From contig NZ_CP082301.1 of assembly GCF_019880305.1 (NCBI RefSeq), forward strand, positions 682,001 through 746,000: a stretch of 64,000 nucleotides of DNA. Reading direction: 5' to 3'. Positions 1 through 64,000 of the stretch are shown one piece after another. Under the pieces are notes generated by a model. That model made no database searches. It worked only from the letters and a program-made list of their open reading frames with translations, and was not told where the DNA came from. This stretch comes from Streptomyces decoyicus (GTDB taxonomy: Bacteria > Actinomycetota > Actinomycetes > Streptomycetales > Streptomycetaceae). A program made the translations under genes and the position numbers. Positions within the stretch are counted from its first letter, which is position 1. Each line of letters opens with the position of its first letter.

Positions 1-1361
1 TGATCCTCACGCAGCTCGCACAGGTCGCACTGACCACCACCGACACCGTGATGATGGGCATACTCGGCACAGCCGACCTCGCGGCGGGGGGACTGGCCAT
101 CGTCCTCTTCAACCAGCTGCGCACCATGGGCGTCGGCCTCGTCACCTCCGTCGGCAACCAGATAGCCGCCGCCTCCGCCCGCGCGGAGTCGGCCCAGGAC
201 ACCGGGCCGGGCACCGCGCGGGACGAGAGCGACGACGAGGTGCGCGAGATCGTCCGCGCCAGCCTCGCCGTGGCCACCCTCGCCGGTATCGCCGGCGCCG
301 TGCTCATGCTGCTCATCGGGCAGACGCTGACCCTCCTGGGACAGGAGGCCGACGTCGTCGCCCGCGTGCAGACCATGCTGCTGGCCCTCGCGCCCGGTCT
401 GGTGCCCTGCCTCTGGTTCCAGGCCATCCGCCAGTTCACCGTCGGAATGCGCCGTCCGCAGGCCCTGCTCCAGATCACCATCGCCTCCGTCGCCGTCAAC
501 GCCGGCATCAACTGGGTCCTCATCCACGGCACCTGGGGCCTGCCGAAGCTCGGCCTGCCGGGCGTCGGCGTGGCCACCACCCTGGTCTACCTGCTGTCCT
601 TCCTGGCCCTCTACCTGTCGGCGAAGAAGGACGCGGTCCTCGCCCCCCTCCTCAGCCTCAACATCGCCAAGGCCGACCGCGCCACCGCCCGCCGTCTGGT
701 CCGGCTCGGCATACCCATCGCCGCGACCTACGGCTCCGAAGCCGGCTTCTTCTCCGTCACCGCCCTGATGGCCGGCTCGTTCGGCAGCGCCGCCCTGGCC
801 GCGCACACCGCCGTCAACCAGCTCGTCTACATCGTCTTCCAGGTCGCCGTCGGCCTCTCCCACGCCGCGTCCATCAACGTCAGCCGGGAACTCGCCCTCG
901 GCCGCACCGAGGCCGCGCTACGCATCAAGAACACCGCCCTGGCCTGCGCCGGAGCCGTCATGGTCGTGGTGGGCATCGGCTACATCACCCTGCCCGACCT
1001 GGTACTGAGCCCCTTCTTCGACACCAGCAGCGCCCGCGACGCACAGGCGGTGTCGATCGCCACCCACCTCCTCCTTGTGATCATGGTGTTGCAGTTCTTC
1101 GACTGCGCCCAGAACATCGGCGTCGGACTCCTGCGCGGCCTCGACGACACCAAGAGCGGCTTCCGCATCACCCTCGTCGGCTACTGGGCCATCGGCCTGC
1201 CCGCCGCATGGCTGCTGGGCTACGCCGCCGGGCTCCACACCCTCGGCATCTGGCTCGGCCTGCTCACCGGCCTCGCCGCCACCGCCATCCTGCTCCTGCG
1301 CCGCTACAGCGCAAGCCTGCGCGCGAAGTTCACCGCACAGCAGGCGGTGCCCACGGCGTGA
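1..1361 (+). CDS. MATE-family multidrug/toxin efflux transporter, 5' end outside window
   Basis: The reading frame is open from base 3 to the stop at 1361, so the N-terminus lies upstream. The visible part begins with a segment ending TTDTVMMGILG and goes on through about ten hydrophobic helices separated by short loops, the pattern of a MATE cation- or proton-coupled exporter. A polar stretch near bases 185-245 sits in a cytoplasmic loop. The later segment with NQLVYIVFQVAVGLSHAASI resembles the conserved second-half MATE helices. Family members expel cationic drugs or secondary metabolites across the plasma membrane; the substrate cannot be read here. A hairpin follows the stop at 1403-1435. 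Family is confident, substrate is not. Confidence 0.88.
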   Translation, partial: ILTQLAQVALTTTDTVMMGILGTADLAAGGLAIVLFNQLRTMGVGLVTSVGNQIAAASARAESAQDTGPGTARDESDDEVREIVRASLAVATLAGIAGAVLMLLIGQTLTLLGQEADVVARVQTMLLALAPGLVPCLWFQAIRQFTVGMRRPQALLQITIASVAVNAGINWVLIHGTWGLPKLGLPGVGVATTLVYLLSFLALYLSAKKDAVLAPLLSLNIAKADRATARRLVRLGIPIAATYGSEAGFFSVTALMAGSFGSAALAAHTAVNQLVYIVFQVAVGLSHAASINVSRELALGRTEAALRIKNTALACAGAVMVVVGIGYITLPDLVLSPFFDTSSARDAQAVSIATHLLLVIMVLQFFDCAQNIGVGLLRGLDDTKSGFRITLVGYWAIGLPAAWLLGYAAGLHTLGIWLGLLTGLAATAILLLRRYSASLRAKFTAQQAVPTA

Positions 1362-1402
1362 GCCGGCCCCTCGGGCCTGCGCAGCACCGTCTCGTATCGT
1401 GC

Positions 1403-1435
1403 GCCCCGCTTCCCGGTCGCACCGGAAAGCGGGGC
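1403..1435 (+). terminator. Hairpin after the MATE gene
   Basis: Left arm 1403-1417 and right arm 1421-1435 pair over 15 bp with one mismatch around a 3-base loop. It lies 42 bases after the MATE stop and between convergent genes. There is no U-tract, as is common in Streptomyces, so this is inferred to be a factor-independent terminator that may work in both directions. Confidence 0.6.
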
Positions 1436-1491
1436 TCCCGAACGCTCCGGCCGCGGTACACCGGCCTTGATGAGGCTCGGTCGCTCCGTGC

Positions 1492-2394
1492 CTACAGCGA
1501 ACCGCCTCTCAGAACACGGTCGAGTGCTGCCCGGCCCGCGGGTCCCCATGTCGGCTTGCCGCCAGGAAGGCCCCGGTCGCCGTTCTGGCCCATGAGCATG
1601 AGGAACAGGCTCTTCAGGGCGGCCAGCCCGCGGGCGCGCCGGATCGTCCCCTCGTCTGCCTGCGCGTATGCGTCGAAGAAGGGTGAGGCGGAGTCGGCGG
1701 GAAGGAGGACCCATGCGGCCGCGAGGTCCCACGCCGGATCGCCGGCGAACATGTCACCGAAGTCGATCACGCCCGAGAGCGTCCCGTCCGAGACGACGAC
1801 GTTCGCGGGATGAAGGTCGCCGTGCACCCAGAGCGGCGGGCCCTCCCACTCGGGCGCCGCGACGGCGTCGTCCCAGACAGCCCGGACATCGTCGGCGAGG
1901 TCGTCGGGGACGACGGCGTGGAAGAAGTGGTCGAATCCGTCCGTGCACTTCTTGGGGTGGTCGCCGCGGTCCTCAGTGATCGGCGCGTCTTCGGGCGCCT
2001 CCACGTGGAGTGCCTTGAGGAAGCCCGCCAGAGTGTCGGCCGCGTGGTCGCCGCGGCTGATGGAGGTGTAGTCCAGTGGCTCGCCGGGGACCCACGTCAT
2101 GATGGTCCAGGGCTTCGGGAAGCGCGCAGACGGTTCACCGATCCGTACGGGGTGGGGGACCGGAAGCGGCAGGCGCGGGGCCAGGACGGGCAGCCACCGG
2201 CACTCCTTGCGCAGGAGGTCCGGGGCACCTTCTGTACGCGGCATGCGCACAGCCAGGTCGTCCCCGAGGCGCCACATTTGGTTGCCCCACCCACCCGCTA
2301 CTTCGCGGATGGCCAGCCCGGCAAGGTCCGGATGCTGATCCTGCAGCAGGTTGTGGACGAGGTCTGCGGTGATCTCGATCTCGGAATCGGTCAT
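1492..2394 (-). CDS. Aminoglycoside phosphotransferase (APH)-family kinase
   Basis: A 300-residue protein with the protein-kinase-like fold of APH and choline kinases. Visible motifs are a glycine-rich segment GGWGNQMW at residues 34-41, the catalytic loop HGDLHPAN at 191-198 and the metal-binding DFGD at 211-214. Length and motif spacing fit the APH/MPH group that phosphorylates small hydroxylated molecules, some of which confer antibiotic resistance. Nothing in the sequence fixes the substrate, and no adjacent biosynthetic genes suggest one. It converges with the MATE gene and is followed upstream, on the same strand, by a methyltransferase about 108 bases away, so the two may share transcripts. 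Confidence 0.85.
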   Translation of the reverse strand: MTDSEIEITADLVHNLLQDQHPDLAGLAIREVAGGWGNQMWRLGDDLAVRMPRTEGAPDLLRKECRWLPVLAPRLPLPVPHPVRIGEPSARFPKPWTIMTWVPGEPLDYTSISRGDHAADTLAGFLKALHVEAPEDAPITEDRGDHPKKCTDGFDHFFHAVVPDDLADDVRAVWDDAVAAPEWEGPPLWVHGDLHPANVVVSDGTLSGVIDFGDMFAGDPAWDLAAAWVLLPADSASPFFDAYAQADEGTIRRARGLAALKSLFLMLMGQNGDRGLPGGKPTWGPAGRAALDRVLRGGSL

Positions 2395-2502
2395 GCGCAG
2401 CCACTGTACTGGGACAGGCGAACGGCTCTCGTAGGGTCCTGACCGGCAGGTCTTGTGACCGCTGCCGATCTGGATCCGGCTCCGCCGGCCATCCGCGACC
2501 GG

Positions 2503-3237
2503 CTAGCTGTCCGAGCCGGTTGCCGACTGCGGTGCTTCGACGACGAAGAACAGGAAGTGGGGATGGGTCGAAAGTTCCCGGAAGCCGTCCGGGAACAGCT
2601 CACGGGCGGCCGGGGCGGGCTGCGGCTCGCTGATGACGGAAAGGCGGAAGCCGGCTGTGGTGAAGGCATCGGTCATCGCGTGCAACGGCCTGCGCCAGAG
2701 CCGTATCGGGACGGACTGCCCCTTGAGGGTCCAGTCGAAGGTATAGCTGGTGGTCGCGTGGTAGTCGGGCCGAGGGTCCCGGTGCGCGTAGGCAGTGAAA
2801 GGGTGGCTCACCGAGGCGATCAGCCGCCCGCCGGGCCGGAGCACGCGTTGCAAGTCGGCAAGCGTCGGCCCCCAGTCCTCCAGGTAATGCAGGACGAGCG
2901 ACGCCACCACGTCGTCGAAACTGTCGTCGTCGAACGGCAGGGGGTCGCTCAGATCGGCCACGTGCAGGCAGGCGTCGTCACCGAGCCGCCTCCTGGCCAG
3001 CGCCAGCATTCCGGCGCTGGCGTCGATGCCGGTGACAACTGCACCACGGTCGCGCAGGGCAGCGGTCAGGGGGCCTGAACCGCAGCCGGCGTCCAGAATC
3101 TGACGGCCAGTCACGTCTCCCGCGAGCGCCAACATCGCGGGCCGCTCGTAGTATGCGTTGACGAGGCTGTTCTCGTTCTCTGCCGAGTATGTTGCGGCGA
3201 AGCTGTCGTAGTCGTTCGCCTGGTCTGCAGACTGCAT
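2503..3237 (-). CDS. Class I SAM-dependent methyltransferase
   Basis: A 244-residue protein with the Rossmann-type SAM-binding motif I DAGCGSG at residues 49-55, an acidic end of beta-2 (GIDAS) and a motif II/III region around ADLSDPLPFDDDSFD. This is the Methyltransf_11/25 layout found in UbiE- and tellurite-resistance-like enzymes. The acceptor is not deducible. The start at 3237 gives an N-terminus (MQSADQANDYDSFAATYS) typical of free-standing small-molecule methyltransferases. The neighbours are an APH kinase and a PhzF protein, both on the minus strand with no overlaps, so joint action is possible but unproven. Confidence 0.87.
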   Translation of the reverse strand: MQSADQANDYDSFAATYSAENENSLVNAYYERPAMLALAGDVTGRQILDAGCGSGPLTAALRDRGAVVTGIDASAGMLALARRRLGDDACLHVADLSDPLPFDDDSFDDVVASLVLHYLEDWGPTLADLQRVLRPGGRLIASVSHPFTAYAHRDPRPDYHATTSYTFDWTLKGQSVPIRLWRRPLHAMTDAFTTAGFRLSVISEPQPAPAARELFPDGFRELSTHPHFLFFVVEAPQSATGSDS

Positions 3238-3359
3238 CGTTGCAGCCTAGGCGGTTTCGTTCAGATCACCGGACCGTTGGTCCGGATGTGCGCGTCGACC
3301 GACGCATCAAGTGCTTGGCGTTACCGGCTGTTCTGCTGGTCCCCAAGGCCGTACGCGCC

Positions 3360-4154
3360 TCAGGGCGCCAGCTCGCCGTCGAAGACGGTGACCGCCTGCC
3401 CCAGCAGGGTGACCCGGTCACCGTGCAGCTCGACGCCCACCCGCCCGCCGCGCGAGGACAGTTGCACACCGGTGAGTTCCGTACGCCCCAGCCGGCCCGC
3501 CCAGTGGGGTGCGAGGACACAGTGGGCGGCGCCGGTGACCGGATCCTCGGGGATGCCGGCGGCGGGGGCGAAGACCCGGGAGACGAAGTCGTGGTCGGCG
3601 CCGTCGGCGGCACGCGCGGTCACGATGACCGCCCGGCCGCTGAACTCGGCCAGCGCGGCGATGTCCGGGGCCAGATCACGCACCGCCGACGCGTCCGCCG
3701 GCTCCACGAGCAGATCGTGCCGGGCGCTGCCCGTCCACCGCGGCTCGGTCCCGAGCGCCTTGGCGAGTCCCTCCGGCACGGGGACGGCGGTCGGCGGATC
3801 CGCGGGGAAGTCCAGGGTGAATGCTCCCTGACTGTGCCGACGGGCGGTCAGCACACCGCTCAGGGTGTCGAACCGCAGGGCGGCGTCGGGCCGGATGCCC
3901 TGTGTCGCGTGGAGGACGTGCGCGGTGGCCAGGGTGGCATGACCGCACAGATCGACCTCCACGGTGGGTGTGAACCACCGTAGCCCGTAGGTGTTTTCCG
4001 CTACCGGGTGCACAAAGGCGGTTTCCGGCAAGTTGAATTCGGCGGCGACCCGCTGCATCCAGGCTGCGTCGGCAGGTTCTTCCAGCAGACACACCCCGGC
4101 GGGGTTCCCGGCGAACGGCCGGTCGGTGAACGCATCGACGATGAAGGCACGCAT
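3360..4154 (-). CDS. PhzF-family epimerase/isomerase (first of two)
   Basis: A 264-residue protein beginning MRAFIVDAFTDRPFAGNPAGV, the classic PhzF N-terminus. The catalytic Glu of the NLPETAF motif is residue 44 and the second conserved loop GIPEDPVTGAAH lies near residue 213. PhzF proteins have a duplicated diaminopimelate-epimerase-like fold and act in phenazine synthesis or as isomerases of unknown substrate. No phenazine genes are nearby, so the specific reaction is unknown. An open frame continues upstream to 5135, but the motif start and the opposing phosphatase gene make 4154 the clear choice. A second, divergent PhzF lies at 49.3-50.2 kb. Confidence 0.88.
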   Translation of the reverse strand: MRAFIVDAFTDRPFAGNPAGVCLLEEPADAAWMQRVAAEFNLPETAFVHPVAENTYGLRWFTPTVEVDLCGHATLATAHVLHATQGIRPDAALRFDTLSGVLTARRHSQGAFTLDFPADPPTAVPVPEGLAKALGTEPRWTGSARHDLLVEPADASAVRDLAPDIAALAEFSGRAVIVTARAADGADHDFVSRVFAPAAGIPEDPVTGAAHCVLAPHWAGRLGRTELTGVQLSSRGGRVGVELHGDRVTLLGQAVTVFDGELAP

Positions 4155-4520
4155 GCCCCCGACGCTACGTGCCGGTGGCGCCTCGCGGGCGAATTCCCGA
4201 GATCGCCGAAGGCCGGCCCGGTGGCGTACGGGGCGGACACGCTCACCGCACGCCCACCGGACGAGGAGTCCCCTCCCCCGCCGGGTCCCCCGGGGCAGAC
4301 CCGGACGAAGGGCGCCGGACTCCGCCCCCGGAGCTCCCGAGCCATTCGGGTGAACCGCGACGACGGGCCGGACCGCGGCCGCCGCCGCGCCCCCTGCCCC
4401 GGAGCCCGGGTGCGGGGAAAGCCACCGCCGGGCCGTGGCGCGGTGCGGAGGTGTCCCGGCGGGCGCGGGCACCGGGCGCCTCATAGATTGGCACGGGCGG
4501 GGACCGTGAGCCGGAGGAGG

Positions 4521-5780
4521 ATGGGCAGGGAGCGCGTGCGGAGACCGGAGCTCGATCATGCGGCGCTGTTCGCAGCGACACCGAGCGCTTGCCTGGTCCT
4601 TGACCCGGACCTCGTGATCGTGGACGTCAACCAGGCATACCTCCAGGCAACCGGGCGGACCCGGGACGATCTGCTCGGGCAGTACGTCTTCGACGCCTTC
4701 CCCGACAACCCCGCGGACCCCGACGCCGAAGGCGTACAGAACCTGCATCCCTCGCTGAACCGGGTGCTGGCTTCCGGGGAGCCGGACACGATGGCGGTCC
4801 AGCGGTACGACATCCCCGTTGCCGGTCAGCCGGGCCTGTTCGAGGAGCGCTGGTGGTCCACCATCAACACTCCCGTCATCGGTCCGGGCGGCACGGTGGC
4901 CTGGATCATCCACCGGGTGGAGGACGTGACGGCGTTCGTGCACTCCCGCCGGGCCCGTCAGATGCCGGGCGGGCAGCTGAGCGAGCGCGAGGAGGCGATG
5001 GAGGCCGAGCTGTACGTCCGGGCGCGTGCGCTGCAACACCTCAACGAGGAACTGCGCCGGGCCCATGCCCGCGAACGCCAGGTCGCGCTCACCCTCCAGG
5101 AGGCCATGCTCCACTCCCCCGACCTCGCCCGGCACCGCGACATCGCGGTGCGCTACCTCCCCGCCATCGGCTCACTGAACATCTGCGGCGACTGGTACGA
5201 CATCGTCGACCTCCCGGGGGAGGCATTCGCCGTCGCGGTCGGAGATGTCGTCGGTCACGGGCTGGAGGCCGCCGCCGTCATGGGCATGCTCCGCAGCGCC
5301 CTCAGCGCCGCCGCCCGCTCGGTCGTGGGACCCGCCCAGGCACTGAAGGTGCTGGGCCTGTACGCCCGCTCCGTCGACAAGGCGCTGGCCACCACCGTCG
5401 TCCAGGTACTGATCGACACCGGCCGCCACGAGGTCACCTACAGCAGCGCAGGTCACCCACCCCCCGTCCTGCTGCACGCCGACGGCACCCACACGCTCCT
5501 GGACCAGGCCACCGACCCGCCCCTGGGCGCCCACCCCGAGCATGAGCCACGCCCCCAGGCCCGCCTTGCCTACACCCCCGGCGACACCCTCGTCCTCTAC
5601 ACCGACGGGCTCATCGAACGCCGCGACGAAGACATCGACGCCAGTCTCGCCCGCCTCACCGACGCCCTCTCCCGCTTCAGCAGGTTCAGCCCGGAACGCC
5701 TCGCCGACGCACTGCTGGCACGCCTCGGCGTCAGCGCCGGTGCCCGCGACGACATCGCCCTGGTCATCGTCCGCCTCTAG
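4521..5780 (+). CDS. PAS-domain SpoIIE/RsbU-type PP2C phosphatase (first of four)
   Basis: About 419 residues. Residues 10-130 form a PAS domain (LDHAALFAATPSACLVLDPD onward), followed by a helical linker with DUF-like heptads around 150-195. A PP2C serine phosphatase domain with metal-binding motifs GDWYDIV, GDVVGHGLEAA, YTDGLIERR and RDDIALV runs to the end. Such enzymes dephosphorylate anti-sigma-factor antagonists in partner-switching circuits, with the PAS domain as sensor. No HATPase or STAS partner is adjacent. The start is uncertain: GGAGGAGG directly abuts ATG 4521, so GTG 4536 or GTG 4506 are alternatives. The frame is open far upstream, but that part looks non-coding. Confidence 0.88.
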   Translation: MGRERVRRPELDHAALFAATPSACLVLDPDLVIVDVNQAYLQATGRTRDDLLGQYVFDAFPDNPADPDAEGVQNLHPSLNRVLASGEPDTMAVQRYDIPVAGQPGLFEERWWSTINTPVIGPGGTVAWIIHRVEDVTAFVHSRRARQMPGGQLSEREEAMEAELYVRARALQHLNEELRRAHARERQVALTLQEAMLHSPDLARHRDIAVRYLPAIGSLNICGDWYDIVDLPGEAFAVAVGDVVGHGLEAAAVMGMLRSALSAAARSVVGPAQALKVLGLYARSVDKALATTVVQVLIDTGRHEVTYSSAGHPPPVLLHADGTHTLLDQATDPPLGAHPEHEPRPQARLAYTPGDTLVLYTDGLIERRDEDIDASLARLTDALSRFSRFSPERLADALLARLGVSAGARDDIALVIVRL

Positions 5781-5890
5781 CCCCGAAGGACCATGCGCGC
5801 AACTCGACCAGCGGATGCAGCCAGGAGATGTGTCCCGCACGATAGGGGACACAAGAAGATCCAGATCCTCGAACTGCTTCGGGGTGGCCC

Positions 5891-6511
5891 ATGACAGAGC
5901 ATGCAGGACTTCACCGTGCGAACGGCCGTCGTGTGCCGCAGGACCGCTCGGCGCGAGCGCCGACGGGAACTGCGCCACTCGACCCCCCACACCGGCTTCC
6001 CAGGGCGACCGGTGTGCGGGTGTCCCTCGTCGTGGCCCTTGTCGTGGCCCTCACCGGTACCGGCGCGTTCTTCGGCCTTGCCGGGGCGGACAGCCCCGGT
6101 TCCGGAACGGCTGCGGTCTCCACCCCCGTCGCGGGAAGGGCAGTCGGCCCCTCGCTCGGCCACACCTGGACACAAGCCGTCCACCCCCGCCCCCAGGCCT
6201 CGCCGACGCAGTCATCCACGCCGGATCCCGCGGACGTGGTCCAGACGTATTTCAGTGCCGTCAACGAGGGTGACTACATTGCCGCTTGGGCGCTGGGCGG
6301 GAAGCAGCACATCGCCGGGAACACCTTCGACGCCTTCGTGCAGTCCTTCAACACCACGAACATGTACGAGGTCACCATCAATGCGGTGGTCGGCAACAAG
6401 GTCGAGGTCGAGCTCGACCAGCTGCTGACCGACGAAACCCACCGCCACTTCACCGGCACCTACACCGTGGAGGACGGAGTGATCGTCGCCGCCGACATCC
6501 ACCCCAAGTGA
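5891..6511 (+). CDS. Membrane-anchored or secreted hypothetical protein
   Basis: A 206-residue protein with a basic, disordered N-terminus (residues 1-42), one hydrophobic segment VSLVVALVVALTGTGAFFGLA at about 44-65, a Pro/Ser/Thr-rich linker and a C-terminal globular part from about residue 110. The globular part (DPADVVQTYFSAVNEGDYIAAWAL) resembles the start of NTF2-like or DUF4878-type extracytoplasmic domains; that resemblance is my inference. The long N-terminus before the hydrophobic segment suggests a signal anchor rather than a cleaved signal. The start ATG at 5891 follows GGGGTGG. No partner gene is evident. Confidence 0.7.
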   Translation: MTEHAGLHRANGRRVPQDRSARAPTGTAPLDPPHRLPRATGVRVSLVVALVVALTGTGAFFGLAGADSPGSGTAAVSTPVAGRAVGPSLGHTWTQAVHPRPQASPTQSSTPDPADVVQTYFSAVNEGDYIAAWALGGKQHIAGNTFDAFVQSFNTTNMYEVTINAVVGNKVEVELDQLLTDETHRHFTGTYTVEDGVIVAADIHPK

Positions 6512-6617
6512 CCCCGCGGAGCACCGGGCGGGGCACCGGGGCGGCACGCGGCCACTCCCCGCGGCCGTAGCGGTGGCGGTCAGCACTCCGGCCGCCGGCC
6601 TGGCCTAACGTGGCCGG

Positions 6618-7991
6618 GTGACAGCGAGTGTGCGGAAGCGGGAGTGCCACCGCGACCTGTGGGCGGCTGCGGGTGCGGTGGCACTGTTCGTCCTGGCGGC
6701 AGTCGTCGGGCGCGTCATCAACCGGGCCGTTTACGGCTCCGAGGGGATCCTGCGGCTGGGGTGGCCGCCGTTGTACGCGTGGTGGCTGCCGCATGTCGGC
6801 CCCGGCACCCCGGTGGCGGTGGCCGTCGCGGCGGCGGTGGTGGTCTACGGTCCGTCGACCGCACAGCGTCTGTCGTGGCGGGTGCTGGTGCCGGCCGTGT
6901 GGACCGCGGCGATGGCCTGGACCTGGTCGCTCGCACTCGTGGACGGATGGAGCCGTGGCGTCGCCGAGCGGCTGACCACCAGCCTGGAGTACCTGCAATC
7001 CGTCGACGACGTGCACGACGTGGGCGCTTTCCTGCGCGACTTCACGCACCACATTCTGGTCGGCTCGCCCGGCATCTGGCCGGCACATGTGGCCGGTCAC
7101 CCGCCCGGCGCGCTGCTGACGTTCGTCGGCCTGGACCGGATCGGGCTGGGCGGCGGCGCCTGGGCCGCCGTCTGGTGCCTCACCGTCGGAAGCTCGCTCA
7201 CCGCGGCCGTCATGGTGACCGTCCGCGCACTGAGTGGTGAGGAACTGGCGCGCCGGGCCGCCTCGTTCCTCGTACTGGCCCCGGCGGCGGTATGGATCGG
7301 GGTCAGCGCCGACGGCTACTTCGCGGGGGTGGCCGCCTGGGCCATCGCCCTGCTGGCCCTGGCGGCCACCCGCAGTACGCGGGTGCCGCGTCTCACCGCC
7401 CTGGGTGCGGGGCTGCTGCTCGGCTGGGCCTGGTACCTCTCCTACGGCCTGACCGTTCTCGTCGTCCTCGGCGCCGCGGTGCTGCTGCTCGCGCGCTCGG
7501 TCCGCCCGTTGCCGTATGTGCTGCTGGGCGTGCTGGTATGGGCGGCGGCCTTCACCTCGGCCGGGTTCTGGTGGCTGGACGGGTATACGACGCTGGTCGA
7601 GCGTTACTACCAGGGCGCCGCGAAAGTACGCCCCTACAGCTACTTCCTCTGGGCGAACCTGGCGGCCCAGCTACTGACCGTGGGCCTGGCCACCGTCGCC
7701 GGGCTGCGCCGCGCCGCCGGTCCGCTGTGGCATGCGGTGCGGAGGATGCGGCGCGAGCCGCCGAGCGGGCGGGAGGCCCTCGCCGTGCTGGTCGCGGCAG
7801 GGCTGTGCATGATGCTGCTCGCGGATGTGTCCGGGATGAGCAAGGCGGAGACCGAACGGATCTGGCTGTCCTTCGCGGTGTGGACGCTGCCCGCAAGTGC
7901 CCTGCTGCCACGCCGCGTTCACTCCTGGTGGCTGGCCGCGCAGGCCCTCCTCGCGCTGCTGGTCAACCATCTGCTGCTGACCGGCTGGTGA
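6618..7991 (+). CDS. Polytopic integral membrane protein, GT-C-like
   Basis: A 457-residue protein with about ten or eleven hydrophobic helices spread along its whole length. A long periplasmic-type loop between helices 3 and 4 contains VAGHPPG, a motif seen in actinobacterial GT-C-like membrane proteins. That suggests a polyprenyl-sugar-using glycosyltransferase or a related uncharacterised membrane protein, but no catalytic DxD or EXD pair stands out near a first loop, so the function is unassigned. The start is GTG 6618 (MTASVRKRECHRDLW), with basic residues before the first helix. The gene converges on the leftward oxidoreductase pair. Confidence 0.72.
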   Translation: MTASVRKRECHRDLWAAAGAVALFVLAAVVGRVINRAVYGSEGILRLGWPPLYAWWLPHVGPGTPVAVAVAAAVVVYGPSTAQRLSWRVLVPAVWTAAMAWTWSLALVDGWSRGVAERLTTSLEYLQSVDDVHDVGAFLRDFTHHILVGSPGIWPAHVAGHPPGALLTFVGLDRIGLGGGAWAAVWCLTVGSSLTAAVMVTVRALSGEELARRAASFLVLAPAAVWIGVSADGYFAGVAAWAIALLALAATRSTRVPRLTALGAGLLLGWAWYLSYGLTVLVVLGAAVLLLARSVRPLPYVLLGVLVWAAAFTSAGFWWLDGYTTLVERYYQGAAKVRPYSYFLWANLAAQLLTVGLATVAGLRRAAGPLWHAVRRMRREPPSGREALAVLVAAGLCMMLLADVSGMSKAETERIWLSFAVWTLPASALLPRRVHSWWLAAQALLALLVNHLLLTGW

Positions 7992-8013
7992 CCGCCTCCA
8001 CGCGGGCCGGCAG

Positions 8014-8520
8014 CTACGGTGCCTCCGGCGGAGACGGGGGGTCCTCGGAGCGTGGACGGTGTGCGCGCCACAGGGCCACCAGCAGACACACCGCCGAGGC
8101 CGCGAAGAGCGCCGCAGTGAGCAGGAGCCAGTGGTCCAGGAACTGACCCGACGGCAGGCCGGTGTACAGGGAGAATCCCGGGACGCGCCGGAGGATGAGC
8201 GGATACCACACCAGGAGCAGCAGGAGCGCGACGAAAGCGGGCACCCGCACGTAGTTGATCCCGCCTGCCACCACCGGGCCGGAAGGGTTCGCCGTGCGCC
8301 GCCGGCGCCGGAAGAGGCGTTGCGCCACACGGTCGGTGGCGGTGTACAGGGGCAGGAACACCAGGTCGTGCAGGAGGGCCGCGCCGACGAACCAGACGAG
8401 GATGCCGAGGGTGTCCCCTTTGAGCAGTCGAACGCCCGCATACCCGGCCAGACAGAAGGAGCACAGCACCAGCAGGAGGTGCAGAGGGGACGCCCCGTAG
8501 CGTGCGCGGAGGCCCTTCAC
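8014..8520 (-). CDS. Small four-helix membrane protein coupled to the molybdoenzyme
   Basis: A 168-residue protein with about four hydrophobic helices (LHLLLVLCSFCLAGYAGVRLL, ILVWFVGAALLHDLVFLPLY, FVALLLLLVWYPLILRRVPG, HWLLLTAALFAASAVCLLVAL). Its GTG start at 8520 overlaps the stop of the upstream oxidoreductase gene by 4 bases (GTGA), so the two are almost certainly translationally coupled. It may be a membrane partner or accessory of that enzyme. A His in the second helix (LLHDLVF) could ligate haem, but this is speculation. I do not recognise a named family. Confidence 0.75.
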   Translation of the reverse strand: MKGLRARYGASPLHLLLVLCSFCLAGYAGVRLLKGDTLGILVWFVGAALLHDLVFLPLYTATDRVAQRLFRRRRRTANPSGPVVAGGINYVRVPAFVALLLLLVWYPLILRRVPGFSLYTGLPSGQFLDHWLLLTAALFAASAVCLLVALWRAHRPRSEDPPSPPEAP

Positions 8521-9983
8521 GGTGTGCTCCCGAAGGTGAGGCGGGTGACCCATTTCGTGTTGTGCACACCGGGGTTGGCGGGGACGATGATGCGCGCCGG
8601 ATACCCGTGGTCCGGGGAGAGATCTGCGCCGTTGACCCGGAGGGCCAGCAGCGATCTGGGATCGCGTACCTGGTTGTCGCGCAGATGTGTCGAGCGGAAC
8701 GATCCGGCGCGCTGTGCGGACTCGACGAAGACGCCCGGCGGGTTCCGACCAAGCCCGACCAGGGCAGCGAGGTCGGTCAGCCGGACGCCGCTCCAGTGCT
8801 GGTCGTCGGTGGACCAGCCCTCGACACAGGCAATGGGCAGGGCGGCCGTGTGCTGGGGAAGAGTGAGGAGCTGTGCGCGGGTGCAGGTCCGCTCGCGGCC
8901 GTCGCCCCGTACGATCAGCCGCCAGTCGGGGCCGATATCGCGGGCCCTGATCCCCACGCTCGCCGCGGTCTTGTTGATCTGGAAGCCGTTGGGCCCCTCC
9001 CCCGGGTCCTGGCCGCGCGGGGCCAGCAGCGCGGTCCTGCGGAGGGAGCCGCCGATGCTCTGCCCCGCCGTGACGAGGAGCAGACCCAGCGACCCCGCAC
9101 CCACCAGGCCGAGCGCGCCACGCCGCGACATCGTGGGAGGCGCGGGGCGGGGGGTCACCAGCCCGGTGTCGTCGGCCGGTTCGCTCACCGTCCGGGCGAG
9201 CGGCGTGCGCAGTTCGGTGCGCAGTCGGCGGCCGCGCAGGGCCTTCGCCATCACGGGGATACGGAACGCGACATGGACGACGAACGCACCGATGAACAGC
9301 CATGCTCCGTAGAAATGCAGGGTGTAGAAGGAGCCCGGGAAGATGTAGTGCAGCTGGATGTTCAGCACGCCGGTGACGAACTCGAACAGCGCCCCGCCCA
9401 CCAGGAGCAGCAACGACAGCCGTTCCAGCGCATGACTCGGTGCGCGCAGCGGCGGCCAGGAGAACAGCTTCGGGATGACCGACCACAGCTTCGCCAGCAG
9501 CACGGGGATCAGCACCACACCGAGCGTCACATGGATGCCCTGGGTGAGGCGGTAGAGCCAATACGGGCTGGTCGGCCAGGAGAAGAGGTAGAAGCCCAGC
9601 CAGCCCTTGCCCGGCGTGCGGTCGTTGCCCGGAGCCAGATCGGGGTTGTAGGCGGCGTAGGACAGCAGTCCGGTCACGAAGAGCACGGTGATGCCGACGA
9701 GCAGGATCAGCCCGAACACCGAGGTCAGCCACGGCCCCCGCAGAGGACTGCGCCAGAACCCGGGGCGAGCCGGGCCGGGCGGGGGACCGTCGGGGAGGCG
9801 AAGGCCGCGTCGGCCACGGGCCGGCCGTGAGGAGGCATCGGCATGCCGGCGGGTGGCTTCGCCCGCGGAGGGCTTCTCAGGGCGTTCCCCCCGGGATGAA
9901 CCGGCGGCGGCCGCCTTGTCCGGACGACGGCCGGGCGGGGGGCGGTGCGGCCCGTCCCCCTGGTCGTGGTCGCTCGGCTCCAT
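8517..9983 (-). CDS. Membrane-bound molybdopterin oxidoreductase with N-terminal cytochrome-b-like domain
   Basis: A 488-residue protein in three parts. Residues 1-80 are a charged, disordered leader. About 85-240 are four to five membrane helices with helix-borne His residues (GIHVTLGVVL, LHFYGAWLFIGAFVVHVAF), as in cytochrome b561 or thiosulfate-reductase-type anchors. Residues from about 300 are a sulfite-oxidase-type molybdopterin domain with its Mo-ligand Cys in LPIACVEGWS. Between them sits a Tat-like MSRRGALGLVGAGSLGLLL segment, so the molybdopterin domain probably lies outside the membrane. Electrons would pass from an extracellular substrate to haem b and the quinone pool. The substrate is unknown. 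A coupled membrane protein follows. Confidence 0.82.
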   Translation of the reverse strand: MEPSDHDQGDGPHRPPPGRRPDKAAAAGSSRGERPEKPSAGEATRRHADASSRPARGRRGLRLPDGPPPGPARPGFWRSPLRGPWLTSVFGLILLVGITVLFVTGLLSYAAYNPDLAPGNDRTPGKGWLGFYLFSWPTSPYWLYRLTQGIHVTLGVVLIPVLLAKLWSVIPKLFSWPPLRAPSHALERLSLLLLVGGALFEFVTGVLNIQLHYIFPGSFYTLHFYGAWLFIGAFVVHVAFRIPVMAKALRGRRLRTELRTPLARTVSEPADDTGLVTPRPAPPTMSRRGALGLVGAGSLGLLLVTAGQSIGGSLRRTALLAPRGQDPGEGPNGFQINKTAASVGIRARDIGPDWRLIVRGDGRERTCTRAQLLTLPQHTAALPIACVEGWSTDDQHWSGVRLTDLAALVGLGRNPPGVFVESAQRAGSFRSTHLRDNQVRDPRSLLALRVNGADLSPDHGYPARIIVPANPGVHNTKWVTRLTFGSTP

Positions 9984-10118
9984 GGCGTCCCTCCGCCGCG
10001 TCCGGTGCGGCTCGGCCCGCCGCTCAGGGCCAAGATACGCGGCAATGGGGGCATTTCACGCACACCAACACCATGCCCCTGCGCCGCTTGTCCGGCGGCG
10101 CCGCTTGCCGTGTGCGTG

Positions 10119-10742
10119 CTACTCCGGCGCTTCCTGCCCGGGCGTGGTGGCGCCGTTCCCCGGGCAGGTGAGCCGGTCGACCACCTCGACCACCCCGTCG
10201 ACGCTTTCACACAGCCGCACCGCAATCGGGGCAAGGCTTACGTGCTCCAGGGTGCCGGTGAGCGTCACGGTGCCGTCGGCGACCTCGACCGTGACCGCGG
10301 ACGGTGACACCCCGAGCGTCCGCGTCAGCACCTCTTCCAGCACCTCCTCCTGAATGGCGCGGTCGCGGCGCAGGAACAGCCGCACGAGGTCGCTGCGGCT
10401 GATCACGCCGATGAGGCGGCCGGCGTCGTCGACCACGGGCAGCCGCTTGACCTTGTGCTTATCCATCGTCCTGGCCGCTTCGACGACACTCCACTCGGGT
10501 CGTGCCACCACCACGGGGCTCGTCATGATCCCTTCGGCGGTGCTCGCCCCGAGCTTGGCGATCTGCCGGCGCAGCAGATCGGCTTCGGACACCACTCCCA
10601 CCGGCCGCTCGTCCTCGTCGAGGACCGGGACGGCGGTGATGTCGTACTCGTCGAGCAGGTGCGCGATCTCCTTGAACGGAGTGCCCCGTTGGACGACGAC
10701 GGCGTGCGGCGTCATCAGGTCGGCAACTCTGCGGTGGCTCAT
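10119..10742 (-). CDS. CBS-CBS-BON domain protein
   Basis: A 207-residue soluble protein. Residues 1-60 and 70-125 are CBS motifs (VADLMTPHAVVV, then AEGIMTSPVVVA), a Bateman pair that binds adenosine nucleotides. Residues 140-200 form a BON domain (LGVSPSAVTVEVADGTVTLTGTLE). This layout is common in actinobacterial dormancy or hypoxia regulons. The start at 10742 (MSHRRVADLMTP) is preferred over an upstream in-frame ATG at 10880 because GGAGGG lies about 10 bases before it and the extension is low complexity. It lies in tandem downstream of a Usp gene, which strengthens the stress-response reading. Confidence 0.87.
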   Translation of the reverse strand: MSHRRVADLMTPHAVVVQRGTPFKEIAHLLDEYDITAVPVLDEDERPVGVVSEADLLRRQIAKLGASTAEGIMTSPVVVARPEWSVVEAARTMDKHKVKRLPVVDDAGRLIGVISRSDLVRLFLRRDRAIQEEVLEEVLTRTLGVSPSAVTVEVADGTVTLTGTLEHVSLAPIAVRLCESVDGVVEVVDRLTCPGNGATTPGQEAPE

Positions 10743-10884
10743 CTTCGGCCGGTCCCTCCGGGTGTGCAGGTGCCGGATCTCATCCGCCTCATGGGCGGGG
10801 AATCCGGTACCGACAAGCCTGCATCGCGCCCGCGGTTCGTGCGCAGGAACGGCTGGGCTGGGCGCGTCCTCCCCCACCACCTCG

Positions 10885-11781
10885 TCATTCGTGCGGGATC
10901 ACGGCTACCGGGCAGGCCACATGGTGGATGGCGGCATGCGCCACCGGGCCGACGCGTGGCGCGAGCGGCGGACGGTGCAGCTTGCGGCCGACCACCAGAA
11001 GCTCGGCCCCGAAGACCGTCTGGACCAGGGCCCGGGTCGGGCTCTCCGGCAGCACGGTCTGCTGGACCAGCACGTCGGGGAACCGCTCACACCACGGGAG
11101 GAGGGCGTCCCCGAGCTCGACGGCCGCTTCCTTGGTGAGTTCCGTCGCGGCATCGGGGTCCAGGCCCCACGGGGTGTAAGCGTGCACGGGGAGCGGACGC
11201 CCGTGCACGGCCTGAAGCGGAACACCCCGGCTCGCCGCGGCGTCGAAGGCGAAGTCGAGCAGCCGATCGCAGGGGCCGTTGAGGCTGAGGCCGGCGACGA
11301 CCCGCGCGTCGGGGGCGGGTGGCGGGTTGTCCGGCGGTTCGTGGCGCGGCGCCTTCGCGCGCCCGTCCCGGCGGACGAGCACGACCGGCCCCTTGGCCCG
11401 GCCCACGACATTCAGGCTCACATCGCCGAGCACATAGCTCTCCCACGGCGCGAGGGCCCGCGATCCGAGCACGATCATCTGCGCCTCGGCCGCCGCGCCC
11501 AACAGCGCCGGTTCGGCCTCCGCACCCACCAAGTCCTCGATGATCTCAAGACGCGGATGACGTTCGCGTACCTCTTCCAGAGCCTGGTGCACGATCTGCC
11601 GGGCGCCGGCGTTCTGGTCCCGGTCCGGGGGTGTGTCCGGCGCCTCGGCGGCCAGCAGTATCCACGCATGGAGAAGTCGCAGCACCGACTGCCGCCGGTC
11701 CGCTTCGTCGGCGGCCCACAGCGCGGCTGCCAGGCTCTCCGGCGAGCCGTCGAGCCCGACGGTGATGACTTCCGGCTCCAT
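10885..11781 (-). CDS. Tandem universal stress protein (two Usp domains)
   Basis: A 298-residue protein made of two Usp domains at about residues 1-145 and 155-298. Each begins with a beta-strand ending in D (VITVGLDGS; the second in RVVAGLSLNG) and carries a G-2x-G-9x-G type ATP-binding loop (GSRALAPWESYVLG; the second, GRKLHRPPLAPRVG, is more divergent). Double-Usp proteins of this kind are typical of the Streptomyces OsdR/DevR-controlled dormancy set. It is followed by the CBS-BON gene on the same strand 142 bases downstream, and a response-regulator relic lies just upstream at 11972-12076, which fits that context. Confidence 0.88.
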   Translation of the reverse strand: MEPEVITVGLDGSPESLAAALWAADEADRRQSVLRLLHAWILLAAEAPDTPPDRDQNAGARQIVHQALEEVRERHPRLEIIEDLVGAEAEPALLGAAAEAQMIVLGSRALAPWESYVLGDVSLNVVGRAKGPVVLVRRDGRAKAPRHEPPDNPPPAPDARVVAGLSLNGPCDRLLDFAFDAAASRGVPLQAVHGRPLPVHAYTPWGLDPDAATELTKEAAVELGDALLPWCERFPDVLVQQTVLPESPTRALVQTVFGAELLVVGRKLHRPPLAPRVGPVAHAAIHHVACPVAVIPHE

Positions 11782-11971
11782 GGTGTTCTCCTTTCGGGAT
11801 CGGAGAAGGGGACCGGACCGGCCACCCCAGCGCCCTGAAAGTCAGTACCGGTGCGGGCCCACGCCCACGCCAGGCGCCGAGGCGGCCTGTGCGGCAGGGA
11901 CGGCCGCCGACTGGAGGGACCGAGGCACCCCGAATCCGGCCGGCGAGTGGGAGGGGCGGCTGCGCCACGGG

Positions 11972-12076
11972 CTCGGCATCGAGCGGCTCCACCGCACCGC
12001 GCCGGACGACCTCATGATCATCGAGCAGGTACACCCGGATCTGCCGTCGCGGTGCGCAGCCGGCTGCGTCGCTCAT
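11972..12076 (-). pseudogene. Relic of a NarL/DevR-type response regulator N-terminus
   Basis: Reading leftward from ATG 12076, the frame gives RRQIRVYLLDDHEVVRRG at residues 10-27 followed by a leucine/acid stretch to residue 35. This is the beta-1 strand, the DD acidic pair and the first helix of a LuxR/NarL receiver domain. After that, similarity stops: there is no phosphoacceptor strand, no KPF-type switch lysine and no LuxR HTH, and the frame runs on as Pro/Arg-rich text into the Usp gene. It is therefore a broken fragment. Intact genes of this type (DevR/OsdR) sit beside usp and CBS genes in other actinobacteria. Confidence 0.7.
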
Positions 12077-13058
12077 GACGCCCCTCCGACGGGGTACGAC
12101 CTCTCCGCTCCACTGTCCCCATCGTGGCCCCGATCGCATGAGCCTGCCAGGCCGTACGGGACAGCCCTCAGGGGCACGCGAGGCCGCTCCGGACGTGGCG
12201 CCGACCGCCGTCGTGGCCGTCATCGCACCGCTGCCGCCATCCGCCGGCTCGGTGCGGTAGCCCGGTGATCACCATCATGTCCCGGAGGGCACACACGCCC
12301 TCTCCGGAGCGCACCGACACCTGATCAGCCCGACCCCTTTTCCCGCCGAGGGCCCGACCTCGCCGCGCAACGGGAGGGGCGGACGAACGAAATCACTGAG
12401 CTCACGGAGATAGCCCAGAACCGGCCATGCGTGCGGTCCGGCGGCGGTTTCGGGTGACCTGGCGCGGCGACATGAGATCTCGCCGATGAGGAGCAAAACC
12501 TCGGGTCTACTAAGCCCGAATATCTATCATCACCGGCATAGATTTCTTGCGTCGCATCGATCGGGGCGGGACGACGAGACGGGCCTGGCGAGAGGTCGAG
12601 GCAGGGGCCTGATGCGCCCCCTCACCGCACCTTCGTCCCGCCAGCGCCGGGCGGCTCGCCGGTGGAGGAGCGGCCGGACGTGCGGCAGTGCGGCGGGCTG
12701 ACCGCCGGAGTGCAGGAGACGCCAGGACCGAAGCGGGCAGTGAGCCGCGTTTCCCGGCCGGATGGTCGGTGCGCCGGTAGTGAATATCTCGCGCCGCAAC
12801 TACAGAAATACCTGCCAGGTCAGTGGGGGTTTTTGCCCTCCTGAAATGGCGGGAGCAACAGCAGCGCAGGGCCGCTGGTGCCGTGCTACTGTCGATCTCA
12901 GTTGCAGTTGTGGTTCCCAAAGACTTCTCGCTACCTCATCGGCTTTCCAGGCCGGTTGGAGTGCTTTTGTATTTCCGGGTTTTCCGGAGGGGCAATCATC
13001 GCGGCGACGCGGGGCCCGCACAGTGCGGCTCCGGGCACTGCCCCGAAGGAGATATGAC
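12077..13058. other. Long intergenic stretch before the cold-shock gene
   Basis: About 980 bases without a convincing gene: several short frames are open on both strands but none has a family signature or a good ribosome binding site. The last 250 bases are noticeably richer in A/T (for example 12893-12935 and 12960-12990), as expected for a promoter and a long structured leader of a cold-shock mRNA. I could not place a clear -10/-35 pair. Confidence 0.5.
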
Positions 13059-13262
13059 ATGGCTACTGGCACCGTGAAGTGGTTCAACGCGGAAAAGGGC
13101 TTCGGCTTCATCGAGCAGGAGGGTGGCGGCGCCGACGTCTTCGCCCACTACTCGAACATCGCCACCCAGGGCTTCCGCGAGCTCCAGGAAGGCCAGAAGG
13201 TGACCTTCGACGTCACGCAGGGCCAGAAGGGCCCGCAGGCCGAGAACATCGTCCCCGCCTGA
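13059..13262 (+). CDS. CspA-family cold-shock RNA/DNA-binding protein
   Basis: A 67-residue single OB-fold protein beginning [18 protein letters not shown]. Both nucleic-acid-binding motifs are present: RNP1 KGFGFI (residues about 13-18) and RNP2 DVFAHYS (about 27-33, with HY in place of the commoner HF or HI). Such proteins melt RNA structure and act as transcription antiterminators or translation helpers. AAGGA lies 8 bases before ATG 13059. A strong hairpin terminator follows, and a DEAD-box helicase gene starts 340 bases downstream. The pairing of a Csp and a cold-type helicase is a recurrent Streptomyces arrangement. Confidence 0.96.
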
Positions 13263-13283
13263 CACTGACGCGTCAGACTGCAG

Positions 13284-13314
13284 CTGGGGCCCGCACCTTG
13301 GGTGCGGGCCCCAG
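13284..13314 (+). terminator. Perfect 14-bp terminator hairpin after the cold-shock gene
   Basis: Left arm CTGGGGCCCGCACC (13284-13297), loop TTG, right arm at 13301-13314 as an exact reverse complement. It is placed 22 bases after the stop codon. It separates the cold-shock transcript from the helicase, though read-through is possible. Confidence 0.85.
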
Positions 13315-13605
13315 CGCGTTGCCCTTTGCGGAATGCGCTGTGCGTGCCCTCACGGCCGCACCGGCGACAAGGGGCAGCCTGTTCGGTGCCGAACCGCAGC
13401 GTGCTGCGGCAGAACGGCAGTCCGCCCAGCTCTCTGCTCCGGCACCGTGCTCGCCTCCCTTTGCGGCGACATTTCTTCACGCGCCGGCGGTCGATTCCGC
13501 CCCGCCACGTTCCATCTGTTTTCTCCGGTCCGTTCTGCGATTCTTTTGTGTGTGGCTGAAAGCTGCCGGGAATTCTTCGACGTACCGCATCGAGGAAGGT
13601 TCTCC

Positions 13606-15114
13606 ATGAACCGCACAGCTCGCCCGAACGACCGCTCCTCCCGCACCCGTTCCGCCGGTTCCGCCGGCTCCGGCCGCGGCGGCTATCGCTCGCAGGGGTC
13701 GAACCGCTCCGGTGGCAAGGGACGTCGTCCCGCCGCCCGGCCCGCGGAGTTCGCGCTGCCCGTCACCCACACCCCCGCCCTGCCCGCGGCCGAGACCTTC
13801 GCGGAACTGGACATGCCGTCCGCACTGTTGGCCTCGCTGACCGCGGAAGGGATGACGGCCCCGTTCCCGATCCAGGCCGCCACGCTGCCGAACTCGCTGG
13901 CCGGACGCGACGTCCTGGGCCGCGGGCGCACCGGCTCGGGCAAGACGCTGGCCTTCGGTCTGGCCCTGCTGGCCCGCACCGCCGGACAGCGCGCCGAGCC
14001 CCGCCAGCCGCTGGCCCTGGTCCTGGTCCCCACCCGGGAGCTGGCCCAGCAGGTCACCGACGCACTCACGCCCTATGCCCGGTCGCTGTCGCTGCGGTTG
14101 GCAACCGTCGTCGGCGGTATGTCGATCGGCCGCCAGGCCAGCGCCCTGCGCGGCGGGGCCGAGGTCGTCGTCGCGACGCCCGGACGGCTCAAGGACCTCA
14201 TCGGCCGCGGTGACTGCCGGCTGAACCAGGTCGCCATCACCGTGCTGGACGAGGCCGACCAGATGGCGGACATGGGCTTCATGCCCCAGGTCACCGCCCT
14301 GCTCGACCAGGTCCGGCCCGAGGGGCAGCGGATGCTCTTCTCGGCCACCCTGGACCGCAACGTCGACCTCCTGGTCCGGCGCTATCTGACGGACCCCGTG
14401 GTCCACTCGGTCGACCCCTCGGCGGGCGCCGTGACCACGATGGAGCACCACCTGCTGCATGTCCGCGACGCCGACAAGCACGCCACCACCACGGAGATCG
14501 CCGCCCGCGAAGGCCGGTCGATCATGTTCCTGGACACCAAGCGCGCCGTGGACAAGCTCACGAAGCACCTGCTGAGCAGCGGCGTGCGCGCCGCTGCCCT
14601 GCACGGCGGCAAGTCCCAGCCCCAGCGCACCCGCACCCTGGCCCAGTTCAAGACCGGCGATGTCACCGTCCTGGTGGCCACCAACGTCGCGGCCCGCGGT
14701 ATCCACGTCGACAACCTCGACCTCGTCGTCAATGTCGACCCGCCCACGGACCACAAGGACTACCTGCACCGCGGCGGTCGCACCGCCCGTGCGGGCGAGT
14801 CGGGCAGCGTCGTCACCCTGGTCCTGCCCAGCCAGCGCCGCGAGATGGACCGCCTGATGGCGGACGCGGGCATCACCCCGCAGTCCACCCAGGTCCGTGC
14901 CGGCGAGGCCGAGCTGAACCGGATCACCGGCGCCCAGACGCCCTCCGGCATTCCCGTCACCATCGCCGCGCCGGTCGTCGAGCGTCCCAAGCGCAGCGGG
15001 TCCTCCACGCGCGGCCGTCGCAGCCGCTCCGCCCAGGCCCGTCGGACCGGCGGAACGCCCCGGAGCACGACAGGGACATCGCAGCGGCAGCGCTCCGTCG
15101 GCAAGGCGTCCTGA
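13606..15114 (+). CDS. DEAD-box ATP-dependent RNA helicase
   Basis: A 502-residue protein. After a basic Arg/Ser-rich leader of about 45 residues come all helicase motifs: Q-motif region around FPIQAATLP, Walker A GRGRTGSGKT (about 104-113), PTRELAQQV (Ia), DEAD (215-218), SATLD (III), a C-terminal RecA domain with ATNVAARGIHVDNLD (V) and HRGGRTARAG (VI). The tail is Arg/Ser-rich, likely RNA-binding. It unwinds structured RNA, probably in cold adaptation, translation or ribosome assembly. Start ATG 13606 is preceded by GAGGAAGG at good spacing; an open frame upstream is leader. It is followed closely by CBS and small-protein genes. Confidence 0.95.
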   Translation: MNRTARPNDRSSRTRSAGSAGSGRGGYRSQGSNRSGGKGRRPAARPAEFALPVTHTPALPAAETFAELDMPSALLASLTAEGMTAPFPIQAATLPNSLAGRDVLGRGRTGSGKTLAFGLALLARTAGQRAEPRQPLALVLVPTRELAQQVTDALTPYARSLSLRLATVVGGMSIGRQASALRGGAEVVVATPGRLKDLIGRGDCRLNQVAITVLDEADQMADMGFMPQVTALLDQVRPEGQRMLFSATLDRNVDLLVRRYLTDPVVHSVDPSAGAVTTMEHHLLHVRDADKHATTTEIAAREGRSIMFLDTKRAVDKLTKHLLSSGVRAAALHGGKSQPQRTRTLAQFKTGDVTVLVATNVAARGIHVDNLDLVVNVDPPTDHKDYLHRGGRTARAGESGSVVTLVLPSQRREMDRLMADAGITPQSTQVRAGEAELNRITGAQTPSGIPVTIAAPVVERPKRSGSSTRGRRSRSAQARRTGGTPRSTTGTSQRQRSVGKAS

Positions 15115-15170
15115 TCCGGCGCCCACGGTCACGCCCGGCTCGCTGGATCACCACACCACGGAGGCTTCCG

Positions 15171-15569
15171 TTGACGCTGCTTCAGCTCCACCCCCGGCAT
15201 CCGCGCTGCTCCGACAGGACGGCCGGCAACGCCATGACCCCGCCGGGGCCGCAGGTCGGCGACGACATGATCGTCGACCTGGCTCTGTCCATCCTCAACG
15301 GTGCCCGCGCCGACCACCTCCTCGTCCGTGACGAGGACGGCCGGTGCACGGGCCTGATCACTCGGACCCAGCTGACCGCCCACCAGCGCGATTCCTGGTA
15401 CACCGAGGAAACCCGGTTGCGGGACATCGTCTACGACCGAGGACCGTTCACGTCGTCCGTGACGTCGGTGCACGACGCGGAGCACGCCATGCGAGGTCGC
15501 GCGCTGCGCGCCTCGCCCGTGGTGGACGAGGACGGGCACACTTTGGGAGTGATCTCCCTCGCATGCTGA
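15171..15569 (+). CDS. Small CBS-domain protein in the helicase operon
   Basis: A 132-residue protein read from TTG 15171, which has GGAGG 7 bases upstream. Two CBS-like units are visible: about residues 20-70 (NAMTPPGPQVGDDMIVDLALSI) and 80-130 (LRDIVYDRGPFTSSVTSV, then VVDEDGHTLGVISL). The first repeat is degenerate where MTP normally leads into a valine strand. Bateman modules sense adenine nucleotides, which would suit a link between energy state and the preceding ATP-dependent helicase; that link is inference. It lies 57 bases after the helicase stop on the same strand, so it is probably co-transcribed. Confidence 0.75.
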   Translation: MTLLQLHPRHPRCSDRTAGNAMTPPGPQVGDDMIVDLALSILNGARADHLLVRDEDGRCTGLITRTQLTAHQRDSWYTEETRLRDIVYDRGPFTSSVTSVHDAEHAMRGRALRASPVVDEDGHTLGVISLAC

Positions 15570-15623
15570 ACCGTCCGCGTCACCCGTCCGTTTCCGGCTT
15601 CTCTTCGACCCTGTAGAGGCACT

Positions 15624-15938
15624 ATGCGCGTCGTCATCGCCCGCTTCCCCTTCGACCTGATCAAGACCGAGGTGCAGGATGCGATGAAGGGCATCAAACC
15701 CGAACCCATCACGGGTGAGTCCGTGCTCATCGGCAGCCGTCACTACCCCGTCAAACAGGTCGGGGAGGTCATCACCCGGCAGGACCGCCGTGACTTCAGC
15801 GCCGGCGAGGTGACCCGGGCGCTGACCCGGCTCGGATTCACCTGCCGCTCCGCGCCCCCCGCCACCCGCACCCCGCTCGAGGAGGCGTCGGCCATGCTCC
15901 AGGCGCCGGCAGCCCCTGAGTGGGATTCCGAGAGCTGA
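15624..15938 (+). CDS. Small conserved protein at the end of the helicase operon
   Basis: A 104-residue protein starting MRVVIARFPFDLIKTEVQDAM. It is soluble, of mixed charge and without Cys. The N-terminal half (to about residue 70) looks globular and the C-terminal 25 residues are Pro/Ala/Glu-rich. I do not recognise a named domain. It follows the CBS gene by 54 bases and ends just before a 21-bp hairpin, so it is the last gene of the helicase transcript. Its constant company with a DEAD-box helicase suggests a role in RNA handling at low temperature; this is inference from position only. Confidence 0.7.
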   Translation: MRVVIARFPFDLIKTEVQDAMKGIKPEPITGESVLIGSRHYPVKQVGEVITRQDRRDFSAGEVTRALTRLGFTCRSAPPATRTPLEEASAMLQAPAAPEWDSES

Positions 15939-15944
15939 AACCCG

Positions 15945-15991
15945 ACAGGGGTGTGGGCTCCGACCGCTGCGGTCGGAGCCCACACCCCTGT
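15945..15991. terminator. Very strong bidirectional hairpin between convergent genes
   Basis: A perfect 21-bp stem (15945-15965 with 15971-15991) around a GCTGC loop. It begins 7 bases after the stop of the small helicase-operon protein and lies 50 bases from the stop of the leftward GvpU-like gene, so it can end both transcripts. Confidence 0.88.
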
Positions 15992-16040
15992 TCAGTAGTA
16001 CCCGGGACCGGGGCCGGGGATATGGGTCAGGGTCAGGGGC

Positions 16041-16418
16041 TCAGTGGTCGGAGTAGCGGAAGTCGCCCACCGTCCAGGCGCCCACATCCTCGATCGCCAC
16101 GCGGTACATCCCGCCGGTCTCGGGAATGCCGATGCTTCCCTGGAGGATCCTCGCCACGTGGAAGTGCAGATGCGTGGGTGGACCGTTCCGGCCGGGCGGG
16201 CGGGAATCCGTGCCGGCCGAGGAGAAGAGCGCGGAAAACGGGCCCAGCCGCTCCGACTCCTCCAGGACCTCGGCCACGCGTTGCCGCCACACGCTCTCGG
16301 GCGCCAACCGTCCTGTGAGGACAGCGCCTTGGACGACAACAGTGAGAGACATCTGATTGCTCTGCTCCGACTCCACCATGGTGGCGATGTCGACAAGCAG
16401 CTCGTCGGGCTTCGACAT
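16041..16418 (-). CDS. gvpU: GvpU-like gas-vesicle accessory protein (tentative)
   Basis: A 125-residue protein starting MSKPDELLVDIATMVESEQS. A central strand-rich segment, MSLTVVVQGAVLTGRLAPES, is followed by a helix WRQRVAEVLEESER and later LHFHVARILQG. The phrase of small hydrophobics around QGAVLTGRL recalls GvpU of Bacillus megaterium, where NGAVISG occupies the same place. GvpU promotes gas-vesicle clustering. The window does hold a gvp cluster at 27 kb, but this gene is 11 kb away on the other strand. The family call is by eye and moderate. The start at 16418 is chosen over a longer frame to 16715 because the extension is Arg/Pro-rich shadow. Confidence 0.5.
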   Translation of the reverse strand: MSKPDELLVDIATMVESEQSNQMSLTVVVQGAVLTGRLAPESVWRQRVAEVLEESERLGPFSALFSSAGTDSRPPGRNGPPTHLHFHVARILQGSIGIPETGGMYRVAIEDVGAWTVGDFRYSDH

Positions 16419-16775
16419 GGGAGCAGATTTTACTGCCGCGACCGGCCCTGGGCACCACACCCGGCGCCGGACAGGCGCCCCGTGACACTCTCCTGGCACC
16501 CGTACGGCTCTCGCACGGGCCCGTTTGCCCTCGCCCCACCCCGCGATACGGCGTGACCGCCGTGCACCGCCGCCCAGTTGACCCCGGCCCGACCACTCGC
16601 CGCAGGCACCACTGCACTTCCTCGTCCCCCGCAGGACACCCGGCAGGCGATCTGGGCGAGCAGTCGACGGGCCGCGGGCCGGGTCCCTCTTTCGGGTGCC
16701 CGGCCCGCGCGGCATGCACGAACGGCTACGGGGAAAACGTCGGAGCTGTTGCGGTGGTGCTCACGGCTCTCACGC

Positions 16776-17144
16776 TCAAGGGTTCTGCGGGTCGACACCC
16801 GTGTGCGCTTCGGCGTCCCTGCCCCCGCTGGGCCGGCGTGAAGGCCCCTTCGGCCCCATGTCCCGCATGCCCTTCTCATCGGTCTCTGCGGCGTGCTTTT
16901 CGCCGCTGCGCGTCTCGCTCTTCACCTCGCTCGCCGGCGGCACCTTCTCCTGCCGCTCGGCCGACTCCTTGCTGCTGTCCTTCTCCGGCGCGTGGCGCTC
17001 GGGGTGGAACGATTTGTGCGCACTCTCGTTCTTCTGCTGCTCGGTCTGGTCGACATCGGGCGACCAGCCGTGTTGCTCCGTTCCCTTGTGCGTGCTGGGG
17101 CCCTCGCCCATCTTCGGGTGCGAAGACTTCCGGTCCTTTGTCAT
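16776..17144 (-). CDS. Small, highly charged hydrophilic protein
   Basis: A 122-residue protein starting MTKDRKSSHPKMGEGPS, with AAAGGAG at good spacing before ATG 17144. It is almost free of hydrophobic residues and rich in Lys, Glu, Ser, His and Pro, so it is probably disordered. It resembles the hydrophilic stress proteins (hydrophilin or LEA-like) annotated as hypothetical in many Streptomyces. No catalytic motif can be seen. An open frame extends to 17294 but contains no better start. The 357 bases between it and the GvpU-like gene downstream hold nothing that I can identify. Confidence 0.65.
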   Translation of the reverse strand: MTKDRKSSHPKMGEGPSTHKGTEQHGWSPDVDQTEQQKNESAHKSFHPERHAPEKDSSKESAERQEKVPPASEVKSETRSGEKHAAETDEKGMRDMGPKGPSRRPSGGRDAEAHTGVDPQNP

Positions 17145-17475
17145 GTCTGCTCCTTTGTTGGCCCCACCACCGAGCGGGTGGCGCCGGCTTGCGCCCTCCT
17201 GCGAGGTTTCCGACAAACCTGCGCAGTGGGCGGCAAGCCCTCGCTTCCTGCACGCCTCCGACCCATGCGCCATGCCCATGCCGCCATGACCCATGGGCCG
17301 AAGACTCCCCCACGTCCAGCCTGAGGGCCGACGGGATCATCCGCATCTCAGCCCTGGTGCCACAGGGGGCCGGTCGGGCATCGCCCCGTTGTCCGCCGCC
17401 CCTCCCCGAACGCGGAACGCAGACACCCGTCACGTTTCGTGACGGCAGGGCTCCCCTTGCCGGTAATCGCCTTGC

Positions 17476-17535
17476 CGGGACTTCCCTCGCGGGGGCTTCC
17501 CTCGCGGGGGCCTCCCCCGCCGGGGCTTCCCTCGC
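17476..17535. repeat. Four tandem 15-bp units upstream of the DUF2785 gene
   Basis: Units at 17476-17490, 17491-17505, 17506-17520 and 17521-17535 share the form (C/G)GGGG(A/C)(T/C)TCCC(T/C)CGC. They lie in a 472-base stretch (17145-17616) between divergent genes that holds nothing else recognisable. The array ends 81 bases before the start of the DUF2785 gene, so it could be a protein-binding array or simple replication slippage. Confidence 0.7.
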
Positions 17536-17616
17536 CGCGCGCAGTGAGGCTGCCGGGCGAGCTCCGGTCCACGGGAGCCTCTTGTCGCTCCCCGCGGCGC
17601 GTGGAAGGCTGCCGCG

Positions 17617-18435
17617 ATGAGTACCGATCTTGTCCGCTGGCCGACGATCGCCGCCCAGGGCTTTCCCTTCCCTGACGCGGTACCGGTTTCCCGGCTGCGG
17701 GACGAGCTGTCGGCCATGCTGGTGTCTCCCGACCCCGAGGTCCGTGACGCGCAGGCCTATACCGCCGCCGCGCGCTGGATACGGGAAGGGCACCTCGACG
17801 AGGTCCTGGAGGACCTCGGTGACACTGCCGCGGAACGATTCACCCATCCGGAGATTCAGGCCCGCACCTTCGCTCCGCTCGTTCTCCGGTGTGTGCTGAC
17901 GCGGGGGCACGCCGTCCCCGGCGCCGTCCCGGGCGCGGCCGCGGAGCGCTGGTACGCCGCTTTCTCCTCCTGGTACCCGTCCGAGCGCGACACCCGCGGC
18001 TGGGACGACTCGCTGGGCTGGCTCCACGCCGTCGCCCATGGCGCCGATGCGGCCGCGGCGTTCGCCCGGGCGCTGCCCGCCCACCGCGCCGCACTGCTGG
18101 AGCTGTGTGCCCACCGGATGACGGCCGCACACGCCGACTACCGCTATGCACAGCTGGAGGATGCGCGCCTGGCCCATGCGGTCAGCCGCATCCTGCTCGC
18201 TCCCGGCCTGACGGCCGAACAGGCCACCGGCTGGTTGAACGCGGTGGCGGACGCCCTCGACGGTGGAGGCCCCGGCCCCGTCCCGCCCTGGGCCTTCAAC
18301 ACCTTTGCCACGCTCCAGTCCCTGCATCTCCATCTGACCCGCGGCCTTGCCGACGGAGGCGCTCCGCCGCACGCGTCGGTCGTCGCCGCACGTGTTGCCG
18401 CCCTCCTCCGCCTGCCGTACAGCTGGCTCGCCTGA
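17617..18435 (+). CDS. DUF2785-family protein
   Basis: A 272-residue, mainly helical soluble protein starting MSTDLVRWPTIAAQGFPFPD. The pattern of paired helices with WLHAVAHGADAAAAFARAL and the overall length match the DUF2785 family, proteins of unknown function built of HEAT-like helical repeats. No catalytic residues are known for the family. The gene has no close neighbour on its strand; the next gene downstream converges. Start ATG 17617 follows the GGAAGG of the leader at about 8 bases. Confidence 0.78.
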   Translation: MSTDLVRWPTIAAQGFPFPDAVPVSRLRDELSAMLVSPDPEVRDAQAYTAAARWIREGHLDEVLEDLGDTAAERFTHPEIQARTFAPLVLRCVLTRGHAVPGAVPGAAAERWYAAFSSWYPSERDTRGWDDSLGWLHAVAHGADAAAAFARALPAHRAALLELCAHRMTAAHADYRYAQLEDARLAHAVSRILLAPGLTAEQATGWLNAVADALDGGGPGPVPPWAFNTFATLQSLHLHLTRGLADGGAPPHASVVAARVAALLRLPYSWLA

Positions 18436-18587
18436 TCCCGGACAGCCGACTGCTCGCCCCGTACGCCCTTCCTGGCGGCTCCGCCGCGCCTCGCCGGGCG
18501 CACGACGACTGCGGAGGGCGCTGCCCGACGGCTCACCGCGCTGGGTGATGCGCCGGGCAGCCGGACCGGTACCGGACCGGTAGAGGA

Positions 18588-19562
18588 TCAGCGGGGACCG
18601 GCATCGGTCCGTGCACTGCTGCCCCGCGGAGCCCGGTCGCGGACCTGCACGACGATCTCCTGGACCGAGTTGCGCGAGCCCGGTCCGGGCTGCACGCGGC
18701 CCGCGCGGTCATGGGCCCGGCATCTGATCCGGTGCCGCCCCGGTTCGAACCGCCGGGACAGGGTGAAGCGCTGCCAGGTGGGTTCCGGACCCCGTTCATC
18801 GAGCCGGGCGGCCTCCCACGGGCCCTCGTTCACGGCGATCTCCACGGCGACGACCTCGGTCACGCTCCACGCCCAGCCGCTCATCTCCAGCACCCCCGCC
18901 GCCAGTTCACCCTCTTCGCGTGGTGCGACGAGGACACTGTTGACATCCACTTCCCGGACCGGTTGCAGGCGTTCGCTGCCGGGCTGCCGCCTGTTGTAGA
19001 GCTGGGTGGTGAAGAGGTGATCGGGCCTGGTGTCCGAGACGACGATGCGGCGGAGCCATTTCACCGAATTGGTGCCGAACATCCGCGGCACCACGGCGCG
19101 CACCGGGAAGCCGTGTACGGGCTCCAGCGGTGCACCGTTCATCGCGTAGGCGAGGAGGACGTCACGGTAGGCGGTCTCCAGCGGCAGGTCCTTGAGATAC
19201 CTGACATCCGGTGTGCCGTGGAAAGTGCCGTGGTCCACGCCCTCGAACCAGATGTGCGCGGCGTCGGCGTGCGGGGCCGCGTCGTCCAGCAGCCGCGCGA
19301 GGGGGACGCCGAGCCATCGCACGTTCGCCACCGCACGCACCGGGACATCAGGGGCGAACGGGCTGCCGAAACATTCGTGGAAGGCGGTGAGCCGTGTCGC
19401 GGGGAGTGCGTGCAGCGATTCCAGGTCCAGTCGCAGCGGATGCGCGACGAGCCCTTCCACCGTCAGAGACCAGGTCGCGGCGTCCACCTGCGGCACACCC
19501 ACGTGCGTTCTGGTGAATACCTCTCCGGTGGGAGTGACGAAGTCCGGGTCCGCTGCTCGCAT
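18588..19562 (-). CDS. Soluble sulfite-oxidase-family molybdopterin enzyme
   Basis: A 324-residue protein. Residues 1-190 form the molybdopterin-binding domain with the Mo-ligand Cys in LTAFHECFGSPFAPD (about residue 67), followed by the conserved NVRWLGVPLARLL and HGFPVRAVVPRMFG segments. Residues 200-310 are a Mo-co dimerisation, immunoglobulin-like domain (VLEMSGWAWSVTEVVAVEIA). It lacks a haem domain and a signal peptide, so it is probably cytoplasmic, or uses an unseen partner. The HECFG form differs from the CAGNRR of true sulfite oxidases, so the substrate is open. ATG 19562 is preferred to GTG 19574 because GAGGA lies 6 bases before it. Confidence 0.85.
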   Translation of the reverse strand: MRAADPDFVTPTGEVFTRTHVGVPQVDAATWSLTVEGLVAHPLRLDLESLHALPATRLTAFHECFGSPFAPDVPVRAVANVRWLGVPLARLLDDAAPHADAAHIWFEGVDHGTFHGTPDVRYLKDLPLETAYRDVLLAYAMNGAPLEPVHGFPVRAVVPRMFGTNSVKWLRRIVVSDTRPDHLFTTQLYNRRQPGSERLQPVREVDVNSVLVAPREEGELAAGVLEMSGWAWSVTEVVAVEIAVNEGPWEAARLDERGPEPTWQRFTLSRRFEPGRHRIRCRAHDRAGRVQPGPGSRNSVQEIVVQVRDRAPRGSSARTDAGPR

Positions 19563-19778
19563 GGGTGTCCTCACGTGGTGGTGCGCCGGCCACGGAACTG
19601 CGCCACGTGCCGGTAGGCAGAACCGTCTCCCTTACTGCTGTCGATCCTCAACTGCCTTTTCGTCCAAGGCAATTCTTTATCGGCCTGTGCTGCCGAGCTG
19701 TGCTGCCGATGGCCGGCGGAGCGTGCCGCTGCCGGGGACGGCTTGTGCCCGGTGCCGTGTGGTACCCGTGCCCAGGGT

Positions 19779-20384
19779 TCAGGCCTGGCCGGGCTGAGGC
19801 GCCGGTGGCGAGGCGCGGACGTGCATCCGCTCGCCCTGGGCCCCGAAGAGGCTGAGGAACTCGACGGGATGCGGCCCGGCATTGGCGAAGCCGTGCGGGA
19901 TGTGGGTGTCGAATTCGGCGGCCTCCCCGGAAGTGAGGACGAGATCGTGCTCACCGAGAGCCAGCCGCAGCCTGCCGGAAAGGACGTAGAGCCACTCATA
20001 GCCCTCGTGAGTACGCAACTCGGGGCGAGTGCCGGTGACTTTCTTGGCGGGGAGGATCTGCTTGTAGGCGTGCAGGCCGCCGAGGTGCCGGGTCAGTGGC
20101 ACAAAGGTCTGCCCGTCGCGGGTGAAGGGGCGCGGATGGACACGGGGGTCGCCGGTGGCCGGTGCCCCGACCAGCTCGTCCAGCTGCACTCCATGGGCCT
20201 TGGCCAGCGGAAGCAGGAGTTCGAGGGTCGGTTTGCGCTGCCCGGACTCCAAGCGCGAGAGGGTGCTGAGCGAGATGCCGGTGACCTCGCTCAGCTGCGC
20301 CAAGGTCGCTCCGCGCTGTCGCCGCAGCGCCCGCAGCCGCGGGCCGACCGCGTTCAGTACGCCGGGAATGTCGTCGTCCACCAT
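19779..20384 (-). CDS. XRE-family regulator with C-terminal cupin domain
   Basis: A 201-residue protein from ATG 20384. Residues 10-65 are an XRE helix-turn-helix (LRALRRQRGATLAQLSEVTG, then SLSTLSRLESGQRKPT). Residues 105-185 are a cupin barrel with HEGYEWLYVLSGRLRLALGE and FDTHIPHGFANAG. This pair is common in regulators that sense a small ligand, often controlling transport or catabolism. A longer frame to 20420 adds 12 residues and cannot be excluded. It is divergent from the P450-rppA pair across 392 bases, making it a candidate regulator of that pair. Confidence 0.88.
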   Translation of the reverse strand: MVDDDIPGVLNAVGPRLRALRRQRGATLAQLSEVTGISLSTLSRLESGQRKPTLELLLPLAKAHGVQLDELVGAPATGDPRVHPRPFTRDGQTFVPLTRHLGGLHAYKQILPAKKVTGTRPELRTHEGYEWLYVLSGRLRLALGEHDLVLTSGEAAEFDTHIPHGFANAGPHPVEFLSLFGAQGERMHVRASPPAPQPGQA

Positions 20385-20658
20385 GGCTCTATTTGCCGTC
20401 CTGGCAACAGCTTTTGTCAAGCGGGCGGGGGCCGGACTTCGCTCTCCGGATTCCGATGAGCCGCGGCCCGGCTCCCCCTAGCGAAATACGCAGTGCGGCA
20501 CCTCTGAACCCGGCCGAGAGATCACCCGATCGGCGCATCTCACCGCCCACTCACCGATATCCGTAAGTCACTGTGGACCTGCAGGGCAACCACACCCGCC
20601 AGTCCGCCGGCCGAACGGGGCAGAAAAGGACCTCTTAATATCTCCGCGTCGACGGGGA

Positions 20659-20684
20659 CCGGAAATGAATGAGCGCCTTTCCGG
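20659..20684. promoter_or_regulatory. Inverted repeat upstream of the P450 gene
   Basis: CCGGAAA (20659-20665), 12 bases, TTTCCGG (20678-20684), an exact 7-bp inverted repeat with centres about two helical turns apart. It lies 92 bases before the P450 start, in the spacer shared with the divergent XRE-cupin gene. It could be an operator for a dimeric regulator. The rest of the spacer holds no other gene. Confidence 0.4.
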
Positions 20685-20776
20685 CTGACGGCCTGGTACG
20701 ACCGCATGCGTGCGCTTGGTTCTTTCCCTTCGCAGGCGGTGAATCCGCTCGTCACATCTCACTTCGGGAGCTCACC

Positions 20777-21985
20777 ATGGAATCCGGCTCTAAAGTCTGG
20801 AACTGTCCATTCGACTATGCCGAGGCCCTGGAATTCGATCCGACGCTCAAGCGCCTGCTGACCGAAGAACCGGTCGCCCGTATCCGGCTGCCCCACGGGG
20901 AAGGCGAGGCATGGCTCGTCACCAAGTACGACGACGTACGCACGGTGACGACGGACCGGCGCTTCAGCCGCAGCGCCGTCATCGGCCGGGACTTCCCCCG
21001 CATGACCCCCGAGCCGATCGTCCAGGACGAGGCGATCAACGTGATGGACCCGCCCGCCAGCAGCCGCTTGCGGAGCCTGGTCTCCAAGGCGTTCGCCCCG
21101 CGGCACGTGGAGCGGATGCGGACCCGCACCCAGCATGTCGTGGACGAACTGCTGGACCGGATGACCGAGCACGGCTCTCCTGCCGACCTGATGGAGAGCC
21201 TGGCGTCCCCCCTGCCGCTGACCACGATCTGCGAGGTCCTCGACATCCCCGAGCCCGACCGGGCCCAGCTGCGCGGGCACGCCCGGACGATGATGAACGT
21301 CACCGTCGAAAACCGGGACCGCGCCGTGCAGGCCAAGGCCGATATGCGCGCCTACTTCAAGACGCTGACGGCGAAGCGTCGCCAGCACCCGGGCGACGAC
21401 CTGATCAGCGCCCTGGCCACCGCTCGCGACGGGGACGAGATCCTCAACGACCAGGAACTCACCGTCATGGCCATGGTGCTGCTCATCACCGGCCAGGACA
21501 CCACCACCTACGAGATCGGCAACCTCGCCTACACGCTGCTCACTCGGCCCAAGGATCTCGCGATGCTGCGCTCCCGCCCCGAGATGCTCCCCCAGGCGAT
21601 GGAGGAGATGCTGCGGTTCATCCCCTTCCGCAAGGGCGTGGGTATCCCCCGCGTCGCCACGGAGGACGTGGAGTTGAGCGGGGTGTTGATCCGGGCCGGG
21701 GACATCGTGCACGTCTCCTATCTGACGGCCAACCGGGACAGCCGGAAGTTCGACCGGCCCGACGAGCTGGATCTGGAGCGCGAGGACCGGACCTCCCACA
21801 TGACCTTCGGCTGGGGCGGACACCACTGCCTGGGTGCCCCGCTCGCTTTCACGGAGCTGGAAGTCGCCCTCAAAACCCTCCTGGAGCGCTTCCCGGACCT
21901 GAAGCTGGCACAGCCGGCCGAGGAGATCCGCTGGAACACCAACTCGATCTGGCGCTATCCCCTGGAGCTGCCCGTCACTTGGTGA
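20777..21985 (+). CDS. Cytochrome P450, CYP158-like, paired with RppA
   Basis: A 402-residue soluble bacterial P450. The I-helix carries MVLLITGQDTTTYE, the ExxR pair lies in MEEMLRF and the downstream IPFRKGVGIPR region, and the haem loop FGWGGHHCLGAP places the proximal Cys at residue 351. The segments IRLPHGEGEAWLVTKYDDVR, RAGDIVHVSYLTANRD and the C-terminal LPVTW closely recall CYP158A2, which couples flaviolin in Streptomyces coelicolor. Together with RppA directly downstream, it would couple or oxidise tetrahydroxynaphthalene or flaviolin to dark pigment. CGGGAG lies 7 bases before ATG 20777. Redox partners are not encoded nearby. Confidence 0.9.
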   Translation: MESGSKVWNCPFDYAEALEFDPTLKRLLTEEPVARIRLPHGEGEAWLVTKYDDVRTVTTDRRFSRSAVIGRDFPRMTPEPIVQDEAINVMDPPASSRLRSLVSKAFAPRHVERMRTRTQHVVDELLDRMTEHGSPADLMESLASPLPLTTICEVLDIPEPDRAQLRGHARTMMNVTVENRDRAVQAKADMRAYFKTLTAKRRQHPGDDLISALATARDGDEILNDQELTVMAMVLLITGQDTTTYEIGNLAYTLLTRPKDLAMLRSRPEMLPQAMEEMLRFIPFRKGVGIPRVATEDVELSGVLIRAGDIVHVSYLTANRDSRKFDRPDELDLEREDRTSHMTFGWGGHHCLGAPLAFTELEVALKTLLERFPDLKLAQPAEEIRWNTNSIWRYPLELPVTW

Positions 21986-21996
21986 CCGTAAGTCAC
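21982..21996. promoter_or_regulatory. GTGAC-N5-GTCAC palindrome at the P450 stop, repeated in part before the P450
   Basis: GTGAC-CGTAA-GTCAC at 21982-21996 begins inside the P450 stop region and precedes rppA by about 270 bases. The 11-mer CCGTAAGTCAC within it (21986-21996) recurs exactly at 20561-20571, upstream of the P450. Shared sites before two genes of one pathway suggest a common regulator. This is inferred from sequence only. Confidence 0.35.
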
Positions 21997-22264
21997 GGCA
22001 GCGACATGCAGATTGCACCTGCCTGGCGTACGGTTACTACTCGGAAAGATCGTTCCACCAGCACGGGGAGAGTTCATTCTTCGACGGCTGGCCCGCTCGA
22101 TTCCCTCCCAGAGTCGCCGATTTCGGGCCGCCGGATCCGCTCCTGGTTTCTCTGCCCGCTCTCATCGGGCGAGTTACCGCGACGGATACCGTCGGCCGAT
22201 AGCGACTTGAATTTCAGAGAAGGGAATTCACTGGGCGGGCCACAGTCTGCAAGGAGTGCATCCC

Positions 22265-23329
22265 ATGGCGGTTCTGTGCAAACCTGCAATCGCGGTCCCT
22301 GAATACGTCATCACCCAAGACGACACCCTCGAACTCGCGCGACGGCTGCACAAGGATCATTCGCAGCTGAGACTGATACTGCGGCTGATCGAGAACACGG
22401 GTGTACTCAAACGACATCTGATACAGCCGATCGACAAGGTGCTCAAGCATCCGGGGCTGGACGCCCGTAGCGCGGTCTACGAAGAGGAGTCCAAGGCCCG
22501 CGTCCCCGCCGTGGTCCGCAAGGCGCTCGACCAGGCCGAACTGGAACCCCGGCAGATCGACCTCATCGTCTACGTGTCCTGCACCGGATTCATGATGCCG
22601 GCGCTGACCGCCTGGCTCATCAACACCCTGGGCTTCCGGTCGGAGACACGGCAGATACCGATAGCCCAGCTCGGCTGCGCCGCGGGGGGCGCCGCGATCA
22701 ACCGGGCACATGACTTCTGCCGGGCGTACCCCGAAGCCAACGTGCTGATCGTCGCGTGTGAGTTCTGCTCGCTGTGCTACCAGCCCACGGACCTGGGTGT
22801 GGGGTCGCTGCTGTCGAACGGCCTCTTCGGTGACGCGGTGGCCGCGGCCGTGGTCCGCGGCAGCGGCGGCACCGGCGTCCAGCTGGAGCGCAACAGCTCG
22901 TACCTCATCCCGAACACGGAGGACTGGATCTCCTACGCGATCCGGTCCACGGGCTTCCACTTCCAGTTGGACAAGCGCGTCCCCGGAACCATGGAACCGC
23001 TCGCCCCCGCCTTGCGCGCCGTCGCCGAGCAGCACCAATGGGACGCGGGCCGACTGGACTTCTACATCGTTCATGCGGGCGGTCCGCGCATCCTGGACGA
23101 CCTGTGCCGCTTCCTCGACGTGCCGCCGGAGGCCTTCCGGTTCAGCCGCGCGACACTGACCGAGTACGGCAACATCGCCAGTGCGGTGGTACTCGACGCG
23201 CTGGCGCGCATGTTCGACGAAGCAACGGCCCTCGACGGCCAGCGCGGTCTGCTGGCCGGCTTCGGCCCCGGCATCACCGCCGAGATGGCCCTCGGCACCT
23301 GGACCTCAACTCCCGTGACAGCGGCCTGA
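22265..23329 (+). CDS. rppA: Type III polyketide synthase, 1,3,6,8-tetrahydroxynaphthalene synthase
   Basis: A 354-residue chalcone-synthase-fold enzyme that condenses five malonyl-CoA units to 1,3,6,8-tetrahydroxynaphthalene, which oxidises to flaviolin and polymerises as melanin-like pigment. The catalytic triad falls at the RppA positions: Cys138 in QLGCAAGG, His270 in YIVHAGGPR and Asn303 in YGNIAS. Cys106 of VSCTGFMMP, the residue tied to malonyl starter use, is present. The C-terminus is shorter than that of S. griseus RppA by about 20 residues. AAGGAG lies 8 bases before ATG 22265. A terminator hairpin follows at once. The P450 upstream completes the module. Confidence 0.95.
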   Translation: MAVLCKPAIAVPEYVITQDDTLELARRLHKDHSQLRLILRLIENTGVLKRHLIQPIDKVLKHPGLDARSAVYEEESKARVPAVVRKALDQAELEPRQIDLIVYVSCTGFMMPALTAWLINTLGFRSETRQIPIAQLGCAAGGAAINRAHDFCRAYPEANVLIVACEFCSLCYQPTDLGVGSLLSNGLFGDAVAAAVVRGSGGTGVQLERNSSYLIPNTEDWISYAIRSTGFHFQLDKRVPGTMEPLAPALRAVAEQHQWDAGRLDFYIVHAGGPRILDDLCRFLDVPPEAFRFSRATLTEYGNIASAVVLDALARMFDEATALDGQRGLLAGFGPGITAEMALGTWTSTPVTAA

Positions 23330-23333
23330 CTCG

Positions 23334-23380
23334 CCCCGCTCGGTGCGTCCGCGGTGAACCGCCGGGCGCACCGAGCGGGG
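23334..23380 (+). terminator. Terminator after rppA
   Basis: Left arm 23334-23347 (CCCCGCTCGGTGCG) pairs perfectly over 14 bp with 23367-23380; the 19-base interval contains a small inner stem. It starts 5 bases after the rppA stop. The remainder of the 486-base spacer to dnaK holds the promoter described separately and no gene. Confidence 0.82.
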
Positions 23381-23571
23381 TTCCCGCCTGTTTCGCCGTC
23401 CAACGCCCGGCCTTCCGGGATCCGCGGGGCCTGGGGCCCACTGGCAGGCCCATGGCCATGCAGTCCGGGGAGATACCGGCAGACCCGACAGTCACACCTG
23501 GGGCCGGCAGGGCCAGGGGCGCCGCAGGGCCACCCGACTGCAACGGCCAGCGGGAACGCGACCGCGGTTGG

Positions 23572-23649
23572 TGCATACGGTGTATATGCCGTGAAAAGGA
23601 ATATCTTGACAGATGTGTCGGCACGTTTTATGCACGTTGTATACCGGCG
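23572..23649 (+). promoter_or_regulatory. Near-consensus promoter of dnaK flanked by related AT-rich repeats
   Basis: TTGACA (23606-23611), a 17-base spacer and TATGCA (23629-23634) form an unusually good vegetative-type promoter for this genome. On either side lie related elements, TGCATACGGTGTATATGCCG (23572-23591, itself GCATA-N7-TATGC) and TGCACGTTGTATACCGGCG (23631-23649). Their placement above -35 and over -10 suits a repressor or activator that binds both. The HspR inverted repeat CTTGAGT-N7-ACTCAAG known before Streptomyces dnaK operons is not seen, so control differs from the main dnaK. Confidence 0.65.
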
Positions 23650-23815
23650 ACGCAGGCCGGCCCGCTCTCCATAACAGCAGGTGAGAGGGCCTACGGGGCG
23701 AGCTTCGGGGCCACCCGGGCACCCGGTCCGGCCTCCGCCAGGTGGCCTGCGGGCGTCGGGTGCCGGTGCCGGACGGTGCCGCTCCGGGAGTCGGCCGCAA
23801 GACGAGGAGAAGACC

Positions 23816-25711
23816 ATGGCACGTGCAGTGGGTATTGACCTTGGTACGACGAACTCGGTGGTCAGCGTGCTGGAGGGCGGTGAGCCCACGGTCATCAGCA
23901 ACGCCGAGGGCGCCCGGACCACCCCGTCGGTGGTCGGCTTCGCCAAGGGCGGCGATGTGCTGGTGGGTGAGATCGCCAAGCGGCAGGCCGTGACCAACGT
24001 CGACCGCACCGCGCGGTCGGTCAAGCGCCACATGGGTGAGGCGCAGTGGCGTTTCCCGGAGAGCGGCGACATCGACGGCAAGCAGTACACCGCGCAGGAG
24101 ATCTCCGCGCGGGTGCTGCAGAAGCTCAAGCGCGATGCCGAGGAATACCTGGGCGAGGACGTCACGGATGCCGTGGTCACCGTTCCGGCGTACTTCAACG
24201 ACGCCCAGCGCACCGCGACCAAGGAGGCCGGGGAGATCGCGGGCCTCAAGGTGCTGCGGATCGTCAATGAGCCGACCGCCGCCGCCCTGGCGTACGGCCT
24301 CGACAAGGAGAACGACCAGACCATCCTGGTCTTCGACCTCGGTGGCGGCACCTTCGACGTCTCGCTGCTGGACATCGGCGACGGCGTCGTCGAGGTGAAG
24401 GCGACCAACGGCGACACCCACCTGGGCGGCGACGACTGGGACCAGCGCATCGTCGATCACCTGACCAAGCAGTTCAAGAACGCGTACGGCATCGATCTCT
24501 CCCAGGACAAGATGGCCACCCAGCGGCTGCGGGAGGCCGCCGAGAAGGCGAAGATCGAACTGTCGGCGGCGACCGAGACCACGATCAATCTGCCGTATCT
24601 GAGCGCGTCGGCCGACGGGCCGCTGCACCTGGACGAGAAGCTCACCCGCTCACAGTTCGAGCAGCTGACCGCCGACCTGCTCGAACGGTGCAAGACCCCG
24701 TTCCACAATGCGGTGAACGACGCCGGGATCAAGGTCGCCGACATCAATCACGTGATCCTGGTCGGCGGCTCGACCCGGATGCCCGCAGTGACCGAGCTGG
24801 TCAAGGAGCTGACCGGCAAGGACCCGCACAAGGGCGTCAACCCGGACGAGGTCGTCGCCATCGGCGCCGCCCTCCAGGCCGGTGTGCTCAAGGGCGAGGT
24901 CAAGGACGTCCTCCTGCTGGACGTCACCCCGCTGTCCCTCGGTATCGAGACCAAGGGCGGCATCATGACCAAGCTCCTCGAACGCAACACCACGATCCCG
25001 ACCAAGCGCTCCGAGATCTTCACGACGGCCGAGGACAACCAGCCGTCCGTGCAGATCCAGGTCTACCAGGGCGAGCGCGAGATCGCGGCCTACAACAAGA
25101 AGCTCGGAATGTTCCAGCTGACCGGTCTGCCGCCGGCCCCGCGCGGGGTCCCGCAGATCGAGGTCTCCTTCGACATCGACGCCAACGGCATCATGCACGT
25201 GACCGCGAAGGACCTGGGCACCGGCAAGGAACAGAAGATGACCGTCACCGGCGGCTCCTCGCTGCCGAAGGACGACATCGACCGGATGGTCCGCGACGCC
25301 GAGCACCACGCCGAGGAGGACCGCCGCAGGCGGGAGACCGCGGAGACCCGCAACCAGGCCGAGCAGCTCGTCTACCAGACCGAGAAGTTCCTCAAGGACA
25401 ACGAGGAAAAGGTCCCCGGTGACATCAAGACCGAGGTCGAGACGGCCATCGGCGAGGTGAAGGAGAAGCTCAAGGCCGACTCCGGCGAAGGCGGCGACAC
25501 CGCGGAGCTCCGTACCGCCACCGAGAAGCTGGCGACCGTCTCGCAGAAGCTGGGCCAGGCCATGTACGCCGACACCCAGTCGCAGGCTCAGGCCCAGGGC
25601 TCCGACGCGGCCGCCGGCGAGGGCGGATCGGGCACAGCTGCCGGCGATCAGGACGATGTCGTCGATGCGGAGATCGTCGATGACGACAAGCAGGAGGGAG
25701 GCGCACGATGA
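23816..25711 (+). CDS. dnaK: DnaK-type Hsp70 chaperone (second-copy style)
   Basis: A 631-residue protein from ATG 23816 ([20 protein letters not shown]). The nucleotide-binding domain shows the phosphate-1 loop GIDLGTTNS, the connect/phosphate-2 motif [14 protein letters not shown] and the adenosine motif [10 protein letters not shown]. The linker [12 protein letters not shown] and substrate-binding domain follow, then a helical lid and an Ala/Gly/Gln-rich tail ending in acidic residues. It is complete and should be active. Unlike the main Streptomyces dnaK-grpE-dnaJ-hspR operon, only grpE follows, overlapping by 4 bases (ATGA). Its position directly before the gas-vesicle cluster suggests a dedicated folding role, which is inference. 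Confidence 0.95.
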
Positions 25712-26355
25712 ACCGTCCGACCAACGTGCGTGGCCCCGCGCAGCCGCCGCTGGCCATCGTCGGACACGGGCCGGGGGAAAGCCCCGCCGCGGTCCCGCCC
25801 CGCGCCACCCCGGCGGAGGAGGGCACCGGGCAGAGCACGGGAAGGCCGTCGGGTGAAGGCCGGGACTTCGACGGGACGGCCGGCCGCGACCAGGCCCCGG
25901 CGCGGTCGGCGCCGCAGGAAGCGGTGCTGCGCGCCGAGCTCCGGGAGCGTACGGCCGATCTTCAGCGGCTGAAGGCCGAGTATGACAACTACCGCAAGCG
26001 GGTCCACCGGGACCGCCTCGCGGTCGGCGAGATCGCCGTGGCCAATGTACTGAGCCGGCTGCTGCCGGTGCTCGATTCCCTCGCCGAGGCCAGGGAGCAG
26101 GGCGAGGTCACCGGTGGTTTCCAGCGCGTCGCCGAGGCTCTGCACAACGAACTGGGGGCACTGGGCCTCCAGCCCTTCGGGACGGTGGGCGCCCCCTTCG
26201 ACCCGCTGATCCATGAGGCCATCACCTACACCCCCGACGACCGGTTGGAGCAAGCCACCTGCACCGCGGTGCTCCGCCAGGGCTACCGCGTCGGCGACCG
26301 TCTGCTGCGCCCCGCTCAGGTGATCGTCGCCGGCGAACCGCCCGCCGGCCCGTAA
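25708..26355 (+). CDS. grpE: GrpE nucleotide-exchange factor
   Basis: A 215-residue protein. Residues 1-70 are Pro/Gly-rich and disordered; a long coiled coil follows ([26 protein letters not shown] at about 72-97), then the beta-wing domain with [20 protein letters not shown] near 150-172. GrpE releases ADP from DnaK. The start ATG 25708 overlaps the dnaK stop (ATGA), so translation is coupled and stoichiometry kept. No dnaJ is present; J-protein function must come from elsewhere. A 12-bp terminator hairpin follows, marking the end of the operon. Confidence 0.93.
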
Positions 26356-26419
26356 GGAGCGCCCCGGACCTGGCCACCCTGATTCCGTCGTACGCAACGT
26401 CGTGGCGTCGGCTGCCCTA

Positions 26420-26447
26420 GCTGTGCCGCTTCTCGAAGCGGCACAGC
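26420..26447 (+). terminator. Terminator of the dnaK-grpE operon
   Basis: GCTGTGCCGCTT (26420-26431), loop CTCG, and a perfect complementary arm 26436-26447; T-rich bases follow at 26461-26467. It lies 65 bases after the grpE stop. This separates the chaperone operon from the gas-vesicle region, although read-through could still occur. Confidence 0.82.
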
Positions 26448-26764
26448 GCCGCAGCCGGCGTTTCTTGTCACGGTGACGGGTGGGGTCTTGCTGTCGGGGC
26501 TCGGCCCGTCCTGGATAAATGCACCCCTGAATTCCCGTGCCGCGTCATGGAATTCATCGCGCTGCCCTCCCCCCGTTCTCGCGGCCTCTTTCCCGCACTT
26601 ACCCCCTCGCCTCCCTACTGCCTTGCCGCCTTCCCCCGCAGGCCGGAGCCGGCGACGGTGAACGCGGCCAGGAACGGGCTCGGAGACGGACAGCTCTTCC
26701 GTACCGGATGCCGTCGGGATCCGTGCGCTGACGGACAAGTGATCCGCGAGATCGACCGTGGGCC

Positions 26765-26848
26765 GATCGTTGAGCTGATCGTTGAGCTGATCGCTGAGTT
26801 GACCGGCGAGTTGACCGGTGAGTTGACCGGTGAGTTGACCGGCGTAAC
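26765..26848. repeat. Seven tandem 12-bp iteron-like units upstream of gvpO
   Basis: Units of the form GA(T/C)CG(T/G)(T/C)GAG(C/T)T run head to tail at 26765, 26777, 26789, 26801, 26813, 26825 and, degenerate, 26837. The first two read GATCGTTGAGCT and the fifth and sixth GACCGGTGAGTT, so the array drifts from one variant to another. It lies 161 bases before gvpO in a 653-base gene-free stretch (26356-27008). Frames through it are open on both strands because the unit is a multiple of three; I judge none to be a real gene. Confidence 0.8.
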
Positions 26849-26898
26849 CGGTGAGTTGAACCACGGAGATCGCCTTCCGTAAGGCGGAATAACCGCTC

Positions 26899-26916
26899 AT
26901 GCGTGCGGCTACGCAT
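26899..26916. promoter_or_regulatory. ATGCGT-N6-ACGCAT inverted repeat before gvpO
   Basis: ATGCGT (26899-26904), six bases, ACGCAT (26911-26916), exact. It stands 92 bases before the gvpO start, between the 12-bp array and the gene, where an operator would be expected. No clear -35/-10 pair could be placed. Confidence 0.4.
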
Positions 26917-27008
26917 ATGTTCGAGCCCCCGGGGCACGCGGTCCTCTATCGCCACCAGACATCCACCGTACTTCGACAAAAACCCTACGACGCACGACAG
27001 GCGGGATC

Positions 27009-27317
27009 ATGGCGACCGAGGAAAACACGGAACACAAGGAAGTGCACAACGGACGGCCGGAACGGGTCGCCGCGCCCACGGCAATGCGCCACGCCTCCGG
27101 GCAACTTGCACAGATGCTCCAATGCGAGCCCGGCTCGGTGTCGGCGCTCAAGGCCACCGATGACGGGTGGTTGGCGGATGTGGAAGTGGTGGAGATCGAA
27201 AGGGTCCCGGACACCGCGAGCGTGATGGCTTCCTACCGCGTTTACCTCGATGAACAGGGCCAACTTATGGGCTACGAGCGCACGCGCCGATATGGGCGCG
27301 GCCAGATCGACAGGTGA
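27009..27317 (+). CDS. gvpO: Gas-vesicle protein GvpO
   Basis: A 102-residue protein. The first 22 residues are polar (MATEENTEHKEVHNGRPERV), and the rest is a compact alpha/beta domain with DDGWLADVEVVEIERVPDT and MASYRVYLDEQGQLMGYERTRRYGRG, the hallmark of the GvpO family. GvpO is needed for vesicle formation in haloarchaea and heads the Streptomyces gvp clusters, as here. ATG 27009 follows a weak GCGGGA. gvpA starts 78 bases downstream. Confidence 0.93.
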   Translation: MATEENTEHKEVHNGRPERVAAPTAMRHASGQLAQMLQCEPGSVSALKATDDGWLADVEVVEIERVPDTASVMASYRVYLDEQGQLMGYERTRRYGRGQIDR

Positions 27318-27394
27318 TCCGGCTCGGGCTCGGCCGCCCACGACATCACGCGCCCCCATGACCCGCTCCAGTCAACTGGAAGGGATGATCGACC

Positions 27395-27838
27395 GTGACT
27401 GCCGTTCAGCAAACCAACGCATCGACCAGCGGAAGTGGTTCGGGAAATCTTTACGATGTTCTCGAGCTGATTCTCGACCGAGGGCTTGTCATTGACGCCT
27501 TTGTGCGGGTCTCCCTCGTCGGAATCGAAATTCTCAAGATTGACGTGCGCGTCGTCGTGGCGAGCGTGGATACCTATCTGCGCTTCGCCGAGGCGTGCAA
27601 CCGTCTGGACCTGGAATCGGGCCGCAAGGCGCCGAGTCAGCTCACCGACCTGGTCGGGGAGGCAACGGAAAGCGGCGCCAAAGGAAAGTCGAAAGGCGCG
27701 CTGACAGGAGCCGTTGAGGCATTCAGCGAATCCCTGCAGAAGGGCCAGGAGGGATCCGAGGAGGAGGCGGAAGAGCGTCCGGCACGGAAGTCTTCCAGCT
27801 CCACCAACCGCCGCACGGCCCGCCGTCGGGAGGACTGA
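27395..27838 (+). CDS. gvpA: Major gas-vesicle shell protein GvpA, with C-terminal extension
   Basis: A 147-residue protein. Residues 18-67 are the conserved GvpA core ([20 protein letters not shown], then [20 protein letters not shown]) that forms the amphipathic ribs of the hollow vesicle wall. The usual protein is about 70-75 residues; here a further 60-70 follow, first helical then Ser/Lys/Arg/Glu-rich (residues 115-147). Such tails are known from actinobacterial GvpA and may face the cytoplasm. GTG 27395 follows GGAAGGG. gvpF begins 4 bases after the stop, so the two are one transcript. Confidence 0.95.
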
Positions 27839-27841
27839 ACC

Positions 27842-28555
27842 ATGGCCACCTACCTCTACGCCATCACCGGTGCCGACCACCCCTTGCGGCTGAACGACGT
27901 CGCCGGGGTCGGTGACCCGGCAGCGCAACTGCGCACCGTCAAGACGAAGGACCTGTGTGCCGTGGTCAGCGACGCACCGGCGGAACTACGGGCCAAGCGC
28001 CGCGATGTGGTGGCCCACCAGGACGTTCAGGAACGTCTGCTGGCCGACGGTGCCGCCCTGCCGATGCGCTTCGGGCTGGTCGGCCCCGACGACGATCAGG
28101 TGGCCTCCGTCCTGGAGGAACACCGCGACGCCTACACCCAGCGCCTCGCAGAGATCGCCGGCTGCCGCGAGTACCACCTCAAGGTCGCACGCGAGGAGGA
28201 CGATCTGCTGCGGGAGATCGTCCAGGAATCCGCCGAGGTACGACGGCTCAACGAGCGCACCCGGCAGAACCCGGACGCGTACGACGACAAGGTGGCCCTG
28301 GGCGAGCTGATCTCGCAGGAGGTCCAGGCCCGCCAGGACCGTGCGCGTACGGACATCGTGGCCCTTCTGACTCCGGCCGCGGTACGCACCGCGGCCGTCG
28401 AACCGACGAAGCGTCACTTCCTCAGCGTGTCGTTCCTCGTGGAGCGGGAGAAGGCAGCGGCCTTCGCCGAGACGGTCCATGCGGAGGCCGAGAAGCGCGG
28501 TGACGCCTACACCTTCGATCTGCACGGCCCGCTGCCGCCGTACAGCTTCGTCTGA
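27842..28555 (+). CDS. gvpF: Gas-vesicle assembly protein GvpF
   Basis: A 237-residue GvpF/L-family protein. It has the N-terminal ferredoxin-like fold (YLYAITGADHP, then LCAVVSDAPAEL) with the family signature LPMRFGLVGPDD near residue 75, a helical middle and a second ferredoxin-like domain ending FDLHGPLPPYSF. GvpF binds GvpA and is thought to keep it soluble and feed it to the growing shell. It starts 4 bases after gvpA and leads into gvpG by 24 bases. A paralogue, GvpL, is encoded 2.7 kb downstream. Confidence 0.95.
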   Translation: MATYLYAITGADHPLRLNDVAGVGDPAAQLRTVKTKDLCAVVSDAPAELRAKRRDVVAHQDVQERLLADGAALPMRFGLVGPDDDQVASVLEEHRDAYTQRLAEIAGCREYHLKVAREEDDLLREIVQESAEVRRLNERTRQNPDAYDDKVALGELISQEVQARQDRARTDIVALLTPAAVRTAAVEPTKRHFLSVSFLVEREKAAAFAETVHAEAEKRGDAYTFDLHGPLPPYSFV

Positions 28556-28579
28556 CCTCGCGAGCGGAGATCCGTTGTC

Positions 28580-28837
28580 ATGGGCCTCATCACACAGATC
28601 CTGACCCTGCCGCTGGCCCCGGTGCGGGGCACGGTCTGGGTCCTTGACCAAGTGGTGCTCACCGCCGAGCGCGAGTACTACGACCCGGCGCCGGTCCACG
28701 AGGAACTGGCCGCGCTGGAACAGCAGTTGCTGGACGGCACCCTCGGAGCCGACGAGTTCGACTCCCGCGAGGACGAGCTCCTGGACCGGCTGGAGTGGCT
28801 GGAGGCCCAGCAGCGTCGACTGCATACCGACTCCTGA
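28580..28837 (+). CDS. gvpG: Gas-vesicle protein GvpG
   Basis: An 85-residue helical protein with the GvpG N-terminus MGLITQILTLPLAPVRGTVWVLDQV and a coiled-coil-like, Glu/Leu-rich C-terminal half (EELAALEQQLLDGTLGADEF). GvpG is one of the minor proteins required for vesicle formation and interacts with GvpF/L. The length is normal. It sits between gvpF and gvpY with short spacers, all on one strand. Confidence 0.93.
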   Translation: MGLITQILTLPLAPVRGTVWVLDQVVLTAEREYYDPAPVHEELAALEQQLLDGTLGADEFDSREDELLDRLEWLEAQQRRLHTDS

Positions 28838-28864
28838 GCACGGGGAGAACGAGGTGTACGAGAG

Positions 28865-29584
28865 ATGATGAACAACGCCAAGATAGGTGTGGCCCTCGTA
28901 GGGGGCTACCTTCTGGGGCGCACGAAGAAAGCCAAGCTGGCCATCGGCCTGGGCATGTTCCTGGCCGGCAAGAAACTGAACCTGGATCCCCGGCAGCTGG
29001 GCACACTGGTGGCCAACTCACCGGTTCTCGGCCCCCTCAACGACCAGGTGCGCAAGGAGCTGGTGGACGCCACGAAGTCGGCCGCCGGCGCCGCGCTCAC
29101 CCAGCGGATGAACGGTCTCGCCGACTCCCTGCACGAGCGGACCCTGGCCCTCGACGAGGGCGGGAGCGGCGGTGCGGGACGCGCGGCGGGCGATGCGGAT
29201 CAGGAACCCGAGGACGAGCCACGGGACGACGCCGAGGACGTCGACGACGCCTCGGACGCCGCGGAATCCGAGAGCGAGAAGCCCGCCCCGCGCCGTAAGG
29301 CACCTGCCAAGTCGTCCGCGAACTCGGCCACGAAGACGGCGGCGAAGACCGCCACGAAGTCGGCGTCGGCCAAGAAGTCGACCGCCACCGACCGGTCGTC
29401 CAAGCCGCGGCGCTCGGCGTCGAGCACCTCCAAGAACTCGGGTAAGGCGGCGGCCGCGTCCTCCCGGGGACGCACCTCCACCGCCCCGGGGCGGAAGGCC
29501 GCCTCCGGTGCCCGCAACAAGGCCTCGAACAAGGCTTCCGGCGCGGCGCGCACGGTTGCCGACCGTGGGGGCAGCAATGGCTGA
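28865..29584 (+). CDS. gvpY: GvpY: helical domain plus acidic patch and Lys/Ala-rich histone-like tail
   Basis: A 239-residue protein. Residues 1-20 include a small hydrophobic Gly-rich segment (IGVALVGGYLLG) followed by KKAKLAIGLGMFLAGKKL; residues to about 105 are helical. An acidic run (about 112-138) then gives way to a tail of about 100 residues made of Lys, Arg, Ala, Ser and Thr, much like histone H1 tails or Streptomyces HU-type tails. GvpY is specific to actinobacterial clusters and its job is unknown. The gene overlaps gvpZ by 8 bases, and the partner has an acidic tail, so the pair may bind each other. Confidence 0.85.
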   Translation: MMNNAKIGVALVGGYLLGRTKKAKLAIGLGMFLAGKKLNLDPRQLGTLVANSPVLGPLNDQVRKELVDATKSAAGAALTQRMNGLADSLHERTLALDEGGSGGAGRAAGDADQEPEDEPRDDAEDVDDASDAAESESEKPAPRRKAPAKSSANSATKTAAKTATKSASAKKSTATDRSSKPRRSASSTSKNSGKAAAASSRGRTSTAPGRKAASGARNKASNKASGAARTVADRGGSNG

Positions 29585-30773
29585 GTCCACCTTCAGCAAG
29601 ATCAAGGACGAGGTGACCAAGAGCCCGGCGGCCGACCAGCTCAAGGAAGAGCTACAGCACTACCTCCAGGCCCGGGCGGAACACGCGGTCACCCAACTCG
29701 GCCACAAGCTGGGCGAGAGCGTCGGCAAGCTCGCCGAACCCGGCCAGGGACCCGGCGGCCTGGTGAACAGTCTGGCGAAGGGCGGCAAGGCTCTCGGCGA
29801 GGGCAAGTCGCCGCAGCAGGCGGCGCTGACCGCGGGCGCCTCCCACCTCAAGGACACCGTCAAGGACAAGATGAAGAGCCTGTTCGGCAAGGGCCGCAAG
29901 GGCGGCGGCGGCAAGTCCAAGAGCGTGACCATCGTCGAGGACATCGATGTGGGTGTCCCCGTGCGCGAGGCGTACGACCAGTGGACGCAGTTCCAGGAAT
30001 TCAGCACCTTCGCCAAGGGCGTCGTCAGCGTCGAGAAATCCGATGACACCAGCAGCAACTGGAAGGTGAAGGTCGCCAAGTCCACGCGTAGTTGGCGGGC
30101 CAATGTGACCGAGCAGGTGCCCGACGAGCGGATCACCTGGACCACCGAAGGTGCGAAGGGCACGGTCAAGGGTGTGGTGACCTTCCACCGCCTGACCGAC
30201 AACCTGACGCGGGTGCTGTTGGTTCTCGAGTACTTCCCCAAGGGCCTGTTCGAGAAGACGGGCAACATCTGGCGCGCCCAGGGCCGCCGGGCCCGGCTGG
30301 ACCTCAAGCTCTACCGCAAATTCATCATGATGCGCGGCGAGGCCACCGATGGCTGGCGCGGTGAGATCCAGGACGGCGAGGTCGTGGTCGAGCACGATGA
30401 CGCCGTCGCGGCGGAGGAGGAGGACCGGGAGGACGGCGAGCGCGGCTCCGATGACGTGCCCCCCGGGGACGACGAGGCCGACGAGGATGCCGACGCGGAG
30501 GACGAGGACCTCGAGGACGACGAAGACGCCGAGGACCTTGAGGACGCCGACGACGAGGGCGTGGACCACCACGACGTGGACGACCACGACGATCTCGCGC
30601 CGGAAGCCGATGCCGATGCCGACGAAGACGACCTCGAAGAGCCCGTCGACGAGGACGACGACCGCGGGGAGCCGCTCGACGAGGACGACGACCCGGCGGA
30701 CGAGCGGGACCCGTACGACGAGGACGAGCCGCCGGCACCCCGCCGGGGCCGCCGTGCCGCCGTTGCCCGCTGA
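29577..30773 (+). CDS. gvpZ: GvpZ: SRPBCC-fold protein with very acidic C-terminal tail
   Basis: A 398-residue protein from ATG 29577. Residues 1-110 are helical and basic; about 115-255 form an SRPBCC/START-like hydrophobic-pocket domain (VTIVEDIDVGVPVREAYDQW, then FSTFAKGVVSVEK, ERITWTTEG); about 268-388 are dominated by Asp and Glu. The fold could bind a lipid or hydrophobic ligand, perhaps to shield nascent hydrophobic GvpA, which is inference. The open frame upstream in gvpY is shadow. The 8-base overlap with gvpY implies coupled expression. Confidence 0.88.
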   Translation: MAESTFSKIKDEVTKSPAADQLKEELQHYLQARAEHAVTQLGHKLGESVGKLAEPGQGPGGLVNSLAKGGKALGEGKSPQQAALTAGASHLKDTVKDKMKSLFGKGRKGGGGKSKSVTIVEDIDVGVPVREAYDQWTQFQEFSTFAKGVVSVEKSDDTSSNWKVKVAKSTRSWRANVTEQVPDERITWTTEGAKGTVKGVVTFHRLTDNLTRVLLVLEYFPKGLFEKTGNIWRAQGRRARLDLKLYRKFIMMRGEATDGWRGEIQDGEVVVEHDDAVAAEEEDREDGERGSDDVPPGDDEADEDADAEDEDLEDDEDAEDLEDADDEGVDHHDVDDHDDLAPEADADADEDDLEEPVDEDDDRGEPLDEDDDPADERDPYDEDEPPAPRRGRRAAVAR

Positions 30774-30803
30774 CCCGTCCCGACCGCACAGACGAGGCTG
30801 ATC

Positions 30804-31229
30804 ATGTCCGATTCACTGGCCGGCCGTATGGGACCTTCCTCCGGTCCGTCCCCGTACGGCCGGCAGGGGGCTTCCGCCAACCTGGCCGACATCCTGGAGC
30901 GCGTCCTCGACAAGGGCGTCGTCATCGCGGGCGACATCCAGATCAATCTGCTCGACATCGAGCTGCTGACCATCAAGCTCCGGCTGCTCGTCGCCTCCGT
31001 CGACAAGGCCAAGGAAATGGGCATCGACTGGTGGGAACACGACCCCTCCCTCTCGTCCCGCGCCCGCCCGCCGCAGCAGGTCCCCGACGGGCGTACGCCG
31101 GCCGTCGGCGGTGACTCGCTGGCCGAGGAGAACCAGCAGCTGCGCGCCGAACTCGCCGCACTGCGCGCGGCCATCGGCTCCCCCGAGGGCTCCGGCGCAC
31201 ACCAGGCAGACCGTAAGGAGGAGCAGTGA
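30804..31229 (+). CDS. gvpJ: GvpJ, GvpA-like minor shell protein
   Basis: A 141-residue protein. After a Ser/Gly/Pro leader, residues 26-70 repeat the GvpA core (LADILERVLDKGVVIAGDIQ, then LLDIELLTIKLRLLVASVDKA), with the extra MGIDWWEHD typical of GvpJ. The C-terminal third is a short helix (EENQQLRAELAALRAA) and a charged end. GvpJ is thought to form the vesicle tips or nucleate assembly. The stop overlaps the GTG start of gvpL (GTGA). Confidence 0.93.
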   Translation: MSDSLAGRMGPSSGPSPYGRQGASANLADILERVLDKGVVIAGDIQINLLDIELLTIKLRLLVASVDKAKEMGIDWWEHDPSLSSRARPPQQVPDGRTPAVGGDSLAEENQQLRAELAALRAAIGSPEGSGAHQADRKEEQ

Positions 31230-32155
31230 ACTGCCCCATGCCAGGAGCCGAGGAGACTGCCGCCTCGCCGCGCACCCTCGCCCATCCCGCTGACCAGCCC
31301 CCTGAACAGCAAGAATCCGACCGCTCCCGGATCTCGTACGTCTACGTCATCGGCCGCACCGGCACCGCCCTCGAGGCGTCGGCTTCTCAGCTGACCGGCC
31401 TGCGGGACGGCCCCCTCCGGACGGTCACCTCCGGCCGCCTCACGGCCCTGGTTTCCTCCGTCCCCGCCGACGCCTTCAGCGCGGAGGGCATGAAGGCGCA
31501 GCTGGAGGACCTGACACAGCTGGAGGCGATCGCGCGGACGCACCATGCCGTCGTCGAGGCCGCCTGTGCCGGGGCCATGGTGCTGCCCATGCGCCTGGCC
31601 ACGGTGTATCTGGACGATGCCCGGGTGCGGTCGATGCTGGACGAGCGCGGCACCGAGTTCGACGCGCTGCTCTCCCGGCTCGAAGGCCATGCCGAAGTGG
31701 GGGTGAAGGTGTACGCGGACGCACGCGCGGCGGCCGCGGCCGAAGCCCCCGCGGCCGCGACCGGCGCCTCGGGATCTCCCGCGCCCGGCAGCCCGGCCCC
31801 CGCCGCGTCCGCGGTCAGCCCCGGCCGGGCCTACCTGCAGCAGCGGCGGGCCCAACGGCGTACGCATCGTGATGCCTACCGCGCGGCGGGAGCCGTCGCC
31901 GCCGATGTGCGGGTCCGGGTGGCCGACTTGGCACGGGACATGGTCGCGCACCGCCCGCAGCAAGGTGAGCTGGCGTCCGGTACCGGCGAGAACATCGCCA
32001 ACGAGGCGTATCTGGTCCCCACGGACCGCATCGGGGAGTTCCACCGGGCCCTGAAGGGACTGGCCGATGGTGTCCCCGGCGTACGTGTCGAGATCACCGG
32101 TCCGTGGGCCCCGTACTCCTTCGCGACGCCGCCCGCGGAAAGCGGGAGCCCGTGA
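31226..32155 (+). CDS. gvpL: Gas-vesicle assembly protein GvpL
   Basis: A 309-residue GvpF/L-family protein from GTG 31226, with AAGGAGGA just before it. Residues 38-110 are the first ferredoxin-like part (ISYVYVIGRTG, LTALVSSVPADAF), and MVLPMRLATVYLDD carries the family signature. An Ala/Pro-rich insert (about 170-205) separates it from the second half, which ends VRVEITGPWAPYSFA. It probably acts as the hub that contacts other minor Gvp proteins. It overlaps gvpJ and gvpS by 4 bases each. Confidence 0.93.
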   Translation: MNCPMPGAEETAASPRTLAHPADQPPEQQESDRSRISYVYVIGRTGTALEASASQLTGLRDGPLRTVTSGRLTALVSSVPADAFSAEGMKAQLEDLTQLEAIARTHHAVVEAACAGAMVLPMRLATVYLDDARVRSMLDERGTEFDALLSRLEGHAEVGVKVYADARAAAAAEAPAAATGASGSPAPGSPAPAASAVSPGRAYLQQRRAQRRTHRDAYRAAGAVAADVRVRVADLARDMVAHRPQQGELASGTGENIANEAYLVPTDRIGEFHRALKGLADGVPGVRVEITGPWAPYSFATPPAESGSP

Positions 32156-32391
32156 AAGGGAATGACCTTGAGGCCGCGTTCTCGGACGCCTCGTTCGTGG
32201 CGGACCACTCCGAGGAGGAATCTCTCGCCGGGCGGCAGATTGCTCTGATCGATCTCTTGGACCGTCTCCTGAACGGCGGCGCGGTCCTGACCGGAGATGT
32301 GGTGCTGTCCATTGCCGAGGTGGATCTTGTCCATATCAATCTGCGCGCGGTGATTCGCTCGATCACACCCGACAGTCCGGCCCCGTGGTGA
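32152..32391 (+). CDS. gvpS: GvpS, small GvpA-like shell protein
   Basis: A 79-residue protein from GTG 32152, overlapping the gvpL stop (GTGA). The core IALIDLLDRLLNGGAVLTGD and VVLSIAEVDLVHINLRAVIRSI is a GvpA-family fold, diverged from both GvpA and GvpJ. It is found in actinobacterial clusters as the third GvpA-type protein. A longer frame to 32104 lies inside gvpL and is ignored. Confidence 0.88.
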   Translation: MKGNDLEAAFSDASFVADHSEEESLAGRQIALIDLLDRLLNGGAVLTGDVVLSIAEVDLVHINLRAVIRSITPDSPAPW

Positions 32392-32464
32392 AGCTCCGTG
32401 TTGACGCATCCGGGCTCCACCCCGCCTCCCCGAGGAGAAATTCCCAAGTGACGAGGGATACGCC

Positions 32465-32881
32465 ATGACGCAGGAACCGGTGAATCCGGCCGCGCCCGTG
32501 AAGCCCGCCTTCGCGGAGGTGGCGCAGGCGGCGGCACGGGCATTCGACCTGGTGCCGGCCGGGGCCGAGGAGCGTCGGCACGGGCAGGACAGCAGCATCG
32601 CCCAACGGCTGAAGACCGACCCGGAGACGGTCGAACGCGATCTCATGAAATTGGTGCTGACCATCGTGGAGCTCTTGCGGCAGCTCATGGAGCGCACCGC
32701 ACTGCACCGCGTCGACCAGGGCGATCTGAGCGAGGAGCAGGAAGAGCGAGTCGGGATGACGCTGATGATTCTCCAGGACCGTATGACGGAACTCTGTGAG
32801 CGCTACGGGCTCACGATGGAGGACCTCAATCTCGATCTCGGTCCCCTTGGCTCCCTGTTGCCGCGCGATGACGTCGGCTGA
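32465..32881 (+). CDS. gvpK: Gas-vesicle protein GvpK
   Basis: A 138-residue helical protein with the GvpK signature RLKTDPETVERDLMKLVLTI and LLRQLMERTALHRVDQGDLS, then MTLMILQDRMTELCERYGLT. GvpK is required for vesicle formation in haloarchaea. It is 73 bases after gvpS, and is the last gene of the cluster. No convincing terminator is seen. The following 373 bases contain no gene that I can support. Confidence 0.93.
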   Translation: MTQEPVNPAAPVKPAFAEVAQAAARAFDLVPAGAEERRHGQDSSIAQRLKTDPETVERDLMKLVLTIVELLRQLMERTALHRVDQGDLSEEQEERVGMTLMILQDRMTELCERYGLTMEDLNLDLGPLGSLLPRDDVG

Positions 32882-32970
32882 CCGGCTCAGCAACGTCGCC
32901 CTCGTCGAGCGTCCCCGCTGAATTCCTGATCGGTGGCGCATACCTGACCGCTATCGCCCGACGCCGATGT

Positions 32971-32986
32971 TTCAACGGTGGTTGAA
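32971..32986. promoter_or_regulatory. TTCAAC-N4-GTTGAA palindrome after gvpK
   Basis: An exact 6-bp inverted repeat with a GGTG centre, 90 bases after the gvpK stop and 270 bases before the next gene. It may be an operator for the small membrane gene, or of no account. Confidence 0.3.
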
Positions 32987-33254
32987 CGGCAACACGCATT
33001 ACCAGGGCCGCAGAGCACACCAGGTTCCGTCGCTCCCCCGCGGTAATCCGCAGCGCGTTGGCAAGGGCCGCTGCGGAAAGGCCGGACATCGTCCGGACCG
33101 CCGCCAAGGGCGCAAGCGCGCAGTCGACGCCCGGCCGGTGCCGGGCGGACCGGGGTCGTCGTACCGGGGGCGTCGGTCCCGCACTCGTCATCAGATCGGC
33201 GTCATGGTTTCTTCCATGCGCTCTCCCGTCCTACCTACACGGAGGTGCAGGGTT

Positions 33255-33425
33255 ATGGTTCCGCTGCTTCTGGTTCTGCTTCTCGCGCTGCTTCTCTTCG
33301 GCGCCGGATTCGCGCTCAAGGCGCTGTGGATCGTCGCCGTGGTCGTGCTGGCATTCTGGCTGCTCGGCTTCCTCATGCGTTCGACCGGCGCCGGCGGCCG
33401 GCGCGGCCGCTGGTACCGCTGGTAG
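33255..33425 (+). CDS. Small hydrophobic membrane protein
   Basis: A 56-residue protein with two near-contiguous hydrophobic segments (VPLLLVLLLALLLFGAGFAL and ALWIVAVVVLAFWLLGFLM) and a Gly/Arg/Trp-rich end. This matches the short hydrophobic, lmo0937/DUF5670-like proteins common in Streptomyces, of unknown role and often stress-induced. GGAGGT sits 8 bases before ATG 33255, deciding this start over an upstream frame of 96 codons. A 15-bp hairpin follows 24 bases after the stop, so it is a single-gene transcript. Confidence 0.8.
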   Translation: MVPLLLVLLLALLLFGAGFALKALWIVAVVVLAFWLLGFLMRSTGAGGRRGRWYRW

Positions 33426-33449
33426 ACGCCGGCCCCGATCCACTCGACG

Positions 33450-33485
33450 TCCCCGGCGGGCCGATCCCCTTCGGCCCGCCGGGGA
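33450..33485 (+). terminator. 15-bp terminator hairpin
   Basis: Left arm 33450-33464 and right arm 33471-33485 pair perfectly around TCCCCT. It closes the small membrane protein transcript before the cholesterol oxidase gene. Confidence 0.85.
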
Positions 33486-33635
33486 ACGGTATTTTCCGGC
33501 GGCCATTGCAACTGATGGGCCGTCACCCTACTCTTCCGGCACACCCCCACCGCACCGGGGCGCTCGTACGGTCTCACCCCTACGATCCGTGCGCGGTGCC
33601 GCGGGGCCGGCGCGCCGCGCGCCGGAGGGACAGCC

Positions 33636-35339
33636 ATGTCCGACGACAGCGCTCGAAGAGCATCCTTCACCCGCCGCACGCTGCTGACCGGGGCCGCCGC
33701 CGCGGGGCTCGCCGCGGCAGCCGGATTGCAGCCCGCTCACCGCATTCCCGCAGGCAGTGCCGCGACCACCCTCACCCCTCCGCCCGGCTTTCCCGCGGGC
33801 ATCCCGCTCTCCCAGCAAGCCTTCCGCAACTGGTCGTTGGAGATCATCGTCGAGGGGGTCTGGACCGCCTCTGCGCGCACCCCCGACGACGTGGTCGCTC
33901 TCGCCAACTGGGCCCATGAGCACGGCTACCGGCTACGGGCCCGGGGCAAGGGGCACACCTGGTCGCCGCTGGTGCTGCCCGCCGGGGCCGACACCAACCG
34001 CACGGTCATCGTCGACACCACGTCCCACCTCACCGCGGTCAGTGTGCACGGCGGCGGACCCGGGAGCGTCACCGCGCAGACGGGGGCGACCCTCGACACC
34101 ATCCTCGCCCGCCTGGAGGAGGCAGGGCTCGGGCTCGCCACCACCACCGCGCCCGGCGACCTCACCATCGGCGGGGTGCTCGCCATCGGCGGCCACGGCA
34201 CGGGACTGCCCACCGCCACCGAACACCCGCCCGCGGGGTCCGGCTTCGGCACCCTGAGCTCCCTGGTCACCTCCCTCACCGCCGTGGTGTGGAGCGCGAC
34301 GGCGGGCCGCTATGTGCTCAAGACCTTCACCCGCTCCGACCCGGACATCCGCGCGTTCCTGGTCCATCTGGGCCGCGCGTTCCTCACCGAGGTGACGATG
34401 ACCGCGGCGGCCAACACCCGGCTGCGCTGCCAGAATTGGTTCGATGTGAACGTGGGCACCGTCTTCGGTCCGCCCGGTACAGGCGGCCGCACGATCAGCT
34501 CCTACCTGGAGCGCACCGGACGCATCGAAGCGATCTGGTTCCCGTTCACCGACGTGCCCTGGCTGAAGGTGTGGAGCCCGGCACCGTCCAAGCCGCTGCT
34601 CGCCAAGCAGATCGACGTCCCGTACGCCTACACCTTTGCCAACCGTGTCACCGAGGAGATGTCGGGGCTGCTCGGGGAGATCGCCGCGGGCGGCGGCGAC
34701 AAGACGCCCGCGTTCACCAAGCTCGCCATGTCCATCGTCGGGTCCGGGCTGATCGTCACCGGTACCTGGGACGTCTGGGGCTGGTCGAGAAACAGCCTGC
34801 TCTACGTCGAGCCGTCGACACTGCGGATCGTCGAAGCGGGGTGGGCGGTACTGACGTCCCGGGCGAATGTGCAGCGCGTGGTGGGGGACTTCCACTCCCG
34901 CTACCAGAGCGTGCTGACGGCGCATCAGAATCGGGGCTCGTACCCGGTCAACGGACCGATCGAGCTGCGTATCACCGGTACGGACCCCCTCGACGGTCCG
35001 CTGCTGTCCCCGGCGCGTGCCCGCGCCGACCACCCCGAGTGGGACACCGTCGTGTGGCTCGACTTCGCCACCTATCCCGGCACGCCCGGTGCGGCCCCCT
35101 TCTTCCGCGAGCTGGAACAGTGGATCTGGCAGACCTACACCGGCTCGTATGCGACCGTGCGCCCCGAGTGGTCCAAGGGCTGGGCCTACACGGACGGCGG
35201 GCCGTGGACGGACCCTGCCACCCTGGGCGGCACCGTCCCGGCCGCGTTCGAGGACTGGCGCACCGCCCGGGACACGCTGAACCGCCATGACCCGGCACGG
35301 GTGTTCTCCAACGCCTTCCTCGACACTCTGCTGCCCTGA
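33636..35339 (+). CDS. Type II (covalent-FAD, VAO-fold) cholesterol oxidase, Tat-exported
   Basis: A 567-residue protein. Residues 10-31 are a Tat signal (FTRRTLLTGAAAAGLAAAAG). The mature enzyme aligns by eye with Brevibacterium sterolicum cholesterol oxidase BCO2 from end to end: VVALANWAHEHGYRLRARGK followed by His107, which matches the His that carries FAD covalently; LTIGGVLAIGGHGTGLP; WFPFTDVPWLKVW; the active-site Glu443/Arg445 pair in GPIELRITG; and RPEWSKGWA and the C-terminal RVFSNAFLDTLLP. It oxidises and isomerises 3-beta-hydroxysteroids outside the cell, giving H2O2. Streptomyces mostly use the unrelated GMC-type enzyme. No steroid catabolism genes are adjacent. Confidence 0.9.
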   Translation: MSDDSARRASFTRRTLLTGAAAAGLAAAAGLQPAHRIPAGSAATTLTPPPGFPAGIPLSQQAFRNWSLEIIVEGVWTASARTPDDVVALANWAHEHGYRLRARGKGHTWSPLVLPAGADTNRTVIVDTTSHLTAVSVHGGGPGSVTAQTGATLDTILARLEEAGLGLATTTAPGDLTIGGVLAIGGHGTGLPTATEHPPAGSGFGTLSSLVTSLTAVVWSATAGRYVLKTFTRSDPDIRAFLVHLGRAFLTEVTMTAAANTRLRCQNWFDVNVGTVFGPPGTGGRTISSYLERTGRIEAIWFPFTDVPWLKVWSPAPSKPLLAKQIDVPYAYTFANRVTEEMSGLLGEIAAGGGDKTPAFTKLAMSIVGSGLIVTGTWDVWGWSRNSLLYVEPSTLRIVEAGWAVLTSRANVQRVVGDFHSRYQSVLTAHQNRGSYPVNGPIELRITGTDPLDGPLLSPARARADHPEWDTVVWLDFATYPGTPGAAPFFRELEQWIWQTYTGSYATVRPEWSKGWAYTDGGPWTDPATLGGTVPAAFEDWRTARDTLNRHDPARVFSNAFLDTLLP

Positions 35340-35500
35340 GCGGAGCCCCGACCTGATCGGAGTCCCCCTGCGGCCAAAAAGCGCTTACGCCGCCGGGCCC
35401 GAGGAGCCGGGCGGCGCCCGGCCGAGTGCGGCGGCCCACCGTTCGGACCACCGGTGCAGACCCCGCCTCTCGTCGCAGGCATCTTTCCCGAGGAGAGCAG

Positions 35501-35552
35501 CGCTTCGATTTCCGAACCACTACACTCCCTTCACCGCTTCGAAATCCGAAGC
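35501..35552. repeat. Pair of CGCTTCGAwwTCCGAA direct repeats
   Basis: CGCTTCGATTTCCGAA at 35501-35516 and CGCTTCGAAATCCGAA at 35535-35550 differ at two central bases and start 34 bases apart. Each contains TTCG-N5-CGAA dyad symmetry. They lie just before the truncated CMD-like gene, the second inside its hairpin, and look like operator half-sites of one regulator. Confidence 0.5.
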
Positions 35553-35565
35553 GGTGAAGGGAGTG
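35523..35565 (+). promoter_or_regulatory. Perfect 19-bp hairpin masking the ribosome binding site
   Basis: CACTCCCTTCACCGCTTCG (35523-35541), loop AAATC, and its exact complement at 35547-35565. The right arm holds GAAGGGAG (35557-35563), the only Shine-Dalgarno-like sequence for the following gene, and ends 12 bases before ATG 35578. In RNA it would bury the ribosome binding site; in DNA it would be a long operator. It is not placed like a terminator of the cholesterol oxidase gene (183 bases away), though that cannot be excluded. Confidence 0.65.
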
Positions 35566-35577
35566 GTCAGAGTGGTC

Positions 35578-35829
35578 ATGAGTGCACGCATCCCGCCCGT
35601 CGAAGCCCCCTGCTCCCCCGAGGCCGCCGCCGTACTGCGCCGCATGATGCCGGGCGACGAAGAGCCGCTCGCCCTGTTCCGGTTGTACGCCCGCAAGGTG
35701 CCGCTGGCCGAGGCACTGCACGGCTGGGGCTCGTACGAGCTCGGCCTCGGCCTGCGGGACCGGGAGGTCAAGCGATTCCGGGAGGTCCCGCTCCCGGACG
35801 GCAGTGCGGCGGAAGAGGGCGGCCGGTGA
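35578..35829 (+). CDS. Truncated carboxymuconolactone-decarboxylase (CMD)-family protein
   Basis: An 83-residue protein (MSARIPPVEAPCSPEAAAVL) whose residues 3-62 match the N-terminal part of CMD/AhpD-like proteins: RIPPVE, then RRMMPGDEEPLALFRLYARK, AEALHGWGSYELG and LRDRE. In full-length members, DRE leads at once into a helix with the CxxxH redox motif. Here the next residues are KRFREVPLPDG and the protein ends 18 codons later, without that helix. It is therefore a shortened, probably inactive or re-purposed form. Starts at GTG 35563 or 35572 are also possible. A striking hairpin covers its ribosome binding site. Confidence 0.65.
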   Translation: MSARIPPVEAPCSPEAAAVLRRMMPGDEEPLALFRLYARKVPLAEALHGWGSYELGLGLRDREVKRFREVPLPDGSAAEEGGR

Positions 35830-35900
35830 AAGTCGTTCTCCCCGCCTCGTTCTCCCGCCTCGTCCTCGCCACGTCGCCCTCGCCATGGCTGATGACGCCG

Positions 35901-35936
35901 TCATGACCGTCATGACCGTCATGACCGTCATGAAGG
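35901..35936. repeat. Four 9-bp tandem units at the end of the capA gene
   Basis: TCATGACCG at 35901, 35910 and 35919, then TCATGAAGG at 35928. The last unit supplies the stop codon of the leftward CapA gene (TCA on this strand at 35928-35930). Slippage could extend or shorten the 3' flank without changing the protein. Confidence 0.7.
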
Positions 35937-37049
35937 GCCGGAAGGACGGAGGGTGAGCGTGCCCTCCGGGGCACAGAGGACGCAGGGGTGGAAGCCGGAA
36001 CCGATCCGGTCGAGGAGCGCTCGCAGCCATCGGGTGTCCTGGCGCGAGGCGTGCCACAGCCGCATGCGCCGGGCCTGAAGAGGGGTGATCCGCACCTCGT
36101 GGAGTCTGCCGGTGTCCGGGTCCACCGAGACGAGGCAGAGCAGCCGCAGGTCGTCCCGATATCGCTCGTAGCCGGTGATGCCCTCGTAGTCATCGATGAA
36201 GTCGCCGCACCCGTAGATCACGAGCTTCCCCCGGTACGCCTCCAGGGCGCGGGGATGGTGCGAGGAGTGTCCGTGGACGACATCCACGCCGCCGTCGAGA
36301 AGTGCGTGCGCGAAGGCGGCCTCGTCACGTGGCACGTGGTAGCCCCAGTTGGCACCCCAGTGGACGGAAACGACCGCGACATCGCCCGGCCGCTTCACCT
36401 GCCGTACCCGGCCGACGATCCCGGTCGCGGCGGCAGACGAGGGCCTGGCCACGAAGTCGACGCCGGCGCGGTCCCCGGTCGCGGCCCATGTTCCGGGGAC
36501 GCCGCTGGACGGCATGCCGAAGGAGAAGACCAGGATCCGGCGGCCGCCTTCGAGGGGAATGACCGCCGGCCGGCGCGCCGCGTCGGCGTCCGCGCCCGCC
36601 CCGGCCGTCCGCAGCCCCGCCCCCGCCAAGGCGTCGAGGGTGTCCGCCAGTCCTTGGCGCCCGAAGTCCAGGACGTGGTTGTTGGCCAGCACGCAGACGT
36701 CGGGGCGGACGGCGGTCAGGCACGGAAGGTTCGCCGGGTGCATCCGGTAGTGGATCCCCTTGCCGGGGGCGAATTCACCGTCCGCCGTGACGCTGGTTTC
36801 CAGATTGACCACCCGGGCGGCGGGCGCGGCGATATCGAGCACCCGCAGTGCGTCCCCCCAGGGCCAGGCGAAGCCGACCGGACGGGGAATGGAGCCGTTC
36901 GCCGCCTCCGCCAGCTCGGCATAGGCCCGGGCGTCCCGCACGTAGCCCTCCCGCAGCTCCGGGTCTCCCGGGCACGGAAGGACCTGGTCGACGCCACGGC
37001 CGAGCATGACATCGCCGCAGAGGAACAGGGTGAGCAAGTCACTACCCAT
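35928..37049 (-). CDS. CapA-family (poly-gamma-glutamate synthesis-like) metallophosphatase-fold protein
   Basis: A 373-residue protein starting MGSDLLTLFLCGDVMLGRGVDQ. The CGDVMLGRG and VVNLETSVT motifs, VCVLANNHVLDFG, VAVVSVHWGANWGY and VVHGHSSHHPRALE are the metal-site signature of the PGA_cap family, which has a calcineurin-like fold. Founding members act in capsule polymer synthesis; many actinobacterial members have unknown substrates. No signal peptide is obvious, so this one may be cytoplasmic. The gene has no capBC neighbours, which argues against a classic capsule operon. Confidence 0.9.
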   Translation of the reverse strand: MGSDLLTLFLCGDVMLGRGVDQVLPCPGDPELREGYVRDARAYAELAEAANGSIPRPVGFAWPWGDALRVLDIAAPAARVVNLETSVTADGEFAPGKGIHYRMHPANLPCLTAVRPDVCVLANNHVLDFGRQGLADTLDALAGAGLRTAGAGADADAARRPAVIPLEGGRRILVFSFGMPSSGVPGTWAATGDRAGVDFVARPSSAAATGIVGRVRQVKRPGDVAVVSVHWGANWGYHVPRDEAAFAHALLDGGVDVVHGHSSHHPRALEAYRGKLVIYGCGDFIDDYEGITGYERYRDDLRLLCLVSVDPDTGRLHEVRITPLQARRMRLWHASRQDTRWLRALLDRIGSGFHPCVLCAPEGTLTLRPSGPS

Positions 37050-37226
37050 TCCCCCAGGTTAGAGCCCGTTGCCGGAGGTTTCGCGTCGCGGCGGCCCGCG
37101 CTCCGCCCGGCGGCGCCTCACGCCAGGAGACGTCCCGTTTCCCCCCGGCCGCCAGGCTGTTCTCCGCGCCTCCGAGCTGCACGGTTACGCGGCTGCGTCG
37201 AGGCTTCAGGGTCGTGGAGACCCGGC

Positions 37227-37298
37227 GTAGCGACGTGGAGGCGGAGCGATGTAGCGATGTGGCGACGTACCCATGTGGAGATGTAGCGACGTGACGCA
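37227..37298. repeat. Nine tandem 8-bp units (consensus GTRGCGAY)
   Basis: Octamers GTAGCGAC, GTGGAGGC, GGAGCGAT, GTAGCGAT, GTGGCGAC, GTACCCAT, GTGGAGAT, GTAGCGAC and GTGACGCA run head to tail from 37227. The array fills the spacer between the capA start (37049) and the DMT exporter stop (37315). An 8-bp period is not codon-like, so it is non-coding. Confidence 0.75.
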
Positions 37299-37314
37299 GG
37301 CAGCAGTGCGCCAC

Positions 37315-38352
37315 TCAGCAGACTTCACACCGCGGCACCGGGCCGGTCTGCCGGCTGTGCGACGCGACCGGATCAAGCGCCACGGGGTCCGTCGCCGTGA
37401 CCGGAGCACCCGGGGCGACAGGGAGCGCCGTGCCCCGTCCGCCGGGCGGGGCCGCGGTGCGGGAACCGGCGGCCAGGATGCTGACGGTGTTGGCCGTCAC
37501 GATGGCCGCGATGGCCAGCCAATCGATCGCGTGCAGGGTCTGGTCCAGGACGACGAGGCCGACCAGTGCCGCGAGGACGGGGTTGACGCTCATGAAGACG
37601 CCGAAGAAGCGGGCGGGGACCCGGCGCAGGGCGAGCAGGTCGGCGAGGAAGGGGACGGCCGAGGAGAGGATGCCGGCGGCCGCCGCATATCCCACGGCGC
37701 TCGCGGTCGGCGGGTGGTGGGCGAGCACGGTGAGGCCGACGGGTAGGTACAGCAGGGCGGAGATGCCGGCAGCGGCGGCCGATCCTTCGGTGCCCGGCAG
37801 GCGGGCGCCGACGAGGCGGTTGAGCAGGATGTAGCACGCCCAGCACACGGCGGCGAGCAGGCCCAGCGCGATGCCGGCGTAGTCGGTGCTCGGCTGCGGG
37901 CGGGCCAGCAGGACGACGGCAGCCCCCGCGACGAGGGCGCACAGCAGGTCGGCCAGGCGGCGGGAGGCTGCCAGGGCCACGGCCAGCGGCCCGAGGAACT
38001 CCAGTGTCACCGCCAGGCCCAGGCCGATGCGGTCGATCGCCGTGTAAAGGGACAGGTTCATCGTGGCGAACACCGCCGCCAGGCACAGCACCGGCCACCA
38101 CTGCCGCCAGGTGAACGAGCGCAGCCGCGGCCGGCCCACCGCCACGAGGACGAGGCCGGCCACCCACTGCCGTACGGCCACCACACCGGCCGGCCCGATC
38201 ACCGGAAACGCCAGTGCTCCGGTGGCGGCACCGATCTGGTTGGAGAGTCCGCTGCCGCACATCATCGCCACGCCTGCCGCACGGCCCGGGTGCGCCGCCG
38301 ATCCCCCGTGAGCGGCCTCGGGGTACGGCCGGCCTTGAGTGCTCCTTCGCAT
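37315..38352 (-). CDS. EamA/DMT-family exporter (RhtA-like)
   Basis: About 345 residues with ten hydrophobic helices arranged as two EamA repeats (for example IGAATGALAFPVIGPAGVVAVRQ in the first and AVCWACYILLNRLVGARLPG in the second). It resembles RhtA, the threonine/homoserine exporter, and related metabolite pumps. The C-terminal 50 residues are polar. ATG 38352 (MRRSTQGRPYP) is chosen rather than 38382 because the LysR-type site at 38382-38402 would otherwise overlap the start codon. It is divergent from the LysR gene 53-95 bases away, which very probably controls it. Confidence 0.85.
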   Translation of the reverse strand: MRRSTQGRPYPEAAHGGSAAHPGRAAGVAMMCGSGLSNQIGAATGALAFPVIGPAGVVAVRQWVAGLVLVAVGRPRLRSFTWRQWWPVLCLAAVFATMNLSLYTAIDRIGLGLAVTLEFLGPLAVALAASRRLADLLCALVAGAAVVLLARPQPSTDYAGIALGLLAAVCWACYILLNRLVGARLPGTEGSAAAAGISALLYLPVGLTVLAHHPPTASAVGYAAAAGILSSAVPFLADLLALRRVPARFFGVFMSVNPVLAALVGLVVLDQTLHAIDWLAIAAIVTANTVSILAAGSRTAAPPGGRGTALPVAPGAPVTATDPVALDPVASHSRQTGPVPRCEVC

Positions 38353-38381
38353 GCAGGGCAGCATCCCTCCGCGCAGATCCA

Positions 38382-38402
38382 TACGTAAAATGCATGCACG
38401 TA
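38382..38402. promoter_or_regulatory. LysR-type operator TACGT-N11-ACGTA
   Basis: TACGT (38382-38386), eleven bases, ACGTA (38398-38402): a perfect dyad of the T-N11-A form bound by LysR regulators. It lies between the divergent DMT exporter and LysR genes, exactly where an autoregulatory and activation site is expected. Confidence 0.7.
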
Positions 38403-38447
38403 CTCATCGATGCGCTGTGGTTATGGATCTGCAAAATGGCTCTGCCT

Positions 38448-39299
38448 ATGGAACTGCGGCATCTGCGCTGTCTGGTGGCGATCGTCGATGCCGGTGGCTT
38501 CACCGATGCCGCCATCGACCTCGGTGTCTCGCAGGCGGCGGTGTCCCGCACGCTCGGTTCGCTCGAAGACGCCCTGGGGGTACGGCTGTTGCACCGCACG
38601 AGCCGGAATGTCATCCCCACCACGGCAGGCGTTCAGGTGCTGGCGCGCGCCCGGAAAGTGCTGACCGAGGCCGACAACCTCATCCGGGAAGCCACCACCG
38701 GTCATACGCGGCTGCGCATCGGCCACGCATGGTCGGCCATGGGCCGGCACACCGCCGAGTACCAGCGCCGTTGGGCCGCCCGCTACCCCGACGTCGAGCT
38801 GCACCTGATCCGCACCAACTCCGCCACCGGTGGCCTGGCGGAGGGCCTGTGCGACCTCGCCGTGGTCCGCACCGCCTTCGATGACGCCCGCTTCGCCAGC
38901 GCCGTCGTCGGCCACGAACGCCGCTACTGCGCCATGGCCGCCGACGACCCCTGGGCCAGGCGCCGTTCCATCGCCCTGTGCGACATCCGCGAACGCACCT
39001 TGCTCATCGACCGGCGCACCGGCACCACCACGGCCGACCTGTGGCCCGCATCAGCGCGCCCCGTCGTCGAGCACACCCAGGACATCGACGACTGGCTCGC
39101 GCTGATCGCCACCGGCCGCACCGTCGGCATCACGCCGGAGAGCACCGTCAACCAGTACCGGCGCGACGGAATCGTCTTCCGGCGGCTGCGGGACGCGGCA
39201 CCCATCGCGGTGCACCTCATCTGGCGACGCCATGACCCGCATCCGGCGACCCACGCTGCCGTCGCGCTGCTCACCGACCTCTACGGACAGCGGAAGTGA
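38448..39299 (+). CDS. LysR-family transcriptional regulator
   Basis: About 283 residues. Residues 1-60 are the winged helix-turn-helix (MELRHLRCLVAIVDAGGFTD, then LGVSQAAVSRTLGSLEDALG and LLHRTSRNVIPTTAG). The remainder is a type 2 periplasmic-binding-like effector domain starting LRIGHAWSAMGRHTAEYQ. ATG 38436 (MALP before MELR) is an alternative start. A still longer frame from 38394 would contain a TTA leucine codon at 38421, making it bldA-dependent, but it has no ribosome binding site. It faces the DMT exporter, its likely target. Confidence 0.9.
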   Translation: MELRHLRCLVAIVDAGGFTDAAIDLGVSQAAVSRTLGSLEDALGVRLLHRTSRNVIPTTAGVQVLARARKVLTEADNLIREATTGHTRLRIGHAWSAMGRHTAEYQRRWAARYPDVELHLIRTNSATGGLAEGLCDLAVVRTAFDDARFASAVVGHERRYCAMAADDPWARRRSIALCDIRERTLLIDRRTGTTTADLWPASARPVVEHTQDIDDWLALIATGRTVGITPESTVNQYRRDGIVFRRLRDAAPIAVHLIWRRHDPHPATHAAVALLTDLYGQRK

Positions 39300-39407
39300 C
39301 CGACTGCGCCGGGCTTCATACCACTCCCCCGGCAGCGTCCGGTACCGATCAGCCGGGCCTCCCGTCACCCCCTCTTCCCCGCACCACCGGAAACGGACGG
39401 GCACGTC

Positions 39408-40181
39408 ATGACGGAACCCACCACCGCCTTGCAGGAACAGGTCTCGGCTCTCGGGCCGTTCTTCACCTTCGAGACGCACGCCGCGGGGTCGGAACTCGTG
39501 TCTCCCTGGCGGAAGTTGAGCGAGGTGGCGCGGGTGGAGAGCGGGGTCCTGGAGGAGCGGGTCGCCTCGGTGCGGGCCGCTCTCGCCGCCGGGGGTGGGC
39601 GACCGGCCGAGGCCGTCGAGCTGCGCGTGGCCGCGTCGGTGGCGCATCTGGGGCTGGTGGCGCGGGTCGTGTCACCGATGCTCGGCCTGGCCGCGCTGCA
39701 CCGCCTGCCGCCGCGGCCGCCCACGCTGGACGAACTGCGGTGGCACTCCGGCCTCGGTGGCGCGTTCGCCCTGTCGCTGCCGCGGGAGACGGTGGCCGCC
39801 GTTGCCGCGGGTGACGCCGTCGCCACGGATGACGCCGGATCCGTCGCCGGTGCCCGTGCTGCCGCGGCCCTGCTGGCGGGGCCGGGCCGCGATCTGGTGG
39901 ACGCCGTCGCGGCCTTCTCGGTGTCCCGGCGCATTCTGTGGGGCAATGTGGCCTCGGCGGTGAACGGCGCGACCGCGGGCATCGTGTCGGCAGCACCGGC
40001 CCTGGCGCGGCCCGCCCGCACCGCGGCCCTGCTGATGCTGCGCCAACCGCAGCTCCGCGACGCCCACACCCTGGATCCGCGCAACGGGCGCTTCCGGCGC
40101 AGGAGTTGCTGTCTGATCTACCGGGCCGCACCGGACGCCGCGGGCGCCGTGTGCGGCGATTGCGTCCTCGTACGCCGATAG
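39408..40181 (+). CDS. FhuF-like ferric-siderophore reductase ([2Fe-2S])
   Basis: A 257-residue protein. The N-terminal 200 residues are Ala-rich and helical, and the C-terminus carries the FhuF-type cluster motif: Cys234-Cys235, then Cys249 and Cys252 (RRSCCLIYR to VCGDC). FhuF reduces iron in ferric siderophores to release it in the cytoplasm. The spacing here is CC-x13-C-x2-C, wider than the CC-x10-C-x2-C of E. coli FhuF. No siderophore genes adjoin it. It converges with the APC permease 21 bases away. Confidence 0.82.
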   Translation: MTEPTTALQEQVSALGPFFTFETHAAGSELVSPWRKLSEVARVESGVLEERVASVRAALAAGGGRPAEAVELRVAASVAHLGLVARVVSPMLGLAALHRLPPRPPTLDELRWHSGLGGAFALSLPRETVAAVAAGDAVATDDAGSVAGARAAAALLAGPGRDLVDAVAAFSVSRRILWGNVASAVNGATAGIVSAAPALARPARTAALLMLRQPQLRDAHTLDPRNGRFRRRSCCLIYRAAPDAAGAVCGDCVLVRR

Positions 40182-40202
40182 GGCGTGCGCGGTGGCGCCC
40201 GG

Positions 40203-42167
40203 TCAGCCGACGTGGACGCGGGGGCGGCGGTCGCGGTCGGGTTCGGCCTCGCGCAGGACCTCCCGGGTGACGGGGGCGACTTCGCCCTGGCCGAAGAGGA
40301 AGAAGCGGAGGAACTGGGCGAAGGGGTTGCCCTCGGTCCACTCGAAGTAGATGTGCGGCCGCGCACCGGTGAGATCGCGGGCATGCAGCAGCAGAGCCGC
40401 CAGCGCGTTGGAGACGGTGGAGCTGTCCATGACGAGCACCCGGAAACGGCCGTGCAGCACCTCGCCGCGTACGCGTAGTTCGCTCTCGAATTCGGACGGG
40501 TCGCCGACGGTGACCTCGACGAAGATGAAGTCGTCGTCGACCGGGAGGTCGTTGTCCGTACGGATCTGCTGGAGCTTGTCGCGGTACTCGGACAGATCGC
40601 GCTGGTCGGGCTCGTTGGCGATGAAGCGGATCTTGCGGTGGGCGGTGTCGCGGATGAACCGCTCGGCCTTCTCGTCGAGCACGACGCTGGTGACGCGCAG
40701 TTCGAAGGCGCGGGCGAGGCGGGAGAGGAACGAGACGAGGATGATGCCGGCGATGAAGCAGGCACCGATCTTCACGCCGTCGGGGCGCTCGATCACATTC
40801 GCCACGGTGGTGTAGAGGAACACCACGGAGATGACGGCGAAGCCGATCGTCCAGCCGTGCTCGCGGGCGCGCCGGGCGGTGATGGTCACGGCGATCGCGG
40901 CGGAGCTGATCAGGACCAGGACGCCGGTGGCGTAGGCGCCGCCCTGGGCGTCCACATCGGCGTCGAAGAGCCAGGTCACCAGGAAGGCGACCAGGGTGAA
41001 GACCAGCACCATCGGGCGGACCGCCCGCGCCCAGTGGGGTGCCATCCCGTAACGCGGCAGGTATTGCGGCATCAGATTCAGCAGACCGGCCATGGCCGAG
41101 GCGCCGGCGAACCAGAGGATGGCGATGGTGGAGACGTCGTAGACCGTGCCGAAGAGGGAGCCCAGGTACTCGTGGGCCAGATAGGCCAGGGCGCGCCCGT
41201 TGGCCGCTCCGCCGGGCTTGAATGCGCCCGCGGGGATGAGCAGGGTCGTGATGAAGCTGGTGATGATGAGGAAGACACTCATGATCACGGCGGCGGTGGT
41301 GAGCAGCTTCTTCGCACCCCGGATCCGGCCTTTGGGGCGCTCCTCGGTGTCGTCGGGGTCGCCCTCGATATGGGGCATGACGGCCACACCGGTCTCGAAG
41401 CCGGACAGGCCCAGTGCCAGCTTCGGGAAGACCAGCAGCGCCACACCGATCATCGCCGGCACGCTGCCGTGCTCGGCGGTCAGCGCATGGGACCAGTCGG
41501 TGACGACCTGCGCCGTGGTGGCCACATGCCACAGCCCGACGACGACCACGACCGCATTGAGCCCCAGGTAGAGGCCCACCAGGACGATCGCCACCCCGAT
41601 GGCCTCCAGGAAACCCTTGAGGAACACCGCACCGAGCAGGGCGACCAGGATCAGCGTGATGACCAGCTGACCGTTGTGCAGGGCGCTGGTGAGGTGGGGG
41701 TTCTCCACCAGGTGGGTGGCGGCGTCGGCCGCCGACAGGGTGATGGTGATGAGGAAGTCGGTGGCGGCGAAACCCAGCAGGGTCAGCACGAACAGCTTGC
41801 CCTGCCAGAAGGACAGCAGCCGCTCCAGCATCGCGATCGAGCCCTGACCGTGCGGGCTCTCCCTCGCCACCCGCCGGTACACCGGCAGCGCGCCGGCCAG
41901 CGTCACCAGGACGAGGACCAGGGTGGCGATCGGTGACAGGGCGCCTGCGGCCAGTGCGGCGATGCCCGGCTGATAGCCGAGTGTCGAGAAGTAGTCCACT
42001 CCGGTCAGGCACATCACCCGCCACCACCGCTGGCCGCGGTGGGCGCCTTCCGGCGCGGCGTGCGGCCCCGGGTGGTGCTTGGCCATGTCGGCCAGGCCCT
42101 CCAGCATCCACGCGCGCAGGCGATGCCGTGCTGCGTCCCCGGGAGGAGATCCGGCGGAGGCGGCCAT
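40203..42167 (-). CDS. APC-superfamily amino-acid/polyamine-type permease
   Basis: A 654-residue protein with a polar leader of about 50 residues, twelve hydrophobic helices (from [20 protein letters not shown], the conserved TM1 region, to about residue 500) and a soluble C-terminal domain of about 150 residues ([20 protein letters not shown] to the end). This layout fits the large actinobacterial APC amino-acid transporters with a cytoplasmic regulatory tail. The substrate is not readable. It lies in tandem with the GNAT gene 139 bases upstream on the minus strand. Confidence 0.86.
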
Positions 42168-42306
42168 CGTGTGCTCCTGTCGTACCGCGAAAGCATCCGG
42201 CCATCGGGGAGACGGCCACGTCAGCGTACGTAGTGCGGACGTCGTGACCGTGGTGCTCGGCCCTGTGGCGCGTTCGTGTCCCGGCGCCGCGGCGGCAGCC
42301 GGGTGT

Positions 42307-43083
42307 TCAGACGGGGAGCCCCGCGCCCCGGCGGGCCGGCTTTCCGGTGAGGTGGTGCACGTACTCGTCCTCCAGCCGGAATCCCGCGGTCCAGGCGAGG
42401 AGCCGGCTGGGGCGGTTGTCGCGGGAGCAGGTCCAGCTCGGGGTGTGGCCGCGAGCGGCGATGTCCCGGCACAGGGCGGTCACACAGGCCAGGGCCAAGT
42501 GCTGACGACGGTGTCCGGGGAGGGTGAAGCAGGCGATGTCCTCGTATCGGGTGCCGCGGAAGTAGGTGCAGGCCACGGCGAGTACCTCGTCCGTCCGGAC
42601 GACGGCCCAGCCGAGTCCGGACGCGGCGAGACCGGCCGCGCCGCCCCAGCTGGCGTGCACCCACGCCGCGTCCGGAGGGAGGCCGGCCAGCGCCGTGGCG
42701 TCCCCTGGTGCCAGCCGGCGCACCGTCACACCGTCCGGGGTGCGCGGCGCCGGTACGGGTTCCCGGTGCAGATACAGCATCCGCTCCCACGGCACGACCA
42801 GGTCGAAGGCGCCGCCCAGCGCCGGCAGGAAGCGGGCGGGGGCCTGCACATAGTGCGCGCCGAAGACGGCGAGGGCGTCCGGGGCCAGGGCGCCCGGGTC
42901 GCCGCGGAGGAGTACATGGTCCGCGCACGCCACGGCCAGGGCACGTGGGCCGGCGGCGCGGTCGGCCCACCAGCGGCCGGCGCCACCGGCCCGTACGTGT
43001 TCGGCCAGCGCCGCCGTCCCGGGGGCTCCGGCGGCGAACCAGCGGGCGAGCGGGGGGAGTTGGTCCGGGGCGAGTTCGATCAC
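42307..43083 (-). CDS. GNAT-family N-acetyltransferase
   Basis: About 258 residues from GTG 43083 ([16 protein letters not shown]), preceded by GAGGA at 6 bases; the frame continues to 43236 but that part is Pro/Ala-rich. The C-terminal half is the GNAT fold: [18 protein letters not shown], the acetyl-CoA loop [20 protein letters not shown], and [14 protein letters not shown]. The N-terminal 120 residues form a partner domain seen in proteins of the FR47-like group. The acceptor is unknown. Confidence 0.82.
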
Positions 43084-43464
43084 AAGGGTTCCTCGGGTGG
43101 TCGCGGCCTGCCGCCTCGGTGCCGGTGCGGCCGTGCGCCAGGGCGGTGGCGCCGCGCTCGGCGGGCTGTCGGACGGACCGGGGGCCGGTGCCGGAGGCCC
43201 ACCGGCCACGAGGACAGTACGGGAGGAACCGGGCAAGTCTCGCGTTATCCCTTCCAGGGACGGGAACGGGTACGCCGAACGGACCCGTCAGGTCCGTGCC
43301 TGCGACGTACCGCGGCACAAAGACGGCCGGAGAGTTCAGCGTGTCGCCGGGCGGATCCGCTCGGTGAGCGTCCAGGAGCGTGGCCCGGAAACCTTGTGGT
43401 GGTGTGCCAGAGTGGGAGGTGGACGGGCGCCGCGGTCGATGCGTGCGAGAGAGGGCGGCCTGTC

Positions 43465-45648
43465 ATGTCCCTACAGTCGGATCGCCCCGGCGCGATCACC
43501 ACATATCCCAGGTCCACGCCCCGGCGGAGCGCGGAGTACGAGGACCTGTTCGATCAGGCTCCGGTGATCTTCGCTGCGCTGAGCGGCCCGTCGCATCTGC
43601 TGGAGGCGGCGAATCCGGCTTTCTTCGAGGCATTCGGCGGCGACCGCAACGGGACCGGCGCGCCGCTCGCCGACCTGGTTCCGGAGCTGGCGCCACAGGG
43701 CGTCATCGACCGGCTCGATGCGGTGTACCGCACCGGCACCCCGTACCGGGCCCGCGGCGGACGGCTGGTGCTCGGTGCGCCGGGGACGGAGCGGGAGGGG
43801 TTCTTCGACTTCACCTACGAGCCCCGCCGGGACGCGGTCGGCGAGGTCGACGGGGTGGTCGTGATCGCGGTGGAGACCACCGTGTACCACCACGCCCAGC
43901 TCCTCGCGGCCGAACAGCGCATCCTGCTGGAGCAGATCGCCCGCGACGCCCCGCTGGGCGACATCCTGACCGGCATGGCGCGGGCCATCGAGGAGCTGTC
44001 ACCGGAACTGATCGTCTCGGTGCTGCTGGCCGATCCCGAGGGCCGGCATCTGTGGCACGGCACCGGCCCGGGCCTGCCGGACTTCTACAACGAGGCGATC
44101 GACGGGATAGCCATCGGTCCGGACGTCGGCTCGTGCGGCACCGCCGCGTATCTGCGGGTGCCGGTGATCGTCACCGATATCGCCACCGATCACCGGTGGG
44201 ACGGCTACCACGACCTGGCCGCGCGGGCCGGGGTCGCGGCGTGCTGGTCCACCCCGATCCTGGCGACGGACGACCGGCTGCTGGGCACCTTCGCGATGTA
44301 TCACCGCGCTCCCAAGGCCCCCGAGGACAAGGATCTGGCCCTCAGCGCCGCGTTCGCCCGTATCGCCGCGCTGGCCATCGAGCGTCATCAGGCCATGGAG
44401 GCCCGCCGCGCGGCCCAGAAGCGGGAGAAGGAGGCCCGTGAGGACCTGGCCTTCGTCCTGGACGCCAGTACGGCCATCACCCGCGAGCTGCACTACGCCG
44501 ACTGTCTCCAGTGCCTGGCCCGGCTGACCGTGCCGACCTTGGCCCCGCTGTGCAGCGTCCATGTCATCGAGGACGGGCGGACCCGGCGGATCGCCGTGGC
44601 CGCCGCCTCCCGGGCCGAGGAGGACCTCCTCGCCTCCCCCGTCCTGCGGGACCAGGTCGACAAGGCGGTTGCCCGCGTCCTGGCCTCGGGCACCACGGAG
44701 TCGGACCACGCCGGCTCCTCGTCCGGCGGCGGCCCCGTGCTGCCCGGCGTCACCGGTTACGTCTGCGCCCCGCTGGCCACCCGCGGCCGCACCTTCGGCG
44801 CTCTGACCCTGCTGGCCACCGACCGGCCCCTGGACGGCCATGTCATCGCCCTCGCCGAGGAGCTGGCCCGCCGGGCCGCTTCCAGCGCCGACAACGCCCA
44901 CCAGTTCAGCGACCGCGTCCAGCTGGCCCGCGACCTCCAGGCCGGGCTGCTGCCTCCGGAGCTGCCAAGGATCCCGGGCGCCGATCTGGCGGCGTCCTAC
45001 TACCCCGCCGGGGAAGGGCTCGACGTCGGCGGCGACTTCTACGACGTGTTCCCGCTCCCGGACGACCGCTGGGCGTTCATGATCGGGGATGTGTGCGGGC
45101 GCGGTGCCCTGGCCGCGACCACCACCGGCATGGTCCGTCACACCGCACGCGCCGCCGCCCGGCTGCTGCACGACCCGGCTGCCGTGGTCGCCGCCATCAA
45201 CACCGCACTGACCGGGAACGCTCTCGACGAGGACTACTTCGTCTCACTCGTCTACGGCGAGCTGCGGCACACCCCGTCCCACCTCGCGCTGGAGCTGATC
45301 CGCGCCGGCCACGTCCCGCCGCTCGTGCGCCGCACCGACGGGACGGTCGAACAACTCGTCCAGTCGGGCCTGCTCCTGGGGATCGCCCCCGCCTTCGACG
45401 GCGCCGTCTGCCGGCTCGACCTCTATCCGGGCGACAGTCTGGTGCTGGTCACCGACGGCATCACCGAGGCCCGCTCCGCCGCCGGCGAGTTCTTCGACGA
45501 ACGCCGTCTGGCCGAGGCCCTCCTCGCCCTCCCGACCCCGCTCTCCGGTGCGGGCGCTCTCATCGAGGCCATCCATACCGCGGTGACCGCTTTCGCGGGT
45601 CGTTCCACCCCCGATGACCAGGCCGCTCTGGTCCTCACCGCCACCTGA
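43465..45648 (+). CDS. PAS-GAF-GAF SpoIIE-type PP2C phosphatase (second of four)
   Basis: A 727-residue protein from ATG 43465 (MSLQSDRPGAITTYPRST). Domains in order: PAS (about 25-140), GAF (about 155-310, with VGSCGTAAYLRVPVIVTDIA), a helical joint, a second GAF-like domain (about 330-475) and PP2C (about 490-725). The phosphatase has GGDFYDVF, GDVCGRGALAATTTG, VTDGITEAR and DDQAALVL, so its metal site is complete. It should dephosphorylate an anti-sigma antagonist in response to whatever the sensor domains bind. The open frame back to 42079 crosses the GNAT gene and is not coding. No partner genes adjoin it. Confidence 0.9.
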   Translation: MSLQSDRPGAITTYPRSTPRRSAEYEDLFDQAPVIFAALSGPSHLLEAANPAFFEAFGGDRNGTGAPLADLVPELAPQGVIDRLDAVYRTGTPYRARGGRLVLGAPGTEREGFFDFTYEPRRDAVGEVDGVVVIAVETTVYHHAQLLAAEQRILLEQIARDAPLGDILTGMARAIEELSPELIVSVLLADPEGRHLWHGTGPGLPDFYNEAIDGIAIGPDVGSCGTAAYLRVPVIVTDIATDHRWDGYHDLAARAGVAACWSTPILATDDRLLGTFAMYHRAPKAPEDKDLALSAAFARIAALAIERHQAMEARRAAQKREKEAREDLAFVLDASTAITRELHYADCLQCLARLTVPTLAPLCSVHVIEDGRTRRIAVAAASRAEEDLLASPVLRDQVDKAVARVLASGTTESDHAGSSSGGGPVLPGVTGYVCAPLATRGRTFGALTLLATDRPLDGHVIALAEELARRAASSADNAHQFSDRVQLARDLQAGLLPPELPRIPGADLAASYYPAGEGLDVGGDFYDVFPLPDDRWAFMIGDVCGRGALAATTTGMVRHTARAAARLLHDPAAVVAAINTALTGNALDEDYFVSLVYGELRHTPSHLALELIRAGHVPPLVRRTDGTVEQLVQSGLLLGIAPAFDGAVCRLDLYPGDSLVLVTDGITEARSAAGEFFDERRLAEALLALPTPLSGAGALIEAIHTAVTAFAGRSTPDDQAALVLTAT

Positions 45649-45798
45649 CAGCCGGCCCGGCGCCCACCGACGGACACCGCTCCGGCCGGTCCGCACACCG
45701 CCCGGCCACGGGTCCCGGACCGGGGCACAGGGCCCCGGCCGGTGACGAAGGCCGCGCTCCCTCTGCCCTTCCCCGGGCCACGTGCCTATTTTGGCTTC

Positions 45799-46977
45799 AT
45801 GGACCCCGTGCCGCGTGCCACCCCCGACGACACCAACCCGCTGCGCCGGCTCTCCCTGGACGACCTGCGGCTGCGTACGAGCATGAAGTGGCGTACCTAC
45901 CCGGACGATGTGCTGCCGCTGTGGGTGGCGGAGATGGACGTGCCGCTCGCCGTACCGGTCGCCGAGGCCATCACGGCTGCGGTGGCGCTCGGCGACACGG
46001 GCTATCCGGCCGGGACGGCGTACGCGCGGGCGCTGGCCGACTTCGCACGGGCGCGATGGGACTGGGACGGGCTCGCCGTGGAGCGCACGGCGATCGTGCC
46101 CGATGTGATGCTGGGTATCGTCGAGGTGCTCAAGCTGCTGACCGGCCCGGGAGACGCGGTGGTCGTCAACTGCCCCGTCTATCCGCCGTTCTACCAGTTC
46201 GTGACGCATATGGACCGGCGCGTGGTGGAAGCGCCGCTGGGAGCGGCGGGGCGGATCGATTTCGCCTCGCTGGAGCGGGCGTTCCGGCACGCGGTCGCGG
46301 ACGGGGGCCGGGCCGCTTACCTGCTGTGCAGCCCGCACAACCCCACCGGCACCGTGCACGACGCCGAGGAACTGTCCGCGGTCGCGGCGCTCGCGGACAG
46401 ATATGGCGTACGGGTCGTCGCCGACGAGATCCACGCTCCCGTGGTGGCCCTGGACGCCGGTTTCGTGCCCTACTTGAGCGTGCCCGGGGCGGAGAGCGGT
46501 CTGTCGCTGATGTCGGCCTCCAAGGCGTGGAACCTGGCCGGTCTCAAGGCGGCGCTCGCCGTCGCCGGGCCCGCCGCGGCCGACGAGCTGGCCCGCATCC
46601 CGGAGGAGGTCAGCCACGGCCCCAGTCACCTCGGCATCATCGCCCACACCGCCGCCCTGCGGGACGGCGGTGACTGGCTCGACGCGGTGCGCGCCGGCGT
46701 CGACGACAACCGCCGGCTGCTCGCCGGCCTGCTGGCCGAGCGACTCCCCGAGGTCCGCTACCGCCCCGCCGCCGGGACGTATCTCGCCTGGCTCGACTGC
46801 CGCCCGCTCGGTCTCGGTGACGACCCCGCCGCGGCCTTTCTCGAACGCGGCAGAGTCGCCCTCAGCCCCGGTACCAGCTTCGGCACCGGCGGCGCCGGTC
46901 ACGTCCGGCTCAACCTGGCGACCTCGCCCGAGCTGCTCACCGAGGCCGTACGGCGCATGGCCGTCGCGCTGACGTGA
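45799..46977 (+). CDS. PLP-dependent aminotransferase of the MalY/PatB (cystathionine beta-lyase) type
   Basis: A 392-residue fold-type I PLP enzyme starting [18 protein letters not shown]. MalY/PatB marks are [20 protein letters not shown] at the N-terminus, [28 protein letters not shown] (the Asp and substrate site), and the Schiff-base lysine at about residue 242 in [12 protein letters not shown]. The C-terminal Arg lies in [10 protein letters not shown]. Enzymes of this group cleave C-S bonds of cystathionine or cysteine conjugates; transamination cannot be excluded. It stands alone between the phosphatase and the VWA pair. Confidence 0.9.
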
Positions 46978-47128
46978 CCGGGGCGCCCGGCCGGGCTCGC
47001 GGCTTCCGTCCCCCGAGGGAAGGAACCACCGGACCGGGCAGCCGGCCACCCCGCCACCGGCCCTCCTCCACACCGCAGTTGAGAGGGCCGTTTTTGGATT
47101 GCGGGGAGTTTCTCCATACGATCCGGCG

Positions 47129-48400
47129 ATGATCACAAGAAAACGGCTGGCGGCCGGGCTGTGCGGCCTGCTGGCCGCGATGACCGTCGCGTCGGCCCCC
47201 ACACCTGCCGCGGCCGGTGAACCGGATGCGAAGTCTTCCCCCAAGGTCGAGTTGACGCTCGATGTCAGCGGCTCGATGCGGGCGCGTGACATCGACGGGC
47301 AGAGCCGGATGGCCGCGGCGAAGCAGGCGTTCAACGAGGTACTGGACGCGGTACCGGACGAGGTCCAGCTCGGCATACGTACCCTCGGCGCCAACTACCG
47401 CGGCGAGGACCGGAAGGTCGGCTGCAAGGACACCCGGCAGCTCTACCCGGTCGGTCCGCTGAACCGGACCGAGGCGAAGACCGCGGTGGCCACGCTCGCC
47501 CCCACCGGCTGGACGCCCATCGGACCGGCCCTGCTGGGCGCGGCCGACGACCTCAAGGGCGGCGACGCGACCCGCCGGATCGTCCTCATCACGGACGGCG
47601 AGGACACCTGCGCCCCGCTCGATCCCTGCCAGGTGGCGCGTGACATCGCCGCCAAGGGGATCCATCTCACCGTCGACACCCTCGGGCTGCTGCCGGACGC
47701 CAAGACCCGCAACCAGCTGAGCTGTATCGCCGAGGCGACCGGCGGAACCTACACCTCGGTACAGCACACCAAGCAACTCCGGGACCGAGTACACCAGTTG
47801 GTGGACCGCGCCGCCCATCCCGTGGCCCCTCCGGTGGCGACCGAGGGCGCGCAGCAGTGCGCCGACGCCCCCGAGCTCAAGGCCGGTCTCTACAGCGACC
47901 GGGAGAAGTTCGCCGAGCACCGCTGGTACCGGGTGAACGTCCGGCCCGGCCAGGAACTGCGTGCTTCGGTGAGCCTCGCCGCGGACCGTGCCGTGAACAA
48001 CGACTACGGCGTGCTGCTGCGGGCCTCGACCGTGCACGGCCGGGAGATCGTCCGCGGGTCGGAGGCCGGCGACGGCCGTACGGATGTGATCTCCTCCGGG
48101 CTGCGCTACCCGAAGGCGCCAGTCGCCTCCGGGGACGACGACAAACCGGCGGCGGAGACCGTCTGCCTCCAGGTCAGCAACTCCTTCTCGGCACCCGCCT
48201 CGGTCAAGACCGACCCGGGCCTGCCCGTCGAGCTGACCGTCGACCTGGTGGACGGGCCCGACGACGCCTCCGACGCGGCCTTCTTCGGCCTCGGACACGG
48301 CTGGTGGCTGCTGGGCTCACTGGTGCTCAGCGGGCTCGTCGCCGGTCTGCTGTGGGGCTGGATATCCCGTTGGCGCGTCACCGTCTGGAGGACCAACTGA
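47129..48400 (+). CDS. Secreted, membrane-anchored von Willebrand factor A domain protein
   Basis: A 423-residue protein. Residues 1-30 are a Sec signal (RKRLAAGLCGLLAAMTVASA). A VWA domain follows with its MIDAS triad intact: DVSGS at 45-49, T in the middle (GWTPIG) and D in LITDGEDT. About 225-385 form a beta-rich extracellular region, and there is one C-terminal membrane helix (WWLLGSLVLSGLVAGLLWGW) with a short basic end. So the VWA domain faces out, held to the membrane. The stop overlaps the start of the next gene by one base (TGATG); the two likely form a cell-surface complex. Confidence 0.88.
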   Translation: MITRKRLAAGLCGLLAAMTVASAPTPAAAGEPDAKSSPKVELTLDVSGSMRARDIDGQSRMAAAKQAFNEVLDAVPDEVQLGIRTLGANYRGEDRKVGCKDTRQLYPVGPLNRTEAKTAVATLAPTGWTPIGPALLGAADDLKGGDATRRIVLITDGEDTCAPLDPCQVARDIAAKGIHLTVDTLGLLPDAKTRNQLSCIAEATGGTYTSVQHTKQLRDRVHQLVDRAAHPVAPPVATEGAQQCADAPELKAGLYSDREKFAEHRWYRVNVRPGQELRASVSLAADRAVNNDYGVLLRASTVHGREIVRGSEAGDGRTDVISSGLRYPKAPVASGDDDKPAAETVCLQVSNSFSAPASVKTDPGLPVELTVDLVDGPDDASDAAFFGLGHGWWLLGSLVLSGLVAGLLWGWISRWRVTVWRTN

Positions 48401-49224
48401 TGCGCACCCTACGCACACTGATGACCGTGGTGCTGGCCGGCGCCGGTCTCCTCGGCCTGGCGGGAACTGCCGTCGCCGACAGCCCGTCCCCCGGGCCGAG
48501 CGCCGGCGCGGAGGAGACCGCCGCTCCGACCGAGGCGGGTACCTCCTTCCGCACGGCGACCGCCATCAAGCCGGATCAGCGGGCCACGGCCGACGCGTCC
48601 ACCGGCGACTACCTCTACTGGGTGCTGCCCGTGGACGCGGGACAGCGCGCCACCGTCAAGGCCAAGGTGACGCTCCCACAGAGTGCCCGGCACGGTGCGG
48701 CGACCTGGCAGCTCGACGTCTACGACGGGCTGCGCCGCCATCAGGCCTGCATGTACGGCGCCCGGACCAGGACCGCGGTCCAGGAAGCGGGATCCGTCGA
48801 GCTGTCCTGCACCCTGCGCACGGTCCGCGCCTGGGCGGAACCGTGGTCGAACGATCCGCTGCCGGGCAGCTACTACGTCCGCCTGACGGTCGTCGATCTG
48901 CCCAAGGAGGACCTCGGCCTGCCGGTACACGCCGAGGTCGACGCCACCACGGCCGACACCGGCGGCGCCCACGCGGTGGACGGCACACTCGCCGCGCCCC
49001 TGGTGCCCGGCGCCTCCACCGCGACACCGCAGGCCCAGGAGAGCACCGCCCCCGGGGAGCCTGCGGCCCTGGGCGAGCCGGACGGCGGCTGGTCCTCCGG
49101 CGGGTGGTCCGACCGCTGGCTCTGGACCGCTGCGGGCGGGCTGCTCGCGGCCCTGGCCGGCCTCGCCGGCTACCGCTTCACCCGGGGCTCCGGCCGCCCG
49201 CCACAGGTGCCACCGGGCGTCTGA
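48400..49224 (+). CDS. Secreted membrane-anchored partner of the VWA protein
   Basis: A 274-residue protein with a Sec signal (LRTLMTVVLAGAGLLGLAG, residues 4-22), a beta-rich domain (about 45-190, with YLYWVLPVDAGQRATVKAKV and one likely disulfide pair, CMYG and LSCTL), an Ala/Pro/Thr linker and a C-terminal membrane helix (WLWTAAGGLLAALAGLAGY) with a short basic tail. The domain resembles the beta-rich part of the upstream VWA protein (YRVNVRPGQELRASV), so the pair may share an ancestor. Coupled by TGATG to that gene. The function is unknown. Confidence 0.82.
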   Translation: MRTLRTLMTVVLAGAGLLGLAGTAVADSPSPGPSAGAEETAAPTEAGTSFRTATAIKPDQRATADASTGDYLYWVLPVDAGQRATVKAKVTLPQSARHGAATWQLDVYDGLRRHQACMYGARTRTAVQEAGSVELSCTLRTVRAWAEPWSNDPLPGSYYVRLTVVDLPKEDLGLPVHAEVDATTADTGGAHAVDGTLAAPLVPGASTATPQAQESTAPGEPAALGEPDGGWSSGGWSDRWLWTAAGGLLAALAGLAGYRFTRGSGRPPQVPPGV

Positions 49225-49297
49225 ACTGCCGGGGCGGCCATGGCACGGGCCGTGGCCGCTCCACCCCGGGGACCGCTGTCTCTGTCCTCAACAACTC

Positions 49298-50200
49298 TCA
49301 TCCCGGCAGGTTGAGTTCACCGGTCGCGGCCAGGGTGGCGCGGCCGGTGATGCGCGGGGTGTCGCCGGTGACGGTGACCCGGATGCGGGAGGGCCGGCCG
49401 AGCGCATGCCCCTGCACGACGGCCAGTTGGTCACCTGCCCGGCCGTGCCGGCGCAGGAGGCAGGCGAGCGGACCGGCGGCGCTCCCGGTGGCCGGGTCCT
49501 CGGTGATACCGGCGACCGGGTTGACGAAGCGGGCATGCACCCCGGCGTCGGGCTCGGCCGGGTCGAGGGCGTACAGGTACACACCCTGGCCGCCGACCTC
49601 GGGCAGCAGCGCCCGCAGCCGGGCGGCATCCGGACGCGCGGCCTCGACGACGCCACGGCTTCGGAGCCCGACCATCAGATGGGCGGCGCCCGTGGAGACG
49701 ACCTGCGCGACGGGAAGTCCGTCTGCCGCCCCCAGTCCGTCGCCGTCGACCCCGAGTGCCTCGGCAAGGGCGGCCAGGTCGGTCAACTCAGCCCCGTATT
49801 CGGCCGCCCGCTGCTCCAGGGTGACCTCGATACGGCCGTTCCCGTCCGCGGTGATCTCGACCGGCAGCACCGCGGAACCCAGCTGCTGGTGCCAACGCCC
49901 CGCGCCGCCGTGGGGGCCGAGCCGGCCCGTGGACGCCAGCCACCACCAGGCACCGAGGGCATTGTGGCCGGCTCCGGACACCTCGATGCCCGCCGCGGTG
50001 AAGGAGCGCAGCCGCCAGGTGGCGCCGGGCTGCGCAGGCCGCAGCAGAAACGTCGTCTCCGCCTGGTGGAACTCGCGGGCGATGCGGGGCAGCAGCCCTT
50101 CGGGCAGCGCATCGGCGTCGGGAACGAGAGCCAGCGGATTGCCTTCCAGCGGCTGCTCGGTGAAGACATCCACCAAGGCGAACGGGATGCTGTCGGCCAT
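49298..50200 (-). CDS. PhzF-family isomerase (second of two)
   Basis: A 300-residue protein starting MADSIPFALVDVFTEQPLEGNP. The catalytic Glu is residue 48 in HQAETTFL, and GITEDPATGSAAGPL is the second signature. It is longer and quite different from the PhzF at 3.4-4.2 kb, so the two are not recent duplicates. The reaction is unknown. It converges with the VWA operon and lies 220 bases from the DUF5685 gene on the same strand. Confidence 0.87.
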   Translation of the reverse strand: MADSIPFALVDVFTEQPLEGNPLALVPDADALPEGLLPRIAREFHQAETTFLLRPAQPGATWRLRSFTAAGIEVSGAGHNALGAWWWLASTGRLGPHGGAGRWHQQLGSAVLPVEITADGNGRIEVTLEQRAAEYGAELTDLAALAEALGVDGDGLGAADGLPVAQVVSTGAAHLMVGLRSRGVVEAARPDAARLRALLPEVGGQGVYLYALDPAEPDAGVHARFVNPVAGITEDPATGSAAGPLACLLRRHGRAGDQLAVVQGHALGRPSRIRVTVTGDTPRITGRATLAATGELNLPG

Positions 50201-50379
50201 GGGTCGAGCTCCTCTCGGCGAGGTCGGTCCGCGGCCCAGGCTACGTGCTGCCCTGCTCCCCGGGCCCTGCTCCCTTGGCGCTGCTCCCTTGGCGCTGCTC
50301 CCCGACGGGACGGCGCCGTGGTCAGCCGCCCGTGCCCCGGGAAACCACGCAACCGGGGCGCGGTGGGAACCGGGGAACG

Positions 50380-50420
50380 GGGCGGCAGGAAACCGTCAGC
50401 GGGCGGCAGGAACCGTCAGC
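50380..50420. repeat. Tandem 20/21-bp duplication
   Basis: GGGCGGCAGGAAACCGTCAGC (50380-50400) and the same without one A at 50401-50420 lie directly after the DUF5685 stop. A smaller repeat, CTGCTCCCTTGGCG, occurs twice near 50269-50296. The whole 220-base spacer looks like slippage-prone DNA with no gene. Confidence 0.65.
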
Positions 50421-50422
50421 GG

Positions 50423-51769
50423 TCAGCAGTCACAGCAGCTACAACCGTCACAGCAGTCGCAACCATCACAACAGCTGCAGCTGTCGCAGCAGTCGCAGCA
50501 ATCGCAGTCCCGGCAGCACCCTTCGCGCTTCTTGCGCGACCACGGGCCCTCGTACTCCTCCGCGCAGCAGAGTTGGCAGGTGCAGCACAGCCCGATGGCG
50601 ACCGCGCAGCCGGCGAAGAAGCCACGGGGCTTCTTCGGCTGGTGCGGGAACTGCGGCATCCCGCCGTCATCACCACCGGAGCCACCACCATGGCCGCCAT
50701 GACCGCCACCATGACCGCCGCCCGGACCGCCGGGGCCCATCGGACCGCCGTTGTACGGATTCTGGGGCCCGTTCAGATACTGCCCGCCTTGGGCGTACGG
50801 GCCACCGGCGGGTACCTGGCCGGGCTGGGGAGGCTGCCCGTATCCGTTCCCGTACGGGTTCCCGCCCTGGCCGTCGTACGGGCCCTGCGCTCCGTGCCCC
50901 TGGTGGGAGCAGGCGGCCGTACCGAAGGCACGGTCCACCGACCGGCGCAGTTCGTGCACCAGCAGCACATGCACCAGGGTGGAGTCGGCGAACTCCACAT
51001 CGCGCAGCGCGAGGCGGATGCCGTGCAGTGCGTCGTCGCACAGCCGGCGGGCCTGCGCGGGGGTGGCACCTGTGGCGGCGAGCGGGTTCCAGGCGCCCTC
51101 GGCGGCGTCCGCCGCACGGTCCTCCACGGCGTCGAGAAGATGGGCCAGCCGTCCGAAGAGCCGCCCGGCCTCGGCGAGCGGTGCGGCGTTACCGGGGCGG
51201 CCCGCCAGCACCGCGGTGTGGGCGAAGGCCGCGGCGGTCGCCGTCTCGGTCGGTTCGGTGATGACCGTCAGCGGTGTGCCGGGCCCGGCCAACTCCTCGA
51301 TGCCCAGCTGCCGGTCGACCGCGTCGACGAGTACGGCGGTGTCGAAGCCGACGGTGGCGCCGGTGCGCGCCCCGGCCCGGCCCCATCCCGCGGCGACCTT
51401 GCGCGCGGCGGCGGCCACGGGACGGCGGCGCAGCGCTCCGTTCCCGTCGGCGACATGGTCGCGTATCTTCGCCGAGGCGAGTACGAGGGAGACCGATGCC
51501 GCGAGGCGGGCGCCCTCCCCCTTTGCCACCGAGGCGGTGCGCATACCCCGCAGCGGGCAGGGCCCCGCGGTGCGGCGGCGGGCCTCCGCGGGACCGGACT
51601 GAGCATCCGTCAGCACGGAGATGATCAACCCGTCATAGTTCGTGACGACGCGGGCGAACTGCCCGTGATCGCCGCGCAGCGCGAGACAGAGACCGCACAG
51701 ATGGGCCATCCACTCCGCTTTGAGTCCTTGTGACAGGCGATGCGTGCATGGCCTGACGATCCCGAACAT
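50423..51769 (-). CDS. DUF5685-family protein with Gly/His linker and Cys-rich tail
   Basis: A 448-residue protein from ATG 51769 (MFGIVRPCTHRLSQGLKAEW). Residues 1-290 are the helical DUF5685 domain with conserved Cys in HLCGLCLALR and GPCPLRGMR, perhaps a metal site. About 300-385 are a Gly/Pro/Tyr/Gln then Gly/His-rich linker. The tail holds a hydrophobic CAVAIGLCCTCQLCC segment and ends with 32 residues of which 17 are Cys, in CC-D-CC and CC-D-GC patterns. The tail could bind metal as a metallothionein does, or lie at the membrane. The function is unknown. Good start evidence: GGGGG before ATG and a family-typical N-terminus. Confidence 0.82.
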   Translation of the reverse strand: MFGIVRPCTHRLSQGLKAEWMAHLCGLCLALRGDHGQFARVVTNYDGLIISVLTDAQSGPAEARRRTAGPCPLRGMRTASVAKGEGARLAASVSLVLASAKIRDHVADGNGALRRRPVAAAARKVAAGWGRAGARTGATVGFDTAVLVDAVDRQLGIEELAGPGTPLTVITEPTETATAAAFAHTAVLAGRPGNAAPLAEAGRLFGRLAHLLDAVEDRAADAAEGAWNPLAATGATPAQARRLCDDALHGIRLALRDVEFADSTLVHVLLVHELRRSVDRAFGTAACSHQGHGAQGPYDGQGGNPYGNGYGQPPQPGQVPAGGPYAQGGQYLNGPQNPYNGGPMGPGGPGGGHGGGHGGHGGGSGGDDGGMPQFPHQPKKPRGFFAGCAVAIGLCCTCQLCCAEEYEGPWSRKKREGCCRDCDCCDCCDSCSCCDGCDCCDGCSCCDC

Positions 51770-52211
51770 GTGGAAACCCCCGTAAGACGTCGGCGTGGAC
51801 CGGCCCGAGCCGGCGCTCGCCGGCAGCGGCAGGAAATCGTACCGATCGCGCCGCTGACCTGGACACACACCCCTTGTGCGATCCCGAAGCGACTGACGTG
51901 CCGTCACCTCAACGGTGCCGGAGGGCCGTCGGCCGGGGCCGTGCCCGCGGCGGCCCGCCACCCGCCCCGGGGCGCTCTTCGGCCGCGTCCCGGTGGCGTG
52001 GGTCCGTACACCTAGCCCTCACGGTAGTGAGGCGGCCGCTCCGCCGGGGCCAGGGGAAGCACCGGCGGAGCGATCGCGGGCCCAGGTCCACAGGAAGGCC
52101 GGGCCAGGCCGGGAATCGGGGAAAATCCCGCGGCACACCCCTATGTACGGACCGCGCCCCGGGATCATTCAGCCGGTTTCCGGATTCGTGGGAGTACGGT
52201 GCGCCGACGCG
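51770..52211. other. 442-base stretch without a gene
   Basis: Between the DUF5685 start and the stop of the next leftward phosphatase. A small hairpin CCTCAC-GGTA-GTGAGG lies at 52017-52032. Short frames are open here but none has a domain or a ribosome binding site. I see nothing else. Confidence 0.5.
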
Positions 52212-53543
52212 TCAGACCGCACCGGGCTCGGCCGGCCCCGCCCCCGGATGGTGGCGCAGACGCGCGGCGAGGACGGCGACATCGTCCTCGGCGTGCAGGC
52301 CGTCGAGGCGGAGCAGAACCTCGTCGAGCACCTCCGTCACGCCCGCCCCGGCAGGCATCCGCACCCCGGCCAGCCGGGCCAGCGAGGCGTCGATGTCTTC
52401 GCCGCGCCGCTCGACGAGACCGTCGGTGAACATCAGCAGAGTGTCGGCGGGGGTGAGGGTGCGGGAGACGAGTTCGTAGCCCCCGGCCCCGGTGCCCAGG
52501 GGCGGGCCGACGGGGACATCGACGAGGCCGGCGACGCCCTCACGGCTGAAGACCGCCGGAGGGAGGTGGCCCGCGCTGGCGAAGGCGGCGATCCCGCGCG
52601 CCGGATCGACCCGGGCCAGCAGACAGGCCGCCGGACGCCGGGACTCGTCCCCGGCCACGGCGGCGTCGAGTTGGCGCAGCACACGGTGCGGCGGCAGATC
52701 GGTGGAGGCGATATAGCGGAGGTGGGAGCGGTAGGCGTTCATGTCGACCGCCGCCTCGAGCCCGTGTCCCATGACGTCGCCCATGACCAGCAGGGTGCGC
52801 CCGTAGTGGAGCCGCACCGTCTCGAACCAGTCGCCGCCGACCAGGGCGTGGCCGCCGGAGGGCAGATAGCGGGTGGCGAGTTCGAGGTTGGGGTGCGGCC
52901 GGCCGGGCTCCGCGAGGAGCGCCCGTTGCAGGTCCATCGCCGTGCCCTGTACAGCGGCATAGCGGCGGGCCTGGGCGAGCTGGACGGCGGCGAGACGTGC
53001 CAGGTACTGCGCGGTGGCGGTCTCGTGCGCGGTGAAACTGCCGCCCGCGCGCAGGGCCAGCAGCACACCGTAGTGGCGGTCGTGCGCGACGAGCGGCACC
53101 GACAGTGCCCCGGCGGAGCGGCCGCCCGGCAAGGTGGCCGCCGAGGCGACGGGGAGCCCCTCGTCCAGCGCCCGCAGGGCGGCGGCCCCGCCCTCCGGCC
53201 CGCCCGCACCCTCGTCAGGGAACCGTGCTTCCAGCACCTTGACCAGGCCCGCCGTCGCCACCCGTCGCAGCGCCGCCGGGGAGGGGGGACGGGTCCCGCT
53301 GCCCTCGGTGAGCAGGTCCACCGCGGCGGCGTCACACAGGTGCCGGCACATGAAGCGGGACAGTTCGGCGCACGTGGTCTGCTCGTCCGAAGTGGTGCCG
53401 ATCTGCTCGGCGGCTTCCTCCATCGTGCGCAGACGGGCCAGTAGGCGTGCATGATCGGCTTCCGGATCCGCATCCGAGCCATCCCGGTTCGACAAGGTCA
53501 CCTCCAGGGCGCTGCGGCCCGCTTCCGGTGCGGCCCCGGCCAT
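52212..53543 (-). CDS. GAF-domain SpoIIE-type PP2C phosphatase (third of four)
   Basis: A 443-residue protein: a short leader, a GAF domain (about 45-195; ELSRFMCRHLCDAAAVDLLT to VQLAQARRY) and PP2C (about 215-430) with GGDWFETV, GDVMGHGLEAAVDM, FTDGLVERR and EDDVAVLA, all metal ligands kept. As in the other three, it is likely to reverse phosphorylation of an anti-anti-sigma factor. It stands alone, divergent from nothing and followed leftward by the DUF5685 gene after 440 bases. UppP lies upstream on the same strand 100 bases away. Confidence 0.9.
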   Translation of the reverse strand: MAGAAPEAGRSALEVTLSNRDGSDADPEADHARLLARLRTMEEAAEQIGTTSDEQTTCAELSRFMCRHLCDAAAVDLLTEGSGTRPPSPAALRRVATAGLVKVLEARFPDEGAGGPEGGAAALRALDEGLPVASAATLPGGRSAGALSVPLVAHDRHYGVLLALRAGGSFTAHETATAQYLARLAAVQLAQARRYAAVQGTAMDLQRALLAEPGRPHPNLELATRYLPSGGHALVGGDWFETVRLHYGRTLLVMGDVMGHGLEAAVDMNAYRSHLRYIASTDLPPHRVLRQLDAAVAGDESRRPAACLLARVDPARGIAAFASAGHLPPAVFSREGVAGLVDVPVGPPLGTGAGGYELVSRTLTPADTLLMFTDGLVERRGEDIDASLARLAGVRMPAGAGVTEVLDEVLLRLDGLHAEDDVAVLAARLRHHPGAGPAEPGAV

Positions 53544-53646
53544 GATCCGCCGCCCCGGCCCCCGGCAGCCTCACGGCCCGCCGCGGCCGGGGCGCCGGTC
53601 CTCCGTGCGGCGGAGGCCACGGCCCGTCGGACCCCTCCCGCGGGGG

Positions 53647-54480
53647 TCAGCTGAGTACGCCCGTGCCCAGCAGGCCGAAGAGGAGTGCGCCGACGAGGAT
53701 CCGGTAGATCACAAAGGAGTTGAAGGAGTGCTTGGCCACGAACTTCAGCAGCCAGGAGATCGAGGCGTAGGCGACGGCGAAGGAGACGACGGTGCCGATG
53801 GCCAGCGGCGCGACGGCGGCGCCGCTGCCGACGGCGTCCTTCAGCTCGTAGATACCGGCTCCGGTGAGGGCCGGGATGCCGAGGAAGAAGGAGAGGCGGG
53901 TGGCCGCGACGCGCTCCAGGTCCAGGATCAGGGCGGTGGACATCGTCGCGCCGGAGCGGGAGAAGCCGGGGAAGAGGAGGGCGAGGATCTGGGAGCAGCC
54001 GACCCACATGGCGTCCTTGAGCGAGGTGTCGTCCTCACCGCGCTTGTGGCGGCCCATCCGGTCGGCCGCCCACATCACGCCGCTGCCGATGATCAGCGAA
54101 CCGGCCACCACCCAGAGGGAGGCGAGGGGGCCTTCGATCAGGGGCTTGGCGGCCAGGCCGACGACGACGATCGGGATGGTGGCGTAGATCACCCACCAGG
54201 CGAACTTGTAGTCGTGGTGGTAGCGCTCCTCGCGATTGCGCAGTCCACGGAACCACGCGCCGACGATGCGCACGATGTCCTTGAGGAAGTAGACGAGCGC
54301 CGCGGCGATCGCGCCGACCTGGATGACGGCCGAGAAGCCGACCACGGTTCTGTCGTCGACGGGGATCCCCATCAGGCCTTCGGCAATCTTGAGGTGGCCG
54401 GTGGAGGACACCGGAAGGAACTCCGTCACCCCCTCGACGGCTCCGAGGACGACGGCTTGGCCGATGCTGATCGCGCTCAT
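53647..54480 (-). CDS. uppP: Undecaprenyl-diphosphatase (BacA type)
   Basis: A 277-residue protein with about eight membrane helices. The two active-site motifs of the BacA family are present: VLGAVEGVTEFLPVSSTGHL near the N-terminus and LLFPGFSRSGATMSTAL in the middle. It dephosphorylates undecaprenyl pyrophosphate on the outer face of the membrane to recycle the lipid carrier of peptidoglycan synthesis; overexpression gives bacitracin tolerance. ATG 54489 would add MEI and cannot be excluded. It is divergent from the small ORF and acyltransferase. The 408 bases between contain no gene that I can see. Confidence 0.94.
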   Translation of the reverse strand: MSAISIGQAVVLGAVEGVTEFLPVSSTGHLKIAEGLMGIPVDDRTVVGFSAVIQVGAIAAALVYFLKDIVRIVGAWFRGLRNREERYHHDYKFAWWVIYATIPIVVVGLAAKPLIEGPLASLWVVAGSLIIGSGVMWAADRMGRHKRGEDDTSLKDAMWVGCSQILALLFPGFSRSGATMSTALILDLERVAATRLSFFLGIPALTGAGIYELKDAVGSGAAVAPLAIGTVVSFAVAYASISWLLKFVAKHSFNSFVIYRILVGALLFGLLGTGVLS

Positions 54481-54888
54481 AATTTCCATTTCTGCGGACG
54501 GTGTGGCGTGCGGCGCGGGTGCGCCGCGGTGCGTATGCCTCGGCACACAGGTCGGTGAGCGACTGTACTGGGGGTGCGCCGGCCGGCCGGAAGGGCCTCG
54601 CGGGCCGCCGCGGTACCGGCCCGGCCGGTCGGTGGGCGGCCGTCGCGGGGCGCTCGGCCCGGCGAGCCGGGCCGGGGAGACGGGCCGGGGAGACGGCAAC
54701 TGCCGCGGGCCCGGGTGGCGGAGGGCCACCGGGATTCGGTACGGATGAACACGGCTGAACGGTGCCCGTGACCGGCGACGTATAGACGAACAGGGGGCGG
54801 ACACCTGGACACCGGGCCATGTCGTCAACCCCACGCCTTGTAGGGTCCTTCACCCGTCCCGCACCCCATCCACATAAGGAGAGCCAGG

Positions 54889-54981
54889 ATGCCGCTTGCC
54901 ATGACCGTCACGGTTGTTGCCCCCACCACCACAGGGAGAAGGTCCCGGCGGCCCACCGACCACTGGGAGGCCGTGTCGTGA
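54889..54981 (+). CDS. 30-residue small ORF translationally coupled to the acyltransferase
   Basis: ATG 54889 has AAGGAGA 6 bases upstream, the best ribosome binding site nearby. The 30 residues begin MPLAMTVTVVAPTTT, continue with a GRRSRRP stretch and end DHWEAVS. The TGA stop overlaps the GTG start of the acyltransferase (GTGA, 54978-54981). The first half is hydrophobic to neutral and the middle basic. It may be a leader peptide whose translation opens the acyltransferase start, or a small membrane-active protein. I do not recognise a family. Confidence 0.6.
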   Translation: MPLAMTVTVVAPTTTGRRSRRPTDHWEAVS

Positions 54982-56129
54982 CACCTCTTCTCCGCTCCGC
55001 CTCCCCGCAGGACATCGCCCGGCCACCCTCCGCCGAACGGCCCGCCGTCGCCGCGCGCTCCCCCGCCGCCGTGGCCAAGCCGGGGCCGCCGGCCCCGGTA
55101 AAACCCCGCGACGCGTTCTTCGACAACGCCAAATACCTGGCGATCGTGCTGGTGGCACTGGGCCACGCCTGGGAGCCGCTCTACGCGGGCAGCCGCAGTG
55201 CGGCCGCGCTCTACATCTTCGTCTACGCGTTCCATATGCCGGCATTCATCGTCATATCCGGCTATTTCTCCCGCAGTTTCGATATGCGCCGCGACCGGCT
55301 ACAGCGGCTGGTCACCGGAGTCGCCGTCCCGTTCATCCTCTTCCAGACGGCCTATGCGCTGTTCCGGTACTGGGCCGGCGACATACCGAGCTTCACGGTC
55401 GACCTGCTGGACCCGTGGTTCGTCACCTGGTTCCTGGCCGCCCTGTTCATCTGGCGGCTCACCGCACCGCTGTGGCGGATCGTACGGTGGCCGGTGCCCC
55501 TGGCCCTCGCGATCGCCCTGGCGGCCTCCGTGTCCCCGGAGATCAGCAGCGACCTGGACATGCAACGGGTCCTGCAATTCCTGCCGTTCTTCGTCCTCGG
55601 CATGTGCCTGAAGGCGGAGCACTTCAACCTCGTGCGCTGCTGGGCGGCGCGCATTGCCGCGGTGCCCGTCCTCGCGGCCGCGCTGGCCTTCGCGTACTGG
55701 GCCGAGCCGCGCATGAACGACGCATGGTTCTACCACACCGACAGCGCTCAGAAGCTGGGGGTTCCGTGGTGGTGCGGGGTGCTGATGCAACTGGCCATGT
55801 TCGGCTGCTCGCTGGTCCTCACGGCCTGTTTCCTGGCCTGGGTGCCGGGCCGCCGGACGTGGTGCACCGTACTCGGCGCCGGCACACTCTACGGCTATCT
55901 GCTGCACGCCTTCCTCGCCAAGGCCTCCCGCTGGTGGGACTGGTACGACGCCGACTGGGTCCACACCCCCTGGGGCGCCGTCGCCATCACGCTCCTCGCC
56001 GGGGCGATCGTGACGCTGCTGTGCACACCACCGGTCCAACGTGCCCTGCGCTTCGCCATGGAGCCGAAGATGAAGTGGGCCTTCAGAGAGGAACCCTCCC
56101 CCGGTGCGCCGCGAGGCCGTGCGACATGA
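54978..56129 (+). CDS. Acyltransferase-3-family membrane protein
   Basis: A 383-residue protein from GTG 54978, with GGGAGG 7 bases before it. After a disordered leader, ten hydrophobic helices begin at about residue 40: DAFFDNAKYLAIVLVALGHAW, with the conserved His, then YAFHMPAFIVISGYFSRSF, a signature of the fucose-4-O-acetylase-like branch of Acyl_transf_3. These enzymes move acetyl or other acyl groups onto sugars or cell-surface polymers. The acceptor is unknown. It overlaps a 30-codon ORF by 4 bases. Confidence 0.9.
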   Translation: MTPLLRSASPQDIARPPSAERPAVAARSPAAVAKPGPPAPVKPRDAFFDNAKYLAIVLVALGHAWEPLYAGSRSAAALYIFVYAFHMPAFIVISGYFSRSFDMRRDRLQRLVTGVAVPFILFQTAYALFRYWAGDIPSFTVDLLDPWFVTWFLAALFIWRLTAPLWRIVRWPVPLALAIALAASVSPEISSDLDMQRVLQFLPFFVLGMCLKAEHFNLVRCWAARIAAVPVLAAALAFAYWAEPRMNDAWFYHTDSAQKLGVPWWCGVLMQLAMFGCSLVLTACFLAWVPGRRTWCTVLGAGTLYGYLLHAFLAKASRWWDWYDADWVHTPWGAVAITLLAGAIVTLLCTPPVQRALRFAMEPKMKWAFREEPSPGAPRGRAT

Positions 56130-56245
56130 CGACACCGGGGCTCGGGTGACCGTGGCCGTTGCCGTGGCGGCGGCAGCACTCCGGCCGCCGCCCGGATCGG
56201 CATGCTCGGAGACCGGGAGCCCCACGCCTGCACCCCTGCCTCACC

Positions 56246-56264
56246 GTCTACACCACGTGTAGAC
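56246..56264. promoter_or_regulatory. GTCTACAC-N3-GTGTAGAC palindrome before the PucR-type gene
   Basis: GTCTACAC (56246-56253), CAC, GTGTAGAC (56257-56264), exact. It lies 124 bases before the regulator start in an A/T-richer patch, with a TATTC just after. This is a good candidate operator of a TetR- or GntR-like protein, or of the PucR-type protein itself. Confidence 0.5.
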
Positions 56265-56387
56265 ATATTCCGGCGGCACCGCTTCCACCACGGCCCCGAT
56301 CGCCCTGCCGGATAGCATCAGTACTGTGGGCATGGCTCATACGCGCGGTGGTGGCTCACCTTGGGCCGGTCGAATGCTTGACGTGAC

Positions 56388-58094
56388 GTGATCGGAAGTG
56401 CCTGCGAGATGGCCAGCAGCCGTATGAGCCCAGGCCACCCGGACCCGGCAGAGGCACCGATCATGGATCCAGCTGCGGCGGCACCGCCACCCCCGACCGG
56501 AATCAGCCTGCGCCAGCTGCTGTTGTCGCTGGGCGATCCCCTGGTGGAGCTACAGGCCGCGCCCGCCGGACTGGACGTGGAGATCCGCAGCGTCGCGCTG
56601 CTGGACCCGGAGGATCCGCCGATCACCCGCCCCGGTGAGCTGGTCCTCGCGATAGGGGCACGCGGCCGCGCCGCATTCCCCGCGCTGCGGGCCGGCGGGC
56701 GCGACGGAGCCGCCGCCGTCGCGGTCAAGCTGGACACTCCCGGACAGGCCGAGGCGCTCAGTGCGACCGCTGCCGAGGCGGGCATCGCGCTGCTGTCCGT
56801 ACGGAGCGAGGCGCGCTGGGAGCAGGTGGACGCGCTGGCCCGCGCGGCGCTGGAGAGCCTGCCGCGGGGGCGCCCCGGCGAGGGGCCCGAGGAGGGCGAC
56901 CTCTTCTCGCTCGCCCAGACCACCGCGATCCTCACCGGCGGCATCGTCAGCATCGAGGACACCGCCAACCGCGTACTGGCCTACTCCCGCTCCGCCGACT
57001 CCGACGAGGTCGACGATCTGCGGCGGCTGTCCATCCTGGGCTGGCAGGGCCCGGAGGCCTATCTGGCGCGGCTGCGGAAGTGGGGCGTGTTCCAGCGGCT
57101 GCGCGCCTCCGACGAGGTGATCCGGATCGAGGCCCACGCCGAGCTGGGCATCCGCCGCCGGCTCGCGGTGGCCATCCGGTCCGGCGAACGGCAGCTGGGC
57201 ACCATCTGGGTGCAGGAGGGCTCGGCGCCGCTGACCGAGCAGTCGGACCAGGCGCTGCTGGGCGCGGCCCGGGTCGCCGCGCTCCACCTCGTACGCCGCC
57301 GCCGCGAGCTCTCCGCGGACCTGACACTGACCCGTACGCTCGCGGCCGGGCTGCTGGAAGGCAGCACCGGACCCCAGCCGCTGGCCGGCCATCTGGCCCT
57401 GGACGCGGGCCGCCCGGCCGCCGTCCTGGGCTTCTCGTACGGGGCCACCGAGGCCACCCTGCCGGAGCTGACCCGCGCCGAGGTCAGCAACCTGATCTCG
57501 GTGCACACCGCCGCCCGGCACCGCAGCGCCCTGGTCACCCAGATCGACTCGCGGATCTATGTGCTGCTGCCGCAGCTGCCGCGCAGCATCGACGCCGGCA
57601 CGCTGCGCGGCTGGGGGCAGGCGATCACCGAGGCCGCCCGACGGCACCTGGGCCTGTCGTTGCGCGGGTCCGTCGGCTGCATCGTGCCGGGGCTCGGAGA
57701 GGTTCCCGAATCGCGCCGGGAGGCGGACCGGATCCTCGACGCCATGGTGGGCGCCGGCGTCACCACCACGGTCGCCGCGCTGCCGGACATCCAGGCCGAG
57801 GTGCTCGTCAGCGAAGTGCTGACGCTGCTCTCCGCGCACCCCGAGATGCGCGACCCCCGGCTGACCGCTCTGGTCACTCACGACAGCCGCAGCCAGGGGC
57901 AGTTGGCCGAGTCCGTGCTCGCCTATCTGAACTCGTTCGGCGATGTCCGGGCGGCCGCCGCAGAACTGCATGTGCACCCCAACACGCTGCGCTACCGGAT
58001 CCGCCGGGCCGAGGAGTTGACCGGTCTCGATCTCAGCCGTCCGGATCAGCGGCTGCTGGCCATGCTCCAGCTGCGGCTGCCGCCCGCCCCCTGA
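56388..58094 (+). CDS. PucR/CdaR-type transcriptional regulator
   Basis: A 568-residue protein. Residues 40-160 are the N-terminal PucR-type domain (ISLRQLLLSLGDPLVELQAA), a GGDEF-like or GAF-like middle follows to about 470, and the C-terminus is the PucR HTH_30 domain with LLAESVLAYLNSFGDVRAAA-type text: QLAESVLAYLNSFGDVRAAA then LHVHPNTLRYRIRRAEELTG. Such proteins regulate purine, amino-acid or sugar-acid catabolism. GTG 56388 and ATG 56463 are both possible starts. A 16-bp inverted repeat follows the gene at 58170-58216. No catabolic operon adjoins it. Confidence 0.9.
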   Translation: MIGSACEMASSRMSPGHPDPAEAPIMDPAAAAPPPPTGISLRQLLLSLGDPLVELQAAPAGLDVEIRSVALLDPEDPPITRPGELVLAIGARGRAAFPALRAGGRDGAAAVAVKLDTPGQAEALSATAAEAGIALLSVRSEARWEQVDALARAALESLPRGRPGEGPEEGDLFSLAQTTAILTGGIVSIEDTANRVLAYSRSADSDEVDDLRRLSILGWQGPEAYLARLRKWGVFQRLRASDEVIRIEAHAELGIRRRLAVAIRSGERQLGTIWVQEGSAPLTEQSDQALLGAARVAALHLVRRRRELSADLTLTRTLAAGLLEGSTGPQPLAGHLALDAGRPAAVLGFSYGATEATLPELTRAEVSNLISVHTAARHRSALVTQIDSRIYVLLPQLPRSIDAGTLRGWGQAITEAARRHLGLSLRGSVGCIVPGLGEVPESRREADRILDAMVGAGVTTTVAALPDIQAEVLVSEVLTLLSAHPEMRDPRLTALVTHDSRSQGQLAESVLAYLNSFGDVRAAAAELHVHPNTLRYRIRRAEELTGLDLSRPDQRLLAMLQLRLPPAP

Positions 58095-58169
58095 GCCGGA
58101 GCGCGGCGCCCGACGGTGCGGCCGCCGGACCTCATCGGCCGAGGGCACGGCGTCCCCCTGCCGTCTCGC

Positions 58170-58216
58170 CGTGGACCAACGGCGGCCCGGACCGCACGCA
58201 CCGCCGTTGGTCCACG
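58170..58216. terminator. 16-bp perfect inverted repeat after the PucR-type gene
   Basis: CGTGGACCAACGGCGG (58170-58185), 15 bases, and its exact complement (58201-58216). It lies 76 bases after the stop and 49 before the next gene. The long loop and closeness to the next start also allow an operator reading. Confidence 0.6.
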
Positions 58217-58264
58217 ATTCTCCTAAACTGGGCGATATTGCTCCATTGAGCTGACGGGCTGGCG

Positions 58265-60742
58265 ATGATGACATCGGAGAATGCCCTGCCGGGCGGGTCG
58301 GACCGCGCTTGGGACATGGCGCAGTCCGCGACGGCCGAAGTGGACGGACAGGGGCTGGTCGTGGCCTGGACCCGGGCGGCGGAGCGGCTGCTCGGCTATC
58401 CGGCCGAGGAGGTCCTCCACCGGCCCGCGGCGGAGCTGCTGGCGATGCCCGGCGACGAGGCCCGGGTGGCCGCCGTGGCCCGGTGGTGCCGGTCGGGGGA
58501 CGGCTGGGGCGGATCGGTGGCGGCGCGCCACCGCGACGGCCGGGATCTCCAGCTGGCGGTGCAGGTCACGCCCCTGCTCGACGGCTCCGCCCACGAACGG
58601 TGGTCCGTCCTCGCCCTGGAGGAGTGGCGGCTGCCGGGCGGCGGTGTGAACCAGCTGATGCTCGAACCGTTCCTGGCGCATGCGCCGGTCGGCATGGCGG
58701 TACTGGACACCGGTCTGCGCTACGTCTGGGTGAACGACGTACTGGAGCGCCTGGTCCCCCTCGACCGGCGGCTGGGGAAGAGGGTGACGAAGGTGCTGCC
58801 GAAGCTGGAGGCCGAGGCGTTCGAGGAGCGGATGCAGCGGGTCCTGAAGAGCGGGGATCCGGTGCTGGACTACGAATTCCGCAGCCCCACCTACGCGGAC
58901 CCCCACCAGGAGCGCGCCTACTCGGCGTCCTTCTTCGTGCTGGAGGACCCCCGGGGCCGTCGTATCGGCGTCTGGTACATGGTCATCGACGTCACCGAAC
59001 GCTGGCGGGCCCAGGAGCGCCTGGCCCTGCTGAACGACGCCAGCGTGCGTATCGGCAGCACGCTGGACGTCACCCGCACCGCCCAGGAGCTGGCCGATGT
59101 CGCCGTGCCGGCGCTCGCCGACTTCGTCGCCGTCGACCTGCTGGATTCGGTCCTGAGGGGTGCGGAGCCGGTCCCCGGGCCGGTCGACAGCACCCCCACC
59201 ATGCGCCGCTCCGGTCAGCAGTCGGTCCACGAGGGCTGCCCGGAGGCCGGCCTGGCCGTCGGGGAAGCCGTCCAGCGTTCCCCGTCGTCGCCCATCGCCC
59301 GCTGTCTGCTCACGGGCGAGTCCCTGGTGGAGCCGGTCCTGGACTTCGCCACCAGCTCCTGGGTCACCGAGGACCCGGTCCGCGCCGCCGTGATCCGCGC
59401 CTTCGGATTCCGCTCGGTGATGGTGGCACCGGTACAGGCCCGGGGCATCACCCTGGGCGCGGCGACCTTCTTCCGCTCCCGCCGTCTGGGGCCCTTCGTG
59501 GCGGACGACGTCCAGCTCGCCGAAGAGCTCGTCGCCCGGGCCGCGGTGTGTGTCGACAACGCGCGCCGCTTCACCCGCGAGCACACCGCGGCCCGGGTCA
59601 TGCAGCAGAACCTGCTGCCGCACGAGCTGACCGGCGGATCCGCGCTGGAGGTGGCGTCGTGGTACTTCCCGGCGGATGCCCCCAGCGGTGTGGGCGGCGA
59701 CTGGTTCGATGTGATCCCGCTGTCCGGGGCGCGGGTCGCCCTGGTCGTCGGGGACGTGGTCGGACACGGCATCAACGCCGCGGCCACCATGGGGCGGCTG
59801 CGTACCGCCGTACGCACCCTGGCCAACCTGGATCTGCCGCCCGATGAGCTGCTGGCCCGGCTGGACGACCTGGTCATCGGCCTGGTGAAGACGCACCGCA
59901 CCGATCCGCCGGCGGACGCCGGGAATCCGAGCGTGGCCTCGACGTTCATGGGGGCCACCTGCCTGTACGCCGTGTACGACCCGGTCAGCAGGCGGTGCAG
60001 CATGGCGCGGGCCAGTCATCTGCCACCGCTGATCGTCGGCCCCGGCGGTGCGGTGGAGTGCCCCGACGTGCCTGCCGGACCGCCGCTCGGCCTCGGGACG
60101 CTGCCCTTTGAATCCGTTGAACTGGAACTGGCCGAGGGCAGTCTGATCGCGCTCTACACCAACGGGCTGATCGAGACCTGCGACCGGGACATCGGTGTCG
60201 GGCTGTCCCGGCTGAGCGGCGCCCTCGCGGTGCCCGGCCGGACGCTCAAGGAGGTCGGCGGGAATGTGGTCAAGGCTCTGATGACCGGCCCGCCGTCCGA
60301 TGACGCCGCGCTGCTCCTCGCCCGGACGCACGCCCTGGACGCGCATCAGGTCGCCTCCTGGGACCTGTCCACCGACCCGGCCGTGGTCGGCAGCGCCCGC
60401 GCCCTGGCCGGCCGGCAGCTGTCGGAGTGGGGCCTTGACGAGCTGCTGTTCACCACGGAGCTGATCGTCAGCGAACTGGTCACCAACGCCATCCGCCACG
60501 GCACCGGTCCGATCACCCTGCGCCTGATCCGGCAGGACGCCCTGATCTGCGAGGTCTCCGACGCCAGCAGCACCTCGCCGCGGCTGCGCCACGCCCGGAC
60601 CACCGACGAGGGCGGGCGCGGGCTGTTCATCGTCGCGCAGCTCACCCGGCGGTGGGGCACCCGCTACACACCGATCGGCAAGATCATCTGGACCGAGCAG
60701 AGCATGCCGTCCGACACCGGCCCCTCCGACGGAGCGGACTGA
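58265..60742 (+). CDS. PAS-PAS-GAF-PP2C-HATPase fusion, sigma-regulatory type (fourth PP2C)
   Basis: An 825-residue protein from ATG 58265. Domains: PAS (about 18-110), PAS (about 125-245), GAF (about 255-440), SpoIIE-type PP2C (about 455-665), and a C-terminal anti-sigma-type HATPase (about 690-815; LIVSELVTNAIRHG with the N box and GRGLFIVAQLTRRWG with the G box). So kinase and phosphatase halves of a partner switch sit in one chain. The metal motif normally YTDG reads YTNG, with Asn633 replacing Asp, so the phosphatase may be weak. The other motifs GGDWFDVI, GDVVGHGINAA and DDAALLL are kept. Confidence 0.92.
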   Translation: MMTSENALPGGSDRAWDMAQSATAEVDGQGLVVAWTRAAERLLGYPAEEVLHRPAAELLAMPGDEARVAAVARWCRSGDGWGGSVAARHRDGRDLQLAVQVTPLLDGSAHERWSVLALEEWRLPGGGVNQLMLEPFLAHAPVGMAVLDTGLRYVWVNDVLERLVPLDRRLGKRVTKVLPKLEAEAFEERMQRVLKSGDPVLDYEFRSPTYADPHQERAYSASFFVLEDPRGRRIGVWYMVIDVTERWRAQERLALLNDASVRIGSTLDVTRTAQELADVAVPALADFVAVDLLDSVLRGAEPVPGPVDSTPTMRRSGQQSVHEGCPEAGLAVGEAVQRSPSSPIARCLLTGESLVEPVLDFATSSWVTEDPVRAAVIRAFGFRSVMVAPVQARGITLGAATFFRSRRLGPFVADDVQLAEELVARAAVCVDNARRFTREHTAARVMQQNLLPHELTGGSALEVASWYFPADAPSGVGGDWFDVIPLSGARVALVVGDVVGHGINAAATMGRLRTAVRTLANLDLPPDELLARLDDLVIGLVKTHRTDPPADAGNPSVASTFMGATCLYAVYDPVSRRCSMARASHLPPLIVGPGGAVECPDVPAGPPLGLGTLPFESVELELAEGSLIALYTNGLIETCDRDIGVGLSRLSGALAVPGRTLKEVGGNVVKALMTGPPSDDAALLLARTHALDAHQVASWDLSTDPAVVGSARALAGRQLSEWGLDELLFTTELIVSELVTNAIRHGTGPITLRLIRQDALICEVSDASSTSPRLRHARTTDEGGRGLFIVAQLTRRWGTRYTPIGKIIWTEQSMPSDTGPSDGAD

Positions 60743-60788
60743 GCCCGGATCGTACGAGGACCGGGCGGACGCCTCCGGGGCACCGGCC

Positions 60789-62372
60789 TCAGCCCGCCCC
60801 GAGCACGCTCCGGACGCTGTCGCGCTCGCCCCCGCCGGGCACATGGCCGCAGTCGTCCCCGGCCGCGACGGGCCGGCCGACGAGGCCGCGTCCCGGCAGG
60901 TCGACATAGTCGCAGTCGGTGTCGGCCACGACGCGCCGAGGCGACGCACCGGACGGGCAGGCCGTCAGATGGGCGGTCACATAGGCCGCGCTGGTCCTGG
61001 TGATATCGCGGGTCAGCCCGAGGGGAAGCAGCGAGCGGGTCCCGGCGATCGCCTCGTCCTCCCCGGCGCGCAGCACCACCCGGATGTCCGGGGCCACACC
61101 GTGGGCGGCGACCGCGACGGCGATGTTGTCCAGTTCATGGGAGCCGACGGCGGCGAGCGCCCGCGCCCGCCCCAGCCCGAGCCGCGCGAGCACCGCCCGG
61201 TCCTCACCGTGCGCCAGCACCACGGGTATCCCCATCGACCGGGCGAGGCGCAGATTCGGAGCGGCGGGCTCGCGCTCGACGCCGACGACCGGGACCCCCA
61301 GCTGACGCAGCGTCTGGCACAGCCGCAGCCCCACCTGCCCCAGCCCCACCACGATGACGTGACCGGACCGGGGCAGCACCCGCGGTCCCAGGACGCCGAC
61401 CAGCCGGGGGCCGAACAGCCGGTCGACGATGCCCGCGGTCAGCAGCGCGGTGAATCCCACCGTCACCAGCATCGCGACCGCGGACACCACCTCGTACACG
61501 GGGTGGCCGGGGTGCGGCACGGCCGGCCCCACCCCGGCGACGACCCGGGCGGCTTCCAGGAAGGCGGTACTGACCGGCTCGTGGAACACACCGACCAGCC
61601 ACACCCAGTCCGCCACCAGTACGGCCACGATGCCCAGCAGCCCGATGAGCAGCAGGCGGGCGTCCGCGTCATGCGGCTGCAACTGTCCCCGCAGCCGTCC
61701 GAGCAGCGCGCGCCGCCGGGCGCCCGTACTCGCCCGCCACGCCGTCTCCTCCAGCCGGCGGTCCGGCCGCCGGACCGCCACGGCGCCGTGCCCGTCGTGC
61801 CATACGGCCAGGGCGTCGGGGTCCACACACAGGCCGGCCAGCGTCGGCGCCAGGAGGTCGGCGGGCGAGACGGGCACACAGTGGGCCAGCAGCAGCCGGA
61901 GCTGCTGTGCCACGGTGCGGTCGAAGACGGTGACGACGATCCGGACGGTGTCGCAGACATGCCGTACGGCAAGGGCATAGCGCAGCGCGGACAGATCGTC
62001 GCCCACCAGGACGGCCACCCCGGCCGGCCGCGCGGCGAGGGCCCGCCGGAGGTCCTGGTCGTCCGGTGCGGCGAGGTGGTCGACCGGATGCCCGCTCTCC
62101 CCCAGGGAGGCGCAGACCCGGCGCGCCAGCGTCGTGGCCCCGATCACGACCATCCCGGCGTCCTGGCGTACCGGGCCCGTGGCCGGATTCAGCCCGGCTG
62201 CTTCGGCCTCGTCCACCGGACGCTCCGGCGGATCCGCCACCGCGGCGTCACCCCTTCCGTCACCTGGTGTTGCCTCCCCCGCCCCGGTGCCGTCGCCCGC
62301 CACTGATGGTGTGGGCGGCGGAGCGTGCCCCGGGGCGGTACGGGTCTGTCGGGCGGAGGGAAGGGTGGCCAT
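60789..62372 (-). CDS. TrkA-N/RCK-type two-domain membrane protein (potassium-channel-like)
   Basis: A 527-residue protein from ATG 62372, with AAGGGG 6 bases upstream. After a Pro/Ala leader comes a first NAD-binding-like domain (MVVIGATTLARRVCASLGES, about 75-185), a helical part, two membrane helices (LLLIGLLGIVAVLVADWVWL and VYEVVSAVAMLVTVGFTALL), then an RCK domain (VIVVGLGQVGLRLCQTLRQL) to about 490. This resembles two-TM K+ channels with RCK domains, but the loop between the helices reads VVAGVGPAVPH, with no TVGYG filter. It may be a transporter or a non-conducting relative. Confidence 0.82.
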   Translation of the reverse strand: MATLPSARQTRTAPGHAPPPTPSVAGDGTGAGEATPGDGRGDAAVADPPERPVDEAEAAGLNPATGPVRQDAGMVVIGATTLARRVCASLGESGHPVDHLAAPDDQDLRRALAARPAGVAVLVGDDLSALRYALAVRHVCDTVRIVVTVFDRTVAQQLRLLLAHCVPVSPADLLAPTLAGLCVDPDALAVWHDGHGAVAVRRPDRRLEETAWRASTGARRRALLGRLRGQLQPHDADARLLLIGLLGIVAVLVADWVWLVGVFHEPVSTAFLEAARVVAGVGPAVPHPGHPVYEVVSAVAMLVTVGFTALLTAGIVDRLFGPRLVGVLGPRVLPRSGHVIVVGLGQVGLRLCQTLRQLGVPVVGVEREPAAPNLRLARSMGIPVVLAHGEDRAVLARLGLGRARALAAVGSHELDNIAVAVAAHGVAPDIRVVLRAGEDEAIAGTRSLLPLGLTRDITRTSAAYVTAHLTACPSGASPRRVVADTDCDYVDLPGRGLVGRPVAAGDDCGHVPGGGERDSVRSVLGAG

Positions 62373-62906
62373 GGAGTCCCCTTGCTCGTCGGCCGGTGAA
62401 CTGGCCGGACTCACGCTAGGGCGCACACGGCTTGAGGCATCTGTCGCGGTGACCAAGGGTTCGCCGACGCCGTTGTCCGCCCGCACCAGCAGCCGCCCGG
62501 ACGCCTGCCGGCACGGGCTCGAATAGCAGCCACCGGACCTCCGCCACCTTCCTTTCCTCGGAACGCGAGCCCTTTTTCCGCCAATCTTCATTGGCCGGAC
62601 GAACAGCTCTCGGAGGGGAATTTGTCCTCTCTCACAAATACGCCACCGCGCACCGCCACATACGCTTACGCAAATCCCAATCCGGACGTGATGCGGCTCA
62701 CCTCTCACGAGGAGGCGGGCCACAGCGCGGAGGCGCGATCAGCGCTCCCCCACCCGCGCAACGGCATCCGAAGGCAACGGCCCGCTCGCCGTGCCTTCGC
62801 ACCTCGTCAGGGCCATGATCGCCGCCTGCCGGCCCCGGCCCCCACGTGCGTCCGGCCACCGAGGCGATCCCAGCAGTCACCACATGCATGACCCCTCCAA
62901 CCCTCA
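62373..62906. other. 534-base divergent spacer without a gene
   Basis: Between the RCK-type protein and the APC permease. A small hairpin CCAAT-CTTC-ATTGG lies at 62581-62594 after a run of five T. Several frames are open but none has a recognisable domain or ribosome binding site. I looked for a riboswitch-like leader before the permease and did not recognise one. Confidence 0.5.
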
Positions 62907-62918
62907 ATGGATGTCGAG

Positions 62919-64000
62919 ATGACTACACCTCCCCCCAGCCCCGTGGCCGCTCCGCCCGCACCGCCCGGGAACGGGCAGGCTCCGGAGCAGTCAGGGCTTC
63001 AGTCGGGCCTCAAGAACCGCCATCTGTCCATGATCGCCGTGGGTGGGGTCATCGGCGCCGGTCTCTTCGTGGGCTCCGCCTCCGGTATCACCGCGGCCGG
63101 CCCCGGCATCCTGCTGTCGTACGCCCTGGTGGGCGCGCTGGTCGTCTTCGTGATGCGGATGCTCGGTGAGATGGCGGCCGCCAACCCGACCTCCGGTTCG
63201 TTCTCCGCCTACGCGGACCGGGCGCTCGGCCGCTGGGCCGGTTTCTCCATCGGCTGGCTGTACTGGTTCTTCTGGGTCGTGGTGCTCGCCGTGGAGGCGA
63301 CCGCCGGTGCGGCGATCCTCACCGGCTGGGTCCCGGCCGTCCCGCAGTGGGCCTGGGCGCTGATCGTGATGGTCGTCCTGACCGCCACCAACCTCGCCTC
63401 CGTCGCCTCGTTCGGCGAGTTCGAGTTCTGGTTCGCGGGCATCAAGGTCGTCGCCATCGCGGCCTTCATCGTCCTCGGCGGTCTGGCGATCTTCGGTGTA
63501 CTGCCCGGCTCCGACAACGCGGCAACCGGCTTCGCCAACCTCACCTCCCATGGCGGCTTCCTGCCGAACGGGCCCAGCGCGATCCTCACCGGCGTGCTGA
63601 TGGTCGTCTTCTCCTTCATGGGCAGCGAGATCGTCACCCTCGCCGCCGGTGAGTCCGAGGACCCGCAGCGCGCGGTCACCAAGGCCACCAAGAGCGTCAT
63701 CTGGCGAGTCGGCATCTTCTACCTCGGCTCGATCCTCCTCGTCGTCTCCCTGCTGCCGTGGAACGACCCCTCGATAGCCAAGAAGGGCTCGTACGTCGCG
63801 GCCCTCGACTCCATCGGCATCCCGCACGCCGGCCAGATCATGAACGTCATCGTGCTGACCGCCGTGCTCTCCTGCCTGAACTCCGGCCTCTACACCGCCT
63901 CCCGGATGGCCTTCTCCCTCGGCCAGCGCCGTGACGCTCCGAAGGCCTTCGCCCGGACGAACTCGCGCGGCGTCCCGCAGGCCGCGATCCTCGCCTCGGT
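62919..64000 (+). CDS. APC-family amino-acid permease, GABA-permease-like, 3' end outside window
   Basis: About 361 residues are visible before the window ends, with no stop. After a Pro/Ala leader the sequence SGLKNRHLSMIAVGGVIGAG starts TM1 with the amino-acid-permease consensus, and ITAAGPGILLSYALVGALVV, EFEFWFAGIKVVAIAAFIV and MGSEIVTLAAGESEDPQRAV are the TM2, TM5-6 and loop signatures of the GabP/ProY/LysP group. It imports an amino acid or GABA using proton motive force. ATG 62907 (four codons upstream) is an alternative start; neither has a strong ribosome binding site. Confidence 0.92.
   Translation, partial: MTTPPPSPVAAPPAPPGNGQAPEQSGLQSGLKNRHLSMIAVGGVIGAGLFVGSASGITAAGPGILLSYALVGALVVFVMRMLGEMAAANPTSGSFSAYADRALGRWAGFSIGWLYWFFWVVVLAVEATAGAAILTGWVPAVPQWAWALIVMVVLTATNLASVASFGEFEFWFAGIKVVAIAAFIVLGGLAIFGVLPGSDNAATGFANLTSHGGFLPNGPSAILTGVLMVVFSFMGSEIVTLAAGESEDPQRAVTKATKSVIWRVGIFYLGSILLVVSLLPWNDPSIAKKGSYVAALDSIGIPHAGQIMNVIVLTAVLSCLNSGLYTASRMAFSLGQRRDAPKAFARTNSRGVPQAAILAS

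Follow-up and report, generated by a model that had tools for sequence, protein, structure and literature searches.

Gas-vesicle clusters are common in soil actinobacteria, for which buoyancy has little obvious use. Most of the sampled clusters carry, beside gvpZ, a gene called gvpY whose product lacks a family model, a structure and an assigned function. In Streptomyces coelicolor the genes are SCO6503 and SCO6504, with second copies SCO0653 and SCO0654, all listed as hypothetical proteins (PMC5839063), and the literature searched holds no description of the tails or the function of GvpY and GvpZ. Accessory gas-vesicle genes of Serratia sp. ATCC 39006 also bear the names gvpY and gvpZ (PMC4982088, PMC10344784), which were given separately; the likeness noted is one of name, and the Serratia results should not be transferred.

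The window analysed here, a stretch of 64,000 nucleotides from Streptomyces decoyicus, contains a complete actinobacterial gas-vesicle cluster at 27009-32881, in the order gvpO-A-F-G-Y-Z-J-L-S-K:

27009-27317, forward strand: gvpO (PF05800)
27395-27838, forward strand: gvpA (PF00741), with a short, acidic-then-basic C-terminal tail
27842-28555, forward strand: gvpF (PF06386)
28580-28837, forward strand: gvpG (PF05120)
28865-29584, forward strand: gvpY, accessory gas-vesicle gene, 239 aa
29577-30773, forward strand: gvpZ, 398 aa
29577-29584, forward strand: overlap of the gvpY stop and the gvpZ start, 8 bp, ATGGCTGA
30804-31229, forward strand: gvpJ (PF00741)
31226-32155, forward strand: gvpL (PF06386)
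32104-32391, forward strand: gvpS (PF00741); start codon uncertain, the reading frame overlapping gvpL
32465-32881, forward strand: gvpK (PF05121)

Gene names and the order O-A-F-G-Y-Z-J-L-S match those of the S. coelicolor cluster. An earlier model-made reading of the letters, hereafter the sequence-only reading, had noted the 8-base overlap of gvpY and gvpZ, which we confirm; an overlap of precisely this length recurs in 64 of 98 Streptomycetales pairs. The same reading held GvpN and GvpC to be missing: a profile search for GvpN gave no match above the TIGR02640 cut-off, which bears out the first absence, and the GvpC profile is uninformative, having given no match in any control genome. No Rfam element lies within 24000-34000 of the window. 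Two more gvp loci occur in this genome (at about 664-667 kb and about 1152-1155 kb) and only one more GvpY-GvpZ pair, making two pairs for three gvp loci; the second pair is located about 5 kb from gvpG, gvpF and gvpK of the 1.15-Mb cluster, on the opposite strand. Directly upstream of the gvp cluster in the window stand dnaK and grpE (23681-26355), which are not so placed in 80 related loci.

Both proteins combine an N-terminal part with a long, charged C-terminal tail, an architecture observed directly:

28865-29158, forward strand: conserved N-domain of GvpY, residues 1-98 (alignment, AlphaFold)
29159-29278, forward strand: acidic block of the GvpY tail, residues 99-138, net -14 in 40 residues
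29279-29581, forward strand: basic Lys/Arg/Ala/Ser block of the GvpY tail, last 101 residues, net +23, predicted disordered
29577-29921, forward strand: N-terminal region of GvpZ, residues 1-115, helical, amphipathic and Gly-rich
29922-30362, forward strand: SRPBCC/START-like domain of GvpZ, residues 116-262 (PF03364, Foldseek)
30363-30770, forward strand: acidic tail of GvpZ, 136 aa with 71 Asp/Glu, net -62, predicted disordered
30735-30770, forward strand: short basic cap (PRRGRRAAVAR) ending the GvpZ tail

In the alignment, the N-domain of GvpY shows an invariant LGRTKK motif flanked by two short hydrophobic helices and followed by a long amphipathic helix; AlphaFold places helices at residues 4-17, 21-37, 42-50 and 56-99. 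Relatives of GvpY occur in about 500 GTDB places. Profile and fold searches were without result for the N-domain, and for GvpY no relative emerged from Pfam, NCBIfam, PDB or fold comparison. Disorder is predicted from residue 99 on, and pLDDT is mostly below 60 past residue 100. The sequence-only reading had compared a basic tail of about 100 residues to a histone tail. Its basic character stands for the final 101 residues, but the plain histone-tail comparison is rejected, as the preceding acidic block leaves the whole tail near-neutral (+9 in the window protein, with a median of +2 over 190 pairs). This layout is extreme in a second cluster type, where about -46 to -64 gives way to +38 to +46 in PAKKTAAKK repeats. 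GvpY has no Pfam or NCBIfam match of meaningful score to a folded histone or HU domain and no Pfam match to the CarD/CdnL/TRCF N-terminal domain, and GvpZ belongs to SRPBCC; because none of their domains is present, GvpY is not a member of the CarD, HU or histone families.

The SRPBCC domain that the sequence-only reading saw in GvpZ is real. PF03364 matches with 61.5 bits (cut-off 23.4; E 1.3e-16), AlphaFold models the core as a helix-grip fold with high pLDDT, and Foldseek matches it to 3ggn, 2ns9, START and PYL proteins (E about 1e-6); in score and fold alike the core resembles the SRPBCC/START superfamily. Stand-alone actinobacterial SRPBCC relatives are common, measure 152-204 aa in our sample, and have neither the N-terminal helical region nor the acidic tail that GvpZ possesses in addition. 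The Asp/Glu-dominated tail had been put at about 120 residues and proves to be slightly longer, at 136. Its basic cap occupies the position at which GvpZ of Rhodococcus has AT-hooks or an H1-like end.

The charges of these tails are not due to chance. For comparison we took about 440 kb of this genome, made up of the window and stretches of 18-20 kb, in which 352 genes were called; the calls are crude, with GvpZ mis-started and GvpY skipped, and the figures serve as background only. The most negative 80-residue window of GvpZ reaches -50 and no other background gene falls below -23; the acid-then-basic score of GvpY is reached by none of the 352 genes, and opposite charges like those of GvpY-GvpZ by none of 210 adjacent same-strand pairs. 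Conservation is likewise a direct observation. Among 98 Streptomycetales pairs, the GvpZ tail is always negative and GvpY always ends in a positive block (median +20); only two of these GvpY tails lack an acidic block before it. A broader sample spans several families of actinobacteria and comprises 215 pairs, 190 of them non-identical; 95% of the latter keep the acid-then-basic order of GvpY and 99% a negative GvpZ tail, and charge segregation in GvpY amounts to 33 versus 9.5 for shuffled tails. The basic end of GvpY is weak (+3 to +11) in a Pseudonocardiaceae-like clade (within L270-L300). Opposite C-terminal charge, proposed earlier as a property to compare across clusters, is thus conserved in most of them. 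Acidic-then-basic disordered tails are a known kind of tail, carried here by an otherwise uncharacterised pair.

The two genes also go together: where only GvpY served as query to collect loci, GvpZ adjoins except at contig ends and in a few odd cases, and the genes are obligate neighbours across the sampled loci. Most pairs lie inside gvp clusters, including those of families f9, f91, f92 and f93, and in two loci the pair precedes gvpO. Pairs of the S. violaceusniger clade lie immediately downstream of rpsL-rpsG-fusA-tuf, with hundreds of kb between them and any gvpF; this orphan operon is seen in L175, L177, L180, L192 and L195 (about 5001-6640), the tuf-side gene order having been read in the last four. 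In S. zagrosensis the orphan pair and gvpF are on different contigs, and on a Kitasatospora plasmid the pair forms a separate divergent operon whose GvpY is annotated as 'histone protein'. Because GvpZ nearly always adjoins GvpY, even outside the gvp cluster, the pair is a real unit, its members linked to one another more tightly than to the cluster. A gene for a CsbD-family stress protein stands beside the pair on a Kitasatospora plasmid (L307, 9061-9234) and on a Rhodococcus plasmid (L306, 5689-5874). In L286 and L289 (family f92), second GvpY copies seem to have GvpZ upstream, possibly an artefact of the ORF start.

Motif content, again directly observed, brings in nucleic acid, one of the options of the sequence-only reading. 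GvpZ tails encoded on four Rhodococcus plasmids consist of a long acidic block followed by AT-hooks (three plasmids, with 3-4 tandem copies of PPARRGRPRKTAA, RGRP core) or by AKKTPAKK repeats (one plasmid):

L306, 8699-10042: GvpZ with AT-hooks
L336, 2989-4296: GvpZ with AT-hooks
L337, 2989-4602: GvpZ with AT-hooks
L338, from about 3001: GvpZ with H1-like repeats

In GvpY tails, A[KR]K triplets are 6-fold over shuffles family-wide, Streptomyces GvpY being of the Lys/Ala type. The window GvpY and GvpZ contain no AT-hook (RGRP); in Streptomyces tails at large RGRP occurs at the chance level given by shuffles and was discounted. Taken together, the AT-hooks and H1-like ends of Rhodococcus GvpZ and the H1-like repeats of GvpY support the nucleic-acid option at the level of sequence motifs. 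A similar layout is known from the unfolded DNA-binding domain of Myxococcus xanthus CarD, in which AT-hooks come after an acidic segment (PMC4374960), and some CarD orthologues have H1-like ends instead (PMC9304148). GvpY matches this succession in its disordered tail with an acidic segment and a basic Lys/Ala-rich end (95% of 190 pairs), and Rhodococcus GvpZ alternates between the two kinds of end as CarD orthologues do; unlike CarD, GvpY and GvpZ lack the CarD N-terminal domain and belong to gas-vesicle clusters. The likeness is a resemblance in sequence layout. The tails resemble known bacterial DNA-binding tails more closely than a simple plus-minus pair, hinting that vesicle building may be tied to the DNA of the cell. 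Other accessory Gvp proteins, too, have charged disordered regions: GvpO has a SAP domain with acidic repeats and linker in a distant cluster (L303, 8523-9137), and an acidic N-terminus with KKTAKRTAKK in the second cluster of this genome. Judged by their motifs, the SAP-domain and the KKTAKRTAKK forms of GvpO point the same way.

The sequence-only reading had favoured another model, in which the opposite charge of the tails chiefly binds GvpY to GvpZ and makes of them a condensate-like or chaperone-like hub, a complex coacervate, for vesicle assembly or clustering; we find it doubtful. Terminal charges are indeed opposite almost everywhere, and precedents exist: cavin-1 works through fuzzy electrostatics (PMC7875971), and GvpU of Bacillus (Priestia) megaterium is described in PMC11445434, which cites Li et al. 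2024, as a phase-separating protein that clusters vesicles by its phase transition. The clustering effect of GvpU was not reproduced by another group (PMC11223475), and GvpU, like the pair an accessory gas-vesicle protein and one proposed to organise vesicles spatially, comes from a different cluster type, and no sequence link was seen here. Phylogenetic independent contrasts of GvpY basic charge against GvpZ tail charge yield an overall r of -0.25 (p about 0.0005) and, with tail length removed, r = -0.39 (p = 0.016, 37 contrasts) outside Streptomycetales, but r 0.009 (p 0.90) within them; a sign test on the contrasts is not significant (p 0.056). In a first pass on the 98 Streptomycetales pairs, net charges were uncorrelated (rho -0.13) and the correlation for the basic block was weak. 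A simple charge balance between the tails is rejected by medians of +2 for GvpY and -54 for GvpZ. Moreover, the GvpZ tail was lost at least three times (L129; L133 with L044; L305, where it is nearly lost) in loci that the tree separates, and it is basic in the mycobacteria-like cluster L288. GvpY keeps +12 to +23 in the loci of loss, its basic end outliving the GvpZ tail. A frameshift origin of the three tail-less GvpZ was rejected, since the other frames are not acid-rich and gvpJ directly follows; in L195 (S. himastatinicus) the GvpZ tail does look frameshifted, with a basic reading and then an acidic end, and this locus was left out of the losses. Of the proposed pairing, the conserved opposite termini stand, whereas tail losses, unbalanced charges and, within Streptomycetales, a covariation explained by tail length count against it. 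Electrostatic contact cannot define the pair, though it may be of help to it, and as its organising principle electrostatics is only partly supported.

Two further explanations dispense with a charge-based partnership. The tails could be entropic bristles, disordered charged stretches that stop hydrophobic Gvp proteins such as GvpA and the GvpY hairpin from aggregating and need no specific partner. Acidic-then-basic low-complexity C-termini are common to GvpA (90% of 71 proteins), GvpY and GvpZ, and their composition is kept while sequence and length drift by short repeats, as such a role would predict; segregated charge order and H1 or AT-hook motifs go beyond the needs of solubility, and stand-alone SRPBCC relatives do without tails, which leaves this explanation rather doubtful as well. 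Alternatively, the pair may serve actinobacteria more generally, as a module that gvp clusters have often taken up, and not be a gas-vesicle factor as such. The orphan pairs by tuf and in S. zagrosensis, with gvp genes far away or on another contig, fit this possibility, as do gvpF loci without GvpY and the excess of gvp loci over pairs in the genome studied here. However, the great majority of pairs lie inside gvp clusters and every checked genome with an orphan pair still has gvp genes, and we regard it as improbable.

Our preferred reading, possible though less than probable by our own estimate, is that of a conserved partner pair whose tails would contact nucleic acid, with the GvpZ polyanion as modulator and the folded domains placed on the vesicle machinery. 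The basic end of GvpY, and in Rhodococcus the AT-hook or H1-like end of GvpZ too, would contact nucleic acid in the HMGA/H1-like fashion of CarD, and the N-terminal domains would hold the gas-vesicle assembly machinery, whereby assembly sites or finished vesicles would become tethered to the nucleoid (or to RNA). The polyanionic tail of GvpZ and the acidic block of GvpY could act as spacer and competitor that tune nucleic-acid binding, and could also keep sticky proteins soluble. It is chiefly the folded domains that would hold the GvpY-GvpZ complex together; contacts made by the charged tails would be fuzzy additions that could be dispensed with. Binding between GvpY and GvpZ, binding of DNA or RNA and the tethering role are thus what we infer from these data. 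A more specific version, in which HMGA/H1-like GvpY tails (with those of Rhodococcus GvpZ) tether vesicles or assembly sites to the nucleoid and the GvpZ polyanion serves as a DNA mimic that releases them, seems unlikely. A literature search for ParA-driven vesicle segregation gave no lead. Several points weigh against nucleic-acid contact: AT-hook cases are limited to one genus, Rhodococcus; the GvpY tail is near-neutral overall, and its DNA affinity may therefore be low; and polyampholyte tails can promote condensates or solubility in the absence of DNA. In turn, the location of the orphan pair by tuf shows that gas vesicles need not be involved in the function. Nonetheless, a conserved tail of apparently DNA-binding type makes the coupling of vesicle assembly to the chromosome a testable question, for which natural variants with tail loss and with AT-hooks are available for comparison.

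A distant actinobacterial gvp cluster, L302 (1089-1811 and 4770-6212), has a GvpZ without recognisable GvpY. In this cluster, GvpO carries charged GGDQSK repeats (2226-2735), and the N-terminus of GvpZ shares the motif LGLPxGPKxTDWSRVAKLGAGAAA with an upstream ORF.
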